Of a stretch of 52,698 nucleotides of DNA, positions 1 through 52,698 are shown piece by piece. The position numbers and the translations under genes are program-made. A model generated the notes under the pieces. It was not told the origin of the DNA and searched no databases. It was given only the letters and a program-made list of their open reading frames with translations. The stretch comes from Lachnospiraceae bacterium (lineage in GTDB: Bacteria; Bacillota; Clostridia; Lachnospirales; Lachnospiraceae): contig JAFWDM010000063.1 of the NCBI GenBank assembly GCA_017513005.1, forward strand, positions 1-52,698, written 5' to 3'. The number at the start of each line of letters is the position of its first letter. Position 1 is the first letter of the stretch.

Positions 1-70
1 GGCAGGCGATAAAATAACAGGTTCGATAAACCATGCTTCAGCAAGGGCTTTGCCGAAAGGCCTCTAATGC
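1..70. other. Window edge, no gene seen
   Basis: These bases lie downstream of the minus-strand methyltransferase stop. I see no coding frame or strong terminator here. Confidence 0.4.
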
Positions 71-946
71 TCAGCGGCTCTCTGCCGTCCATCGCCCGGC
101 TGCCCCGCAGGGGAGCACCAGTCCGTTCGAAGTGACGGGCAGGCCGATCTCTTCCGCCATGACTGTGCCTGTGTAGAGGGGATCGATCACAGTGTGCAGC
201 ATGTAGCTGAGGACTGCGGGCTGCAGCCCGGTCGTATAGGAATTTATAAGGACGAAAAGGGGGGAGTCGGACAGGAGCAGTACACACCGCTGCAGGAAGG
301 GAAAGATGCTGTCCTCCATCTTCCAGATCTCACCCTTGGGACCCCTTCCATAGGACGGCGGATCCATAATGATGGCGTCGTAGTGATTTCCCCGGCGGAT
401 CTCACGTTCCACGAATTTGCCGCAGTCGTCGACAAGCCAGCGGACCGGCGCCTCCCCCAGTCCCGACAGCTGGGCATTTTCCTTTGCCCAGCCCACCATG
501 CCCTTGGAGGCGTCCACATGCGTCACCTGCGCGCCGGCTGCCGCCGCTGCCGCCGTGGCACCGCCGGTATAGGCGAACAGATTCAGTACGCGGACAGTCT
601 GTCCGCGCCCGGTGCGCCCGCGGATCAGGCCGGAGAACCAGTCCCAGTTGACCGCCTGTTCCGGAAACAGACCGGTGTGCTTGAAACTGAAGGGCTTGAG
701 ATGGAAAGTGAGGTCCCTGTACCGGATGCACCAGTCCTCCGGCAGGTCAAAAAATTCCCACTCGCCCCCGCCCTTTTTACTCCGGTGATAATGGGCATTG
801 GGCTTTTTCCACTCCCTTCCGCGCGGAGTATTCCAGATGACCTGCGGATCCGGGCGGATCAGACGGTATTTTCCCCAGCGCTCCAGCTTTTCTCCCCCGG
901 AGGTGTCCAGGACTTCATAATCTTTCCAGGCGTCAGCGATCCACAT
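71..946 (-). CDS. Class I SAM-dependent methyltransferase
   Basis: A 291-residue methyltransferase of the RlmI-like/COG1092 type, probably acting on RNA; its substrate cannot be told from sequence. The SAM-binding loop is VLNLFAYTGGAT followed by the acidic THVDAS strand end, and the catalytic-type motif is IIMDPPSYGRG. The start at 946 (MWIADAWKDYEV) was chosen because AGAAAGGACC precedes it at normal spacing. The longer reading frame upstream runs through a tandem repeat and gives repetitive, unlikely protein. It stands alone, divergent from putP. Confidence 0.88.
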   Translation of the reverse strand: MWIADAWKDYEVLDTSGGEKLERWGKYRLIRPDPQVIWNTPRGREWKKPNAHYHRSKKGGGEWEFFDLPEDWCIRYRDLTFHLKPFSFKHTGLFPEQAVNWDWFSGLIRGRTGRGQTVRVLNLFAYTGGATAAAAAAGAQVTHVDASKGMVGWAKENAQLSGLGEAPVRWLVDDCGKFVEREIRRGNHYDAIIMDPPSYGRGPKGEIWKMEDSIFPFLQRCVLLLSDSPLFVLINSYTTGLQPAVLSYMLHTVIDPLYTGTVMAEEIGLPVTSNGLVLPCGAAGRWTAESR

Positions 947-960
947 AAGCAGGTCCTTTC

Positions 961-1034
961 TATCGTGAACGTGTAAAAGTATCGTGAACGTATTAAAGTA
1001 TCGTGAACGTGTAAAAGTATGAACATGTAAGAAG
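961..1034. repeat. 19-bp tandem repeat upstream of the methyltransferase
   Basis: Three 19-bp units (961-979, 980-998, 999-1017), of the form tatcgtgaacgtgtaaaag, are followed by a degenerate fourth unit. The first unit abuts the methyltransferase ribosome-binding site, so the array lies in its 5' untranslated region or promoter. Confidence 0.9.
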
Positions 1035-1203
1035 TATGATGCAGGCAAGAGCGTTTGCTCCGCAGCACCTGCGGGTCTGTACAGAAACGGGAAACTATCC
1101 CCTGTAAAATTGGTTTCAGTTTACCCTCCGGTGGTAAAAAAGTAAACTATTGTCTTTATTTCGATGCCCTCCTGTGGTAAAATCGGACTGTTACCTGCGT
1201 TAC

Positions 1204-1351
1204 AGTGTTAATGCGCTAAATCGCATCCGGAATGAGGCGGCCGTCACCTGGAGGGATGGCAGACCTGCATACGGAGATCCTGGTCTGTCTTTCTGCGAAG
1301 GTGCAAAGGACGAAGAGGAGGGCGCAGCGCGAAGCGATTCGTGACAGCACT
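1204..1351 (+). promoter_or_regulatory. Possible structured leader of putP
   Basis: The 350-base spacer before putP has no convincing gene. Nested short complementary segments are visible: agtg 1204-1207 with cact 1348-1351, aatcgc 1219-1224 with gcgatt 1334-1339, cacct 1245-1249 with aggtg 1299-1303, and cagacc 1260-1265 with ggtctg 1282-1287. Together they could make one branched leader hairpin. Each helix is short, so chance is not excluded. Confidence 0.3.
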
Positions 1352-1394
1352 TTTGACCGTAACATCATATATATAAAAGGGAGGAGACTACCAT

Positions 1395-2936
1395 ATGACA
1401 AGTGCACAGATCATCATCAGCGTCACGATCGTGGCGTATCTGTTCGGTATGCTGCTGATCGGTGTCATTTTCAACCGTCAGGGTGCAGCGGACACATCGG
1501 ATGGCTTCTATATCGGCGGCAGGGGGCTGGGACCCCTGGTCACTGCGATGAGCGCCGAGGCATCCGATATGAGCAGTTATCTGCTGATGGGGCTCCCGGG
1601 ACTCGCCTATATCGCAGGAATCGCGGAGGTCGGCTGGACCGCCATCGGCCTTGCGATCGGAACATATTTGAACTTCCTGTTCGTAGCGAGACTTTTGCGG
1701 AGATATTCCGAGCGCCTCGGGGCTTTTACGATCCCCGATTTCTATTCGCGCCGCTACGGAGACAACGAAAATACCCTGTCTCTGATCGCCGCGCTGATCA
1801 TCATTATCTTCTTTGTGCCCTATACAGCTTCCGGTTTCAAGGCGGTCGGCACGCTCTTCAACAGTCTGTTCGGCATTGAGTACCACCTGGCCATGATCAT
1901 CGGTGCCGTTATCATCGTAGCCTATACCACGATGGGCGGCTTCCTGGCGGTCTCCACGACAGACCTGGTCCAGAGTATCTTTATGACCATCGCGCTGGTC
2001 ATCATCGTCTTCTTTGGAATCGACAAGGCTGGCGGCATGGGAGCGGTCATCGACAATGCGAAGGCCCTGCCCGGCTACCTGAACATCTTCCAGGGGTACG
2101 ACGTCACGACAAATTCGGCATCCAGCTACGGACTTCTGTCCATCTGCTCCACACTGGCGTGGGGGCTCGGCTATTTCGGCATGCCGCACATCCTGCTCCG
2201 CTTTATGGCGATCCGCAATGAAAAGGAACTTGTCCTCTCCCGCAGGATCGCAGCAGTCTGGGTCGTTCTCTCCATGGGCATCGCGGTGTTTATCGGTATC
2301 ATCGGTTACAGCGTCTCCCTGACAGGGGCCATCCCGATGCTGAACGGCAGCTCCGCGGAATCCGAGACCATCGTCATCCAGATGGCGAATCTGATGAGCC
2401 AGCACAGCTTTATTTTCGCCCTGGCAGGAGGCATCATCCTCGCCGGTATCCTGGCGGCCACCATGTCCACAGCGGATTCCCAGCTCCTCGCCGCTGCTTC
2501 CAGCGTCTCGGAGGACCTGATGCAGAGTTTCGGGCGTATCAAACTCTCCCAGCAGGGCAAGATGATCGCCGCGCGCGCGACCGTCATCGGGATCGCCTGC
2601 ATTGCCATCATCCTGGCATGGAACCCCAACAGTTCCGTCTTCCGCGTCGTCTCCTTTGCCTGGGCCGGATTCGGAGCCACCTTCGGCCCGACCATGCTTC
2701 TTGCCCTCTTCTGGCGCAGATCCAATCGCAATGGAGCACTCGCAGGCCTTCTGGCGGGCGGCATCATGATCTTTGTGTGGAAGTTCGGCATCGCCCGCCT
2801 CGGCGGCGTGTTCTCCATCTATGAACTTCTTCCCGCATTCCTGATCGCCCTCGCGGCGGACGTCATCGTCAGCCTTGCGACGAAGGAGCCCTCGGCGGTG
2901 ATCCTGAAGAAATACGATGAGGTACACCGCAGGTAA
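1395..2936 (+). CDS. putP: Sodium/proline symporter (SSS family)
   Basis: A 513-residue membrane protein of the sodium:solute symporter family, expected to import proline with Na+. The first helix is followed by GFYIGGRGLGPLVTAMSAEA and a Ser-rich DMSSYLLMGLPG segment, as in PutP. About 12-13 hydrophobic segments follow, with STADSQLLAAASSVSEDL near residues 355-375, typical of the family sodium site. The start has GGGAGGAG nearby. It is monocistronic, ending at a strong terminator. The family call is firm; proline as substrate rests on resemblance. Confidence 0.9.
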   Translation: MTSAQIIISVTIVAYLFGMLLIGVIFNRQGAADTSDGFYIGGRGLGPLVTAMSAEASDMSSYLLMGLPGLAYIAGIAEVGWTAIGLAIGTYLNFLFVARLLRRYSERLGAFTIPDFYSRRYGDNENTLSLIAALIIIIFFVPYTASGFKAVGTLFNSLFGIEYHLAMIIGAVIIVAYTTMGGFLAVSTTDLVQSIFMTIALVIIVFFGIDKAGGMGAVIDNAKALPGYLNIFQGYDVTTNSASSYGLLSICSTLAWGLGYFGMPHILLRFMAIRNEKELVLSRRIAAVWVVLSMGIAVFIGIIGYSVSLTGAIPMLNGSSAESETIVIQMANLMSQHSFIFALAGGIILAGILAATMSTADSQLLAAASSVSEDLMQSFGRIKLSQQGKMIAARATVIGIACIAIILAWNPNSSVFRVVSFAWAGFGATFGPTMLLALFWRRSNRNGALAGLLAGGIMIFVWKFGIARLGGVFSIYELLPAFLIALAADVIVSLATKEPSAVILKKYDEVHRR

Positions 2937-2984
2937 TGAGATTCATCGCGGTAATAAAGTAAGAGGCAGAAAAAAAGTAGAATC

Positions 2985-3041
2985 GCGGCAGCTTTGCCGC
3001 ACCCTGTAACCGCGAAAGCACAGCTTTCGCGGTTCTTTTTT
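2985..3041 (+). terminator. Rho-independent terminator of putP
   Basis: A 12-bp perfect stem (aaccgcgaaagc 3008-3019 with gctttcgcggtt 3023-3034, loop aca) is followed by a run of Ts. A second small hairpin, gcggca/tgccgc, lies just before it. Confidence 0.9.
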
Positions 3042-3043
3042 CC

Positions 3044-3300
3044 GATCACGGCAAGAACCTGTCCGTGAACGAGCAAGGACCTTCCCGTGATCGGCAGGGA
3101 CCTTTCCGTGATTGGCAAGGACCTTCCCGTGATCGGCAGGGACCTTTCCGTGATCGGGCAGGGACCTTCCCGTGATCGGCAGGGACTTTCCCGTGATCGG
3201 GCAGGGACCTTCCCGTGATCGGCAAGAACCTGTCCGTGATCGGCAGGGACCCTTCCGCGGCCGAGCAGGGGTCTTTCCATAATCGTGCGAATGCCTTTCT
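3044..3300. repeat. 21/22-bp tandem array, about 12 units
   Basis: About twelve imperfect units of the type gtgatcggcagggacctttc follow each other, alternating between 21 and 22 bases and decaying toward the right end (ataatcgtgcgaatgcctttc). The spacing is two DNA helical turns. No coding role is apparent: both strands translate to low-complexity peptides. Confidence 0.9.
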
Positions 3301-3326
3301 ATAAACGTGCGGGGCGGCAGTCAGAG

Positions 3327-3570
3327 ACGGAAGCAGGCGGTATCCTGGCGGACACGCTGGCGATGAGCAATAGATGTACTTGGCGAAGGATCTGTGACGG
3401 GCGGGTCAAATGCACGGCCCTCAAGGCCGGGCATTTGTCGTTTACCTGTTTGAGCATTTCGATCTTTCAGAGCGAAATGCGAGTTTAAACGTTGCCCGCC
3501 CGTCACAGATGCAAGCCTTAGTACATCTTTGCGAAGAGGGCGCGTGTCCAAAGGAACCGCCTGCTTCCGT
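3327..3570. other. Large nested inverted-repeat element, candidate structured RNA
   Basis: Four collinear helices are separated by short mismatched segments: 3327-3341 with 3556-3570 (15 bp perfect), 3350-3357 with 3542-3549 (8 bp), 3373-3380 with 3520-3527 (8 bp), and 3390-3405 with 3495-3510 (16 bp perfect). Two internal hairpins sit at the tip: 3407-3437 (caaatgc/gcatttg plus cggcc/ggccg) and 3454-3480 (gcatttcg/cgaaatgc). There is no credible protein on either strand. It could be a non-coding RNA or a miniature transposable element. The strand is undetermined. Confidence 0.6.
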
Positions 3571-3660
3571 CTCGTCCCCGTCCCGCCCGGAGTCCCACCC
3601 TTTGTTTCGGCTTTAATACAATAATAAAGAGAAAAGACACCTTTTTTTCAAAAAAACCGC

Positions 3661-3690
3661 TTGTATACAGCCCTGCGCTTGTGTTAATAT
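3661..3690 (+). promoter_or_regulatory. Putative sigma-A promoter of the S10 cluster
   Basis: TTGTAT at 3661-3666 and TAATAT at 3685-3690 are separated by 18 bases. It is the best promoter-like pair before rpsJ and would give a leader of about 290 nt. Confidence 0.6.
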
Positions 3691-3697
3691 ACTCATT

Positions 3698-3986
3698 GCT
3701 GTGACATGATAGCTGTGAAGCGTGAGGTTGCTGCCGGACATCCGGCAGGTTTTCCGTGGAGCGAATGTCTGGAGCCCTCTTCAGGAGCCATCTGGAGAGG
3801 AGCTCGAAAATCTGACGACAAGTCACTGTACCGATCAATGTCTGCAGGGCAGCCAACCTGCCTTATGCAGAAACGACGTGTGAGAACACGGTTTTTATTT
3901 TTGAAAGACCGCGATACACACGGGCTAGTGTACAGTCACCGCTTGTCGTACTTAACAAAAAGTGCGAAAAGGAGGCGACTTTTTTT
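3698..3986 (+). promoter_or_regulatory. S10-cluster leader with attenuator-like hairpin
   Basis: This long untranslated region contains a short stem (cgtgt 3877-3881 / acacg 3886-3890, loop gaga) followed by a T-rich stretch, resembling a weak terminator. Upstream, ggcaggtt 3744-3751 is exactly complementary to aacctgcc 3855-3862, and ccgtg 3754-3758 could pair with cacgg 3887-3891 and open the terminator. Regulation by attenuation is inferred, not shown. Confidence 0.4.
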
Positions 3987-4304
3987 ATGGCAAATCAGGT
4001 TATGAGAATCACATTGAAGGTGTATGATCATGAGCTCGTGGATGCTTCCGCGAAGAAGATCATCGAGACGGTCAAAAAGAACGGCTCTCAGGTCAGCGGA
4101 CCTGTCCCGCTTCCCACAAAGAAGGAAGTTGTGACCATTCTCCGTGCCGTTCATAAATATAAAGATTCTCGCGAGCAGTTCGAACAGCGCACACACAAGA
4201 GGCTGATCGACATCATCACCCCCACCCAGAAGACGGTGGATGCGCTCCAGAGACTGGAGATGCCCGCTGGTGTCTACATCGACATCAAGATGAAGGCGAA
4301 GTAA
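3987..4304 (+). CDS. rpsJ: 30S ribosomal protein S10
   Basis: A 105-residue S10, first gene of the S10-spc-alpha cluster. S10 is a 30S head protein and, as NusE, also joins transcription antitermination complexes. The sequence shows [13 protein letters not shown] at the N-terminus, [40 protein letters not shown] in the middle, and a VYIDIKMK end. AAGGAGG lies about 11 bases before the ATG. It is separated from rplC by a 400-base spacer, unusual for these normally tight genes. Confidence 0.98.
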
Positions 4305-4324
4305 TTTATCGCCGGATCAAAAAA

Positions 4325-4580
4325 GCGTACTCGCTGTACTCTCCGTGTACAGCTGGTCAAAAAAGACTGCCGGACCGCGGGAGCGGGCGGCAGGCACCGG
4401 GCCGCAGATCATGGCTGCGCGGTCCGGGAGGAAGCAGGTACCGGCAGGAACAAAGCCGGTACGGAAAGTAACCTCTACTAGTATGACATCCCCGGCGGGG
4501 ACAGATCAGTTACTCGTCTGTTCCGCGGGAGTAGCCCGTCCCCCGGGCGGCCAGACAGCAGACCGTCCGATATAGGAAAC
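4325..4580 (+). promoter_or_regulatory. Structured spacer between rpsJ and rplC
   Basis: This gene-free spacer has several perfect hairpins: gctgtac 4333-4339 / gtacagc 4347-4353; ccggaccgcg 4370-4379 / cgcggtccgg 4418-4427; gtaccggc 4438-4445 / gccggtac 4455-4462; and tcccc 4489-4493 / gggga 4497-4501 enclosed by agtaac 4467-4472 / gttact 4509-4514. The order and regularity suggest a folded mRNA leader, perhaps a binding site for a ribosomal protein. Its ligand is unknown. Confidence 0.5.
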
Positions 4581-4710
4581 GTATGAATACGGTACATATG
4601 ATTACCTATATATAAGGAAACAGACCGTGCAGATGCCAGTGCAGGCTGTGGATGCGCCGATGTCCGCTGTAGAAAAACCGCCGCAGAAAAGCGGTAGAAA
4701 AGAGGTCAGA

Positions 4711-5394
4711 ATGAAGAAAGCAATTATGGCAACCAAGATCGGTATGACCCAGGTCTTCCAGGAAGACGGAACCCTGATTCCCGTCACAGTCCTTGGGGCA
4801 GGCCCCTGCGTGGTCACACAGGTCAAGACGATCGAGAACGACGGCTACGAAGCAGTCCAGGTCGGCTACGGCGAGGCAAAAGAGCGCATCACTACCGTTG
4901 ACAAGAACGGCAAGAAGGAAGTCGCGCACCGCCACGGCGTCGGCAAGGCCATGAAGGGCCACTTCGACAAGGCAGGCGCTCCGGTCAGGAAGCATGTGAA
5001 AGAGTTCAAGTTCGAGAATGCTTCCGAATATAAGCTCGGCGACGAGATCAAGGCCGACATCTTCGAGGCAGGCGACAAGATCGACGCCACCGCAGTCACC
5101 AAGGGCAAAGGCTTCCAGGGCGCGATCAAGCGCTTCGGCCAGCACAGAGGCCCCATGGGACACGGTTCCAAGTTCCATCGTCACCAGGGTTCCAACGGTT
5201 CCAGTTCCGATCCCAGCAGGGTCTTCAAAGGCAAGGGAATGCCCGGTCACATGGGTTCCGTGCAGGTCACTGTCAGAAATCTTGAGGTCGTCCGCGTCGA
5301 CGCCGAGAAGAATCTGCTCCTTGTCAAGGGTGCGATTCCCGGACCCAAGAAGGGCCTTGTGACCATCAAAGAGACCACGAAGGCAGAGGCCTGA
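4711..5394 (+). CDS. rplC: 50S ribosomal protein L3
   Basis: A 227-residue L3, slightly longer than the usual 205-215. It binds 23S rRNA near the peptidyl transferase centre and is an early assembly protein. The start at 4711 ([20 protein letters not shown]) fits family N-termini and has AGAGG upstream; an earlier in-frame ATG would add an unrelated tail. The basic loop [24 protein letters not shown], with its Gln that is methylated in some species, is present. Confidence 0.97.
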
Positions 5395-5427
5395 TTGGCC
5401 CGCGGCCTTTAGAAAGGAGGAACACAG

Positions 5428-6051
5428 ATGGCAACCGTATCTGTTTTCAATATGGAAGGAAACGAGGTCGGTACGATCGACCTCAACGACGCGATCTTCG
5501 GCGTCGAAGTAAATGAGAATCTGATCCACATGGCAGTCGTCCAGCAGCTGGCCAACAAGCGCCAGGGGACACAGAAGGCCAGGACCCGCGGCGAGGTCTC
5601 CGGAGGAGGCAGAAAGCCCTGGAGACAGAAGGGCACCGGCCATGCGCGCCAGGGATCCACGAGAGCACCTCAGTGGAAGGGCGGCGGCGTCGTATTCGCC
5701 CCCACACCCCGTGACTACTCCTTCAAGATGAACAAGAAGGAAAAGAGGATCGCCCTCAAGTCCGCTCTGACCGACCGCGTGCAGGAAGGCAGGTTGATCG
5801 TGCTCGACGAGCTGAAATTCGATGAGATCAAGACCAAGGCTTTCGTCAAGGTCATGGACAATCTGAAGATCAGCAACAAGGCACTGTTCGTCCTCGGCGA
5901 TATGGATCAGAACGTGATCCTCTCCGCGAGGAACGTGCCGGATACCAAGACGACCCAGACATCTGAGATCAACGTCTACGACATCATGAATGCGCAGACC
6001 CTGGTCATCACCAAAGATGCTGTCGCGAAGATCGAGGAGGTGTATGCATAA
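5428..6051 (+). CDS. rplD: 50S ribosomal protein L4
   Basis: A 207-residue L4, which lines the peptide exit tunnel. The tunnel loop is visible as [48 protein letters not shown] precedes the ATG. Its stop codon overlaps the rplW start by one base (TAATG), pointing to translational coupling. In proteobacteria L4 represses the S10 operon; nothing in the sequence shows whether that happens here. Confidence 0.98.
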
Positions 6052-6350
6052 TGGCAACGCTCGAATATTACGACATTCTGTTAAAGCCCGTCATCACGGA
6101 GAAGAGCATGGAACTGATGGCCGAGAAGAAGTACACCTTCCTGGTACATCCCGATGCAAATAAATTCCAGATCAAGACCGCAGTCGAGAGGCTCTTCGAC
6201 GGAGTCAAGGTTGAGAAGGTCAACACCCTCAACGCAGACGGAAAGCTGAAGAGAAGAGGCATGGTCTACGGCAAGACCGCGAAGACCAAAAAAGCCATCG
6301 TCAAACTCACCGCGGACAGCAAGGACATCGAAGTCTTCACCGGACTTTGA
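6051..6350 (+). CDS. rplW: 50S ribosomal protein L23
   Basis: A 99-residue L23, located at the exit-tunnel mouth, where it docks trigger factor and SRP. It shows the [19 protein letters not shown]-terminus and the [18 protein letters not shown] segment. It is translationally coupled to rplD by the TAATG overlap, with GAGGTG shortly upstream. A 117-base spacer with small hairpins separates it from rplB. Confidence 0.97.
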
Positions 6351-6467
6351 TCACGCGTCCGGATGCATCGGACAGACGGCTTATGCGGAAGCCGCACAGA
6401 CGGATCCGCACAGAGAGCCGCACGTATGCGGTGCAAATCACATGATACATGAATAGGAGAACCAATC

Positions 6468-7301
6468 ATGGGAATTAAAAAGTATACCGCTTATACCCCG
6501 TCAAGACGTAACATGACAGGTTCTGATTTCTCCGAGATCACCAAGACGACCCCCGAGAAATCCCTGGTCCAGTCCCTGAAGAAGAACGCAGGGCGCAATA
6601 ACCAGGGCAAGATCACTGTCAGGCATCACGGCGGCGGCAACAGAAGAAAATACAGACTGGTCGATTTCAGAAGGATCAAGGACGGCATCCCCGCAAAGGT
6701 CATCGGCATCGAGTACGATCCCAACAGGACCGCCAACATCGCCCTGATCTGCTACGCGGACGGCGAGAAGTCCTACATCCTGGCTCCCCAGGGCCTGACC
6801 GACGGCATGACCGTCATGAACGGCCCCGAGGCCGAGATCAGGGTCGGCAACTGCCTTCCCCTCTCTGTCATCCCCGTTGGTACCCAGGTACACAACGTAG
6901 AGCTCAAGCCCGGCAAGGGCGGCCAGATGGTCCGCAGCGCCGGCACCAGCGCACAGCTGATGGCAAAAGAAGGCAAGTATGCGACACTCCGTCTCCCCTC
7001 CGGTGAGATGAGAATGGTCCCCATCGAATGCCGCGCCTCCATCGGCGTCATCGGCAACATCGACCACAACCTGATCAACTATGGTAAAGCCGGCCGTAAG
7101 CGCCACATGGGCATCCGTCCTACAGTCCGCGGCAGCGTCATGAACCCGAATGACCACCCTCACGGCGGCGGCGAAGGCAAGGCTCCGATCGGACGTCCCG
7201 GCCCGAGCACTCCCTGGGGCAAGCCTGCACTCGGATACAAGACCCGCGGAAAGAAAGCTTCTGATAAGCTGATCGTCAGAAGGCGCGGCGGGAAGAAGTA
7301 A
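6468..7301 (+). CDS. rplB: 50S ribosomal protein L2
   Basis: A 277-residue L2, of normal length, needed for subunit association and the peptidyl transferase centre. The N-terminus has [18 protein letters not shown], the centre [21 protein letters not shown], and the C-terminus [20 protein letters not shown], which includes the conserved His of the central protuberance side. An AGGAG motif precedes the ATG. It is followed by rpsS after an 83-base spacer. Confidence 0.98.
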
Positions 7302-7307
7302 ATCATA

Positions 7308-7370
7308 AGGACTGCACAGCGTCTTTTCATGCGCGGCCGCAGACAAAGGCTGCACAGACGCTGAGGACAA
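7308..7370 (+). promoter_or_regulatory. Hairpin before rpsS
   Basis: The short spacer contains an 8-bp perfect stem, cagcgtct paired with agacgctg, enclosing smaller GC-rich pairing. It lacks a T-run, so it is not a classic terminator. Confidence 0.35.
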
Positions 7371-7384
7371 ATAAGGAGATTACC

Positions 7385-7675
7385 ATGGCAAGATCATTGA
7401 AAAAAGGACCGTTTGCGGATAAAAGCCTTTTAAAGAAGATTGACGAGATGAATGCTTCCGGCAGCAAGCAGGTCATTAAGACCTGGTCTCGCCGCTCGAC
7501 AATTTTCCCGTCATTTGTTGGCCACACGATTGCCGTCCACGACGGACGCAAGCACGTGCCGGTGTACGTGACCGAGGATATGGTCGGACACAAGCTCGGT
7601 GAGTTCGTTATGACCAGAACCTACAGAGGACACCAGGGCAACAACAAGAACGAGAGAAAATCTTCGGCAGGCTGA
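7385..7675 (+). CDS. rpsS: 30S ribosomal protein S19
   Basis: A 96-residue S19 that forms a head complex with S13. It begins [19 protein letters not shown] and contains [43 protein letters not shown], all family hallmarks. A short C-terminal tail ([10 protein letters not shown]) extends a few residues beyond the usual end. AAGGAG lies just upstream. Confidence 0.98.
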
Positions 7676-7712
7676 GCCCCGGAGCTTGATTCATTGAAAG
7701 GAGTGCGGAACT

Positions 7713-8111
7713 ATGGCAAACGGACATAGAACCCAGATTAAGAGAGAAAGGAATGCCCAGAAGGACACCCGTCCCTCCGCAAAGCTTTCTTACGCCAGGA
7801 TACCTACTCAGAAGGCCTGCTTCGTGATGGACGCCATCCGCGGCAAGGATGTTGAGTCTGCGATCGGTATCCTCACATATAACAACAGGTATGCTTCGGA
7901 AGTCATCCTGAAGCTCCTCAACTCCGCTGTCGCGAATGCAGAGAACAACCTCGGCATGAACGCCGCGAATCTGTACGTCGCAGAGTGCTATGCGTTCGAC
8001 GGACCGGTCATGAAGAGGATCCGTCCCAGGGCGCAGGGCAGAGCCTACAGGATTCTCAAGAGGATGAGCAATCTCAAGATCGTCCTCGACGAGAAGAAGA
8101 GTGAAGAGTAA
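7713..8111 (+). CDS. rplV: 50S ribosomal protein L22
   Basis: A 132-residue L22 that lines the exit tunnel opposite L4. The core starts at AKLSYARIPTQKACFVMDAIRGK and includes the hairpin RIRPRAQGRAYRILKRMSNLKIVL. The protein is longer than the usual 110 residues because of a basic N-terminal extension. GAAAGGAG precedes the ATG. Confidence 0.97.
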   Translation: MANGHRTQIKRERNAQKDTRPSAKLSYARIPTQKACFVMDAIRGKDVESAIGILTYNNRYASEVILKLLNSAVANAENNLGMNAANLYVAECYAFDGPVMKRIRPRAQGRAYRILKRMSNLKIVLDEKKSEE

Positions 8112-8133
8112 GCGGAAATAGAAAGGAGCCAAA

Positions 8134-8781
8134 ATGGGACAGAAAGTTAATCCTCATGGTCTGCGCGTTGGCATCATCAAAGACTGGGATTCCAGGTGGT
8201 ATGCCGAGGGCGATTTCGCGGACCTCCTCGTTGAAGATTACAATATCAGAAAGTTTCTGAAGAAAAAGCTCTACAACGCCGGCATCTCCAAGGTAGAGGT
8301 CGAGCGCGCGTCTGACCGCGTCAAGGTCATCGTCTACGCACAGAAGCCCGGTGTCATCATCGGTAAGGGCGGCGTAGAGATCGAAAACACCAGGAAACAG
8401 CTCTCCAAGATGACCGGCAAGAAGATCCTCCTTGACATCAAGGAGATCAAGCGCCCCGACAGGGATGCTCAGCTGGTCGCAGAGAACATTGCGCAGCAGC
8501 TCGAGGGCCGCGTGTCCTTCCGCAGAGCGATGAAGTCCTGCATGGGCAGAACCATGAAGGCCGGCGCTCTCGGCATCAAGGCTTCCTGCGGCGGACGTCT
8601 CGGCGGTGCCGATATCGCCCGCACGGAGACCTACTCCGAGGGTACCATCCCGCTGCAGACACTGCGCGCAGACATCGACTACGGTTTTGCGGAAGCGAAC
8701 ACCACCTACGGCAAGGTTGGCGTCAAGGTCTGGATCTACAAGGGCGAGATCCTTCCCGCAAAAAACGACAATAAGAATTGA
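8134..8781 (+). CDS. rpsC: 30S ribosomal protein S3
   Basis: A 215-residue S3 at the mRNA entry site. It has [23 protein letters not shown], a KH-type RNA-binding loop [11 protein letters not shown], and the C-terminal [26 protein letters not shown] is upstream. The next gene, rplP, follows after 17 bases. Confidence 0.98.
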
Positions 8782-8798
8782 GAAGGGAGTGATCGCTG

Positions 8799-9227
8799 AT
8801 GTTAATGCCCAAGAGAGTGAAATATCGTAAACAGTTCCGCGGCAGCATGGCGGGCACACCCACCAGGGGAACCAAGATCGCCTACGGTGAGTACGGCCTT
8901 GTATGCCAGGAGCCTGTCTGGATCCGTTCCAATCAGATCGAGGCAGCCCGTGTCGCCATGACCCGTTACGTCCGCAGGGGCGGCAAGATCTGGATCAAGA
9001 TCTTCCCTGACAAGCCCGTCACCAAGAAGCCTGCCGAAGTCCGTATGGGTTCCGGTAAGGGCGCTGTGGAGTACTGGGTAGCTGTTGTCAAGCCCGGCAG
9101 AGTCATGTTTGAGATCGCCGGCGTTCCTGAAGAGACAGCAAGAGAGGCGCTCCGCCTTGCAGCCAACAAGCTTCCCTGCAAGTGCAAGATCGTTTCCAAA
9201 GCGCAATTGGAAGGTGGTGCAGATTAA
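8799..9227 (+). CDS. rplP: 50S ribosomal protein L16
   Basis: A 142-residue L16 that contacts the tRNA elbow near the A site. The sequence [17 protein letters not shown] and WIRIFP-like [24 protein letters not shown] are diagnostic. The first of two near ATGs was chosen because GGGAG sits nine bases before it. Its stop overlaps the rpmC start (TAATG). Confidence 0.97.
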
Positions 9228-9427
9228 TGAAGAGTAAAGCGTACGTTGAGGACCTTAGAAATAAAAACGTCGAGGAGCTGAACCAGGAACTCGTTTCCGC
9301 CAAGAAGGAGCTCTTCAATCTGAGATTCCAGAATGCCACGAACCAGCTTACCAACACGGCGAGGATCAGGGAAGTCCGCAGAAACATTGCCAGGATCAAG
9401 ACCATGATCAGCGCAAAAGAGCAGTGA
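9227..9427 (+). CDS. rpmC: 50S ribosomal protein L29
   Basis: A 66-residue L29 near the tunnel exit. It is a two-helix protein with [36 protein letters not shown], the family signature. The start overlaps the rplP stop by one base; an upstream in-frame ATG inside rplP gives no sensible protein. Confidence 0.96.
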
Positions 9428-9459
9428 TACGTGCATTTTGAGATGATAGGAGAATAACC

Positions 9460-9714
9460 GTGGAAAGAAATCTTAGAAAAGTCCGTATCGGCAAGGTTGT
9501 CAGCGACAAGATGGACAAGACCGTTGTTGTGGCGATCGAAGACCATGTCAAGCATCCGCTGATCGGCAAGATCGTTAAGAAGACATACAAGCTCAAGGCA
9601 CATGACGAGCAGAACGAGTGCGGCATCGGCGATACCGTCCGCGTCATGGAGACGCGGCCCCTCTCCAAGACCAAGAGATGGAGAGTCGTGAATGTCGTCG
9701 AGAAGGCGAGGTAA
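9460..9714 (+). CDS. rpsQ: 30S ribosomal protein S17
   Basis: An 84-residue S17, a primary 16S rRNA binder. It starts at a GTG ([21 protein letters not shown]) preceded by ATAGGAG and ends with [20 protein letters not shown] 312-base spacer separates it from rplN, which is atypical. Confidence 0.96.
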
Positions 9715-10026
9715 TCAGTACTCCGGGAATGAAAAGGTCTGCTTTGGCAGACCGGACCCGGGAGTATGGGAAGGTCGAATGAGCAGGCGGCTGAAAACAG
9801 AGCCGGCGCGGCTGCGGTATATGCCGCAGGACACGGGCAAAAAACGCAGCGCCGCTCCTCTGGACCGCACAGGTACAGCCGGGGACAGGATCGAAGACTT
9901 CGGGACGGGCAGGCGGGAGGATCCCGGATGAACTGCCCGGCCTCAGGAAGAAGAGGCCCCGGCCCGCGCCGGCCCGCTGGCCGGTCCGGATGCCTGTCAC
10001 AACTATCCAGAAAGGAATAAACAGAT
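9715..10026 (+). promoter_or_regulatory. Structured spacer between rpsQ and rplN
   Basis: There is no gene here. A two-part stem-loop starts just after rpsQ: tactccggg 9719-9727 with cccgggagta 9757-9766, containing the perfect hairpin ggtctgc 9736-9742 / gcagacc 9747-9753. Further hairpins include ctgcgg 9812-9817 / ccgcag 9824-9829 and ggcctc/gaggcc near 9950. It may be an internal leader of the spc part of the cluster. No good promoter was found. Confidence 0.45.
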
Positions 10027-10395
10027 ATGATTCAGCAGGAAAGCAGACTCGGAGTTGCTGACAATACCGGCGCAAAGGAGATCCTCTGCATCCGCGTTAC
10101 CGGCGGCTCTACCAGAAGATATGCGAGAATCGGCGATGTCATCATCGCGACTGTCAAGGAAGCAGCTCCTGGCGGTGTCGTTAAGAAGGGCGATGTCGTA
10201 AAGGCAGTTGTGGTCCGCACAGTCAACACCACACGCCGCAAAGACGGCTCTTACATCCGCTTCGACGAGAACGCGGCCGTCATCATCAAGGACGACCAGA
10301 CTCCGACAGGCACCCGTATCTTCGGACCGGTAGCCAGAGAGCTTCGTGAGAAGAAGTTCATGAAGATCCTCTCCCTGGCTCCTGAAGTATTATAA
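10027..10395 (+). CDS. rplN: 50S ribosomal protein L14
   Basis: A 122-residue L14, part of the subunit interface with bridges to 16S rRNA. It shows [28 protein letters not shown] and the C-terminal [35 protein letters not shown] lies upstream. rplX follows after 14 bases. Confidence 0.98.
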
Positions 10396-10409
10396 GGAGG
10401 AGAAGAGCT

Positions 10410-10721
10410 ATGGCAATGAGCAAAATCAAGGTTGGCGATACCGTCAGAGTCATGACCGGCAAGAGCAAGGGTCATGAGGGAAAGGTTACCGCCATCGACC
10501 GCAAAAAAGGCAGAGTCACCGTTGAAGGTGCAAATATCGTTACAAAGCATACAAAGCCTTCCATGACCAATCAGAACGGCGGAATCGTGCAGCAGGAAGC
10601 AGCCATGGATATCTCCAACGTCATGCTGGTCGTCGACGGCCAGGTTACGCGCGTCGGTTTCAGCGGTGAGGGCAGGAGCAAGGTCCGGATCGCGAAGAAG
10701 ACCGGCAAGGTGATCGAATAA
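10410..10721 (+). CDS. rplX: 50S ribosomal protein L24
   Basis: A 103-residue L24, an assembly initiator with a KOW RNA-binding fold: [52 protein letters not shown] is correctly spaced for the first ATG; a second ATG two codons later is also possible. Confidence 0.97.
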
Positions 10722-10750
10722 CACCCCACCACATCAGGAGGTATAGAAAG

Positions 10751-11299
10751 TTGAGTAGACTCAAAGATCTGTATATGGATGAAATCCGCGAACAGATGAT
10801 GAAGAAATTCGGCTATAAGAACATCATGCAGGTTCCGAAGCTGGATAAGATCGTCGTCAACATGGGCATCGGTGAAGCCAGAGAAAACGAGAAGATCCTC
10901 GACGCGGCTGCCAGAGATATGGCGATCATCACCGGACAGAAGCCCGTTATCACAAAGGCCAAGAAGTCCATCGCAAACTTCAAGATCAGAGAAGGCATGC
11001 CCATCGGCTGCAAGGTAACCCTTCGCGGCGACCGCATGTACGAGTTCCTGGACAGGCTTGTCAACCTGGCACTGCCCCGCGTCCGTGACTTCCGCGGCGT
11101 GAACCCCAACTCCTTTGACGGCAGAGGCAACTACGCCCTGGGCATCAAGGAACAGCTGATCTTCCCCGAGATCGAGTACGACAAGATCGACAAGGTCAGG
11201 GGCATGGACATTATCTTTACGACCACGGCAAATACGGACGAGGAAGCCAGGGAGCTCCTGCGCCTCTTCAATATGCCTTTTGCCAGGGAGCAGCAGTGA
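10751..11299 (+). CDS. rplE: 50S ribosomal protein L5
   Basis: A 182-residue L5 of the central protuberance that binds 5S rRNA. It starts at TTG ([24 protein letters not shown]) eight bases after AGGAGG. Conserved blocks are [45 protein letters not shown], and [20 protein letters not shown]. The TTG start may hold down expression slightly. Confidence 0.97.
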
Positions 11300-11321
11300 G
11301 CGAAAGAGGAGATAAAAGAAA

Positions 11322-11507
11322 ATGGCTAAAACATCGATGAAGATGAAACAGCAGGCGAAACCCAAGTTCTCCACCAGGGCATATACCCGCTGCAGGATTT
11401 GCGGCCGTCCGCACTCTGTTCTGAAAAAGTATGGTATCTGCAGAATCTGCTTCCGTGAGCTGGCGTACAAGGGCCAGATCCCGGGCGTGAAGAAAGCCAG
11501 CTGGTAA
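11322..11507 (+). CDS. rpsZ: 30S ribosomal protein S14, zinc type
   Basis: A 61-residue type-Z S14. The zinc-binding cysteines are in [20 protein letters not shown], and it ends [11 protein letters not shown]. The zinc-dependent form is typical of this cluster in Bacillota; some genomes keep a zinc-free paralogue elsewhere, which this window cannot show. Confidence 0.97.
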
Positions 11508-11547
11508 TAGAATTAATTGGTAAAACCACAATCAGGAGGCAAAATCA

Positions 11548-11949
11548 ATGACAATGAGCGATCCTATTGCAGATATGCTTACAAGAATCCGTAATGCAAA
11601 TACTGCAAAACACGATACAGTCGATATCCCCTCTTCCAAGATGAAGATCGCGATCGCGAACATCCTGCTTGACGAAGGCTATATCCGGAAGTACGAGATG
11701 GTCGACAACGGCAATTTCCAGGATATCCGCATCACCCTGAAGTACGGCGCAGACAAGAATGACAAGATCATCACCGGCCTCAAGAGAATCTCCAAGCCCG
11801 GCCTGCGCGTCTACGCAAAGAAGGACGAAGTCCCGAAGGTACTCGACGGACTCGGCACTGCCATCCTTTCCACCAACCAGGGCGTGATCACCGACAAAAA
11901 GGCCAGGGAGCTGGAAGTCGGCGGCGAAGTCCTTGCATTTATCTGGTAA
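11548..11949 (+). CDS. rpsH: 30S ribosomal protein S8
   Basis: A 133-residue S8, a primary binder of the central domain of 16S rRNA. It has [20 protein letters not shown] and the C-terminal [40 protein letters not shown] is upstream; the ATG two codons later is an alternative start. Confidence 0.98.
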
Positions 11950-12013
11950 TTCATTTTTTGAGAATGCTGCCGGCATCGGCCGGCAGATCAATATATAAAC
12001 AGGAGGTACGGGC

Positions 12014-12553
12014 ATGTCACGAATCGGTAAAATGCCAATCGCTATTCCCGCAGGCGTCACTGTCGAGGTAGCAGAAAATAATAAAGTGACTGTTAAGGGT
12101 CCCAAGGGAACACTGGAGAGGACTCTTCCGGGTGAGATGAAGATCGCGCAGAATGACGGCGTCATCACCATCGAGAGACCCAATGATCTGAAGAGGGAGA
12201 AATCCCTTCATGGACTGACCAGAAGCCTGCTCAACAACATGGTGGTCGGTGTGTCTGCCGGTTTCGAGAAGAAGCTGGAAGTCAACGGCGTTGGTTACAG
12301 GGCAGCGAAGGCAGGTAAGACGCTCACGCTTAACTTAGGATATTCCCATCCCGTTGAGATGACAGACCCCGAAGGCATCACCACCGAGGTCCAGGGCAAT
12401 GTGATCATCGTCAAGGGGATTGATAAAGAAGCTGTCGGCCAGTTCGCCGCGGACATCAGGAATAAGCGCAGACCTGAGCCTTACAAGGGCAAGGGCATCA
12501 AGTACGCGGACGAGACCATCCGCCGCAAGGTTGGTAAGACCGGCAAGAAATAA
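12014..12553 (+). CDS. rplF: 50S ribosomal protein L6
   Basis: A 179-residue L6 near the sarcin-ricin loop. It starts [19 protein letters not shown], with two repeated L6 domains, and ends [38 protein letters not shown] precedes the ATG. A 198-base spacer follows. Confidence 0.98.
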
Positions 12554-12751
12554 ATAAAGCGTATTGATGCGCAGCATCAATACTACGGGACTTGAACCGG
12601 AGTACCCGTTCAGGACCGGGATTTTACGTAATGAAACTTACTACGTGAACCATTCACGCAAAAGCCATGATTCTATGAGGCTGCCGGAAGGCATAGACGG
12701 CGGGGGAGCCCCGCAGGAGGCATCCGGGAGCATATACTTGGAGGAATACAA
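12554..12751 (+). promoter_or_regulatory. Structured spacer between rplF and rplR
   Basis: A 9-bp perfect hairpin (gtattgatg 12561-12569 / catcaatac 12575-12583, loop cgcag) begins 7 bases after the rplF stop and has no T-run. More distal complementary stretches lie around 12610-12720. It may be a processing or regulatory hairpin. Confidence 0.4.
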
Positions 12752-13120
12752 ATGGTAAAGAAAGCAAACAGGAAGGCGATCCGCGAGAAGAAGCACTCCA
12801 GGATCCGCAACAGGATCAGCGGCACCGCACAGTGCCCCCGCCTTGCCGTGTACAGAAGCAACAAGCACATCTATGCACAGATCATTGACGACGATGCCCA
12901 GAACACCCTGGTGTCCGCAGGCACGATCGAGAAGGAAATCCAGGACGCTGTCGAGCACACCGATGACATCGCTGCTGCAGAGAAGGTCGGAGAGGTGATC
13001 GCACAGAGAGCGGCCGAGAAGGGAATCAAAGAAGTGGTCTTCGACCGCGGCGGCTACATCTACATGGGCAAGGTTGCCGCACTCGCGGACGCAGCCCGCA
13101 AGGCTGGCCTGGAATTCTAA
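12752..13120 (+). CDS. rplR: 50S ribosomal protein L18
   Basis: A 122-residue L18 that binds 5S rRNA. Diagnostic segments are [33 protein letters not shown] and [39 protein letters not shown] lies upstream. rpsE follows closely. Confidence 0.97.
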
Positions 13121-13135
13121 GGAGGAGATTGAGTG

Positions 13136-13645
13136 ATGAAACGTTCTATGATTGATACAAGTCAGATGGAGCTGACTGATAAGGTCGTAGCCATCAAGCG
13201 TGTCACCAAGGTCGTCAAGGGCGGCCGCAACATGCGCTTCACGGCACTCGTCGTCGTCGGCGACGGAAACGGCCACGTCGGCTGCGGTCTGGGCAAGGCA
13301 ACAGAAATTCCGGAAGCGATCCGCAAGGGCCGCGAGGATGCCTCCAAGAACCTGGTCAGCGTCGCGCTCGACGAAGTCGCCAGCATTTCCCACGATTATA
13401 TCGGCAAATACGGCAGCGCCTCTGTTCTTCTGAAGAAGTCCCCCGATGGTACCGGTATCATCGCGGGCGGCCCTGCCCGTACAGTCTGCGAGCTTGCAGG
13501 CATCAAGAATATCCGTACCAAGTCTCTTGGTTCCAACAACAAGCAGAATGTCGTTCTGGCAACCATCAACGGTCTCAGCCAGCTGAAGGTTCCCGAAGAA
13601 GTCGCTGCAAGGCGCGGTAAGACCGTCGCCGAGCTGAAAGGCTGA
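13136..13645 (+). CDS. rpsE: 30S ribosomal protein S5
   Basis: A 169-residue S5 involved in decoding fidelity. The dsRNA-binding part is [38 protein letters not shown], followed by the [20 protein letters not shown] domain. AAGGAGG serves either GTG 13133 or ATG 13136; ATG was preferred because family members begin MKR. Confidence 0.97.
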
Positions 13646-13687
13646 TCGGAACGGCGAGACTCAAATATCTGAAAGGAGACTGAACAA

Positions 13688-13900
13688 ATGCCTACAGATG
13701 TGAAAGAAACAGCAGCTGAGCCGAAAAAGCTGAAGATCACCCTGATCAAGTCTACCATCGGTGCTGTTCCCAAGAACCGCGCGATCGTCAAGTCCATGGG
13801 ATTCAAGAAGCTCAACAGCTCTGTTATCCTTCCCGACAATGCGGCGACCAGGGGACAGATCAGACTGATCAATCACATGGTCAAAGTCGAAGAGCTGTGA
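13688..13900 (+). CDS. rpmD: 50S ribosomal protein L30
   Basis: A 70-residue L30, slightly longer than the usual 59-60 because of an acidic N-terminal tail ([14 protein letters not shown]). The core is [28 protein letters not shown] precedes the ATG. Its TGA stop is embedded in the first bases of a dispersed palindromic repeat (13897-13925). Confidence 0.96.
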
Positions 13901-13925
13901 CAAAGGGGACGGTTCCTTTTGTCAC
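13897..13925. repeat. Dispersed palindromic repeat, family 1 (copy 1)
   Basis: A 29-bp imperfect palindrome: gtgacaaaggggac, then ggttccttttgtcac. Near-identical copies lie at 23131, 30798, 30838 and 51923. This copy shares the rpmD stop codon. Confidence 0.85.
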
Positions 13926-13985
13926 CTTAAGGATTACAGGCAGATGCGGAAGTACCGCAGAAATGCTGCAGATTGTGAGGTAAAT

Positions 13986-14429
13986 ATGGATTTACATAAT
14001 CTTAAGCCCGCTGAAGGCTCTAAACATGCGAGTTATCGCAAAGGCCGCGGCCATGCATCCGGCAACGGCAAGACCGCAGGGTACGGCCACAAGGGCCAGA
14101 AGGCAAGGAGCGGAGCTCCCAGGCCCGGTTTCGAAGGCGGCCAGATGCCCCTGTACAGAAGACTCCCCAAGAGAGGCTTCCACAACTACAATGAAAAGGA
14201 TATCGTCGCCGTTGACATCAAGGCCCTCGAGAGATTTGAGGACGGCGCTGTGATCGATGAGCAGATGCTTCTGGAGACCAGAGTCGTCAGCAAGATCGGC
14301 GATGGCGTCAAGATCATCGGTAATGCCGACCTGTCAAAGAAGCTCACCGTTAAAGTGACTGCTTTCAGTGCCGCGGCGAAGGAAAAGATCGAAGCAGCCG
14401 GCGGCACCGCCGAAACAGTTGGCCGCTGA
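13986..14429 (+). CDS. rplO: 50S ribosomal protein L15
   Basis: A 147-residue L15, a late assembly protein. It begins [22 protein letters not shown], with the glycine- and arginine-rich [32 protein letters not shown]. The start at 13986 fits the family; an upstream in-frame ATG would add an unlikely 14 residues derived from the repeat-bearing spacer. Confidence 0.97.
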
Positions 14430-14524
14430 TTGAAAGTGATTGCAATGCCATATCCGGGCCGGCAGGTGCGGGTATGGCTTGCCCTATTTTCACCTAATTT
14501 GCATTCGGAAAGGCCATTATAAAT

Positions 14525-15838
14525 ATGTTTGATTCGATTCAAAATGTTTTCAAAGTAAAAGAGATCAGGATGAAGCTCCTGTTCACTTTCCTCATGATGG
14601 TGGTCATCCGCTTCGGATGCCAGCTGCCGGTACCGGGTGTGGACAGGAATTACTTTGCGGACTGGTTTGCCCAGCACACCGGTGATGCTTTCAGCTTTGT
14701 GGACGCCTTCACGGGTGGTTCTTTCCTGAACATGTCCATTCTGGCCCTGAACATCACACCCTATATCACATCCTCGATCATTATCCAGCTTCTGACCATC
14801 GCGATCCCCAAGCTTGAAGAGCTGCAGCGGGAGGGCGAGGACGGCAGGAAGATGATGACGGCGATCACCCGTTATGTGACAGTCGCGCTCGCACTTCTGG
14901 AGTCCTCCGCAATGGCCATCGGCTTCGGCCGCCAGGGCCTCCTGGAGGAATTCAATGCATTGAATGTGATCATGGTCATCGCGACCCTGACGGCAGGCAG
15001 TGCCTTCCTGATGTGGATCGGAGAGCAGATCACCGTCAAGGGGATCGGCAACGGTATCTCGATCGTCCTGTGTATCAACATCGTTTCCAGGATGCCCCAG
15101 GATATCGCAGCCCTGTTCACCCAGTTCGTGATCGGCAAAAACGTCGCCTTCGGCGCACTGGCAGCCGTGATCATCATCGCGGTGATCCTCGTGATGATCA
15201 TTATGGTCATCCTGCTCAACGATGCGGAGCGCAAGATCCCCGTCTCCTACGCACAGAAGGTGGGCGGCAGGCGCTTTACCGCGGGGCAGAATTCCGTGAT
15301 CCCCCTCAAGGTGAACACAGCGGGCGTCATGCCCATCATCTTCGCCTCTTCCCTGATGGAGTTCCCCGGTATCATTTCCACGCTGGCGGGCTACAAGGGA
15401 ACCGGGATCTGGTCGGAGGTCCTCCGCTATCTGAGCTCCTCCTACTGGTGCAATCCTGCCTATATCAAGTATTCGGTGGGTCTTCTGCTCTACATTCTGC
15501 TTCTGATCTTCTTCGCGTATTTCTACACCTCGATCACCTTCAATCCGATCGAGATCGCGGACAATCTCAAGAAGCGGGGCGGCTTCATCCCCGGCATCCG
15601 TCCGGGTCGGCCCACGAGCGATTACCTGACCAGGATCCTGAACTACATCATTTTCATCGGCGCGGTCGGCCTGACGATCGTAGGCATCCTTCCCTTTATT
15701 TTCCGGGGACTCTTCAATGCCTCGATTTCCTTTGGCGGAACCAGCCTGATCATCGTCGTGAGCGTCGTGCTCGAGACCATCAAACAGGTCGAGTCCATGA
15801 TGCTGGTGCGGAACTACAGAGGATTCCTGAACGATTGA
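14525..15838 (+). CDS. secY: Preprotein translocase subunit SecY
   Basis: A 437-residue SecY, the channel of the Sec translocon, with about ten membrane helices. Blocks such as DAFTGGSFLNMSILALNITPYITSSIIIQLL, LNDAERKIPVSYAQK and a C-terminal cytosolic GGFIPGIRPGRPTSDYL loop are typical. Its ATPase partner secA is in the same window. The spacer before it holds a gccata/tatggc hairpin. Confidence 0.98.
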   Translation: MFDSIQNVFKVKEIRMKLLFTFLMMVVIRFGCQLPVPGVDRNYFADWFAQHTGDAFSFVDAFTGGSFLNMSILALNITPYITSSIIIQLLTIAIPKLEELQREGEDGRKMMTAITRYVTVALALLESSAMAIGFGRQGLLEEFNALNVIMVIATLTAGSAFLMWIGEQITVKGIGNGISIVLCINIVSRMPQDIAALFTQFVIGKNVAFGALAAVIIIAVILVMIIMVILLNDAERKIPVSYAQKVGGRRFTAGQNSVIPLKVNTAGVMPIIFASSLMEFPGIISTLAGYKGTGIWSEVLRYLSSSYWCNPAYIKYSVGLLLYILLLIFFAYFYTSITFNPIEIADNLKKRGGFIPGIRPGRPTSDYLTRILNYIIFIGAVGLTIVGILPFIFRGLFNASISFGGTSLIIVVSVVLETIKQVESMMLVRNYRGFLND

Positions 15839-16030
15839 TGCAGTTTTCATCCTTATCCGCCATGCCGCCCGCAGGAGCGGCAGCCTGAAGCGACATTTTT
15901 CCATACATTCCGAAGGCGGCAGGTTCCGCCTTCGGATTGTTGTGCATTAATGATGAACCGCCTGCATTCATGCAGGAACAGGCGTGATTCATCACCGGAA
16001 CAGATCCGGAAACAGATTTGGAGGTATACC
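15839..16030 (+). promoter_or_regulatory. Hairpins between secY and adk
   Basis: A 10-bp perfect stem (ccgaaggcgg 15910-15919 / ccgccttcgg 15926-15935) is followed by a weak T-containing tail, possibly a partial terminator. A second structure, with tgatgaa near 15949 pairing with ttcatca near 15988 around cgcctg/caggcg, lies just before adk. Confidence 0.5.
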
Positions 16031-16672
16031 ATGAAGATCGTTATGCTTGGAGCGCCCGGCGCGGGCAAAGGTACACAGGCGCAGATGATGGCCGCGAAGT
16101 TCGGGCTTCCCCACATCTCCACGGGAGACATCTTCCGTGAAAACATCAAGAACGGAACGGAACTCGGCAAAAAGGCGAAATCCTTTATGGATGCCGGCCA
16201 GCTGGTTCCGGATGAGCTGACGGTCGAGATCCTTCTCGACAGAGTGAAAAAGGACGACTGTGCGAAGGGCTATATCCTCGACGGTTTCCCCCGCACGATC
16301 CCGCAGGCCCAGGTCCTGACGGACACACTCGCAAAGACAGGGGAGCAGATCGACTACGCGATCAACGTGGATGTGCCGGATGAGAATATCGTCGCGCGCA
16401 TGAGCGGCAGGCGGTCCTGCCCCAAGTGCGGAGCCTCCTACCACATCACATTCATCCCTCCGAAGAAGGAGGGGATCTGCGACAACTGCGGCACTGCCCT
16501 GGTCCAGCGCGACGACGACAAGCCGGAGACAGTCCAGAACCGCCTCTCCGTCTATCACGACCAGACCCAGCCGCTGATCGACTTCTATAAGGAGAAGGGA
16601 GTCCTTCGGACTGTGGACGGGACGAAGGAAATGCAGGAAGTATTCGACGCGATCAGCGCGATCCTCGCTTGA
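16031..16672 (+). CDS. adk: Adenylate kinase
   Basis: A 213-residue adenylate kinase catalysing ATP + AMP to 2 ADP. The P-loop is GAPGAGKGTQAQ, the AMP-binding part GLPHISTGDIFR, and DGFPRTIPQAQ follows. The LID carries four cysteines (CPKCG and CDNCG), the zinc-binding form of Gram-positive adenylate kinases. The start at 16031 has TTGGAGG upstream. In relatives map usually comes next; here infA follows directly. Confidence 0.98.
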   Translation: MKIVMLGAPGAGKGTQAQMMAAKFGLPHISTGDIFRENIKNGTELGKKAKSFMDAGQLVPDELTVEILLDRVKKDDCAKGYILDGFPRTIPQAQVLTDTLAKTGEQIDYAINVDVPDENIVARMSGRRSCPKCGASYHITFIPPKKEGICDNCGTALVQRDDDKPETVQNRLSVYHDQTQPLIDFYKEKGVLRTVDGTKEMQEVFDAISAILA

Positions 16673-16705
16673 CCGCTGCACCGGATCTGAACGAAAGGAA
16701 AGTCT

Positions 16706-16924
16706 ATGTCAAAAGCAGATGTCATTGAGCTCGAAGGAATCGTCACAGAAAAACTTCCCAACACCATGTTCAAGGTGAAGCTTGAGAACGGAGCCATTAT
16801 CCTCGCGCATATCAGCGGCAAGCTACGCCAGAACTTCATCCGGATCCTTCCCGGCGACAAGGTCACTCTGGAGATGTCCACCTACGACCTCACCAAGGGA
16901 AGAATCATCTGGAGGGACAAGTAA
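16706..16924 (+). CDS. infA: Translation initiation factor IF-1
   Basis: A 72-residue IF-1, a single OB-fold protein that binds the ribosomal A site during initiation. [29 protein letters not shown] and the RGRIIWR-like KGRIIWRDK end identify it. GAAAGGAAAG precedes the ATG. A new promoter lies downstream before rpmJ. Confidence 0.97.
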
Positions 16925-16993
16925 GGTGTGAAGATCCCGTTCAAAATCGCTTTTTCAATGTGTTTTGGAATGGGAATTTGTACAAAAAAATTC

Positions 16994-17022
16994 TTGCATT
17001 CACGTAGTGCATGTGATAGTAT
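16994..17022 (+). promoter_or_regulatory. Putative internal promoter before rpmJ
   Basis: TTGCAT at 16994-16999 and TAGTAT at 17017-17022 are 17 bases apart in an AT-rich patch. It would start transcription of rpmJ-rpsM-rpsK-rpsD-rpoA-rplQ. Confidence 0.6.
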
Positions 17023-17038
17023 ATTTTGGTCTGTAAAT

Positions 17039-17060
17039 GAGTAGGGGGCAACCCCTACTC
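17039..17060 (+). promoter_or_regulatory. GNRA-capped hairpin in the rpmJ leader
   Basis: A 9-bp perfect stem (gagtagggg 17039-17047 / cccctactc 17052-17060) is closed by a GCAA tetraloop. It sits about ten bases after the expected start of the internal promoter and has no T-run; it may stabilise or regulate the transcript. Confidence 0.55.
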
Positions 17061-17180
17061 AATTGTCCTGTCTTAAACCGTTTATACGCATTTCAAAGGG
17101 CGGGACAGATCGGACAGACGCGGTGACCGGCTCCTGCAAAACGTATTCGTTTGCAGGACCCTCAATGAAAGGAGTAGGAG

Positions 17181-17294
17181 ATGAAAGTTAGAGCTTCCGT
17201 GAAGCCTATGTGCGACAAGTGCAAAGTCATCAAGCGCAAAGGCATTATCAGGATCATCTGCGAGAATCCGAAACACAAACAGAGGCAGGGTTGA
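17181..17294 (+). CDS. rpmJ: 50S ribosomal protein L36
   Basis: A 37-residue L36, the smallest 50S protein. It reads [20 protein letters not shown] and continues [17 protein letters not shown], with the zinc-binding pattern C-x2-C, then Cys and His. GAAAGGAG, then TAGGAG, precede the ATG. The zinc form parallels the zinc S14 upstream. Confidence 0.95.
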
Positions 17295-17650
17295 GCGAGC
17301 CGTTTTTGCTCTACAGTCCTGCAGCCGCTGACGGCCTGCAGAGACTTATCAATAGATAGAATCGCCCCCGTTAACCCATTTTTTTACACCGGGGAGCGTA
17401 TTACTACTCTTTGATACCATGCCGATGGGAAACTTCGTCCACACGGGCGGGTCTCCCGAAGATCGCAGTGGAAAGACCGGATCCGTCCGAACCGGACTAT
17501 GAAAAAGAGACAGGACACGGCGCAGACAGATGCGGACAGTGAGAGTCTCCCGTTCCGGCGCTCCGGTTGGGCAGGCAGGCATGAAACGGACATGCGTTCT
17601 GACCCTGCCCCAGTCAATCAGTATGTACAGAAATAGAAGGAGAGTTCAGA
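17295..17650 (+). promoter_or_regulatory. Long structured spacer before rpsM
   Basis: This 356-base spacer has no gene. Visible folds: ctgca 17319-17323 plus gccg 17324-17327 with cggc 17332-17335 plus tgcag 17337-17341, and nested helices aaccgga 17490-17496 / tccggtt 17562-17568 around gagac 17507-17511 / gtctc 17545-17549. In E. coli, S4 binds a pseudoknot at this position; similar control here is only a possibility. Confidence 0.45.
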
Positions 17651-18019
17651 ATGGCTCGTATCGCAGGTGTTGATTTACCCAGAGACAAGCGCGTAGAGAT
17701 CGGCCTCACCAGCATTTATGGCATCGGCCGCACCTCCGCAACCAAGATCGTCGAGAAGGCAGGCGTCAATCCTGATACCAGGTGCCGCGACCTGACTGAC
17801 GAGGAAGTCAAGAAGCTCAGCGAAGTGATCGCTGAGGATTACATGGTCGAAGGTGACCTCCGCCGTGAAGTCGCCATGAACATCAAGCGTCTCACCGAGA
17901 TCGGCTGCTACAGGGGCATCCGCCACAGAAGAGGCCTCCCTGTCCGCGGTCAGAAGACCAAGACCAATGCAAGGACCAGAAAGGGCCCGAAGAAGACCAT
18001 CGCGAACAAGAAGAAATAA
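17651..18019 (+). CDS. rpsM: 30S ribosomal protein S13
   Basis: A 122-residue S13 of the 30S head that contacts P-site tRNA. It begins [26 protein letters not shown] and ends with [42 protein letters not shown] precedes the ATG. First gene of the alpha section. Confidence 0.98.
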
Positions 18020-18094
18020 TAAACACTGACCTCCGGCTGTTCTGCGGCCGGAGAGATCCTATATCATTATCGGGAAAGAAAGTAGGTTAGTTTT

Positions 18095-18496
18095 ATGGCA
18101 AAGCAGACAAATGCTTCCAGAAGGAAGCAGACAAGACGTGTCAAGAAAAACGTTGAACGCGGACAGGCGCACATCCAGTCTTCCTTTAACAACACGATCG
18201 TTACCCTGACGGATACCCAGGGCAACGCTCTGAGCTGGGCAAGTGCAGGCGGTCTGGGATTTAAAGGTTCAAGGAAATCTACTCCCTATGCAGCACAGAT
18301 GGCTGCTGAGACGGCGACCAAGGCGGCCCTGATCCACGGGCTGAAGGCTGTCGACGTTTTCGTAAAGGGACCCGGATCAGGCAGGGAAGCTGCGATCCGC
18401 GCGCTGAATTCCAACGGCCTCGAGGTCATCAGCATCACTGACGTCACCCCGGTCCCCCACAACGGATGCCGCCCTCCCAAGCGCAGGAGAGTCTGA
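18095..18496 (+). CDS. rpsK: 30S ribosomal protein S11
   Basis: A 133-residue S11 on the 30S platform. It has [50 protein letters not shown] and ends in [14 protein letters not shown], both typical. It is followed at once by a terminator-like hairpin. Confidence 0.98.
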
Positions 18497-18520
18497 CGCA
18501 TTCTGCGTCTGTTCTTTTTT
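18495..18520 (+). terminator. Possible attenuator after rpsK
   Basis: gacgca 18495-18500 pairs with tgcgtc 18504-18509 (3-base loop) and is followed by a T-run. The stem overlaps the rpsK stop codon. Short, so partial termination is more likely than complete. Confidence 0.5.
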
Positions 18521-18830
18521 GCGATGGACCCTCGAACGGGTCCTGCGATGACGGACAGAAATGACTGATTGAAAAACGGCATACTGCGCGGATCCGCCAG
18601 TCGTCCGTTATTTCATACGGCACCGGAAAACACCTGGTGCCCTGTTACAAGGTTTGGATGAAGGCGCAGCAGGCCGCCTTTGCATAAAGAGGCTGCTGCG
18701 CTGTAAACAACATGCTTTTTGCGCGGCGGACCGACGGCCGGCACTGGCGGCAGTCAGTGCCTGCATTTTTCGTCTCCGGTCTTCAAATGGAGCCGTGCGA
18801 AAAGCAGCAAAAGAAAGGAATTTGAAAGAA
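18521..18830 (+). promoter_or_regulatory. Structured leader of rpsD
   Basis: Perfect hairpins follow in series: ggaccc 18526-18531 / gggtcc 18538-18543; a ggcacc/ggtgcc stem near 18620-18643; gcgcagca 18664-18671 / tgctgcgc 18694-18701 with inner gcc/ggc; and ggcactg 18740-18746 / cagtgcc 18755-18761. S4 represses its own gene through leader RNA in other bacteria, so an S4-binding leader is the natural hypothesis, unproven here. Confidence 0.5.
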
Positions 18831-19424
18831 ATGGCAGTAAACAGAACTCCGGTACTGAAGAGATGCAGATCTCTCGATCTTGACCCCGTCTTCCTTGGAT
18901 ATGACAAAAAGTCCAAAAGGCAGCTGATCCGCAGAAGCCGCAAGCTCAGTGAGTATGGCATGCAGCTGCGCGAGAAGCAGAAGGCAAAATTCATCTATGG
19001 CGTCCTTGAGAAGCCTTTCCGCAACTACTATGACAAGGCCGACAGGATGAAGGGCATGACCGGTGAGAACCTCATGACCATGCTCGAGAGCCGTCTTGAC
19101 AACGTAGTCTTCCGCATGGGCTTTGCCCGCACACGCCGCGAGGCCCGTCAGGTCGTCGGCCACAAGCATGTCACTGTCAACGGCAGGTCCGTGAATGTTC
19201 CCTCCTACCTCGTGAAGGCAGGCGACGTCATCGAGATCCGTGAGAAGTCCAGAAATATCCAGCGCTTCAAGGATATCATGGAAGTGACTGCCGGCAGGCT
19301 CACCCCCGAGTGGGTGGATGTTGACAAGGAAGCCCTCAAGGGCACTGTCAGCCAGCTTCCGAAGAGGGATCAGATCGATGTTCCCGTGAACGAAATGCTC
19401 ATCGTCGAGTTGTACTCCAAGTAA
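18831..19424 (+). CDS. rpsD: 30S ribosomal protein S4
   Basis: A 197-residue S4, a primary assembly protein of the 30S body. The start at 18831 (MAVNRTPVLKRCRSLDLDP) has GAAAGGAA upstream; a longer reading frame would translate the structured leader. The S4 RNA-binding domain is RLDNVVFRMGFARTRREARQVVGHKHVTVNGRSVNVPSY. The N-terminal region lacks the four-cysteine zinc knuckle seen in some S4 proteins. Confidence 0.97.
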   Translation: MAVNRTPVLKRCRSLDLDPVFLGYDKKSKRQLIRRSRKLSEYGMQLREKQKAKFIYGVLEKPFRNYYDKADRMKGMTGENLMTMLESRLDNVVFRMGFARTRREARQVVGHKHVTVNGRSVNVPSYLVKAGDVIEIREKSRNIQRFKDIMEVTAGRLTPEWVDVDKEALKGTVSQLPKRDQIDVPVNEMLIVELYSK

Positions 19425-19460
19425 TTTGACCGTGCGCAGGGCGCAAAGGAGGATTTACGA

Positions 19461-20423
19461 GTGTTTGATTTTGAAAGACCGAGCATCGAAGTCGTTGAGA
19501 TCTCCGATGATAAGAAATACGGCAGATTCGTGATCGAGCCGCTGGAAAGGGGCTACGGGATCACGTTGGGAAATTCCCTCCGCCGGATCATGCTCTCTTC
19601 GCTTCCCGGCGCTGCGGTGAGTCAGGTTAAAATCGATGGCGTACAGCACGAGTTCAGTACGATTCCCGGTGTGAAGGAAGATGTCACCGAGATCATCATG
19701 AATATCAAGAGCCTCGCGATCAAGAACGAGAGTGAGTCCAATGAGGCCAAGACGGCTTTCATCGACTACGAGGGCGAGGGCATTGTGCGCGCTTCTGATA
19801 TCCAGATCGATTCGGATATCGAGATTATGAATCCTGATCTTGTGATCGCGACTCTCAGCGGCAAGGAGACACGCCTGTTCATGGAGCTTACGATCACAAA
19901 GGGAAGAGGCTATGTCAGTTCCGACCGCAACAAGACCCCCGATACAAAGATCGGCGTGATCCCGATCGATTCGATCTATACGCCTGTCGACAGGGTCAAT
20001 GTGACGGTGGAGAATACACGTGTCGGACAGCAGACGGATTTCGACAAACTCACCCTGGACGTCACCACGGACGGGACGATCGCGCCCGATGAGGCGGTCA
20101 GCCTCGCGGCGAAGGTCTTAAGTGAGCATCTGAGCGTCTTTATCAATCTGTCCGAAAAGGCGAGGACTGCCAAGGTCATCTCCGAGGAGAAGGAAAATCC
20201 GAAGGAGAAAGCCCTGGAGATGAGTATCGATGAGCTCGAGCTCTCCGTACGTTCCTACAACTGCCTCAAGAGGGCCGGGATCAATACGGTGGAGGAGCTC
20301 TGCAACAAGACTCCCGAGGAGATGATGAAGGTCAGGAACCTTGGCCGCAAGTCTCTCGAAGAGGTCCTTGAGAAACTCAAGGAGCTGGGACTCAAACTCA
20401 ATTCCAGTGAGGAGCCTTCATAA
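19461..20423 (+). CDS. rpoA: RNA polymerase subunit alpha
   Basis: A 320-residue alpha subunit. The N-terminal dimerisation domain includes [23 protein letters not shown]; the C-terminal DNA-binding domain has [23 protein letters not shown] and [20 protein letters not shown], which contacts UP elements and activators. It begins at GTG with AAAGGAGG six to nine bases before. Confidence 0.98.
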
Positions 20424-20604
20424 GAACAGGCTCCTGTGAACCAACTGTCCTGCTGTGGTAAATCCATGGGGTGCGCAGCGGGAGATGACCGGCGGGAAGG
20501 GGTAGCTCTGTGCGCTTTCCCCGGTTTTCTGCCGGAACCGGCAGCAGATAAGTCCGATGTGCGCTGCGGCCGGCATCATCATAACGAAAAGGAGAACGAT
20601 TACT
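20424..20604 (+). other. Spacer between rpoA and rplQ
   Basis: 181 bases, GC-rich, without a gene. I see only short possible stems and no clear promoter or terminator. Confidence 0.4.
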
Positions 20605-21141
20605 ATGGCAATGTACAGAAAATTAGGTAAGAAGACCAAGCTCAGAAAGGCCCTGCTCCGCAACCAGGTCACAGCCCTGATCTATCACGGCAGGATCACA
20701 ACCACGGAGGCCCGCGCGAAGGAGATCCGTAAGATCGTAGAGCCCATGATCACCATGGCTGTCAAGGAGCGCGACAATTTTGAGACCGTTACCGTCAAGG
20801 CAAAGGTTGCCCGCAAGGACAAGGACGGCAAGCGCGTCAAAGAGATCGTCGACGGAAAGAAAGTCACCGTCTATGACGAGATCGAGAAGCAGGTCACCAA
20901 GGATGCTCCCAGCCGTCTGCACGCCAGAAGGCAGATCCTCCGCTACCTGTACCCCGTTGTAGAGGTTCCGCAGGAAGCCAAGGGCCGCAAGAAGAATACA
21001 AAGAAGGTCGACCTCGTGAACAAGATGTTCACCGAGTACGGCCCCAAGTATGCAGGCCGTAACGGCGGCTACACCAGGATCATCAAGATCGGCCAGCGCC
21101 GCGGCGATGGTGCGATGGAAGTCGTCCTTGAGTTTGTCTGA
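20605..21141 (+). CDS. rplQ: 50S ribosomal protein L17
   Basis: A 178-residue L17, clearly longer than the usual 115-130. The N-terminal core MAMYRKLGKKTKLRKALLRNQVTALIYHGRITTTEARAKEIRK is standard, and the C-terminal GGYTRIIKIGQRRGDGAMEVVLEFV too. The extra length is a lysine-rich insertion around residues 70-150. AAAGGAG precedes the ATG at 20605. Last gene of the ribosomal cluster. Confidence 0.96.
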   Translation: MAMYRKLGKKTKLRKALLRNQVTALIYHGRITTTEARAKEIRKIVEPMITMAVKERDNFETVTVKAKVARKDKDGKRVKEIVDGKKVTVYDEIEKQVTKDAPSRLHARRQILRYLYPVVEVPQEAKGRKKNTKKVDLVNKMFTEYGPKYAGRNGGYTRIIKIGQRRGDGAMEVVLEFV

Positions 21142-21166
21142 TCAGAACAGAATTTCAGGTATAGTC

Positions 21167-21199
21167 AAAAGCCTCCAGGAGATTTCCCGGAGGCTTTTT
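21167..21199 (+). terminator. Terminator at the end of the ribosomal cluster
   Basis: A 10-bp perfect stem, aaaagcctcc 21167-21176 with ggaggctttt 21189-21198, followed by a T. It separates rplQ from ecfA1, although only 24 bases remain before the ecfA1 start, so read-through into ecfA1 is likely. Confidence 0.85.
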
Positions 21200-21222
21200 G
21201 TATACAGCAGTGAGGGACAGGC

Positions 21223-22071
21223 ATGATCAAAATCAGTAAACTGGTCCATGACTATATCCAACGGGATGAAGAGGGGAACCCCTCCGGGACCGTCCGCGCG
21301 ATCGACGATGTCTCGCTGGACGTAAAGCCGGGGCAGTTCATTGCGATCCTGGGCCATAACGGCTCTGGGAAGTCCACATTGGCCAAGCACCTGAATGCCC
21401 TCCTTTTCCCTACGGAAGGGGCGGTCTGGGTGAACGGCCTGGATACCAGGGACCGCGACCTTCTCTGGGATGTCCGCCAGACAGCGGGCATGGTCTTCCA
21501 GAATCCCGACAACCAGATCATCGGACAGGTCGTCGAGGAGGATGTCGGTTTCGGCCCCGAGAATATGGGTGTCCCTACGGAGGAGATCTGGAAACGCGTG
21601 GAGGAGAGTCTGAAAGCGGTGAGCATGTACGACTACCGCAAAAAGTCCCCCAACCGCCTCTCCGGCGGACAGAAGCAGAGGGTCTGTATCGCAGGCGTGA
21701 TCGCCATGCACCCCCGCTGCATCGTGATGGATGAACCGACTGCCATGCTCGACCCCTCCGGCCGGGCGGATGTCATCCGGGCGGCACTGGATCTGAACCG
21801 GAATGAAGGCATCACGGTGATCCTCATCACGCATTACATGGAGGAGGCCATCCAGGCGGACCACATTTTTGTCATGGACAAAGGGAAGGTCACCATGCAG
21901 GGCTCACCCCGGGAGGTCTTTTCCAGGGTGGAGGAGATGCAGGCGCTGCATCTGGATGTCCCCCAGGTGACGCTCCTGGCCCACAGGCTCCGGCAGAGCG
22001 GGCTTGCCATTCCCGAGGGGATCCTGACAAAAGAGGAACTTGCGGAGGCGCTGCGCAGGTGCAGGCAGTGA
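21223..22071 (+). CDS. ecfA1: ECF transporter ATPase EcfA1
   Basis: A 282-residue ATPase of the energy-coupling factor module, shared by several substrate-binding S components for vitamins and metals. Walker A is GHNGSGKST, the signature LSGGQKQRVCIAG, Walker B CIVMDEPTAMLDP, followed by the H-loop THYMEEA. It pairs with EcfA2 and EcfT downstream. No S component is in the window, so the substrate is unknown. Confidence 0.95.
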   Translation: MIKISKLVHDYIQRDEEGNPSGTVRAIDDVSLDVKPGQFIAILGHNGSGKSTLAKHLNALLFPTEGAVWVNGLDTRDRDLLWDVRQTAGMVFQNPDNQIIGQVVEEDVGFGPENMGVPTEEIWKRVEESLKAVSMYDYRKKSPNRLSGGQKQRVCIAGVIAMHPRCIVMDEPTAMLDPSGRADVIRAALDLNRNEGITVILITHYMEEAIQADHIFVMDKGKVTMQGSPREVFSRVEEMQALHLDVPQVTLLAHRLRQSGLAIPEGILTKEELAEALRRCRQ

Positions 22072-22094
22072 TTGGGCAGTTACTGCTTCGGCGC

Positions 22095-22153
22095 AACGTT
22101 ACAGCAATGCGAAGCTTTGCTTCCGCCCTCGACAGGACGTGAAAATGTAACAC
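22095..22153. repeat. Dispersed repeat, family 2 (copy 1)
   Basis: About 58 bp, bounded by cgttac 22097-22102 and gtaac 22147-22151, which are complementary, with gcgaagctttgcttccgccct inside in split form (gcgaagcttt, gcttccgccct). A second copy is at 49097-49153. It fills the ecfA1-ecfA2 gap. Confidence 0.8.
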
Positions 22154-22175
22154 CGGACAGATTGAGGATATGCCG

Positions 22176-23045
22176 ATGGAAATCAAACTGGAAAATGTGA
22201 CCTATCTATATGAAAAAGGAACCGCCATGCAGACGGCGGCCCTGCAGGACGTGAGCCTGGTGATCCCGGACAATCAGTTTATCGGCCTGATCGGGCACAC
22301 CGGTTCCGGAAAATCGACCCTGGTACAGCTTCTGAACGGGCTTCTCAAACCCACAGAGGGGCGCGTCCTCTATAACGGAGAGGATATCAACGGGGAGGGG
22401 TTTGACAAGAGAGCCCTCCGGTCCAAGGTCGGGCTGGTCTTCCAGTATCCGGAGCACCAGCTCTTTGAGGTGGATGTGCTCTCCGACGTCATGTACGGGC
22501 CGCGGAACCTGGGGCTGGACGAGAAGACCTGCAGAGAGCGCGCCATGGAAGCTTTGGAGAGCGTAGGTATGCCGGAGGAGTACTACAAGACTTCCCCCTT
22601 TGACCTGTCCGGCGGCCAGAAGCGCCGCGCCGCGATCGCAGGCGTCCTCGCCATGCATCCCCGCGTGCTCATTCTGGATGAACCCACGGCGGGACTCGAT
22701 CCCCGGGGCCGCGACGAGATCCTGAACCTCATCTCCGGGATGAAACAGAAGCTCAATATGACCATCATCCTGGTCACGCACAGCATGGATGATGTCGCCC
22801 GTTATGTCGAGCGCATCGTGGTGATGGGACACGGGAAAAAGGTATTCGACGATATCCCCAGGCATGTATTCTACCACCACAGGGAACTGGAGGAACTGGG
22901 CCTCTCTGCGCCGCAGATCACCTATATCATGCGGGCTGTCCGTGAGGTCGGGATCGATGTGAAAACGGATGCCCTCACGGTGGAAGAGGCTGCCGAAGAA
23001 GTCCTGCGGGCGCTTTCCGGGCATAAAGGAAGAGCCAGGGAATGA
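22176..23045 (+). CDS. ecfA2: ECF transporter ATPase EcfA2
   Basis: A 289-residue second ATPase of the ECF module. Walker A GHTGSGKST, signature LSGGQKRRAAIAG, Walker B VLILDEPTAGLDP, H-loop VTHSMDD. The start at 22176 was chosen because GAGG lies eight bases before it; the ATG at 22170 is only two bases from that motif. Confidence 0.94.
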   Translation: MEIKLENVTYLYEKGTAMQTAALQDVSLVIPDNQFIGLIGHTGSGKSTLVQLLNGLLKPTEGRVLYNGEDINGEGFDKRALRSKVGLVFQYPEHQLFEVDVLSDVMYGPRNLGLDEKTCRERAMEALESVGMPEEYYKTSPFDLSGGQKRRAAIAGVLAMHPRVLILDEPTAGLDPRGRDEILNLISGMKQKLNMTIILVTHSMDDVARYVERIVVMGHGKKVFDDIPRHVFYHHRELEELGLSAPQITYIMRAVREVGIDVKTDALTVEEAAEEVLRALSGHKGRARE

Positions 23046-23130
23046 CAAAAGGCGAGACACTTCTGTCTGACCGGAACTGAAAATGTCAAGTATCTGCAGC
23101 AAAACCTCTTGCGGGGACGAGTGCAAAAGG

Positions 23131-23157
23131 TGACAAAAAGAACCGTCCCTTTTGTCA
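23131..23157. repeat. Dispersed palindromic repeat, family 1 (copy 2)
   Basis: Inverted orientation relative to copy 1: tgacaaaaagaacc followed by gtcccttttgtca. It lies between ecfA2 and ecfT, 30 bases before the ecfT start. Confidence 0.85.
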
Positions 23158-23186
23158 GTACTGCAGGGAGAAGGGAGAATCCCCAC

Positions 23187-23996
23187 ATGTTCAAAGACAT
23201 CACACTCGGACAATATTACCAGACGGATTCGCTGCTGCACCGCCTTGACCCCCGCGTCAAGCTGGTCGGCACGCTTGTTTATATCATTTCCCTCTTCGTA
23301 GTGGATTCTTTCACGGGATATATCCTGGCGGGGATCTTTCTGGTCTGCATGATCCGCCTGTCCAATGTACCGGTCGGGTTCATCGTGCGGGGTATGCGGG
23401 CGATCCTGATCCTCCTTCTGATCACGATGTCCTTCAACCTCTTCCTGACCCCCGGTGAGGTGATCTTCCGGGCCGGCTTTCTGAAGATCACGAAGCAGGG
23501 GCTTTCCTTTGCCGTCAAGATGGCGATCCGCCTGTCTCTGCTGGTGATCGGCTCCTCTCTCATGACGCTCACCACGACGCCGAATCAGCTGACGGACGCC
23601 ATCGAGTCTCTTCTGGGTCCTATGAAGCGGTTTCGGGTCCCTGTGCATGAGATCGCCATGATGATGTCCATTGCCCTGCGCTTTATTCCGATCCTTATGG
23701 AGGAGACCGACAAGATCATGAAGGCCCAGATCGCACGGGGAGCGGATTTTGAGAGCAAAAACCTTATCAAGAAAATGAAGAGCCTCGTTCCCCTCCTCGT
23801 CCCTCTCTTTATCTCCGCCTTCCGGCGGGCCAATGACCTGGCCATGGCGATGGAAGCCCGCTGCTACCGCGGCGGCGCCGGACGCACCAAGATGAAACCC
23901 CTTGTCTATCAGGGCAGGGACCAGGCGGCCTATTTTGTCCTTGTCGCATTTTTTGCTGTCTGTGTGGTGCTGCGGCTTGCCCCGATTCCTTTTTAA
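23187..23996 (+). CDS. ecfT: ECF transporter transmembrane protein EcfT
   Basis: A 269-residue integral membrane coupling protein with about five to six helices. It begins MFKDITLGQYYQTDSLLHRLDPRVKL; two coupling motifs are recognisable as AQIARGADF and MEARCYRGG (Ala-Arg-Gly type), which transmit ATPase motion. The start at 23187 has GGGAG upstream. Its last codons (IPF, stop) are the source sequence of the tandem array that follows. Confidence 0.94.
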   Translation: MFKDITLGQYYQTDSLLHRLDPRVKLVGTLVYIISLFVVDSFTGYILAGIFLVCMIRLSNVPVGFIVRGMRAILILLLITMSFNLFLTPGEVIFRAGFLKITKQGLSFAVKMAIRLSLLVIGSSLMTLTTTPNQLTDAIESLLGPMKRFRVPVHEIAMMMSIALRFIPILMEETDKIMKAQIARGADFESKNLIKKMKSLVPLLVPLFISAFRRANDLAMAMEARCYRGGAGRTKMKPLVYQGRDQAAYFVLVAFFAVCVVLRLAPIPF

Positions 23997-24078
23997 AGAT
24001 TCTTTTTAAAGATTCTTTTTTTAAGATTCCTTTTAAAGATTCCTTTTAAAGATTCCTTTTTTTAAAGATTCCTTTTTT
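23984..24078. repeat. Tandem array of gattcctttttaaa-type units
   Basis: About seven units of 12-15 bases run from the last codons of ecfT to just before the truA ribosome-binding site. The first unit includes the ecfT stop codon, so the array has grown from the gene end. Confidence 0.9.
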
Positions 24079-24099
24079 GCAGAAAAGGAGATCGCAGAA

Positions 24100-24933
24100 T
24101 TGACGAAACGTATCATGCTCGTCGTCGCCTATGACGGCACGGGGTATTCCGGATTTCAGGCACAGAAAAGCGGGGCGCCTACGATCGAGGGGGAGCTGAA
24201 CCGGGCCCTGACCGACCTCACTGCGGAGCCGGTGCAGGTCTCCGGTGCGAGCCGCACGGATGCCGGTGTACATGCCCGCTGCAACCTGGCTGTGTTTGAC
24301 ACACAGAGCCGGATCCCCCCGGAGAAATTTGCCCATGCGCTCAATGTCCGCCTGCCGGACCGGATCCGGGTCACCGCATCCATGGAGATGCCTGCGGGTT
24401 TTCACCCGCGCTTTTGCAGTACCGTCAAGACCTACGAGTACCGCATCTATAACGCGCCCATGCCCGATCCCATGCGCCGCCTCTACACGTATTTTTCCAG
24501 GTATCGATTCGATGCCGGTAAAATGCGCGAGGCTGCGCAGTATCTTGTCGGGGAACATGATTTCAGGAGCTTCTGCAGCACCTATACCAGCGCGAAGACC
24601 ACGGTGCGGGAGATCCTCTCGATCGACGTGGAGGAAGTCTTTTCCGGCACGGCAGACAGAGGTCTGCAGAAAGAGGAAACGACCGATCCGGCCTGTCGCG
24701 TGCCCCGCGAGATCGTCATCCGTGTGCGGGGAAGAGGCTTTCTCTACAATATGGTGCGGATCATCGCCGGCACCCTCATGGAAGTGGGCAGGGGGGCGAA
24801 AGCACCGGAGGAAGTGCCGGAGATCCTGTCTGCCCTGGACCGCCGGGCAGCGGGCCCCACAGCACCGGCCTGCGGCCTGACACTTGTCCGGTATGAAATC
24901 GTGGAACCAGGGATGGAAATGGTTTTTGATTAA
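24100..24933 (+). CDS. truA: tRNA pseudouridine synthase A
   Basis: A 277-residue TruA that converts U38-U40 of tRNA anticodon arms to pseudouridine. The catalytic aspartate is in GASRTDAGVHA; KTYEYRIYNAP and RGRGFLYNMVRIIAGTLMEVGRG are other hallmarks. The start is TTG (MTKRIMLVVAYDGTGYSGFQAQ) nine bases after AAAAGGAG. An insertion around residue 190 has low complexity. Confidence 0.95.
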   Translation: MTKRIMLVVAYDGTGYSGFQAQKSGAPTIEGELNRALTDLTAEPVQVSGASRTDAGVHARCNLAVFDTQSRIPPEKFAHALNVRLPDRIRVTASMEMPAGFHPRFCSTVKTYEYRIYNAPMPDPMRRLYTYFSRYRFDAGKMREAAQYLVGEHDFRSFCSTYTSAKTTVREILSIDVEEVFSGTADRGLQKEETTDPACRVPREIVIRVRGRGFLYNMVRIIAGTLMEVGRGAKAPEEVPEILSALDRRAAGPTAPACGLTLVRYEIVEPGMEMVFD

Positions 24934-24987
24934 GCCAAAAATGCAAAAATGGCCCGGTTACTGTACACGAAAAAGAACAACCTGAAG

Positions 24988-25016
24988 TTGACACCGATTT
25001 TCCGGTGGGATAAAAT
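24988..25016 (+). promoter_or_regulatory. Promoter of rplM-rpsI
   Basis: Perfect TTGACA 24988-24993, 17-base spacer, TAAAAT 25011-25016. Transcription would begin near 25022, exactly where the L13 leader fold begins. Confidence 0.85.
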
Positions 25017-25021
25017 ATTCT

Positions 25022-25186
25022 GGTGCGACGGCAGCAGACTGCTCTTACCACGGCGTCTGCTAGCGCATTTATACATCCCAAACTCCCCGGTTTTGGAGAA
25101 TGCGCTGTGCCACTGCGACTCGCACGAATCTTCTATGAAAAAATCATACAGGAACCGCATTTTTATCATGAAATGCGGCACGCACC
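25022..25186 (+). ncRNA. L13 leader-type RNA
   Basis: The leader folds with closing ggtgcg 25022-25027 / cgcacc 25181-25186, arm agcgcatt 25062-25069 / aatgcgct 25099-25106 (with ctcc/ggag inside), and arm ccgcattt 25155-25162 / aaatgcgg 25171-25178. Position upstream of rplM-rpsI fits the L13 leader class known in Bacillota, through which L13 is thought to control its own operon. The class name is from context; I could not run the covariance model. Confidence 0.75.
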
Positions 25187-25205
25187 AATGGAGGAACCAT
25201 ACATT

Positions 25206-25634
25206 ATGAAAACCTATGTGCCCGGCGCAGCCGACATTGAGAAGAAATGGTATGTAGTGGACGCGACCGACATGACCCTCGGCCGTCTCGCAAGCGCAGT
25301 CGCCAACGTCCTGCGCGGCAAGAATAAGCCCATCTTTACGCCTTTTATCGACACAGGCGATTATGTGATCATTGTAAATGCGGAGAAGATCAAAGTCACC
25401 GGCAAGAAACTGGATCAGAAGATCTATTTCCGTCACTCCGAGTACGTCGGCAGCGCGAAGTACACGACCCTTCGTGAGATGCTCCGCACCAAGCCCGTCA
25501 GAGTCGTCGAGCACGCCGTCCGCGGCATGCTCCCCAAGGGAAGACTCGGCGATGACATGTACAGGAAGCTCCACGTCTACGCAGGTCCCGAGCACAAGCA
25601 CGCGGCACAGAAGCCCGAAGAGCTGAAGTTCTGA
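25206..25634 (+). CDS. rplM: 50S ribosomal protein L13
   Basis: A 142-residue L13, an early 50S assembly protein. [42 protein letters not shown] and [22 protein letters not shown] are diagnostic. ATGGAGGAACC lies upstream of the ATG at 25206; the longer frame would translate the leader RNA. Confidence 0.98.
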
Positions 25635-25671
25635 GAATCATCCAGTCGGAGTTTGAAAGGAGAGTTTTACA

Positions 25672-26067
25672 ATGGCTAAAGAAGCAACCTATTACGGAAC
25701 CGGCAGAAGGAAATCCTCTGTTGCCCGCGTTTTTGCAACCCCCGGCACCGGCAATATGACGATCAACGGCAGAAGCATTGACGACTATTTCGGGCTTGAG
25801 ACCCTGAAGGTCATCGTCAACCAGCCCATCGTTCTGACCGGTACTACCGGACAGTATGATTACAAGATCACCGTCAAGGGCGGCGGCACCACCGGCCAGG
25901 CCGGCGCGATCCGCCACGGCATCTCCCGCGCCCTGATCGAAGCAGACCCTGATCTGCGCCCTGTCCTCAAGAAGGCCGGCTATCTGACCCGTGACCCTCG
26001 TATGAAGGAGAGGAAGAAATACGGTCTCAAAGGCGCACGCCGTGCTCCTCAGTTCTCCAAGAGATAA
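25672..26067 (+). CDS. rpsI: 30S ribosomal protein S9
   Basis: A 131-residue S9 whose C-terminal tail reaches P-site tRNA. It shows [35 protein letters not shown] and the end [26 protein letters not shown] precedes the ATG. Second gene of the rplM operon. Confidence 0.98.
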
Positions 26068-26157
26068 CCTCAGTTCTGCAAGCGCTGACGCACTTGCCTC
26101 CTGAGGGTCCTTGCAGCATAGCTGCTGCGGTCTCTTTAATTCGGTTTTATATGTGCT

Positions 26158-26202
26158 AAAGACGCTCAGCAGAAAGTTCTTCCTGCCGGGCGTCTTTGTC
26201 TT
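26158..26202 (+). terminator. Terminator after rpsI
   Basis: aaagacgc 26158-26165 pairs with gcgtcttt 26190-26197, with an inner gcag/ctgc, followed by gtcttct. Other hairpins lie immediately after rpsI near 26070-26125. Confidence 0.65.
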
Positions 26203-26228
26203 CTCAGAAGAATAAGCCTACTTTACAT

Positions 26229-26270
26229 AGCCCGGTGACTGTTTAACGACGGTGACCGGGCTTTTTCTTA
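26229..26270 (+). terminator. Second terminator-like hairpin
   Basis: agcccggt 26229-26236 pairs with accgggct 26255-26262, followed by TTTTCTT. It precedes the pseudogene cluster and may belong to inserted DNA. Confidence 0.7.
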
Positions 26271-26282
26271 TCTGCAGGCTCT

Positions 26283-26614
26283 GTGACCATCTCCATTGAT
26301 AAGCAGGAACAGGCAGAGGCAAATTTCTATGGTCACTATCCCTATGAGATTGAAGAGAACTATTTCAATAATTCAGTCCTGGAGGCTAAGCCCAGTGAAT
26401 ACCGGCAGACGACCATAGCTGTGGGAAGCTTTGAGCCGAATGCGTGGGGCCTTTATGACATGCACGGCAATGTGAATGAATGGTGCTGGGATTAATACGG
26501 AGATTACGACGTTAATGCTGCCGATGATCCGACCGGGCCTTCGTCCGGAACAAGGCATGTGTATCGCGGCGACGTGACAGCCTGGCTTGAGGCTAATGGA
26601 ATCAAGGGTAATTA
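26283..26614 (+). pseudogene. Fragment of a formylglycine-generating-enzyme-like protein
   Basis: The frame encodes [18 protein letters not shown], a hallmark of the FGE-sulfatase (SUMF1) domain, then a stop and, in the same frame, YGDYDVNAADDPTGPSSG, which is the expected continuation. Domain ends are missing, and the last bases read into an unrelated LEANGIKGN end. No start signal was found. It is a decayed remnant; the stop after CWD looks like a nonsense mutation. Confidence 0.8.
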
Positions 26615-26623
26615 GGAGGTCGG

Positions 26624-26806
26624 TATGAAGAATCTGATATGATTGTCTTCGCCACGCCTCTGTATTACTACGGGATGACCGCCCGGCTGAAGACTGTCGT
26701 TGACCGCACCTGCTCCTTCATGGACTTCACCCAGCCCGATTTCTCCATGGCAGGACGCAAGGACAAGAAGCTCGGCAGATACTTCTTTGCCGGTTTCGGT
26801 CCGGCA
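26624..26806 (+). pseudogene. Fragment of a flavodoxin-fold NAD(P)H reductase
   Basis: A frame reads YEESDMIVFATPLYYYGMTARLKTVVDRTCSFMDF, matching the middle of FMN-dependent NADPH reductase/flavodoxin-like proteins (the ATPLYYYG flavin-loop region). It has neither the N-terminal nor C-terminal part of the fold, and the frame breaks near 26806, where integrase-like sequence begins. Confidence 0.75.
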
Positions 26807-26915
26807 TCTTGCAGGGCATAAAAACAGCAAGGTTACAATGGACATTTACGCAAAGGTCAAGTATAATAAGCCCGAAAAGTTATCTGCTGTCGTCAATGAG
26901 GCTCTCGAAAAGTGA
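26800..26915 (+). pseudogene. C-terminal remnant of a tyrosine recombinase
   Basis: HLAGHKNSKVTMDIYAKVKYNKPEKL resembles the C-terminal LGH-x-x-x-x-TT-x-x-Y region of phage-type integrases, with the nucleophilic Tyr in DIYAKV. All upstream catalytic parts are missing. It suggests that a mobile element once inserted downstream of rpsI and then decayed. Confidence 0.75.
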
Positions 26916-26973
26916 ATACAGGGGGCCTGTATTTTCTGGACAGGTGCTTAGTCAAGACCAGGAAATCATCAAA

Positions 26974-27008
26974 AAAGCCCGGAAATATACCGTTTCCGGG
27001 CTCTTTCT
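26974..27008 (+). terminator. Terminator-like hairpin before the aldo/keto reductase
   Basis: agcccggaaa pairs with tttccgggct, ten perfect base pairs around a short loop, followed by CTTTCT. It closes the pseudogene region. Confidence 0.75.
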
Positions 27009-27099
27009 GTACCCGGATCCATTGGATGGATTCTCCCGGGATTAGACCGATCGTGACGGACTTTTTTATCTTCTATAAAAAATGACAGGAGGAGTATCA

Positions 27100-28233
27100 A
27101 TGATTTACAACCGTTTTCAGGACATCCGTCTTTCCGCACTGGGGTTTGGCGCCATGCGTCTTCCGGTGATCGATGGAGATGACAGCCGTATTGATGAGGC
27201 TGCAGCGCTGCGCATGGTTGATACGGCCATGACCAATGGCATCAACTATTATGATACAGCCTGGGGATATCACGGAGAGAATTCCGAGCTTGTCATGGGC
27301 AAGGCCCTTGCACGCTATCCGCGGGAAAGCTATTATCTGGCCACCAAGTTCCCCGGCTATGATCCGGCCAACTGGGGCAAGGTGGAGGAGATCTTCGAGA
27401 CGCAGCTGAAAAAGCTGAAAGTTGAGTACTTTGATTTTTACCTGTTCCACAATGTGTGTGAAATGAACATCGACGCTTACCTGGACGATGAACGGTATCA
27501 CATTTACAGCTATCTGATGGAACAGAAGCGCAATGGCCGCATCCGTCATCTGGGATTCTCCTGCCATGGGAGCATACCTGTTCTCAAGCGTTTTCTGGAT
27601 GCATACGGCAAGGATATGGAATTCTGCCAGCTTCAGCTGAACTACCTGGACTGGACGTTTCAGCATGGAAAGGAAAAGGTCGATCTTCTGGATGAAATGG
27701 GTATTCCCGTCTGGGTGATGGAGCCTCTGCGGGGAGGCAAGCTGGCCGGGCTGGCCCCGCAATACGAAGCGGAGCTTAAAGCGCTGCGTCCTGATGAAGA
27801 GATTGCCGCCTGGGCTTTCCGTTTTCTGCAAACGATCCCGGGTGTAACCATGATCCTGTCCGGTATGTCAGACCAGGAGCAGCTGGAGAAAAACCTTGCC
27901 ACCTTCGCAGAGGACCGGAAGCTGAATGAAGCCGAGATGCAATCATTACTGGACATTGCGGAGAAGATGCTCTCTGTCGGCACGGTGCCCTGCACGGCCT
28001 GCCATTACTGTGTCAGCCATTGCCCGATGAGTCTGGACATTCCGCATTTGCTGTCTTTGTACAACGAGCACGCTTATACCGGCGGCGGGTTCATCGCGCC
28101 CATGGCACTGAGCGCCCTGCCGCCTGAAAAGCAGCCGTCCGCCTGTCTGCAATGCCGTTCCTGTGAACAGGTATGTCCTCAGCAGATCAAGATATCCGAG
28201 GTACTGGCGGATTTTTCTGAAAAGCTGGGATAA
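27100..28233 (+). CDS. Aldo/keto reductase with C-terminal 4Fe-4S domain
   Basis: A 377-residue protein. The N-terminal part is an aldo/keto reductase barrel (SALGFGAMRLPV, YYDTAWGYHGENSELVMGKAL with the catalytic Tyr, then HLGFSCHG). The C-terminus has two cysteine clusters, CTACHYCVSHCP near residue 297 and CLQCRSCEQVCP near 348, typical of ferredoxin-like iron-sulfur sites. The physiological substrate is unknown. The start at 27100 has GGAGGAG upstream. Confidence 0.93.
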   Translation: MIYNRFQDIRLSALGFGAMRLPVIDGDDSRIDEAAALRMVDTAMTNGINYYDTAWGYHGENSELVMGKALARYPRESYYLATKFPGYDPANWGKVEEIFETQLKKLKVEYFDFYLFHNVCEMNIDAYLDDERYHIYSYLMEQKRNGRIRHLGFSCHGSIPVLKRFLDAYGKDMEFCQLQLNYLDWTFQHGKEKVDLLDEMGIPVWVMEPLRGGKLAGLAPQYEAELKALRPDEEIAAWAFRFLQTIPGVTMILSGMSDQEQLEKNLATFAEDRKLNEAEMQSLLDIAEKMLSVGTVPCTACHYCVSHCPMSLDIPHLLSLYNEHAYTGGGFIAPMALSALPPEKQPSACLQCRSCEQVCPQQIKISEVLADFSEKLG

Positions 28234-28351
28234 AAACCATTCCGATTGCGGGAGCTTCTTTCGCATTCGGATGTGAAGATATAAGCAATCGGGAGAACTT
28301 TCAAAGACGGCTGCGGTGAAAAATACGGCTGTCTGACAGAAGGAGGGCAAT

Positions 28352-29116
28352 ATGGCACTGATCCAGGTAAATTACACGTCGAAAGCCTTGTATCGCACAG
28401 TTCCGCTTCAGGTGATCCTGCCTGCAGACAGGTTCGATGCGGATGCGAACAGGTATCTGATGGACGATGCTCACAGGTATAAGACGCTTTATCTCTTACA
28501 CGGTCTTCTGGGCAATTACACAGACTGGGTGAGCAAGACCCGGATACAGGACTGGGCGGAGGAGAAGAATCTCGCCGTGGTCATGCCCTCGGGCGACAAT
28601 GCTTTTTATTTTAAGTCCAGGACGCCCTGGAATGATTATGAGACCTTTATCGGGGAGGAGCTTCCTGCCATGACGCGGAGAATGTTTCCGCTCTCTGAGA
28701 AGCGGGAGGATACCTTTATCGCAGGGCTCTCTATGGGAGGGTATGGTGCGCTGAGAAACGGGATCCTGTTTTCGGATACCTTCAGCCATATTGCGGGATT
28801 GTCTTCCGCCCTGCACATATTTGATGACCTGGCAGAGGAAGCGCATCCGGGGCTTTTTGATGATCTGAAGGAAGCTTCGAAGTCAACGTTGAATCCGGTG
28901 GTCGCCGCCCGTGAAATGTTCCGGGAAAAAAAGGATATTCCCCGGTTTTATATGGCCTGCGGAAGGCAGGATGACCTGATGAAGGTGAATGAAGACTTCA
29001 GGGATTTCCTGCGGGAACAGGGAGCCGACGTCGTGTGGGACGAAGAGGATGCAGGACATGACTGGGTCTTCTGGGACAGTCAGATCCGGAAGGTCCTTGA
29101 CTGGCTGCCGCTGTAA
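28352..29116 (+). CDS. Alpha/beta hydrolase, esterase family
   Basis: A 254-residue putative esterase of the esterase D/tributyrin esterase family. The nucleophile is Ser in GLSMGGYGA; ACGRQDDLM supplies the likely Asp and DAGHDWVFW the His; LLHGLLGNYTDW forms the oxyanion-hole region. No signal peptide, so cytoplasmic. AAGGAGG precedes the ATG. The last codons (VLDWLPL, stop) are duplicated three more times downstream. Confidence 0.92.
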   Translation: MALIQVNYTSKALYRTVPLQVILPADRFDADANRYLMDDAHRYKTLYLLHGLLGNYTDWVSKTRIQDWAEEKNLAVVMPSGDNAFYFKSRTPWNDYETFIGEELPAMTRRMFPLSEKREDTFIAGLSMGGYGALRNGILFSDTFSHIAGLSSALHIFDDLAEEAHPGLFDDLKEASKSTLNPVVAAREMFREKKDIPRFYMACGRQDDLMKVNEDFRDFLREQGADVVWDEEDAGHDWVFWDSQIRKVLDWLPL

Positions 29117-29242
29117 CAGCCGGATTCGGAAGGTCCTCGACCGGCTGCCGCTGTAACAGCCGGATCCGGAAGGTCCTTGACTGGCTGCCGCTGTAACAGC
29201 CGGATCAGGAAGGTCCTCGACCGGCTTCCATCTGGTGAACAG
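29080..29242. repeat. 40-bp tandem duplication of the esterase gene end
   Basis: Units of 40 bases begin at about 29080, 29120, 29160 and 29200. Each contains the sequence encoding the last residues and the stop codon of the esterase (gaaggtcctcgaccggctgc type); the fourth is degenerate. Confidence 0.9.
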
Positions 29243-29298
29243 AGGCAGATACGCCGGCGCCGGCATACGGAATGAATGTATCATTGTATACAAAATGA

Positions 29299-29326
29299 TT
29301 GACACCCCTATTCCGATGTGTATAAT
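29299..29326 (+). promoter_or_regulatory. Consensus promoter of purA
   Basis: TTGACA 29299-29304, 16-base spacer, TATAAT 29321-29326; both hexamers match the sigma-A consensus. Transcription would start near 29333. Confidence 0.85.
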
Positions 29327-29337
29327 AAGGGATAGAG

Positions 29338-29388
29338 CAAAGGCGCTTGAAAAACGGACAGGTCCGTATTTTTTAAGCGCCTTTTTCA
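29338..29388 (+). terminator. Terminator/attenuator in the purA leader
   Basis: aaaggcgctt pairs with aagcgccttt around an inner aaaaacgga/tccgtattttt-type extension; the 3' arm runs into a T-run. It lies within 10 bases of the expected purA transcription start and 100 bases before its ATG. Confidence 0.8.
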
Positions 29389-29487
29389 TAAAAGACCCGC
29401 CCGCGGGTCCTGCCCGCCGGTTGCGGGTCCTGCGAGATGGAGAACACGGACAGAAGGTATAAAAAACGGATGACATGGAGTACAGGA

Positions 29488-30762
29488 ATGAAAAATAGTG
29501 TGATTGTCGGTATCAACTGGGGTGACGAAGGAAAGGGCAGGATGGTAGACCTGCTGACGGATCATTTCGACCTTGTCGTGCGCTATCAGGGCGGAGGCAA
29601 TGCGGGGCACACAGTCGTCAACGAACGGGGAAAGTTTGCGCTGCACCTGCTCCCCTCCGGGATACTCAGAGAGGGCGTCGTCAACATTCTGGGAAACGGG
29701 GTGGCGCTCGATCCGGAAAACCTCTGGAAGGAGATCGAAACCGTCCGCTCCAAAGGTGTAGCGGTCACACCGGAAAATCTGCGGATCAGCAATCGCGCCT
29801 CCCTCCTTCTCCCCTGGCACAGAGACCTGGATGAATTGGAGGAGAAACGTCTGGCGGACAGACAGTACGGCTCCACAAAACAGGGGATCGCGCCGTTTTA
29901 TTCTGATAAATACCAGAAGAAAACGGTCCTGGCCGGAGAACTTTTTTATCCGGAAGAGCTCAGAGAGCATCTGCGTGAACTTCTGGAGTGGAAAAACCTG
30001 ATCCTGACAGAAGTGTACGGGGCGGCTCCCTACACCATGGACATGCTGGAGTCCTGGATCGGGAACTACTGCGATTCGCTCAGGCCCTTTATCACAGATA
30101 CCGGTGCCTGCCTGAAAGAGGCGCAGGAGAAGGGCAGGAGCATCCTGTTCGAGGCCCAGCTGGGCGCCCTGCGCGATCTGGATTACGGCATCTACCCTTA
30201 TACAACCTCCTCCAACACGCTGGCCGCCTATGCCCCGATCGGGTCTGGCTTTCCGTCGGCGAAGATCGACGAGGTGATCGGCGTTGTCAAAGCCTATTCC
30301 ACCTGTGTGGGCGAAGGACCCTTTGTGTGTGAGATGTTCGGGGACGAGGCGGACCGGCTCCGGGAGGCGGGGTCTGAATACGGAGCAAAAACAGGCCGGC
30401 CGCGCCGCGTCGGCCCGATCGATCTGGTCGCCACCAGGTACGGCGTCGAGGCGCAGGGGGCGACGCAGATCGCCCTGACAAAGCTGGATGTACTCAGCTA
30501 CATGGACAAGATCCCTGTATGCACGCACTACATCGTGAACGGACAGGAGACGGACAGCTTTCCCTTCCCCACGGAACTGGAGAAGGCAGAGCCCGTGATC
30601 CGGTATCTGGATGGCTGGCACTGCGATATCTCCGGCGTCAGGCGCTGGGAAGACCTGCCTGCGGCTGCGCAGGACTATGTGACTTTCCTGGAAAAAGCAA
30701 TCGGCTGTCCCATCACCTATGTGTCCGTTGGCGCGGAGCGGGAGAGCATTATTCTCAGGTAA
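29488..30762 (+). CDS. purA: Adenylosuccinate synthetase
   Basis: A 424-residue enzyme making adenylosuccinate from IMP, aspartate and GTP. It starts VIVGINWGDEGKGRMVDLL (GTP/IMP loop), then GGGNAGHTVV, GIAPFYSDKYQKK, and VGPIDLVATRYGV near the C-terminal third. The start at 29488 has GGAG seven bases before. It stands alone, with its own promoter and attenuator-like hairpin. Confidence 0.97.
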   Translation: MKNSVIVGINWGDEGKGRMVDLLTDHFDLVVRYQGGGNAGHTVVNERGKFALHLLPSGILREGVVNILGNGVALDPENLWKEIETVRSKGVAVTPENLRISNRASLLLPWHRDLDELEEKRLADRQYGSTKQGIAPFYSDKYQKKTVLAGELFYPEELREHLRELLEWKNLILTEVYGAAPYTMDMLESWIGNYCDSLRPFITDTGACLKEAQEKGRSILFEAQLGALRDLDYGIYPYTTSSNTLAAYAPIGSGFPSAKIDEVIGVVKAYSTCVGEGPFVCEMFGDEADRLREAGSEYGAKTGRPRRVGPIDLVATRYGVEAQGATQIALTKLDVLSYMDKIPVCTHYIVNGQETDSFPFPTELEKAEPVIRYLDGWHCDISGVRRWEDLPAAAQDYVTFLEKAIGCPITYVSVGAERESIILR

Positions 30763-30786
30763 GCATGCTGACACGGCTGATAAAAG

Positions 30787-30881
30787 GTGACAAAGGGGTG
30801 ACAAAGGGGACGGTTCTTTTTGTCACCCTGCTATTTGGTGACAAAAAGAACCGTCCCTTTTGTCACCGTCCCTTTTGTCAC
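30787..30881. repeat. Composite palindrome built from family 1 repeats
   Basis: Copy A (30798-30826) and an inverted copy B (30838-30866) face each other across 11 bases, flanked by a truncated copy on each outer side. The whole 95-base segment can form one long hairpin. It lies between the convergent purA and the EamA transporter gene and may terminate both. Confidence 0.85.
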
Positions 30882-30893
30882 TCCGCCTGTCAG

Positions 30894-31784
30894 TCACCGT
30901 TCGCTCACAAAGGCGGCGCCCAGGATCAGGACCGCACCCAGAAGCCCCGCCGGACTGAGCGGTTCTCGCAGAAGGAGGGCGGAGAAGAGGAGGGCGGAGA
31001 CCGGGTCGATGTAGCTCATGACGGCGATGGTCTGTGCCCGCAGCCCGTCTGTACTGCCGAAATAGAGCAGATAGGCCAGGCCTGTGTGGACCAGACCGAG
31101 GATCAGAACCAGGACGGCGGACAGGGCGGAGAGCTTTACATTTGAGAACTGGCCGGTCGCGATCAGGTAGGGGATCAGGCAGACAGAAGCGGAGGCCAGC
31201 TGCAGGATGGTCTTCTCATAGGGGTCGACGCCGCGGATCATCTTGTTCATGATCACGACCGCCGCATAGAGAAGGGCGGCAGACAGACCGAGCGCGATCC
31301 CCCGCAGGCTCCCCCCGTGCGGGAGGCCCTCTCCGGCAGCCCCTGAGACCAGGACCATGCCTGCGAGGGCAGCTGCGGCGCAGGCCAGCTTCTTTCCCGT
31401 CAGCTTTTCGCGGAAAAACAGGGGCGACAGGAGGACCACGATCGTGGGCTCCATGTAATAACAGAGCGTTGCCGTCGCGACGGTGGTGTAGTTGTAGGCT
31501 TCAAAGAGCAGGATCCAGTTGACGCCTATGGCAGCCCCCGACAAGAGCAGCAGCCACACGGTCCGGGCCGGCAGACCCTGCCGGACCTTTCTGCCCCGCA
31601 ATTTGACAAAGGCCAGCAGAAATACCGAGCCGACGGCCCCTCTGATGAAGGACAAAAGCCCGGACGTGAGCGGTATGGACCTGCGGAAAACCCCGATCGT
31701 ACCGAAGATCAGCATGGATGCAGCCAGCATCAGCAGGGACCGGGAGGAAGTGTTTTTCTTTTTCGAAGTGTTTTCATTTTTCAT
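30894..31784 (-). CDS. EamA family (DMT) transporter
   Basis: A 296-residue membrane protein of the drug/metabolite transporter superfamily, with ten predicted helices in two EamA repeats (first around LLMLAASMLIFGTIGVFRRSIPL, second from GIALGLSAALLYAAVVIMNKM). Probably exports a small metabolite; the substrate is not evident. It converges on purA across the palindromic repeat. Confidence 0.92.
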   Translation of the reverse strand: MKNENTSKKKNTSSRSLLMLAASMLIFGTIGVFRRSIPLTSGLLSFIRGAVGSVFLLAFVKLRGRKVRQGLPARTVWLLLLSGAAIGVNWILLFEAYNYTTVATATLCYYMEPTIVVLLSPLFFREKLTGKKLACAAAALAGMVLVSGAAGEGLPHGGSLRGIALGLSAALLYAAVVIMNKMIRGVDPYEKTILQLASASVCLIPYLIATGQFSNVKLSALSAVLVLILGLVHTGLAYLLYFGSTDGLRAQTIAVMSYIDPVSALLFSALLLREPLSPAGLLGAVLILGAAFVSER

Positions 31785-31819
31785 ATTGGGGAAAAGAGTT
31801 CCTTCCTGCAGTATGTTTT

Positions 31820-31846
31820 AAAAGCCGCGCACATTGCGCGGCTTTT
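31820..31846. terminator. Bidirectional hairpin upstream of the EamA gene
   Basis: aaaagccgcgc 31820-31830 pairs with gcgcggctttt 31836-31846, 11 perfect base pairs, loop acatt, with Ts on the plus-strand side and TAAAAC on the minus-strand side. No gene ends here, so it may attenuate the EamA gene. Confidence 0.7.
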
Positions 31847-31867
31847 TCAGTATACCTCTGTTTTTCA

Positions 31868-32004
31868 ACACATACCACAGAAAATCTGCGGTCCTTTTTC
31901 ACGACACATACCACAGAAAATCTGCGGTCCTTTTTCACGATACATACCACAGAGAATTTGCGGTCCTTTTTTCACGATACATACCATAGAAAATCCCGCA
32001 GCCC
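31868..32004. repeat. 36/37-bp tandem repeat with a hairpin in each unit
   Basis: Units start at 31868, 31904, 31940 and 31977. Each carries ccacagaaaatctgcgg, which can fold into a small hairpin, followed by a T-run on the plus strand. It lies between the divergent EamA and epsC genes. Confidence 0.9.
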
Positions 32005-32167
32005 TGCACCTTTGTATTGGAAACCTGCAGAGCGCCGTTGCATTCGGGTGTTTCGCGAAAAAGCCGTGAGGTGTTTTTCGTTGCATTCGCGCCGTTTTTA
32101 TGAGAAAATTTGTTTCGATTATTCCTGATGAACCCGGCAATCGATTTTTCAATGAGACAGGAGACCT

Positions 32168-33145
32168 ATGAGAAAAGATATCAATAACCGTATCCAGAAC
32201 GTGACTCACCGGATTCTGAGCGATTATCAGAACGGCCGTGAGATCGACAACATGAATGTCTTCAACCAGCCTGACAGCGCCATGGTCGTAGACATTGTCA
32301 GGAAGCTCCTGAATATCCTGTTTCCGGGATACTACAGATCCAGGACCTTTCGCAGCTATAATTATGACAGAAGGATCGCTGTGGTGATCGAGGACGTGAT
32401 CTATAACCTGCAGAAGCAGATCGCGATCGCCCTGCGGTTCAAGGAAGAGTATGCAGCCGAGACGGACTATGAGCTCCGCATGACTGCCGAGGAGCTTGCG
32501 ATCGATTTCCTGGAGAGGATCCCGAAGATCCGGGCCCTGGTGAATACAGATATGCAGGCCTCCTATGAGGGAGACCCTGCGGCCTTCAGCATCGACGAGA
32601 TCGTCCTGTGCTATCCGGGTCTTCTGGCGAGCACCGTCAACCGGCTCGCGCACGAGCTGTTTCTTCTGGGCGTGCCGCTGATCCCCCGCATGATGACGGA
32701 GTGGGCCCATTCCAGGACGGGTATCGATATCCATCCCGGCGCGACGATCGGCGAGTATTTCTTCCTGGACCACGGCACGGGCATCGTCGTCGGTGAGACA
32801 TCGATCATCGGCCGCCACGTCAAGGTCTACCAGGGTGTCACGATCGGCGCACTCTCGACCCGCGGCGGGCAGCGCCTCAAGGGCGCCAAGCGCCATCCCA
32901 CCATCGAGGACAACGTCACCATCTATGCCGGTGCCTCGATCCTCGGCGGCGAGACGACCATCGGAGAAGGCTCGGTCATCGGATCCAACGTCTTCATCAC
33001 AAGCTCTGTCAAGCCCGGCACCCGGATCAGTGTCAAGACTCAGGAGCTCATCATCCAGAACGGGGATGAGGATATCGAGTTCTATCTCGAGGATGACACC
33101 TTCAAGCATTCCGAGGAGACGGATACCTGGTACTATATCATCTGA
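32168..33145 (+). CDS. epsC: Serine O-acetyltransferase EpsC
   Basis: A 325-residue serine acetyltransferase, first step of cysteine synthesis (serine + acetyl-CoA to O-acetylserine). The catalytic region is HPGATIGEYFFLDHGTGIVVGETSIIG followed by GVTIGALSTRGGQ, with left-handed beta-helix hexapeptide repeats. Length and N-terminal helices fit the longer EpsC type rather than short CysE. GAGACAGGAGACC is upstream. No cysK nearby. Confidence 0.93.
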   Translation: MRKDINNRIQNVTHRILSDYQNGREIDNMNVFNQPDSAMVVDIVRKLLNILFPGYYRSRTFRSYNYDRRIAVVIEDVIYNLQKQIAIALRFKEEYAAETDYELRMTAEELAIDFLERIPKIRALVNTDMQASYEGDPAAFSIDEIVLCYPGLLASTVNRLAHELFLLGVPLIPRMMTEWAHSRTGIDIHPGATIGEYFFLDHGTGIVVGETSIIGRHVKVYQGVTIGALSTRGGQRLKGAKRHPTIEDNVTIYAGASILGGETTIGEGSVIGSNVFITSSVKPGTRISVKTQELIIQNGDEDIEFYLEDDTFKHSEETDTWYYII

Positions 33146-33218
33146 CAGGCGGACTGAAAAAGACCGCATACGCCGATGGGGCAGCTGCTGCAAAAACCTG
33201 CTGCAGGGAGGAGAATAC

Positions 33219-33632
33219 ATGGATTTTATCATACAGCACCAGACATCTGCTTATCTGCGCCTGCGCCTTCGCAGCGGGAGGTTTACTTCTGCGGAAAGGG
33301 ACGTGCTCGAGTATGCCCTGCGCCATCTGCGGGGTGTCTCGGATATACAGTTCTTTCCCTTTTCCGGGGGCATCACTCTCCACTATGAAGGGGACCTGGA
33401 GGAGATCCTGCGGAAACTCCGTGCCCTGCATTTCAACAATGTGAAGCTCTTCGCAGAAAAACTCGGGACCAGCATTGACAGGGAGGAGCTCAGGCGCAGA
33501 AAGCTCAGCCCGGCAGTCAAACGCAGCCTGCGCACGAAGATCTTTGTGGAGACGGCGGCCGATCTCCTGCTGCCCACGCCGGTCCAGGTGGGATACCATG
33601 TATACCAGCTGGTGACCCTGAAGAACCTGTAG
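33219..33632 (+). CDS. Small conserved-looking protein, possibly HMA-like domain
   Basis: A 137-residue protein I do not firmly recognise. It reads MDFIIQHQTSAYLRLRLRSG, then YALRHLRGVSDIQFFPFSGGITLHYEG, a pattern reminiscent of the degenerate ferredoxin-like HMA_2 domain found beside metal P-type ATPases, but without a CxxC metal site. The C-terminal half is helical with ADLLLPTPVQVGYH. GGAGGAG before the ATG supports that it is real. It follows epsC by 73 bases and may be co-transcribed. Confidence 0.65.
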   Translation: MDFIIQHQTSAYLRLRLRSGRFTSAERDVLEYALRHLRGVSDIQFFPFSGGITLHYEGDLEEILRKLRALHFNNVKLFAEKLGTSIDREELRRRKLSPAVKRSLRTKIFVETAADLLLPTPVQVGYHVYQLVTLKNL

Positions 33633-33651
33633 GACCTGCCGGCTTCCTGAT

Positions 33652-33700
33652 TTATTCTTCATCGCGCAATACCCGTGACTTCAGCCGCGGGATACGCGCA
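33652..33700. repeat. Dispersed repeat, family 3 (copy 1)
   Basis: ttattcttcatcgcgcaata, then a cccgtgact/gccgcggg-type hairpin. The first 29 bases are identical to copy 2 at 37812-37861. The hairpin shape recalls ends of IS200/IS605-type elements, but no transposase is nearby. Confidence 0.75.
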
Positions 33701-33727
33701 GGACTCGCCCGCGGGTTTTGAAAGATG

Positions 33728-33772
33728 GCCGGCGCATTCTCGTGACTTAAGCCGTGAGTCAGCCGGCTTTTA
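33728..33772 (+). terminator. Possible terminator after the small protein gene
   Basis: gccggc 33728-33733 pairs with gccggc 33762-33767 and is followed by TTTTATC. The loop is long, so the call is moderate. Confidence 0.5.
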
Positions 33773-33801
33773 TCAAAACGGAAAACGGGAAAACGCAAAA
33801 T

Positions 33802-33835
33802 AGCGCTTGACAAATCATGCATAAAGCGCTTTAAT
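33802..33835 (+). promoter_or_regulatory. Promoter of the trp operon, overlapped by a palindrome
   Basis: TTGACA 33807-33812, 17-base spacer, TTTAAT 33830-33835. The inverted repeat agcgctt 33802-33808 / aagcgct 33824-33830 spans the -35 box and spacer and could bind a repressor. Confidence 0.7.
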
Positions 33836-33849
33836 GAAAAAAAGCATCG

Positions 33850-34293
33850 AGCAGATGCAGATGTATAGCACAATTACATACGTGACTGGAAACCGTTGAA
33901 GCGGAAGTAAAACGTGAGGGGCACCTACAGAGAGTCCGGAAAGGTGAGAGCCGGGTGGTATGCTGACACGAATAATGGGCCGCTGAGGGCGTGTTGAAAG
34001 GCTGACCGTTTTATGACTGACGGACGCGCGACTGCGACTGCAGCTGCATTGACTGCAGGCTCCGTACAGGAAAAGCTGAGTATGACACGACGTGAGGGCA
34101 TACGTCAGTTGCCGGGAATTTGTTGGAATTCCGCAAAGAGCGCGCAGTGGATCTGCAGATGCCTGCCATCATTTTCTGACAGCAGGTACGCAGGAGAAGT
34201 TTATGCGCGAAGCAGGGTGGCACCGCGGGCACCATGAAATGGTCGTTACGTCCCTGGCAGGATGATATTTTATCGTCCTGCCAGGGATTTTTT
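33850..34293 (+). ncRNA. T-box riboswitch, tryptophan type
   Basis: The leader has a stem I with AGAGAG...GGTGAGAGCCGGGT, a probable UGG (Trp) specifier at 33976-33978 in gaataatgggcc, the T-box sequence gggtggcaccgcggg at 34215-34229, and a terminator tccctggcagga 34251-34262 / tcctgccaggga 34276-34287 followed by six Ts. Uncharged tRNA-Trp should bind and open the terminator, switching on trpE-A when tryptophan is short. Confidence 0.9.
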
Positions 34294-34301
34294 GCGCGTT
34301 A

Positions 34302-34443
34302 GCAATGAGCCATGCGCAGACAGACCGACCGACGGACAGCGAGAGCTTGCTCTTAGCTGGCCGGAGGCCGGACTGGCTGCATACGGCGAATGCCGCGACA
34401 GTGAGCGAACGAAGTTCGCGAACCTGTCGGCATGGGTCATTGC
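34302..34443. other. Nested inverted-repeat element between the T-box and trpE
   Basis: The arms gcaatgagccatg 34302-34314 and catgggtcattgc 34431-34443 are complementary at 12 of 13 positions. Inside, atgcc...gacag 34390-34401 can pair with ctgtcggcat 34424-34433, and gcgaac 34405-34410 with gttcgc 34414-34419. gagccatgcgca occurs twice (34308-34319 and near 34452-34463). No protein is credible. It may be a miniature inserted element or an extra leader fold. Confidence 0.6.
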
Positions 34444-34494
34444 GAAACCAGGAGCCATGCGCATCCATTTTATTCTGTAATAAGGAGGGAGCAG

Positions 34495-35970
34495 ATGAAT
34501 GAGAAGGAATGCACCAGGGAAGGGGTGCAGGCGCTCGCCGCATCCGGAGACTACAGGATGGTCCCGGTGTGGCGGGAGCTGCTGTCTGATATCCGCACGC
34601 CGATCGAGGCCCTGAGAGCGCTGCAGACGATCAGTGACCACTGCTTTCTGCTGGAGAGTGCAGAGGAGTCGCGGCAGTGGGGCCGGTATACATTTTTGGG
34701 GTATGATCCCTCGATGGAACTGACCTGCACGGGACACACGCTCACGATCCGGGCGGGCGGGACTGTCCGGGTGGAAACAAAGCATCCCGGCAAGTATATC
34801 AAGCAGGTGATCCGGGAGAACCGGGCGCCGCGCGTCGAGGGGCTGCCGCCCTTTACAGGGGGACTCGTCGGATATTTTTCCTACGACTACATCCAGTACG
34901 CAGAGCCCTCCCTGTGTTTCAGGGCAGAGGACCCGTTCGGGTTCCGGGACGTGGACCTGATGCTTTTTGACAAGGTGATCGCCTTTGACAACCTGCTGCA
35001 GAAGATCCTGCTGATCGTAAACATCCCGGTCGATTCCCTGGAGTCGTCCTACAACAGGGCGGTGCTGACCCTGGATCAGATGGAGGCGGTGCTCCGCCGG
35101 GGCATTCAGAAATCCCCGGAGCCCGGGAGGCTTCTGGAGGAGATCAGACCCCGGTTTTCCCGCGCGGAGTACTGCAAAAAAGTGGAGGCGGTCAAACAGC
35201 ATATCCGGGAGGGGGATATCTTTCAGCTTGTCCTGTCCAACCCCATGGAGGCCCGGTTTGCAGGGAGCCTTCTGGATACCTACCGGATCCTGCGGACGAC
35301 GAATCCCTCGCCCTATATGTTCTATTTTTCCGGAGAGGTCGAGATCGCGGGCGCGTCCCCGGAGACCTTGGTCAGGGTGAACGGGCGGGAAGTGCGCACC
35401 TGGCCTCTCGCAGGCACGCGTCCCCGCGGCAGAGACTATGCGGAGGACACCGCACTGGAAAGAGAACTTCTCGCGGATGAGAAGGAGCGCGCGGAGCACA
35501 ACATGCTCGTTGACCTGGGCCGCAATGATCTCGGGAAGATCTGTGAATTCGGAAGTGTCACAGTGGAAAAATACATGTCCGTCGAGCGGTATTCCCATGT
35601 GATGCACATCGCTTCCGAGGTGAAGGGACTCCTGCGGCCGGGGACCACGGCGATCGATGCGGTGGACGCGGTCCTGCCGGCGGGGACGCTCTCCGGGGCC
35701 CCCAAGATCCGCGCCTGCGAGCTGATCGACCGGCTCGAGGGCGTCAGGCGGGGAATCTACGGCGGAGCGATCGGGTATATCGATTTTTCCGGGAATCTGG
35801 ACCTCTGTATCGGGATCCGGCTCGCCTTCCGGAAGGGTGGAAAAGTCTTTATCCGGTCCGGCGCCGGGATCGTGGCGGACAGTGTCCCGGAGAAGGAGTA
35901 TCAGGAATGCATCAACAAGGCCAAGGCGGTCGTGGAGGCGATCCGGGCCGCCGGAGAGCTCAGGGAGTGA
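34495..35970 (+). CDS. trpE: Anthranilate synthase component I
   Basis: A 491-residue chorismate-using subunit making anthranilate. LLES near residue 58 is the conserved tryptophan feedback-site motif. The catalytic region has DIFQLVLSNPMEARF, GASPETLVRV, LAGTRPRG, DEKERAEHNMLVDLGRNDLG and LSGAPKIRACELIDRLE. The start has AAGGAGG. First structural gene of the operon, followed six bases later by trpG. Confidence 0.96.
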   Translation: MNEKECTREGVQALAASGDYRMVPVWRELLSDIRTPIEALRALQTISDHCFLLESAEESRQWGRYTFLGYDPSMELTCTGHTLTIRAGGTVRVETKHPGKYIKQVIRENRAPRVEGLPPFTGGLVGYFSYDYIQYAEPSLCFRAEDPFGFRDVDLMLFDKVIAFDNLLQKILLIVNIPVDSLESSYNRAVLTLDQMEAVLRRGIQKSPEPGRLLEEIRPRFSRAEYCKKVEAVKQHIREGDIFQLVLSNPMEARFAGSLLDTYRILRTTNPSPYMFYFSGEVEIAGASPETLVRVNGREVRTWPLAGTRPRGRDYAEDTALERELLADEKERAEHNMLVDLGRNDLGKICEFGSVTVEKYMSVERYSHVMHIASEVKGLLRPGTTAIDAVDAVLPAGTLSGAPKIRACELIDRLEGVRRGIYGGAIGYIDFSGNLDLCIGIRLAFRKGGKVFIRSGAGIVADSVPEKEYQECINKAKAVVEAIRAAGELRE

Positions 35971-35976
35971 CCAGCG

Positions 35977-36564
35977 ATGATCCTTATAATCGATAATTAC
36001 GACAGCTTTTCCTACAACCTGTACCAGATGACAGGGACGATCACTCCGGAGATCGAGGTCATCCGCAACGACGCCCTGACAGTGGAGGAGATCGGGGCTC
36101 TGGCCCCGGAAGCGATCCTGCTGTCCCCCGGACCGGGCCGGCCGGCGGATGCGGGTGTCTGCGAGGAAGTGGTCCGCGCACTGGGCGCAAAGATCCCGAT
36201 CCTGGGCGTGTGCCTGGGACATCAGGCGATCTGCGAAGCCTACGGGGCTTCCATCGTGCATGCGGCGCAGCTCATGCACGGCAGGCAGTCGCTCATTGCG
36301 GTCGACGACGCCTGTCCCCTCTTTGAACAGCTGCCGGAGACAGTCCCGGCTGCCCGCTACCATTCCCTTGCCGTGCGGGAGGATACCCTGCCGCCGGAAC
36401 TGCACGTCATGGCCCGCGCACAGGACGGGGAAGTCATGGCCGTACAGCACCGCACCGATCCGGTCTTCGGGGTCCAGTTCCATCCGGAATCCATCATGAC
36501 CCCGGACGGCATGCAGATGCTGCAGAATTTTATCGGCTACGTGCGTACAGCACAGATTCCCTGA
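35977..36564 (+). CDS. trpG: Anthranilate synthase component II (glutamine amidotransferase)
   Basis: A 195-residue amidotransferase that delivers ammonia from glutamine to TrpE. The nucleophilic Cys is in GVCLGHQAICEAYG; GVQFHPESIMT provides the His-Glu pair. It begins MILIIDNYDSFSYNLYQ. It may also serve p-aminobenzoate synthesis (PabA role), as often in Bacillota. Confidence 0.95.
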   Translation: MILIIDNYDSFSYNLYQMTGTITPEIEVIRNDALTVEEIGALAPEAILLSPGPGRPADAGVCEEVVRALGAKIPILGVCLGHQAICEAYGASIVHAAQLMHGRQSLIAVDDACPLFEQLPETVPAARYHSLAVREDTLPPELHVMARAQDGEVMAVQHRTDPVFGVQFHPESIMTPDGMQMLQNFIGYVRTAQIP

Positions 36565-36739
36565 CACTGGTTCCATGATACATATGTTATCACGCGTGTG
36601 CTTTAAAACAGGTTCCGTCACACAGGTTCCACAGCGCAAATGGCTGACCCAGGTTTTTTACAGATCCGGTTTCTACAAGTATTCCACATAACCGGTTTGC
36701 GACACATTCCTTTCAGCAACATTTCAGAGGAGGAAACCC
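36565..36739 (+). other. Spacer between trpG and trpD
   Basis: 175 bases without a gene. It contains several degenerate caggttcc-like units (36609 onward), which suggest another decayed tandem repeat. Confidence 0.45.
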
Positions 36740-37771
36740 ATGATCAAAGAGGCTATTATCAAGATCGTCACAAAGCAGGATCTGACATACGCGGAGGCGG
36801 AGACCGTCATGAACGAGATCATGAACGGGGAGACGACGCCCACGCAGAACGCAGCATTTCTGGCGGCCCTCTCCACCAAGAGCACCAGGGCGGAGACCAT
36901 CGACGAGATCTCAGGCTGTGCGGTCGCGATGCGCAGCCATGCGACGCCTGTCGAGCATCCCGGGCTCGAGGTCCTGGAGATCGTCGGCACCGGTGGGGAC
37001 AATGCCAATACCTTCAATATTTCCACAACCTCCGCGATGGTCATCGCGGCAGGCGGTGTCAGGGTGGCCAAGCACGGCAACCGTGCGGCTTCCTCTCAGT
37101 GCGGCACGGCGGACTGCCTCGAGGCCCTCGGCGCCAACATCCATGAGGACCCGGACCTCTGCCGGAAGCTTTTGCATGACGTCGGCTTCTGTTTTATGTT
37201 TGCCCAGAAGTACCACAGTGCCATGAAGTACGTCGGCGCGATCCGCAGGGAGCTGGGTTTCCGCACGGTCTTCAACATTCTGGGCCCCCTCACGAACCCC
37301 GCAAAGCCTGAATATTTCCTGCTGGGAGTCTATGACGAATATCTCGTGGAACCGGTCGCCAAGGTGCTCGATTCGCTCGGCGTCCGCCACGCCCTTGTTG
37401 TGTACGGACAGGACAGGATGGATGAAGTTTCCGCCTCTGCCCCCACGACCGTGTGCGAACTCCGGGACGGCTTCTACAGGACGACCGCGATCACCCCGGA
37501 GGATTTCGGTCTGGTGCGGGGCACCAGGGAGGACCTGCGCGGGGGCACGCCCCGGGAGAATGCTCAGACTACGCGGGACATTCTCTCCGGAAAGATCACC
37601 GATGCCCGCCGGACCTCCGTGCTCCTGAACGCGGGCTGCGGCCTCTACGCGGGCTGCGCGGTCCCCTCTATCGGGGAAGGGGTGAAAAAGGCCGCAGAGC
37701 TCATCGACAGCGGAAAGGCCCTGGAGGTCCTCGATGCATTCATCGCCGCCTCCAATCAGGGGGCGGAGTAA
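36740..37771 (+). CDS. trpD: Anthranilate phosphoribosyltransferase
   Basis: A 343-residue enzyme joining anthranilate and PRPP. It has [18 protein letters not shown] (PRPP loop), [21 protein letters not shown] and [18 protein letters not shown] precedes the ATG. Its phosphoribosylamine side chemistry is linked to RidA-type enzymes in other bacteria, and a ridA follows the operon. Confidence 0.95.
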
Positions 37772-37811
37772 AAATGCCGCATCTGCCGGCCCTGGGTCTT
37801 CTGCGGAGTAA

Positions 37812-37861
37812 TTATTCTTCATCGCGCAATACCCGTGACTGCAGTCGTGGGATACTCGCGC
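37812..37861. repeat. Dispersed repeat, family 3 (copy 2)
   Basis: Shares the first 29 bases exactly with copy 1 at 33652; the following hairpin differs (cccgtgact/agtcgtggg) with substitutions that mostly keep pairing. It lies in the trpD-trpC spacer. Confidence 0.75.
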
Positions 37862-37981
37862 AAAAAGGAAACTCGCTTCACCGTGGGATATACAAAGCTG
37901 ACGGACGATGCAGGCCCGGAAGATACAGGTGTGGGAATAAGGCAGGGGAGAAAAGAAAAGGCAGGGGAGAACAGAAGAGGC

Positions 37982-38833
37982 ATGGGAGATATTCTTGAGA
38001 TGCTTGCGGCACATGCGCGCGAACGTGTCGCGGAAAAGAAAAGGCTATGTCCGCTGACGGAACTGAAAGCCCGGCTGCGGGACGAAGGGGCACAGCACAG
38101 TACAGCCCTGGCGCAGACAAATGCGGCCGATGCGCATCCGGATCCTGCCGCGGCAGCCGGGTTCCCGTTCGAGCAGGCCCTGTCCGGGCCCGGGATCCAT
38201 TTTATCTGCGAGTGTAAAAAGGCCTCCCCTTCCAGGGGACTGATCGCTCCGGACTTTCCCTATCTGGAGATCGCGCGCGCCTATGAGGCGGCAGGGGCAT
38301 CTGCCATTTCCGTGCTCACGGAGCCCGGGTGGTTTCTGGGGGAGGACCGGTTTCTGAAGGAGATCGCCTCCGCTGTCCGCATCCCCTGCCTGCGCAAGGA
38401 CTTTACCGTGGATCCCTATATGATCTATGAGGCGAAGATCCTCGGCGCCTCTGCGGTTCTTCTGATCTGCGCGATCCTGGAGGACGAGGAACTCCGGGAA
38501 TATCTGGCGCTGGCCCATGCGCTGGGGCTCTCTGCCCTGGTCGAGACGCACGATGCGGCAGAGATCCGCCGGGCCCTGGAGGCGGGTGCCCGCATGATCG
38601 GAGTCAATAACCGGGATCTGCGGACTTTTCAGGTGGATATTGGCAATTCCGTGCGGCTCCGCAGCCTGGTCCCGGCGGACCGGATCTTCGTCTCGGAGAG
38701 CGGTATCCGTACGCCGGAGGACGTCGCCGCACTCTACCGGAACGGCACCAATGCTGTCCTGATCGGAGAGACGCTGATGCGCAGTCCGGATAAAAAGGCG
38801 CAGCTGGACGAGCTGCGAAGCAGATGTAACTGA
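37982..38833 (+). CDS. trpC: Indole-3-glycerol phosphate synthase
   Basis: A 283-residue TIM-barrel enzyme that closes the indole ring. FICECKKASPSRGLIAPDFPYLEIARAYEAAGASAISVLTEPGWFLGED, PCLRKDFTVDPYMIYEAKILGASAVLLI and IGVNNRDLRTFQVD are all diagnostic. The start MGDILEMLAAHARERV at 37982 was chosen from family alignment; its SD (AGAGG) is weak and closely spaced, and a longer frame reads into the repeat-bearing spacer. Confidence 0.93.
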   Translation: MGDILEMLAAHARERVAEKKRLCPLTELKARLRDEGAQHSTALAQTNAADAHPDPAAAAGFPFEQALSGPGIHFICECKKASPSRGLIAPDFPYLEIARAYEAAGASAISVLTEPGWFLGEDRFLKEIASAVRIPCLRKDFTVDPYMIYEAKILGASAVLLICAILEDEELREYLALAHALGLSALVETHDAAEIRRALEAGARMIGVNNRDLRTFQVDIGNSVRLRSLVPADRIFVSESGIRTPEDVAALYRNGTNAVLIGETLMRSPDKKAQLDELRSRCN

Positions 38834-38895
38834 CCGGAGACAGGACCGGGAAAACGGGAATATGCCGGGAAAGCATGGAAAGGACCGGGAAAACG

Positions 38896-39621
38896 ATGAG
38901 AACCATTGCAAAGATCTGCGGGCTCAGGCGCCCGCAGGATGCGGAGGCGGCCAACCGGGTCCGCCCGGACCTGGCCGGGATGATCCTCTCGCCGGGGTTC
39001 GGGAGGTCGATCGACCTGCAGACCGCCTGCAGTCTGCGCGAAACGCTGGATCCGGGGATCCGCACGGTCGGCGTCTTTGTGGACGCGGGCGAGGAGGAGA
39101 TCCTCCGCTTCGTGCAGAGCGGCTGCATCGATATGATCCAGCTGCACGGCGCTGAGAGCGACGAAAGGATCCGGAGGATCCGCAGTCTGACAGACCTGCC
39201 GGTCATCAAGGTCTTCCGGATCCGGGAACAAAGAGATCTGGAGACCGCCGCCGCTTCTGCGGCGGAGTGGATCCTGCTCGATAGCGGAACGGGCAGCGGG
39301 CAGACCTTTGACTGGGACCTCCTGGAGACTTTCCTGCGGGAGCACGATCCCGGCCGGCAGCAGGGAAAGGCCCCCGGCGGACGTAAGCAGCCCGGCCCCG
39401 ACCCGGTGACACCTCTTTTTCCGGGGGAACATCCATGGATCCTGGCGGGCGGACTCTCACCCGAAAACGTGGCGGACGCTGTGCAGCGTTTTCATCCCAC
39501 CGGCGTGGATGTCAGCAGCCGTGTGGAGACGGACGGATGGAAGGATCCTGTGAAGATGGCTGCCTTTGTGCAGGCCGTGCGGGAAGCCTGCGCGTGCGCG
39601 GGCAGAACAGCCATGCAGTGA
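38896..39621 (+). CDS. trpF: Phosphoribosylanthranilate isomerase
   Basis: A 241-residue TIM-barrel isomerase acting between TrpD and TrpC. It starts [35 protein letters not shown], with [16 protein letters not shown] and [11 protein letters not shown], and [16 protein letters not shown] near the end. It is longer than the usual 200-210 residues through a Gly/Pro-rich insertion around residues 150-180. The start has AAAGGACC upstream; ATG 38875 is possible but poorly placed. Confidence 0.92.
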
Positions 39622-39679
39622 AAAAAGGCGGAACCTGCAGCCGCACGGCGCGGAGAATGATTCTGAAGGAGAGGAGAAA

Positions 39680-40864
39680 ATGCGTAAAGGAAGATTCGGA
39701 GAATTCGGCGGACAATATGTGCCGGAGACCTTGATGAATGAACTGATCCGCCTGGAGGAGGCGTATCAGTATTATAAAAATGACCCGGTGTTCGTGGCGG
39801 AACTGGACGCGCTGATGAAGGGCTACGCGGGCCGGCCTTCCCTGCTGTATCCCGCAGAGAAAATGACGGCGGACCTGGGCGGGGCGAAGGTCTATCTCAA
39901 GCGGGAGGATCTCAACCACACCGGCGCACACAAGATCAATAACTGTCTGGGACAGGTGCTGCTGGCAAAGAAAATGGGTAAGACCCGTGTGATCGCGGAG
40001 ACGGGCGCCGGGCAGCACGGGGTCGCGACCGCGACGGTGGCGGCCCTCCTGGGCATGGAGTGCGAGGTCTTTATGGGTGCCATCGACTGCGAGCGGCAGA
40101 GACTCAATGTCTACAGGATGGAGCTTCTGGGTGCGAAAGTCCACCCGGTAGAGAGCGGTACCCGCGTCCTGAAGGACGCGGTCAATGAGACGATGCGGGA
40201 GTGGGCGGGCCGTGTGGACGACACCCACTATGTCCTGGGGTCCGTCATGGGACCCCATCCCTTCCCGACGATCGTCAGGGATTTCCAGTCCGTGATCTCG
40301 AGAGAGGCCCGCGAACAGATCCTGGATCTGGAGGGAGAACTTCCCGCGGCAGTGCTGGCCTGCGTGGGCGGCGGAAGCAATGCGATCGGTATGTTCTATC
40401 ATTTTATCGGGGACAGCGGTGTACGCCTGATCGGCTGTGAGGCCGCGGGCGAAGGAATCGATACGGACCGCCACGCCGCGACCATCGCAAGGGGGAGCAC
40501 GGGTGTCTTCCACGGGATGAAATCCCTCTTCTGCCAGAATGAATACGGGCAGATCGCGGAGGTCTATTCCATCTCCGCAGGCCTTGATTATCCGGGGATC
40601 GGCCCCGAGCACGCATGGCTCCACGAGACCGGCAGGGCTGAGTATGTCCCGGTCACGGACGAAGAGGCAGTAGAGGCCTTTGAGTATCTCGCCCGCACGG
40701 AGGGGATCATCTGCGCGATTGAGAGCGCACATGCGGTGGCCTATGCCAGAAAGCTCGTCCCGACCCTGCCGAAGGACCGGAGTGTCATCATCTGCCTCTC
40801 CGGCCGCGGGGACAAGGACGTGGCCGCGATCGCGCGGTACCGCGGGATCAACCTGCACGACTGA
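39680..40864 (+). CDS. trpB: Tryptophan synthase beta chain
   Basis: A 394-residue PLP enzyme that joins indole and serine. PLP lysine in [15 protein letters not shown], phosphate loop [13 protein letters not shown], and [16 protein letters not shown] at the N-terminus. AGGAGAGGAG precedes the ATG at 39680. It forms the channelled complex with TrpA, encoded next. Confidence 0.97.
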
Positions 40865-40937
40865 AGCACCACTTAAGATGGAACAGAGCAGAGCAAAGAG
40901 CAGTTTACTGTGGACTTTTGCAAAAGAGGGTCATAAA

Positions 40938-41723
40938 ATGAAAAAAGTCAGAACAATCAGAGATGCCTTTGACCACGGGAAGGCATTTATCCCCTTTATC
41001 ACGGCGGGAGATCCGGATCTGGAATCCACCAGAAGGTTCATACTCGCCATGGAAGAAGCGGGAGCGGACCTGATCGAGATCGGAATTCCTTTCTCCGATC
41101 CCATCGCGGAAGGGATCGTGATCCAGGAGGCGGATATCCGCGCTCTGGCTTCAGGAACTACGACAGACAGGATATTTGATATGGTGGCGGACCTGCGCCG
41201 GGACACAGACATGCCCCTCGTTTTTATGGGGTATCTCAATCCTGTTTTCTACTATGGATATGAGCGCTTTTTTACCCGGTGCGAGGAAGTCGGCATCAGC
41301 GGCGTGATCATTCCGGACCTGCCCTTTGAAGAGAAGGGGGAGTGCGCTGAGACCGCGGCGGCGCACGGCGTAGACGTGATCTCCATGATCGCGCCTACCT
41401 CGGAGGACCGGATCAGGATGATCGCAGGGGAAGCGAAGGGCTTTCTCTACGTGGTCTCCTCCATGGGCGTCACAGGGGTACGGTCCGAGATCCGTACGGA
41501 TCTTGCCTCTATCATCGCTGCGATCCGGCAGGCGACGGAGGTACCTGCCGGCATCGGCTTCGGGATCAATACCCCGCAGCAGGCCGCAGAGATGGCGCAG
41601 CTTGCAGACGCCGTCATCGTCGGCAGTGCCATCGTACGCCTCATCGCGGAGCATGGAAGGGAGGCGGAACCCTTCATCCGGGACTATGTGCAGAGCATGA
41701 AAAAGGCAGTGAGCCGGCGCTGA
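40938..41723 (+). CDS. trpA: Tryptophan synthase alpha chain
   Basis: A 261-residue lyase releasing indole from indole-3-glycerol phosphate. FIPFITAGDPDLESTRRFI, LIEIGIPFSDPIAEGIVIQ (catalytic Glu), PDLPFEEKGE and GIGFGINTPQQAAEMA are the family blocks. The start follows family alignment (KKVRTIRDAFDHGKAF), with AAAGAGGG upstream. Last biosynthetic gene of the operon. Confidence 0.95.
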   Translation: MKKVRTIRDAFDHGKAFIPFITAGDPDLESTRRFILAMEEAGADLIEIGIPFSDPIAEGIVIQEADIRALASGTTTDRIFDMVADLRRDTDMPLVFMGYLNPVFYYGYERFFTRCEEVGISGVIIPDLPFEEKGECAETAAAHGVDVISMIAPTSEDRIRMIAGEAKGFLYVVSSMGVTGVRSEIRTDLASIIAAIRQATEVPAGIGFGINTPQQAAEMAQLADAVIVGSAIVRLIAEHGREAEPFIRDYVQSMKKAVSRR

Positions 41724-41798
41724 ACCTGTGCCGGAGACATACGGATCGGTGAAAGAACTGATTTCAGGAATATTTCAGGAAAGGAGAAAGAATCGATT

Positions 41799-42176
41799 AT
41801 GAAAGCAATTGAGACACCCAAAGCACCTGCAGCGCTTGGCCCTTATACCCAGGGGATGGAAGCCGATGGCGGACTGATCTTTACTTCCGGCCAGATCGGA
41901 CTGATCCCGGAGACCGGCGAGCCGGCCGGCGATACGATCGAGGCGCAGGCCGAGCAGGCGATCAGAAACGTGGGAGCGATCCTCGAAGCGGCAGGAGCCG
42001 GATACACAGATGTCCTGAAGACAGTCTGCTTCCTTGCGGACATGGATGATTTCGCCGCTTTCAATGCAGTTTACGCGAAGTATTTCACCGGAAAACCGGC
42101 CAGAAGCTGTGTCGCCGTAAAGTCCCTTCCCAAGGGAATGCTCTGTGAGGTCGAGGCGATCACACAGAGGCATTGA
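41799..42176 (+). CDS. ridA: RidA family enamine/imine deaminase
   Basis: A 125-residue RidA (YjgF) protein that hydrolyses reactive 2-aminoacrylate-type imines formed by PLP enzymes. APAALGPYTQGMEADGGLIFTSGQIGL and the Arg in KPARSCVAVKSLPKGMLCEVEAIT carry the active-site features. AGGAAAGGAG precedes the ATG. It follows trpA by 75 bases and is probably the last gene of the trp transcript, ending at the terminator near 42345. Confidence 0.94.
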   Translation: MKAIETPKAPAALGPYTQGMEADGGLIFTSGQIGLIPETGEPAGDTIEAQAEQAIRNVGAILEAAGAGYTDVLKTVCFLADMDDFAAFNAVYAKYFTGKPARSCVAVKSLPKGMLCEVEAITQRH

Positions 42177-42188
42177 CGGGGACCTGCG

Positions 42189-42290
42189 CACACAGGCAGG
42201 TGACCTGTATCCGGCATCCTGCAGAGAAACTGACGGGACCTTTGCGCAGGCAGGTGATCGGCATCCGGCAGCAGGATTGACAGGAAATGG
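42189..42290. repeat. Two diverged copies of a direct repeat after ridA
   Basis: caggcaggtgacc...atccggcatcctgcag at 42192 onward is echoed by caggcaggtgatc...catccggcagcagga at 42249 onward, about 57 bases apart. Confidence 0.55.
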
Positions 42291-42318
42291 AACAGAAATA
42301 ATAACAGGTAAAAAATAA

Positions 42319-42372
42319 AAAGGGAAAACCTGATCGTGCGCGCAGTGCGTACGGGTTTTCCCTTTTTTATAT
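42319..42372. terminator. Bidirectional terminator between ridA and the M13 peptidase
   Basis: aaaagggaaaacc pairs with ggttttcccttttt; both arms are flanked by A/T tracts, so it can stop the trp-ridA transcript and the convergent peptidase transcript. Confidence 0.85.
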
Positions 42373-42396
42373 TTTCTTTTTTATTTCCGGGTCCGT

Positions 42397-44754
42397 TTAC
42401 CAGATCTCCAGGCGGTACTCCGGGGCCAGGTACATGCCGTCGCCCTCCTTTGTGCCGTAGGTCCGGTGGAACTCCTCGAACTGGACGACGACTGCGTTGG
42501 TCCGCAGGTAGGCCAGGGGATGGGAGTCCTGTTCGATGCTGTAGGTCTCGGTCTCGGTCGTGGTCAGGCAGCGCCAGTTGGAGGCGAATGTGCGGAAAAA
42601 GAGGTCGTAGTCAAAATCATCGATGTCAGCGGCGATGCGGAGCATGCATTTGACGCCGGTAAGGTCGGCGATGGCTTCGGTGTCGAGCATGGCGCCGCTG
42701 ACCGGGTATCCGCTGACGGGTTCGAATCCGCTGTAATAATCGACCAGCTTCTGGGCGCGGGCGTGGAACCTCTGGTAGTCCTCCTCAGTCCACCAGTTGC
42801 GCAGGTTGCCCCGCTCATCGTACTGGCGGCCGGAGGTGTCGAAGGCGTGGGAGATCTCATGGGCGACCATGACCCCCACGTGCCCGAGCTTCTCTTCGAT
42901 GGGCATGCTGTCGCTGTAGAAGACGCCTCCCAGGATCCCGGCGGGGATATTGATGGAGTTGTCGAGCGGATAGTAGTAGGCGTTGACATCCTGGGGGGCG
43001 GCGATCCACTCCGTGCGGTCGACAGGCTGGTTGACCCTGTCCGCGATGGACAGGCAGGTTTCCTCAGAGATGGCGATGCGGGCTTCGACGAGGGAGCCGC
43101 CCTCCTCCGGGCCTCTGAAATCGAGGATGCGCTCTGCCGGTTCTGCGGCTCCGAGGGCGGCCTCCTCCTCTTCATAGTCTTCCGGGCTTGCGACACGGAT
43201 CGTGAGACTTTCCAGCTTTTTGACAGCCTCTGCCTTTGTCGCATCGGACAAAAAGTCCGCCCCTTCGAGCATGGTGTGATAGTAGTCGGTGATGTCGTGG
43301 ATGATCTCCGTGACGTCCGCGCGGGTCCTGTCGGTGACATAGGTCTGGGCGTAGACTTCGCCCAGCTCCATCTCCAGGACGGAATTGACGGCGTCACAGG
43401 CGGCCTTTTCGTCGTCGACCTGTCCGGAGGAACCGGAGAGGATGTTGCGGACCTCGATCATGCGGTCATAGCAGTCGCTGTCGAGCAGTTCCATGAACTG
43501 CAGCGTATCAGAGACGAGCAGATAGGCTTTCATCTTTTCCAGATGGGCGTCGTCATAGAGGTCCCGCATACAGGCCAGCCAGTCCGGCTCTTCCAGGATA
43601 AAGACTTCGGAGTGCGCCACGCCTGCGCCCTGCAGCATGCCCGTCAGCGGAAATGCGCCCTGCTCCTCCTCCAGCTCCGCCAGGGTCCGGGGGTTGTTGG
43701 ACCGGATGGAGGCGTCCTCCGCATTCTGCTCCTGCGTCGTCATCATGTGGGCAGCCATCTCGCACTCAAAGGCATAGCTGTCCTGCAGGATCCTGTCCCT
43801 TTCTTTTTCCGAATACCCCAGCCGCTCCAGCATGTAGCCGGCGGCGTACATGTAGCGGGGCTGGGTCTGCCAGCTGTCCGGATCCAGAACGTCGTAATAC
43901 ATGGGATCCTGGAAGACGAGGGCGGGAGGATTGATATAGACGGCGGTCCGGTCCGCGTCGTTGAGGTTGGCCGCAGTGAAGGCGCTGCACAGGGGAAGCG
44001 CCTCGATGGTCGTCAGGGGATCGGACAGATAGGCCGTGAATTCGTCGAGGGTCTTTACGGCCAGCAGGGGCGCCACGACTTCGCGCAGAGGTTCCACCCC
44101 CGCCCGGTCCCGCGCGTCCCAGTCAAGCCACATCCGGTAATAATCCTGCACGAGCTTCTGGCAGTGGGCGATATAGGGATCGGAAAAAACGATGTTGCTC
44201 TCCAGGATCCGGCGCAGCTCTTCGTCCACCTCCAGCTGCCGCTCGGCAAAGGTGTCATAGGAGACATAGCCGGACGGGATCGTGTTGGACTGCAGCCAGT
44301 CCCGGTTCACAGCCGCGTGAAAATCCTCTGTCAGGGCCAGTCCGTCCAGGCTCTGCGCATTGTCCACCAGGTCTGAACAGATCCAGGGATAGGCGGCTGC
44401 CTTCTGCGCCGGATCCGGATCATCGTAGGGAAGTGTCAGGAGGGGGGCGGAGGAAGCGGTCTCTGCACCCGGCACCCCGTCCTCTGTCCGGCCGGTGCCG
44501 GCAGCAGCGCCGGTCTCCTTCCCCGAAGCGTTGGAGGCATTCCCGGAGGAAGCAGTTTCCCCGGGTGCCTCGGCTGCAGACCCGAAGGAGGGAAAAATGC
44601 CGGCCGGCGAACAGCCGGCCGCGGATACTGCCGCGAGCCCTGCCGAGAGAAGGATGGCAGACAGTTTCAATAATTCCTTTTTAAATATTGTTTTTTCTTT
44701 TTTAAATATTGTTTTTTCTTTTTTAAATATTGTTTTAAAGAAGGACTGAGTCAT
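42397..44754 (-). CDS. M13 family zinc metallopeptidase, lipoprotein
   Basis: A 785-residue neprilysin-like (PepO-type) peptidase. The zinc motif is HEISH in VMVAHEISHAFDTSGRQYDERGN, with the third ligand in DTEAIADLTG; VNAYYYPLDNSINIPAG binds substrate. An N-terminal hydrophobic segment ends in SAAGC, a probable lipobox, followed by a Ser/Gly/Ala-rich linker, so it should sit on the outer face of the membrane. Residues 7-27 are three exact copies of KTIFKKE. The start at 44754 has GGAGG upstream. Confidence 0.93.
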   Translation of the reverse strand: MTQSFFKTIFKKEKTIFKKEKTIFKKELLKLSAILLSAGLAAVSAAGCSPAGIFPSFGSAAEAPGETASSGNASNASGKETGAAAGTGRTEDGVPGAETASSAPLLTLPYDDPDPAQKAAAYPWICSDLVDNAQSLDGLALTEDFHAAVNRDWLQSNTIPSGYVSYDTFAERQLEVDEELRRILESNIVFSDPYIAHCQKLVQDYYRMWLDWDARDRAGVEPLREVVAPLLAVKTLDEFTAYLSDPLTTIEALPLCSAFTAANLNDADRTAVYINPPALVFQDPMYYDVLDPDSWQTQPRYMYAAGYMLERLGYSEKERDRILQDSYAFECEMAAHMMTTQEQNAEDASIRSNNPRTLAELEEEQGAFPLTGMLQGAGVAHSEVFILEEPDWLACMRDLYDDAHLEKMKAYLLVSDTLQFMELLDSDCYDRMIEVRNILSGSSGQVDDEKAACDAVNSVLEMELGEVYAQTYVTDRTRADVTEIIHDITDYYHTMLEGADFLSDATKAEAVKKLESLTIRVASPEDYEEEEAALGAAEPAERILDFRGPEEGGSLVEARIAISEETCLSIADRVNQPVDRTEWIAAPQDVNAYYYPLDNSINIPAGILGGVFYSDSMPIEEKLGHVGVMVAHEISHAFDTSGRQYDERGNLRNWWTEEDYQRFHARAQKLVDYYSGFEPVSGYPVSGAMLDTEAIADLTGVKCMLRIAADIDDFDYDLFFRTFASNWRCLTTTETETYSIEQDSHPLAYLRTNAVVVQFEEFHRTYGTKEGDGMYLAPEYRLEIW
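44678..44740 (-). repeat. 21-bp in-frame tandem repeat at the peptidase N-terminus
   Basis: Three copies of 21 bases, spaced exactly 21, encode KTIFKKE three times before the hydrophobic core of the signal peptide. The unit is a multiple of three, so copy changes keep the frame. Confidence 0.92.
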
Positions 44755-44877
44755 TCGTGACCTCCGGGTAATGGGCGGGAGAAAATGATTCCCGCAGCCA
44801 CAGATAATCTGTTGAAAGAAGCAGTTCGTTTCCAAAACAGTCAGAGTAAGCGCGGCAGTATTGTGTCTTTCGCGGAG

Positions 44878-46257
44878 TCAGCGCTTTTCCATCTGTCTGA
44901 GCTCCGGCAGGACGGTGCAGACCATCGTCACGAAGCATGCGGTGCCGCCCACGAAATTGGAGACGGGTTCCGCCATGAAGACCCCCATCGGGCCCATGCC
45001 GAAGACGGTCGGCAGCAGGAAGGTGAGGGGAACGACGATGATGACCTTGCGGAAGATGGAAAAAAAGATCGCCTGGCGCTTTTTGTTGAGTGCCTTGAAG
45101 GTTGTCTGTCCGCTGATCTGCAGAGCCTGGAAGACGAAGGCGAAAAAGTACATGTGCAGGGCCGGGACCGCCTTTTCCAGGATACTTGTGTCTGAACTGA
45201 AGACGGAGATAAAGAGCGATGGCCGGATAAGGACAAAGACCCACATAAGGGCTGTATAGCCGACACCGACGATTGTCATGATCAGGATGGCTCTCCGCAC
45301 TTTCCGGTACCGGCCGGCGCCATAGTTGTAGCTGATGACCGGGGAAGTGCCCTCTCCGTTGGCGAGCACCGGTGTGTCGAGGAGCTGCCGGATGCTGGTG
45401 ATAATGGTCATGATCGAAACATACAGCGCGCTGTCTGCGCCCCCTGTCGTCGACAGGACCCGGTTGCAGCAGATGGAGACGAGGGAATTTGTGCACTGCA
45501 TGACGAAAGAGGACATGCCCAGGCTGACGATGTCGCCTGCCAGCTCCAGATGTTTTGTCACGAAATCGTGCAGGGTCAGATAGCGGAGCTTGAGCTCCGT
45601 GTCCAGCCGGGTCAGAAAGCGAAGCACGAAGACAGCCGACAGAAACTGGGACAGGATAGTCGCCAGTGCGGCGCCCCGCACGCCCAGATGCAGGACAAAG
45701 ATAAAGAGGGGGTCCAGGACGATATTTGTGACCGCTCCGATCACCACTGTCAGCATACCGGTCCGGGCATATCCCTGGGCATTGATATAGGGATTGAGCC
45801 CTGTCGCGATCATGGCGAACACGGTCCCGAGCAGATAGATCCGCATATAGGCGGACGCATACATATAGTTGCCGGGCCCGGCTCCGAAGAGCCTGAGGAG
45901 CAGGGGGCAGAAAAGCTCTCCGGCCACTGTCAGGACAATGGCAGTGCCCAGCATCATAAAGAAGGCGACGTTCATCACCAACTCCGCTCCGTCCCGGTCG
46001 CCTCTTCCGCGCTCGATCGAGCACAGGGGCGCCCCGCCCAGCCCGTAGAGGTTCGAGAACCCCGTGACCAGGATGATCACAGGGAAGCACAGACCCACGC
46101 CGCCCAGCGCGGCTGTCCCGGTCTCCGGGATCCGCCCGATGTAGATCCGGTCCACGATGCTGTACAAAAGGCTCAGGACCTGGGCGACCAGCATGGGGAA
46201 GGATGTCTGCAGGATATTGCGAAAAACGCTTCCGTTTTCAAAATCGACCTGTTTCAT
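44878..46257 (-). CDS. MATE family efflux transporter
   Basis: A 459-residue multidrug and toxin extrusion transporter with 12 predicted helices in two halves. It begins MKQVDFENGSVFRNILQTSFPMLVAQVLSLLYSIVDRIYIGRI, the usual opening of the family. Cation-coupled export of drugs or metabolites is expected; the substrate is unknown. No good Shine-Dalgarno motif precedes the ATG, while an upstream promoter and a folded leader are present. Confidence 0.93.
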   Translation of the reverse strand: MKQVDFENGSVFRNILQTSFPMLVAQVLSLLYSIVDRIYIGRIPETGTAALGGVGLCFPVIILVTGFSNLYGLGGAPLCSIERGRGDRDGAELVMNVAFFMMLGTAIVLTVAGELFCPLLLRLFGAGPGNYMYASAYMRIYLLGTVFAMIATGLNPYINAQGYARTGMLTVVIGAVTNIVLDPLFIFVLHLGVRGAALATILSQFLSAVFVLRFLTRLDTELKLRYLTLHDFVTKHLELAGDIVSLGMSSFVMQCTNSLVSICCNRVLSTTGGADSALYVSIMTIITSIRQLLDTPVLANGEGTSPVISYNYGAGRYRKVRRAILIMTIVGVGYTALMWVFVLIRPSLFISVFSSDTSILEKAVPALHMYFFAFVFQALQISGQTTFKALNKKRQAIFFSIFRKVIIVVPLTFLLPTVFGMGPMGVFMAEPVSNFVGGTACFVTMVCTVLPELRQMEKR

Positions 46258-46289
46258 AGTTTTAGTCTTTTTTCTGTTTTATTGTATCA

Positions 46290-46360
46290 GTTCAGCACGC
46301 AGCGCCTCTGTCAGCCCGGGATTGCAGGTGCATAGGACCTGCAATATGGGGGTGCTGAAC
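46290..46360 (-). ncRNA. Structured leader RNA of the MATE gene, candidate riboswitch
   Basis: On the minus strand, gttcagcac (46360-46352) pairs with gtgctgaac (46298-46290), 9 bp perfect, enclosing the 9-bp hairpin attgcaggt/acctgcaat (46345-46321) and asymmetric single-stranded segments rich in C and G. There is no T-run, so it is not a simple terminator. Guanidine-IV (mepA) riboswitches are known upstream of MATE genes, but I could not match their consensus. Confidence 0.55.
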
Positions 46361-46389
46361 AGTTACATTTTATTTACAGCCTGTTGTCT

Positions 46390-46419
46390 ATTATAACACC
46401 TTCTGAAAAGCGGTGAAAA
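46390..46419 (-). promoter_or_regulatory. Promoter of the MATE gene
   Basis: Minus strand: TTTTCA (46419-46414), 18-base spacer, perfect TATAAT (46395-46390). Start near 46383, placing the folded element 23 bases into the transcript. Confidence 0.75.
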
Positions 46420-46466
46420 TGCGTCTTCTGTCTGAGCCATGCGTCTTTGCAGCAGGCAGGGTCCGT

Positions 46467-47942
46467 TTACTCCAGCAGTGCCCCGAACCGTGCGGCATCG
46501 GCTTTGCGGCACCGCACCCGGACGCATACCCCCTCGGGCTCGTACTGTTCGGAGAGGAGGACGCCCGCGCTGCGGATCTGCTGCAGAAGGGCCCCTTTTG
46601 AATAAGGGATCCGGAAGGTGCATTCGGTCCGCTGCTCCCGGAGCGCATCATCGATCAGGTCCAGGATCTCGGATATGCCGATCCCTTTCCCGGCTGCAAG
46701 GTAGAGCACGTCCCCGCGGCGGTAGGGGATCTGTGCGGGGACCGGGCGGTCTGTTTGAGACATCTGCAGATCCACTTTATTATAGAGATAGACGACGGGA
46801 ATATGGCCGGCGCCGATCTCCTCCAGGGTCTTCGCAGTCACGGCGATCTGCTCCCGGTAGTCCGGATCGGAAAAATCGACCACTTCCAGGAGAAGATCGG
46901 CATAGCAGGCCTCCTCCAGCGTGGAGCGGAAGGCCTTGACAAGGGCGTGCGGCAGGTCACTGACAAAGCCGACTGTATCCGAGAGCAGAAAGGGCAGGTG
47001 CCCCGGGGCTTCGATCCTGCGCACGGCGGTGTCGAGCGTCGCAAAGAGCATGTCCGCCTGGAAGACTTTTTTGCCGGAGGCGGGGGCCGGATCGTTCCCG
47101 TATGCTTTTTCGCCGCAGTCAGAAACCTGAGAGCTCTCAAGTCCGGCAGCCGGCGCTGTACAATAGTCCAGGAGAGCGTTCATTACCGTGGATTTTCCCG
47201 CATTGGTGTAGCCGACGAGGGCGACCCTCGTCAGACCCGTGTGCAGCCGCCGGCTCCGCTGCGTAGCGCGCTCCCGGTCCACGATCTCCAGTTCCCGCCG
47301 GAGCTCGGTGATCCGATGCTCGATCCTGCGCCGGTCCAGCTCGAGTTTCTGCTCTCCCGCACCTTTGTTGGAGAGCCGGCCGCTGCCGCCGCCCTGCCTC
47401 GAAAGAGAGGCCCGCATGCCTACGAGGCGGGGAAGCATATACTGAAGCCGGGCGGATTCCACCTGCAGCTTCGCCTCACGGGTCTGTGCCCGGGAGGCAA
47501 AGATCTGCAGGATCAGGCCGGTCCGGTCCAGTACCTCGGTATCGAGTTCCTTTTCCAGGTTCCGCATCTGCATCGGGGTCAGCGCCTCGTTAAACAGAAC
47601 GATATCCGCATCGCAGACTTCGACCTCCCGCTTCAGTTCCGCCACTTTTCCGCTGCCCAGAAAGGTCGCGTGCGTGACCTGCGCCGCGTTCTGGAGCACG
47701 GTGGATACGACGGCAAGGCCGCAGGCTTTTGCCAGGCCCCGCAGCTCCCCGATGGAGCGGGCATATTTTTCTGCGGGGAGTTCTGTATTGCAGCCGGCCA
47801 GGATAGCCCGCGCAGAGGAAGCAGCAGAGAGATCCTGTGCGGGCCCCGCGGGCCTCTTCGCGGCGGGTTCCCGGTCCTGCCTTTTTCCCCATCCGGTGGA
47901 GAGATCTACTTCCCTTGCATCCTGTGTAATCTTTTTTTTCAT
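46467..47942 (-). CDS. hflX: GTPase HflX
   Basis: A 491-residue ribosome-associated GTPase that splits stalled ribosomes. The N-terminal domain contains THATFLGSGKVAELKREVEVCDADIVLFNEALTPMQMRNLEKEL; the linker has RQGGGSGRLSNKGAGEQKLELDRRRI. G motifs are GYTNAGKST, DTVGFV and NKVD. An insertion of about 25 residues (LESSQVSDCGEKAYGNDPAP) follows the G1 region. The N-terminal 40 residues are extra. The start is preceded by a long SD-like repeat array. Confidence 0.95.
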   Translation of the reverse strand: MKKKITQDAREVDLSTGWGKRQDREPAAKRPAGPAQDLSAASSARAILAGCNTELPAEKYARSIGELRGLAKACGLAVVSTVLQNAAQVTHATFLGSGKVAELKREVEVCDADIVLFNEALTPMQMRNLEKELDTEVLDRTGLILQIFASRAQTREAKLQVESARLQYMLPRLVGMRASLSRQGGGSGRLSNKGAGEQKLELDRRRIEHRITELRRELEIVDRERATQRSRRLHTGLTRVALVGYTNAGKSTVMNALLDYCTAPAAGLESSQVSDCGEKAYGNDPAPASGKKVFQADMLFATLDTAVRRIEAPGHLPFLLSDTVGFVSDLPHALVKAFRSTLEEACYADLLLEVVDFSDPDYREQIAVTAKTLEEIGAGHIPVVYLYNKVDLQMSQTDRPVPAQIPYRRGDVLYLAAGKGIGISEILDLIDDALREQRTECTFRIPYSKGALLQQIRSAGVLLSEQYEPEGVCVRVRCRKADAARFGALLE

Positions 47943-47944
47943 AT

Positions 47945-48099
47945 AAAATCTTCTGAGTAAAAAGTCTTCTGAAATTAAAAGTCTTCTGAAATTAAAAGCC
48001 TTCTGAAATTAAAAGCCTTCTGAAATTAAAAGCCTTCTGAAATTAAAAGCCTTCTGAAATTAAAAGTCTTCTAAATTTAAAAGTCTTCTAAAATTAAAA
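47945..48099. repeat. 17-bp tandem array upstream of hflX, nine units
   Basis: Nine units of 17 bases, type aaagccttctgaaatta, abut the hflX start. Read in the hflX direction each unit contains cagaaggc or cagaagac, which resembles a Shine-Dalgarno sequence. Confidence 0.92.
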
Positions 48100-48496
48100 A
48101 TCCTGCGTCTTCTGAAAAACCGCCCTCATGCAGCCTCTGCTGTCTCTGCGCGGGGGATGTGTACATTTATCAGGTATTTGCTCCAACCTTTATAACACAC
48201 AAACCCTCTGCAATCAATGCGGACGGCGTGAACCATAACCGGGAGGGGCTGCAGTTACGCGGGCAGTGCCGTCAAAGAAGACAGAACATCTGGACAAACC
48301 AATTATATTGTGTTAAATTAAATTGGCTTTTATAGATGTGGAAGATCTATCAAATAACAGTATTTTACTAAAAAATGGCTGCTGCCGGAAGAAAAGAAAA
48401 ATGACATCCCGATGTCATTACGACAACATTCCGACAGGAAGGACATACGGGACGGCGGATTTCCGGATGATCCCGGGTGTGAGAAATGGAGAAAAA
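48100..48496. promoter_or_regulatory. hflX-ohrR divergent spacer
   Basis: About 400 bases without a gene. An AT-rich palindrome-like site, ccaattatattg...aaattaaattgg at 48299-48325, lies before the MarR gene and could be its own operator. Nothing else convincing was seen. Confidence 0.4.
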
Positions 48497-48955
48497 ATGG
48501 GGGAAATCGAACAGAGAGAATCAAAATATGATTGTCTGCGGCTGGACAACCAGCTCTGCTTTCCGCTGTATGTCTGTTCCAAGGAGATCATACGGCGGTA
48601 TAAACCTTATCTGGATGAACTGGACCTGACCTATACGCAGTACATCACCATGATGGCGGTCTGGGAACACCATGAGATGAACGTCAAGGAACTGGGAAAG
48701 TGCCTGTTTCTGGATTCCGGAACACTGACGCCTGTTTTGAAAAAACTGGAGAGCAAGGGCTATCTGGAGCGGAGCCGGTCTCACACCGATGAGCGGAACC
48801 TGATCGTGACGATCACCGAGGAGGGAAAAAAGCTCAGGGAGCGCGCCCTGGGGGTGCCCGGCAAGATGGCCTGCTGCGTCAATCTGTCCGGAGAGGAGGC
48901 GGAGACACTGTACGTATTGCTGTACAAGACCCTCCATAACATCATGCAGGATTGA
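48497..48955 (+). CDS. MarR family regulator, OhrR type
   Basis: A 152-residue winged-helix repressor. LRLDNQLCFPLYVCSKEI near residues 14-31 is the OhrR signature, with Cys21 at the position of the peroxide-sensing cysteine; KELGKCLFLDSGTLTPVLKKLESKGYLERSRSHTDERN is the DNA-binding helix-wing. The start at 48497 has GGAG five bases before. No ohr peroxidase gene is beside it. Confidence 0.9.
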   Translation: MGEIEQRESKYDCLRLDNQLCFPLYVCSKEIIRRYKPYLDELDLTYTQYITMMAVWEHHEMNVKELGKCLFLDSGTLTPVLKKLESKGYLERSRSHTDERNLIVTITEEGKKLRERALGVPGKMACCVNLSGEEAETLYVLLYKTLHNIMQD

Positions 48956-49048
48956 AAAGCGCGCCGGAATCGTGGCAGGTTTCGCAGAACTGTGCTATCA
49001 TAGGAGTACTGCACATTTGCAGGACAGCCGACGTGACGCAAAGCGTAT

Positions 49049-49153
49049 TGACAAAGCGAAGCTTTGACAAAGCGAAGCTTTGTTGTTGCCGCGTGCGACG
49101 TTACAGCGATGCGAAGCTTTGCTTCCGCCCTAGATAGGGTGTGAACGGTAACG
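49049..49153. repeat. Dispersed repeat, family 2 (copy 2), with a small tandem repeat
   Basis: Two 16-base units ttgacaaagcgaagct precede the copy at 49097-49153, which is bounded by cgttac 49099-49104 and gtaacg 49148-49153 and contains the gcgaagcttt/gcttccgccc block also found at 22095-22153. Confidence 0.8.
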
Positions 49154-49209
49154 GCCCCGCACATCCCGGCGGAGACGGAGCCCTTGTCACGGTGGTTTAC
49201 AGCAGTTTT

Positions 49210-49305
49210 TTCAGATGATTTATTATTTCAGATGATTAATAATTCAGATGAATGAATTCAGATGATTAAATTTAGTTGATTAAATTCAGATGATTAAATT
49301 TAGAT
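49210..49305. repeat. Tandem array upstream of secA
   Basis: About seven imperfect units of about 14 bases, type ttcagatgattaaa, end immediately before the secA ribosome-binding site. Confidence 0.88.
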
Positions 49306-49327
49306 GAATCAACAGGAAAGGAACATC

Positions 49328-51907
49328 ATGTCCAGATTTACAGATAAGCTGTTCGGAACGCACAGCGAGCGGGAGATCAAACGCATACGTCCGCAGGTCG
49401 ACGCGATCGAAGCCCTGCGGCCCGCGATGCAGGCGCTCACCGATGAAGAGCTGCGCGCGAAGACAGAAGAGTTTAAAAAGAGGCTGCAGGAAGGCGAGAC
49501 ACTGGACGACCTTCTGGTAGAAGCCTACGCGGCTGTCCGCGAGGGCGCGCGCAGGGCGCTGGATATGGAGCCCTTCCGTGTCCAGGTGATCGGCGGCATC
49601 ATCCTGCATCAGGGCCGCATCGCCGAGATGCGGACCGGTGAAGGCAAGACCCTGGTCGCGACTATGCCCGCCTATCTCAATGCGCTCGAGGGCCGCGGCG
49701 TCCATATCGTCACCGTCAACGACTACCTGGCCAAGCGTGACGCGGAGTGGATGGGCCAGGTCTACCGTTTCATGGGCCTGACCGTCGGCGTCGTCTTGAA
49801 CAGCATGACCCCCAAGGAGCGCCAGGAGGCCTACCGGTGCGATATCACCTATGTCACGAACAACGAACTGGGATTCGACTACCTGCGCGACAACATGTCG
49901 ATCTACAAGGAGCAGCTCGTTCTGCGGGAACTCCACTACGCCATCATCGACGAGGTAGACTCGGTCCTCATCGACGAGGCCCGCACGCCCCTGATCATTT
50001 CCGGGCAGAGCGGCAAATCCACCAAGATCTACGAGGCCTGCGATATTCTGGCGGGGCAGCTCAAGCGCGGCGCGGACGTCGAGGACCTGTCCAAGATCGA
50101 TGCCATCATGGGCATCGAGCGGGAGGAGACGGGCGATTTCATCGTCAATGAGAAGGACAAGCTCGTCAACCTGACCGCCGAAGGCGTGGACAAGGTCGAG
50201 AAATTTTTCCGCATCCAGAACCTGGCGGATCCCGAGAACCTCGAGATCCAGCACTGCATCATTCTGGCCCTGCGCGCACACAACCTCATGCACCGGGACC
50301 ACGACTATATCGTCAAGGACGACCAGGTCCTGATCGTCGACGAATTCACCGGCCGTGTCATGCCCGGCCGCCGCTATTCCGACGGCCTGCACCAGGCCAT
50401 CGAGGCCAAGGAGCATGTCAAGGTCAAGCGGGAGAGCCGCACCCTGGCGACGATCACCTTCCAGAACTTTTTCAATAAATTTGACAAAAAGGCCGGTATG
50501 ACCGGTACAGCCCTGACCGAGGAGCGCGAGTTCCGTGAGATCTACGGCATGGACGTCATCGAGATCCCGACCAACCGCCCCGTCATCCGTTTCGACGATC
50601 AGGACGCGGTCTACAAGACCAAAAAAGAGAAGTTCCGCGCCGTCGTGGAGGCGGTCAAAGAGGCCTATGAGAAGGGCCAGCCCGTCCTGGTCGGCACGAT
50701 CACGATCCAGGTCTCCGAGGAAGTCTCCAGGATGCTGAAAAAAGAGGGCATCCCCCACAATGTCCTGAACGCCAAGTTCCACGAAATGGAGGCGGAGATC
50801 GTCGCGGAGGCCGGCCGTCACGGCGCCGTCACCATTGCGACCAACATGGCAGGCCGTGGTACCGATATCAAGCTCGACGAGGAGGCCCGCGCCGCAGGCG
50901 GTCTCAAGATCATCGGAACCGAGCGCCACGAGTCCCGCCGCATTGACAACCAGCTGCGCGGCCGAAGCGGACGTCAGGGCGACCCGGGCGAATCCCGCTT
51001 CTACATCTCGCTCGAGGATGACCTCATGCGCCTGTTCGGATCGGACCGCATGATCGGCATGTTCAACGCCCTGCAGATCCCCGAGGACCAGGAGATCACC
51101 CACAAATCCCTCTCCAAGGCCATCGAGGGCGCCCAGAAAAAGATAGAGAACAACAACTTCGGCATCCGCAAAAACCTGCTCGACTACGACCAGGTCATGA
51201 ATGAACAGCGTGAGATCATCTACGCCCAGCGACGCGAGGTCCTCGACGGCAAGAGCATGCGCGACAGCGTCTACAAGATGATCACCGATTTCATAGACTC
51301 CATCGTCGACACCTGCATCAGCGACGACATCGACAGCGACGACTGGAACCTCACCGAGCTGAACGAGCTCATCCTGCCCACTATCCCGCTCCAGGTGATC
51401 AACCGCGGCAGGCTCCGCGAGCGCACCAGGGACGGCCTCAAGCAGCAGCTCAAGGAGGAGGCGGCCGCCCTCTACGAGTCCAAGGAGGCCGAGTTCCCCG
51501 AACCCGAAGCCGTCCGCGAGCTCGAGCGCGTCGTCATCCTCAAGGTCGTCGACCGCAAGTGGATGGACCACATCGACGACATGGAACAGCTCCGCCAGAG
51601 CATCGGCCTGCAGGCCTACGGCCAGCATGACCCGCTCGTCGAGTACAAGATGGCCGGCTACGACATGTTCAACGAGATGACCCGCAACATCATGGAGGAG
51701 ACCATCCGCGTCCTCTTCCACGTCAAGGTCGAACAGAAGGTCGAGCGCGAGGAGGTCGCAAAGGCAACCGGCACCAACAAGGACGACACCGCCGTCAAAC
51801 AGCCCAAGCGCCGCAGCGACAAAAAAATCTACCCCAACGACCCCTGCCCCTGCGGCAGCGGTAAAAAGTACAAAAACTGCCACGGCAGACCCGGCATGAA
51901 GCTGTAA
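49328..51907 (+). CDS. secA: Preprotein translocase ATPase SecA
   Basis: An 859-residue motor of the Sec pathway. Walker [11 protein letters not shown] near residue 105, DEAD-like [21 protein letters not shown], and GRGTDIKL for the second motor domain; the C-terminal [17 protein letters not shown] zinc motif binds SecB or phospholipid. The start at 49328 ([20 protein letters not shown]) has GGAAAGG upstream; an ATG eight codons earlier is a less likely start. Confidence 0.97.
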
Positions 51908-51922
51908 GACGCGGCACATAAG

Positions 51923-51946
51923 GTGACAAAGGGGACGGTTCTTTTT
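51923..51946. repeat. Dispersed palindromic repeat, family 1 (truncated copy)
   Basis: gtgacaaaggggacggttct plus Ts, then diverging, with the closing arm lost. It lies in the secA-prfB spacer. Confidence 0.8.
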
Positions 51947-51970
51947 CCCGGCCCGTTCGGAGGAAACTAC

Positions 51971-52698
51971 ATGTTACAACTGGACCAGATGAAGACAGAG
52001 ATCCAGCAGTATGAGGACACCATGCACGAGGTGCTGGGCTCCCTGGATCTCGAATACAAAAAGCAGCGGATCGAGGAGCTGCAGCGGGAGTCGGAGGCAC
52101 CGGATTTCTGGTCGAACGCCGACGCCGCCAACAAAAAGATGAAGCAGCTCAAGGACCTGCAGACCACGGTCGAGGATGCAGAGCACCTCGAGTCCCAGTA
52201 TGAGGACATCCTCATGCTGATCGAGATGGGCAATGAGGAGGACGATGAGTCCGTCGTCGAGGGTGTCCGCGAGGAACTGGACGAGTATAAGAACAAGCTG
52301 GAGGAGATGCGGCTGGCGACTCTCCTGACCGGGGAGTACGATGATTCCAACGCCATCCTGTCGCTGAATGCCGGCGCGGGCGGGACCGAGAGCTGTGACT
52401 GGTGCTCCATGCTCTACCGCATGTACACCCGCTGGGCTGACCGCAAGGGCTTCAAGGTCGACGTCATGAATTTTGTCGACGGCGACGAGGCGGGCATCAA
52501 ATCCGTGGATTTCCAGATCAGCGGACCCAATGCCTACGGCTACCTCAAGTCCGAGCGCGGTGTCCACAGGCTCGTGCGCATTTCCCCCTTCAATGCCCAG
52601 GGCAAGCGCCAGACCTCCTTTGTCTCCTGTGACGTCATGCCCGATATTGAAAAAGACCTCGATATCACGATCAACCCCGACGACATCCGCATCGACAC
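51971..52698 (+). CDS. prfB: Peptide chain release factor 2, 3' truncated by window end
   Basis: The first 242 residues of RF2 (about 365 in full). MLQLDQMKTEIQQYEDTMHEVLGSLDLEYKKQRIEEL is the N-terminal domain, then LSLNAGAGGTESCDWCSMLYRMYTRWADRKGF, GDEAGIKSVDFQISGPNAYGYLKSERGVHRLVRISPF. The GGQ motif lies beyond the window. The frame is continuous through the region (LGSLDLE) where many bacteria have an in-frame TGA requiring +1 frameshifting, so autoregulation of that kind is absent. Confidence 0.95.
   Translation, partial: MLQLDQMKTEIQQYEDTMHEVLGSLDLEYKKQRIEELQRESEAPDFWSNADAANKKMKQLKDLQTTVEDAEHLESQYEDILMLIEMGNEEDDESVVEGVREELDEYKNKLEEMRLATLLTGEYDDSNAILSLNAGAGGTESCDWCSMLYRMYTRWADRKGFKVDVMNFVDGDEAGIKSVDFQISGPNAYGYLKSERGVHRLVRISPFNAQGKRQTSFVSCDVMPDIEKDLDITINPDDIRID

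What the first reader, a model, noticed from the sequence alone, without database searches (positions are those of the whole stretch)
3327..3570. 244-nt multi-helix inverted element with no coding capacity
Four collinear perfect helices (15, 8, 8 and 16 bp) are separated by unpaired segments on both sides, and two hairpins sit at the tip. Random DNA or a simple terminator would not give such alternating helices and internal loops. This is the architecture of large structured RNAs, although a decayed miniature transposable element is the main alternative. It lies just upstream of the ribosomal cluster promoter.
Basis: partly seen in the sequence, partly recalled or inferred. Interest (0 to 1): 0.75.

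Follow-up and report, generated by a model that had tools for sequence, protein, structure and literature searches.

The report
Giant folded repeat tied to transposons
The folded stretch is one copy of a family of large hairpin-shaped repeats that have spread between genes in gut bacteria and that, in some relatives, sit inside a jumping gene next to its enzyme, so it looks like a piece of mobile DNA with a carefully kept shape rather than a ribosomal-gene regulator.

Summary
Confirmed: window 3309-3585 folds into a long interrupted hairpin (z -13.6) with two tip hairpins. Copies covary strongly (42 of 53 pairs with two-sided change) while loops stay conserved. It is not a host RNA gene of the ribosomal cluster: the covariance model finds nothing at the S10 locus of 29 relatives. 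The family is dispersed: 136 tip matches in 27 of 62 genomes of the genus (reversed control 0). Same-genome copies are 94.6-98.8% identical, with unrelated flanks where compared. All 21 close pairs are divergent. Follow-up of a transposase beside one copy showed that in one subfamily the element lies between an IS1182-type terminal repeat and the IS1182 transposase start (complete end seen twice; a third copy lacks the repeat; unrelated flanks), and a Butyrivibrio plasmid IS1182 carries a comparable long hairpin there. But most IS1182 copies in the genus lack it, and the window's subfamily and the Burkholderiales look-alikes show no IS1182-type ends. No Rfam match; RAYT genes read are not flanked by it. 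Best reading: a folded transposon segment that also travels without a transposase. Whether it acts as ssDNA or RNA is open: wobble pairs are rarer than in a true RNA, yet one strand folds better.

The parts
3309..3585 (+). whole element (folded strand as drawn)
   Evidence: homology to other copies spans about 3309-3578; outermost helix ends at 3585
3310..3317 (+). outermost helix, 5' side (pairs with 3578-3585)
3324..3341 (+). outer helix, 5' side, 18 bp perfect (pairs with 3556-3573); sequence differs in other copies but pairing is kept
3350..3357 (+). second helix, 5' side, 8 bp (pairs with 3542-3549)
3372..3380 (+). third helix, 5' side, 9 bp (pairs with 3520-3528)
3390..3406 (+). fourth helix, 5' side, 16 Watson-Crick pairs plus a U-G pair (pairs with 3494-3510)
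3407..3437 (+). tip hairpin A
   Evidence: 9 of 12 pairs with two-sided change across 27 copies
3447..3454 (+). conserved tip motif TGTYTGAG, 5' of hairpin B
   Evidence: near-invariant in A1; used as pattern
3454..3480 (+). tip hairpin B
   Evidence: 9 of 11 pairs with two-sided change
3480..3485 (+). conserved tip motif CGAGTT, 3' of hairpin B
3494..3510 (+). fourth helix, 3' side
3520..3528 (+). third helix, 3' side
3542..3549 (+). second helix, 3' side
3556..3573 (+). outer helix, 3' side
3578..3585 (+). outermost helix, 3' side

Best explanation
It is a solitary, transposase-less copy of a folded non-coding segment that belongs to transposons. SHOWN: copies are dispersed, recently copied within genomes, missing from the same site in relatives, often divergent doublets, and their folded + strand is kept by compensatory change while loops and tip stay conserved. 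SHOWN for one subfamily: the element lies between an IS1182-type terminal repeat and the IS1182 transposase start, its 5' side towards the gene, and several transposase-less copies keep that terminal repeat at a fixed distance. INFERRED: transposases of this or a related kind move the units in trans, and the folded strand (ssDNA or transcript, not settled) serves the transposon, for example in recognising or regulating its end. INFERRED by homology only: that this also holds for the window's subfamily and the look-alikes in other phyla.
For: Fold z -13.6. Covariation: 95.7% of 1430 cells paired, 42 of 53 pairs with two-sided change, score 0.535 against 0.187 in shuffles and at most 0.097 for slid partners. 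Copies: CM matches in 30 of 62 genus genomes, up to 33 in one; tip pattern in 27 of 62, 136 matches, 0 in the reversed control. Recent copying: same-genome copies 94.6-98.8% identical over about 260 nt; flanks of three same-genome pairs 42-52%. S10 locus: no CM match in 29 relatives, no loose tip. Close pairs: 21 of 21 divergent. IS1182: transposase of L137 (NCBIfam IS1182, 297 bits) starts about 135 nt from the element core; the same junction occurs in L076 and, with the tip deleted, L458; flanks beyond the element are unrelated (37-40%). Terminal repeat GGGGCTGTCGCATTAAG at 13 or more of 17 positions in 8 of 63 group-2 copies against 0.05 by shuffling, seven of them 123-126 nt from the tip. 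Butyrivibrio plasmid IS1182 (L467): terminal repeat, a long hairpin (z -12.0) and a short hairpin before the annotated transposase; R1 scores it 20.7 bits with filters off.
Against: Most IS1182 copies of the genus lack the element: among 30 fetched loci, R1 finds a whole copy beside 2, L465 (the L076 site) and L447 (beside a transposase fragment), plus a weak partial match in L441; L458 is decayed. The own genome has no match to this transposase, and 14 of 27 tip-bearing genomes have none, G046 with 12 copies among them. Group-1 copies (the window's subfamily) and the Burkholderiales set show no IS1182-type ends above chance (0 of 32 and 1 of 92 at 12 or more of 17). No whole IS with both ends and the element was seen: L137 lacks the terminal repeat, L076 is cut by the contig end, L458 lacks the tip. 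No clear target-site duplication. No ORF recurs next to 40 copies in three genomes beyond short ORFs in the repeat and ordinary families. The L467 resemblance is weak by sequence.
Confidence: 0.55

Rival explanations
1. The folded transcript is the active part: an RNA-level mobile element in which the RNA works with the transposase or another enzyme (as bridge RNA does in IS110-type elements; that comparison is recalled), and mobility depends on it.
For: Conserved purine-rich loops and tip; G-U exceeds A-C on the + strand in group 2 (95 vs 23) and the Burkholderiales set (100 vs 29); + strand folds better in 32 of 33, 41 of 42 and 52 of 60 copies; position between terminal repeat and transposase.
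Against: Wobble is scarce in group 1: 21 G-U vs 12 A-C in 1403 cells, against 57 vs 1 in 524 cells for the S10 leader RNA; group-1 copies have no G-U excess on + by folding (10 vs 15). No promoter-like site before the window copy.
Confidence: 0.2
2. IS1182 elements merely insert beside the repeat (target preference), and the repeat moves by some other, unknown means.
For: Many IS1182 copies lack it; group 1 and the Burkholderiales set lack IS1182-type ends; other IS families are said to target REP palindromes (reference title seen).
Against: The junction stretch is homologous in three sites with unrelated flanks; transposase-less copies carry the IS1182-type repeat at a fixed distance.
Confidence: 0.12
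3. A structured non-coding RNA or cis-regulator that serves the host, duplicated like a gene family.
For: Strong covariation; G010 and G028 share a site beside uvrA, with recD2 on the other side in G028.
Against: 36 tip matches in one genome and none in 35 of 62; missing at the S10 locus of relatives; different units at one site in opposite orientation.
Confidence: 0.05
4. A neutral palindrome kept symmetric by template-switch correction between its arms.
For: Arms change together; few wobble intermediates in group 1.
Against: Correction would erase the internal loops, yet the same unpaired loops are conserved; one strand folds better.
Confidence: 0.05
5. A REP/REPIN mobilised by RAYT transposases.
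For: Dispersed inverted doublets; RAYT-like genes in 17 of 27 tip-bearing and 7 of 35 other genomes.
Against: 0 of 20 RAYT-like loci read carry the tip; 8 of 20 carry GGGGACG palindromes in both orientations; far larger than REPs.
Confidence: 0.03

Closest known systems
IS1182-family insertion sequences and their possible non-autonomous derivatives
   Same: One subfamily has IS1182-type terminal repeats and lies between them and an IS1182 transposase start; a Butyrivibrio plasmid IS1182 has a comparable long hairpin there.
   Different: A large covarying folded segment is not a feature I know of this family (recall); most copies in the genus lack it, and the window's subfamily has different ends.
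REPINs (REP doublets; PMC3116915, abstract and passages seen)
   Same: Extragenic, dispersed, inverted doublets, compensatory changes, no own transposase.
   Different: Each arm here is a 200-280 nt interrupted hairpin (REPs are 20-40 bp); RAYT loci read are not flanked by it.
bcr1-bcr18 repeats of the Bacillus cereus group (PMC3446304, passages seen)
   Same: Intergenic, multi-copy, MITE-like, some with conserved secondary structure, often in transcripts.
   Different: No sequence comparison was made here.
Beta-proteobacterial repeat element BRE (PMC3110155, abstract, section 14 and passages seen)
   Same: About 90 bp, multi-copy, mostly intergenic, GC-rich, in Rhodoferax, Polaromonas and other Comamonadaceae; transcripts seen for one copy.
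   Different: Its sequence is in a supplement that could not be opened, so identity with the tip of the Burkholderiales members was NOT tested; BREs also occur in tandem.

Membership tests
IS1182-type transposon or its derivative | IS1182-type terminal repeat at the outer end | tested here: inconclusive
   met in a part of group 2 (8 of 63 copies, 0.05 expected); not in group 1, the window's subfamily (0 of 32 at 12 or more of 17), nor Burkholderiales (1 of 92, 0.85 expected)
IS1182-type transposon or its derivative | linked IS1182 transposase | tested here: inconclusive
   beside L137, L076 and decayed L458 and a fragment beside L447; not beside the window copy, and no match in the own genome
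IS1182-type transposon or its derivative | target-site duplication | tested here: inconclusive
   none evident at the A/B units read; not measured for group 2
REP/REPIN | dispersed palindromes in inverted doublets | tested here: met
   21 of 21 close pairs divergent
REP/REPIN | flank a RAYT gene | tested here: not met
   0 of 20 RAYT-like loci read, of 44 listed
REP/REPIN | units of 20-40 bp | tested here: not met
   about 277 nt in the window
Known RNA families (Rfam 15) | match at gathering score | tested here: not met
   no match on the element (window) nor on copies in 12 loci
Host non-coding RNA gene | conserved at the same locus in relatives | tested here: not met
Host non-coding RNA gene | discrete transcript | not testable with these tools
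   no RNA-seq available
BRE of Betaproteobacteria | sequence similarity | not testable with these tools
   sequences only in a supplement not open here

The most novel reading that the evidence does not exclude
A phylum-crossing class of transposon-borne folded strands, 180-280 nt with a shared tip (TGTYTGAG - hairpin B - CGAGTT beside hairpin A), carried at the end of IS1182-type and other, still unidentified transposons and spreading alone as divergent doublets. The strand would be a structured partner, possibly an RNA, of a DDE transposase.
Probability: 0.33. Interest if true: 0.87.

Novelty: new variant of a known kind. Interest (0 to 1): 0.65.

Why it matters
By covariation alone this looks like a first-rate RNA gene, yet it is mobile DNA; that is a warning for ncRNA discovery. 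If the folded segment is a working part of IS1182-type transposons, it gives a DDE transposon a large structured nucleic-acid partner and a testable system, with named carriers in culture, for how a fold is read during transposition.

Tried and rejected
Regulator of the S10 operon: rejected; the element is upstream of the promoter-like site and missing at that locus in relatives. Known RNA: no Rfam match. Phage or plasmid element: no BLAST match of the window element in either collection, none for one Burkholderiales copy in plasmids; 19 viral contigs matched the tip pattern, none matched R1. Transposase between distant copies: L135 (DUF1963) and L026 (no Pfam match) are not transposases; L365 was read by eye only. 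RAYT: 44 RAYT-like genes by my own label (open frame over 200 aa, under 62 bits) in a truncated list, 31 of them in tip-bearing genomes, 20 of those read; one short Y1 fragment lies 0.4 kb from a tip match (G003 C31). End motif AAATAYGGGTTTGYMG of A/B units: no transposase beside it by eye. Class search with R1: 1 of 245 genomes, the own one, only 11 candidates per genome scored. Other IS1182 records: Subdoligranulum plasmid L468 has a terminal repeat but no tip and only about 110 nt before the gene. Literature: ten searches listed no paper that, from titles, abstracts or passages seen, describes this repeat or such a segment in IS1182; BRE stays possible and PMC8040213's candidate list was not checked. 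Scripts missed L096-L099 through a naming slip; sites with short flanks and, (groups 2 and other), sites with fewer than 20 pairs spanning the tip were dropped before counting.

Full report
Observation. Four long helices and two tip hairpins are present; the outer helix is 18 bp, not 15, and one more helix (3310-3317/3578-3585) extends the element. The fold is far beyond chance (z -13.6, 0 of 200 shuffles). Rfam gives nothing on it at gathering score over the window and only poor matches off the element at E up to 5 in 2940-3986; the S10-Clostridia leader at 3707-3821 is separate.

Relatives. BLAST finds one copy in the own genome and matches in 14 of 99 genomes, the own one included, all in one genus; four of these (G001, G014, G025, G031) are matches of 20-31 bases only. 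An alignment of 27 copies gave a 53-pair consensus: 95.7% of 1430 cells pair, 42 pairs change on both sides, covariation score 0.535 against 0.187 +/- 0.010 in shuffles and 0.059-0.097 for slid partners. The alignment was made by sequence (MAFFT), but the structure was derived from it, so the slid control leans towards it. Unpaired positions are conserved too, above all TGTYTGAG and CGAGTT beside hairpin B.

Distribution. Covariance model R1 finds the family in 30 of 62 genomes of the genus, up to 33 matches in one (a lower bound, 44 candidates scored per genome), and once in the own genome. The tip pattern finds 136 places in 27 of 62 genomes, none for the reversed pattern (sums). A scan of named genomes stopped at its limit with 119 stretches, 80 of them listed. 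Of 77 sites with enough flank in L100-L175, 56 sit on a stem of at least 20 pairs spanning the tip: mostly Lachnospiraceae and Burkholderiales, also an Oscillospiraceae MAG, a Kazan-group genome, a Bacteroidales MAG and Wenzhouxiangella; the other 21 may be chance. Of 22 named genomes chosen for having a match, 12 have two or more. R1 scores Burkholderiales members weakly (best 37.6 bits), so common descent with the Lachnospiraceae family is likely, not proven. A class search with R1 found only the own genome of 245. Named carriers were tied to unnamed handles only by equal contig lengths: RUG12566 = G008, Sarcina sp. DSM 11001 = G028 (NCBI lists it under Clostridiaceae), UBA3692 = G041.

Mobility. 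Copies at different sites of one genome are 94.6-97.3% (G037, three copies), 98.8% (G052) and 98.5% (G011) identical over about 260 nt; flanks were compared for two G037 pairs and the G011 pair, 42-52% identical. At the S10 locus BLAST against 20 relatives never aligns the element (nine intergenic regions read); the check added R1 and a loose tip pattern over 29 relatives: no match. At the locus between an ammonium transporter/P-II gene and a PPDK_N-domain gene, G026 and G008 have 93-98% identical flanks and both carry a two-arm unit bounded by AAATAYGGGTTTGT, but in opposite orientation; arms are about 90% identical where measured, the middle about 50%. Independent insertion or exchange at one site explains this better than simple inversion; no target duplication is evident.

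Doublets. Of the 136 tip matches, 21 pairs lie within 1.2 kb; all 21 are divergent, tip-to-tip 272-1183 bp. In other named genomes, seven of eight pairs within 3 kb are divergent; one in the Oscillospiraceae MAG is convergent. In A/B units the spacer is partly shared between unrelated loci (by eye).

Link to IS1182. NCBIfam calls it IS1182 (297 bits, cut-off 270); an IS3-like fragment lies on the other side (65 bits, below cut-off). Its start is about 135 nt from the element core, facing the element's 5' side. The same junction occurs in L076 (G045, contig ends 30 codons into the gene; R1 32.1 bits) and in L458 (G017), where the middle of the element with its tip is deleted; the stretch between element and gene is homologous in all three while flanks beyond the element are 37-40% identical. 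L458 and L076 begin with GGGGCTGTCGCATTAAG or a one-base variant, the terminal repeat of other IS1182 copies here (L438, L456); L137 lacks it. In 63 group-2 copies that repeat, at 13 or more of 17 positions, occurs in 8 against 0.05 by shuffling, seven of them 123-126 nt from the tip; in group 1, the window's subfamily, 0 of 32 and in the other set 1 of 92 reach 12. A Butyrivibrio plasmid IS1182 (pCY186) has terminal repeat, a long hairpin (z -12.0) and a short hairpin before its transposase; R1 gives 20.7 bits with filters off, nothing with filters. Against: of 30 IS1182-hit loci in the genus, only L465 (the L076 site) and L447 (a transposase fragment) hold a whole R1 match and L441 a weak partial one. 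The transposase is found in 13 of 27 tip-bearing and 5 of 35 other genomes (p 0.005, phylogeny not controlled), not in the own genome. This changed my odds: a transposon origin is now the stated best reading, and a rival (mere targeting by IS1182) was added.

Which strand, and RNA or DNA. The + strand folds to lower energy in 32 of 33 group-1, 41 of 42 group-2 and 52 of 60 other copies. G-U exceeds A-C in group 2 (95 vs 23), the other set (100 vs 29) and, with its fixed U-G pair, group 1 (39 vs 10), on structures predicted from these alignments. Leaving out the fixed pair, group 1 has 21 vs 12 in 1403 cells, against 57 vs 1 in 524 for the S10 leader, and no G-U excess on + by folding (10 vs 15 copies). 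One folded strand is selected, with less wobble than RNA usually shows; that leans to ssDNA for group 1 and is open for the rest.

RAYT. Y1 transposases are found in 42 of 62 genomes. RAYT-like ones by my label occur in 17 of 27 tip-bearing and 7 of 35 other genomes (p 0.0007), yet 0 of 20 such loci read carry the tip, while 8 of 20 carry GGGGACG palindromes in both orientations.

Neighbours. Copies lie beside varied genes; 32 vs 24 downstream neighbours face them with the 3' end in 66 Lachnospiraceae copies, 30 vs 12 in 70 others (crude ORF calls). The gene before the window copy is a sodium/solute symporter, best match PutP but under that model's cut-off.

Literature. Seen: PMC3116915 (abstract, passages), PMC3110155 (abstract, section 14, passages), PMC3446304 and PMC2267715 (passages), PMC8040213 (passages), PMC4666352 (abstract, outline, passages), PMC2864571 (passages); the rest search listings only. 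None of what was seen describes this element.

Noticed in passing
window 3049-3256: Tandem array of about 10 copies of a 21-22 bp unit (CGGCAGGGACCTTCCCGTGAT) between the symporter's terminator-like hairpin and the element; not seen by eye in the nine relatives' intergenic regions read.
   Followed up: partly
L019, L026, L031, L040: Outer stem modules look duplicated on both arms of some copies, as if one element had inserted inside another (by eye).
   Followed up: no
L042, L043: 3' part of the element duplicated directly downstream.
   Followed up: no
L034 (G008 C37), arm B: An insert of about 145 nt inside the tip region of one arm.
   Followed up: no
L417-L420, L424, L425, L427, L430: RAYT-like genes with short GGGGACG palindromes in both orientations nearby, apparently ordinary REPINs of this genus.
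   Followed up: partly
L125, L132, L141, L144: In a Bacteroidales MAG, a Kazan-group genome and two Burkholderiales the tip is followed by a second hairpin with TACTTT...AAAGTA-like arms, hinting at a cross-phylum subfamily.
   Followed up: partly
L074, L182: Spacer beside these transposase-less copies resembles the short hairpin stretch that precedes the IS1182 transposase, as if left over from it.
   Followed up: partly
window 3707-3821: S10-Clostridia ribosomal protein leader (RF03136, 67.4 bits), as expected before rpsJ.
   Followed up: yes
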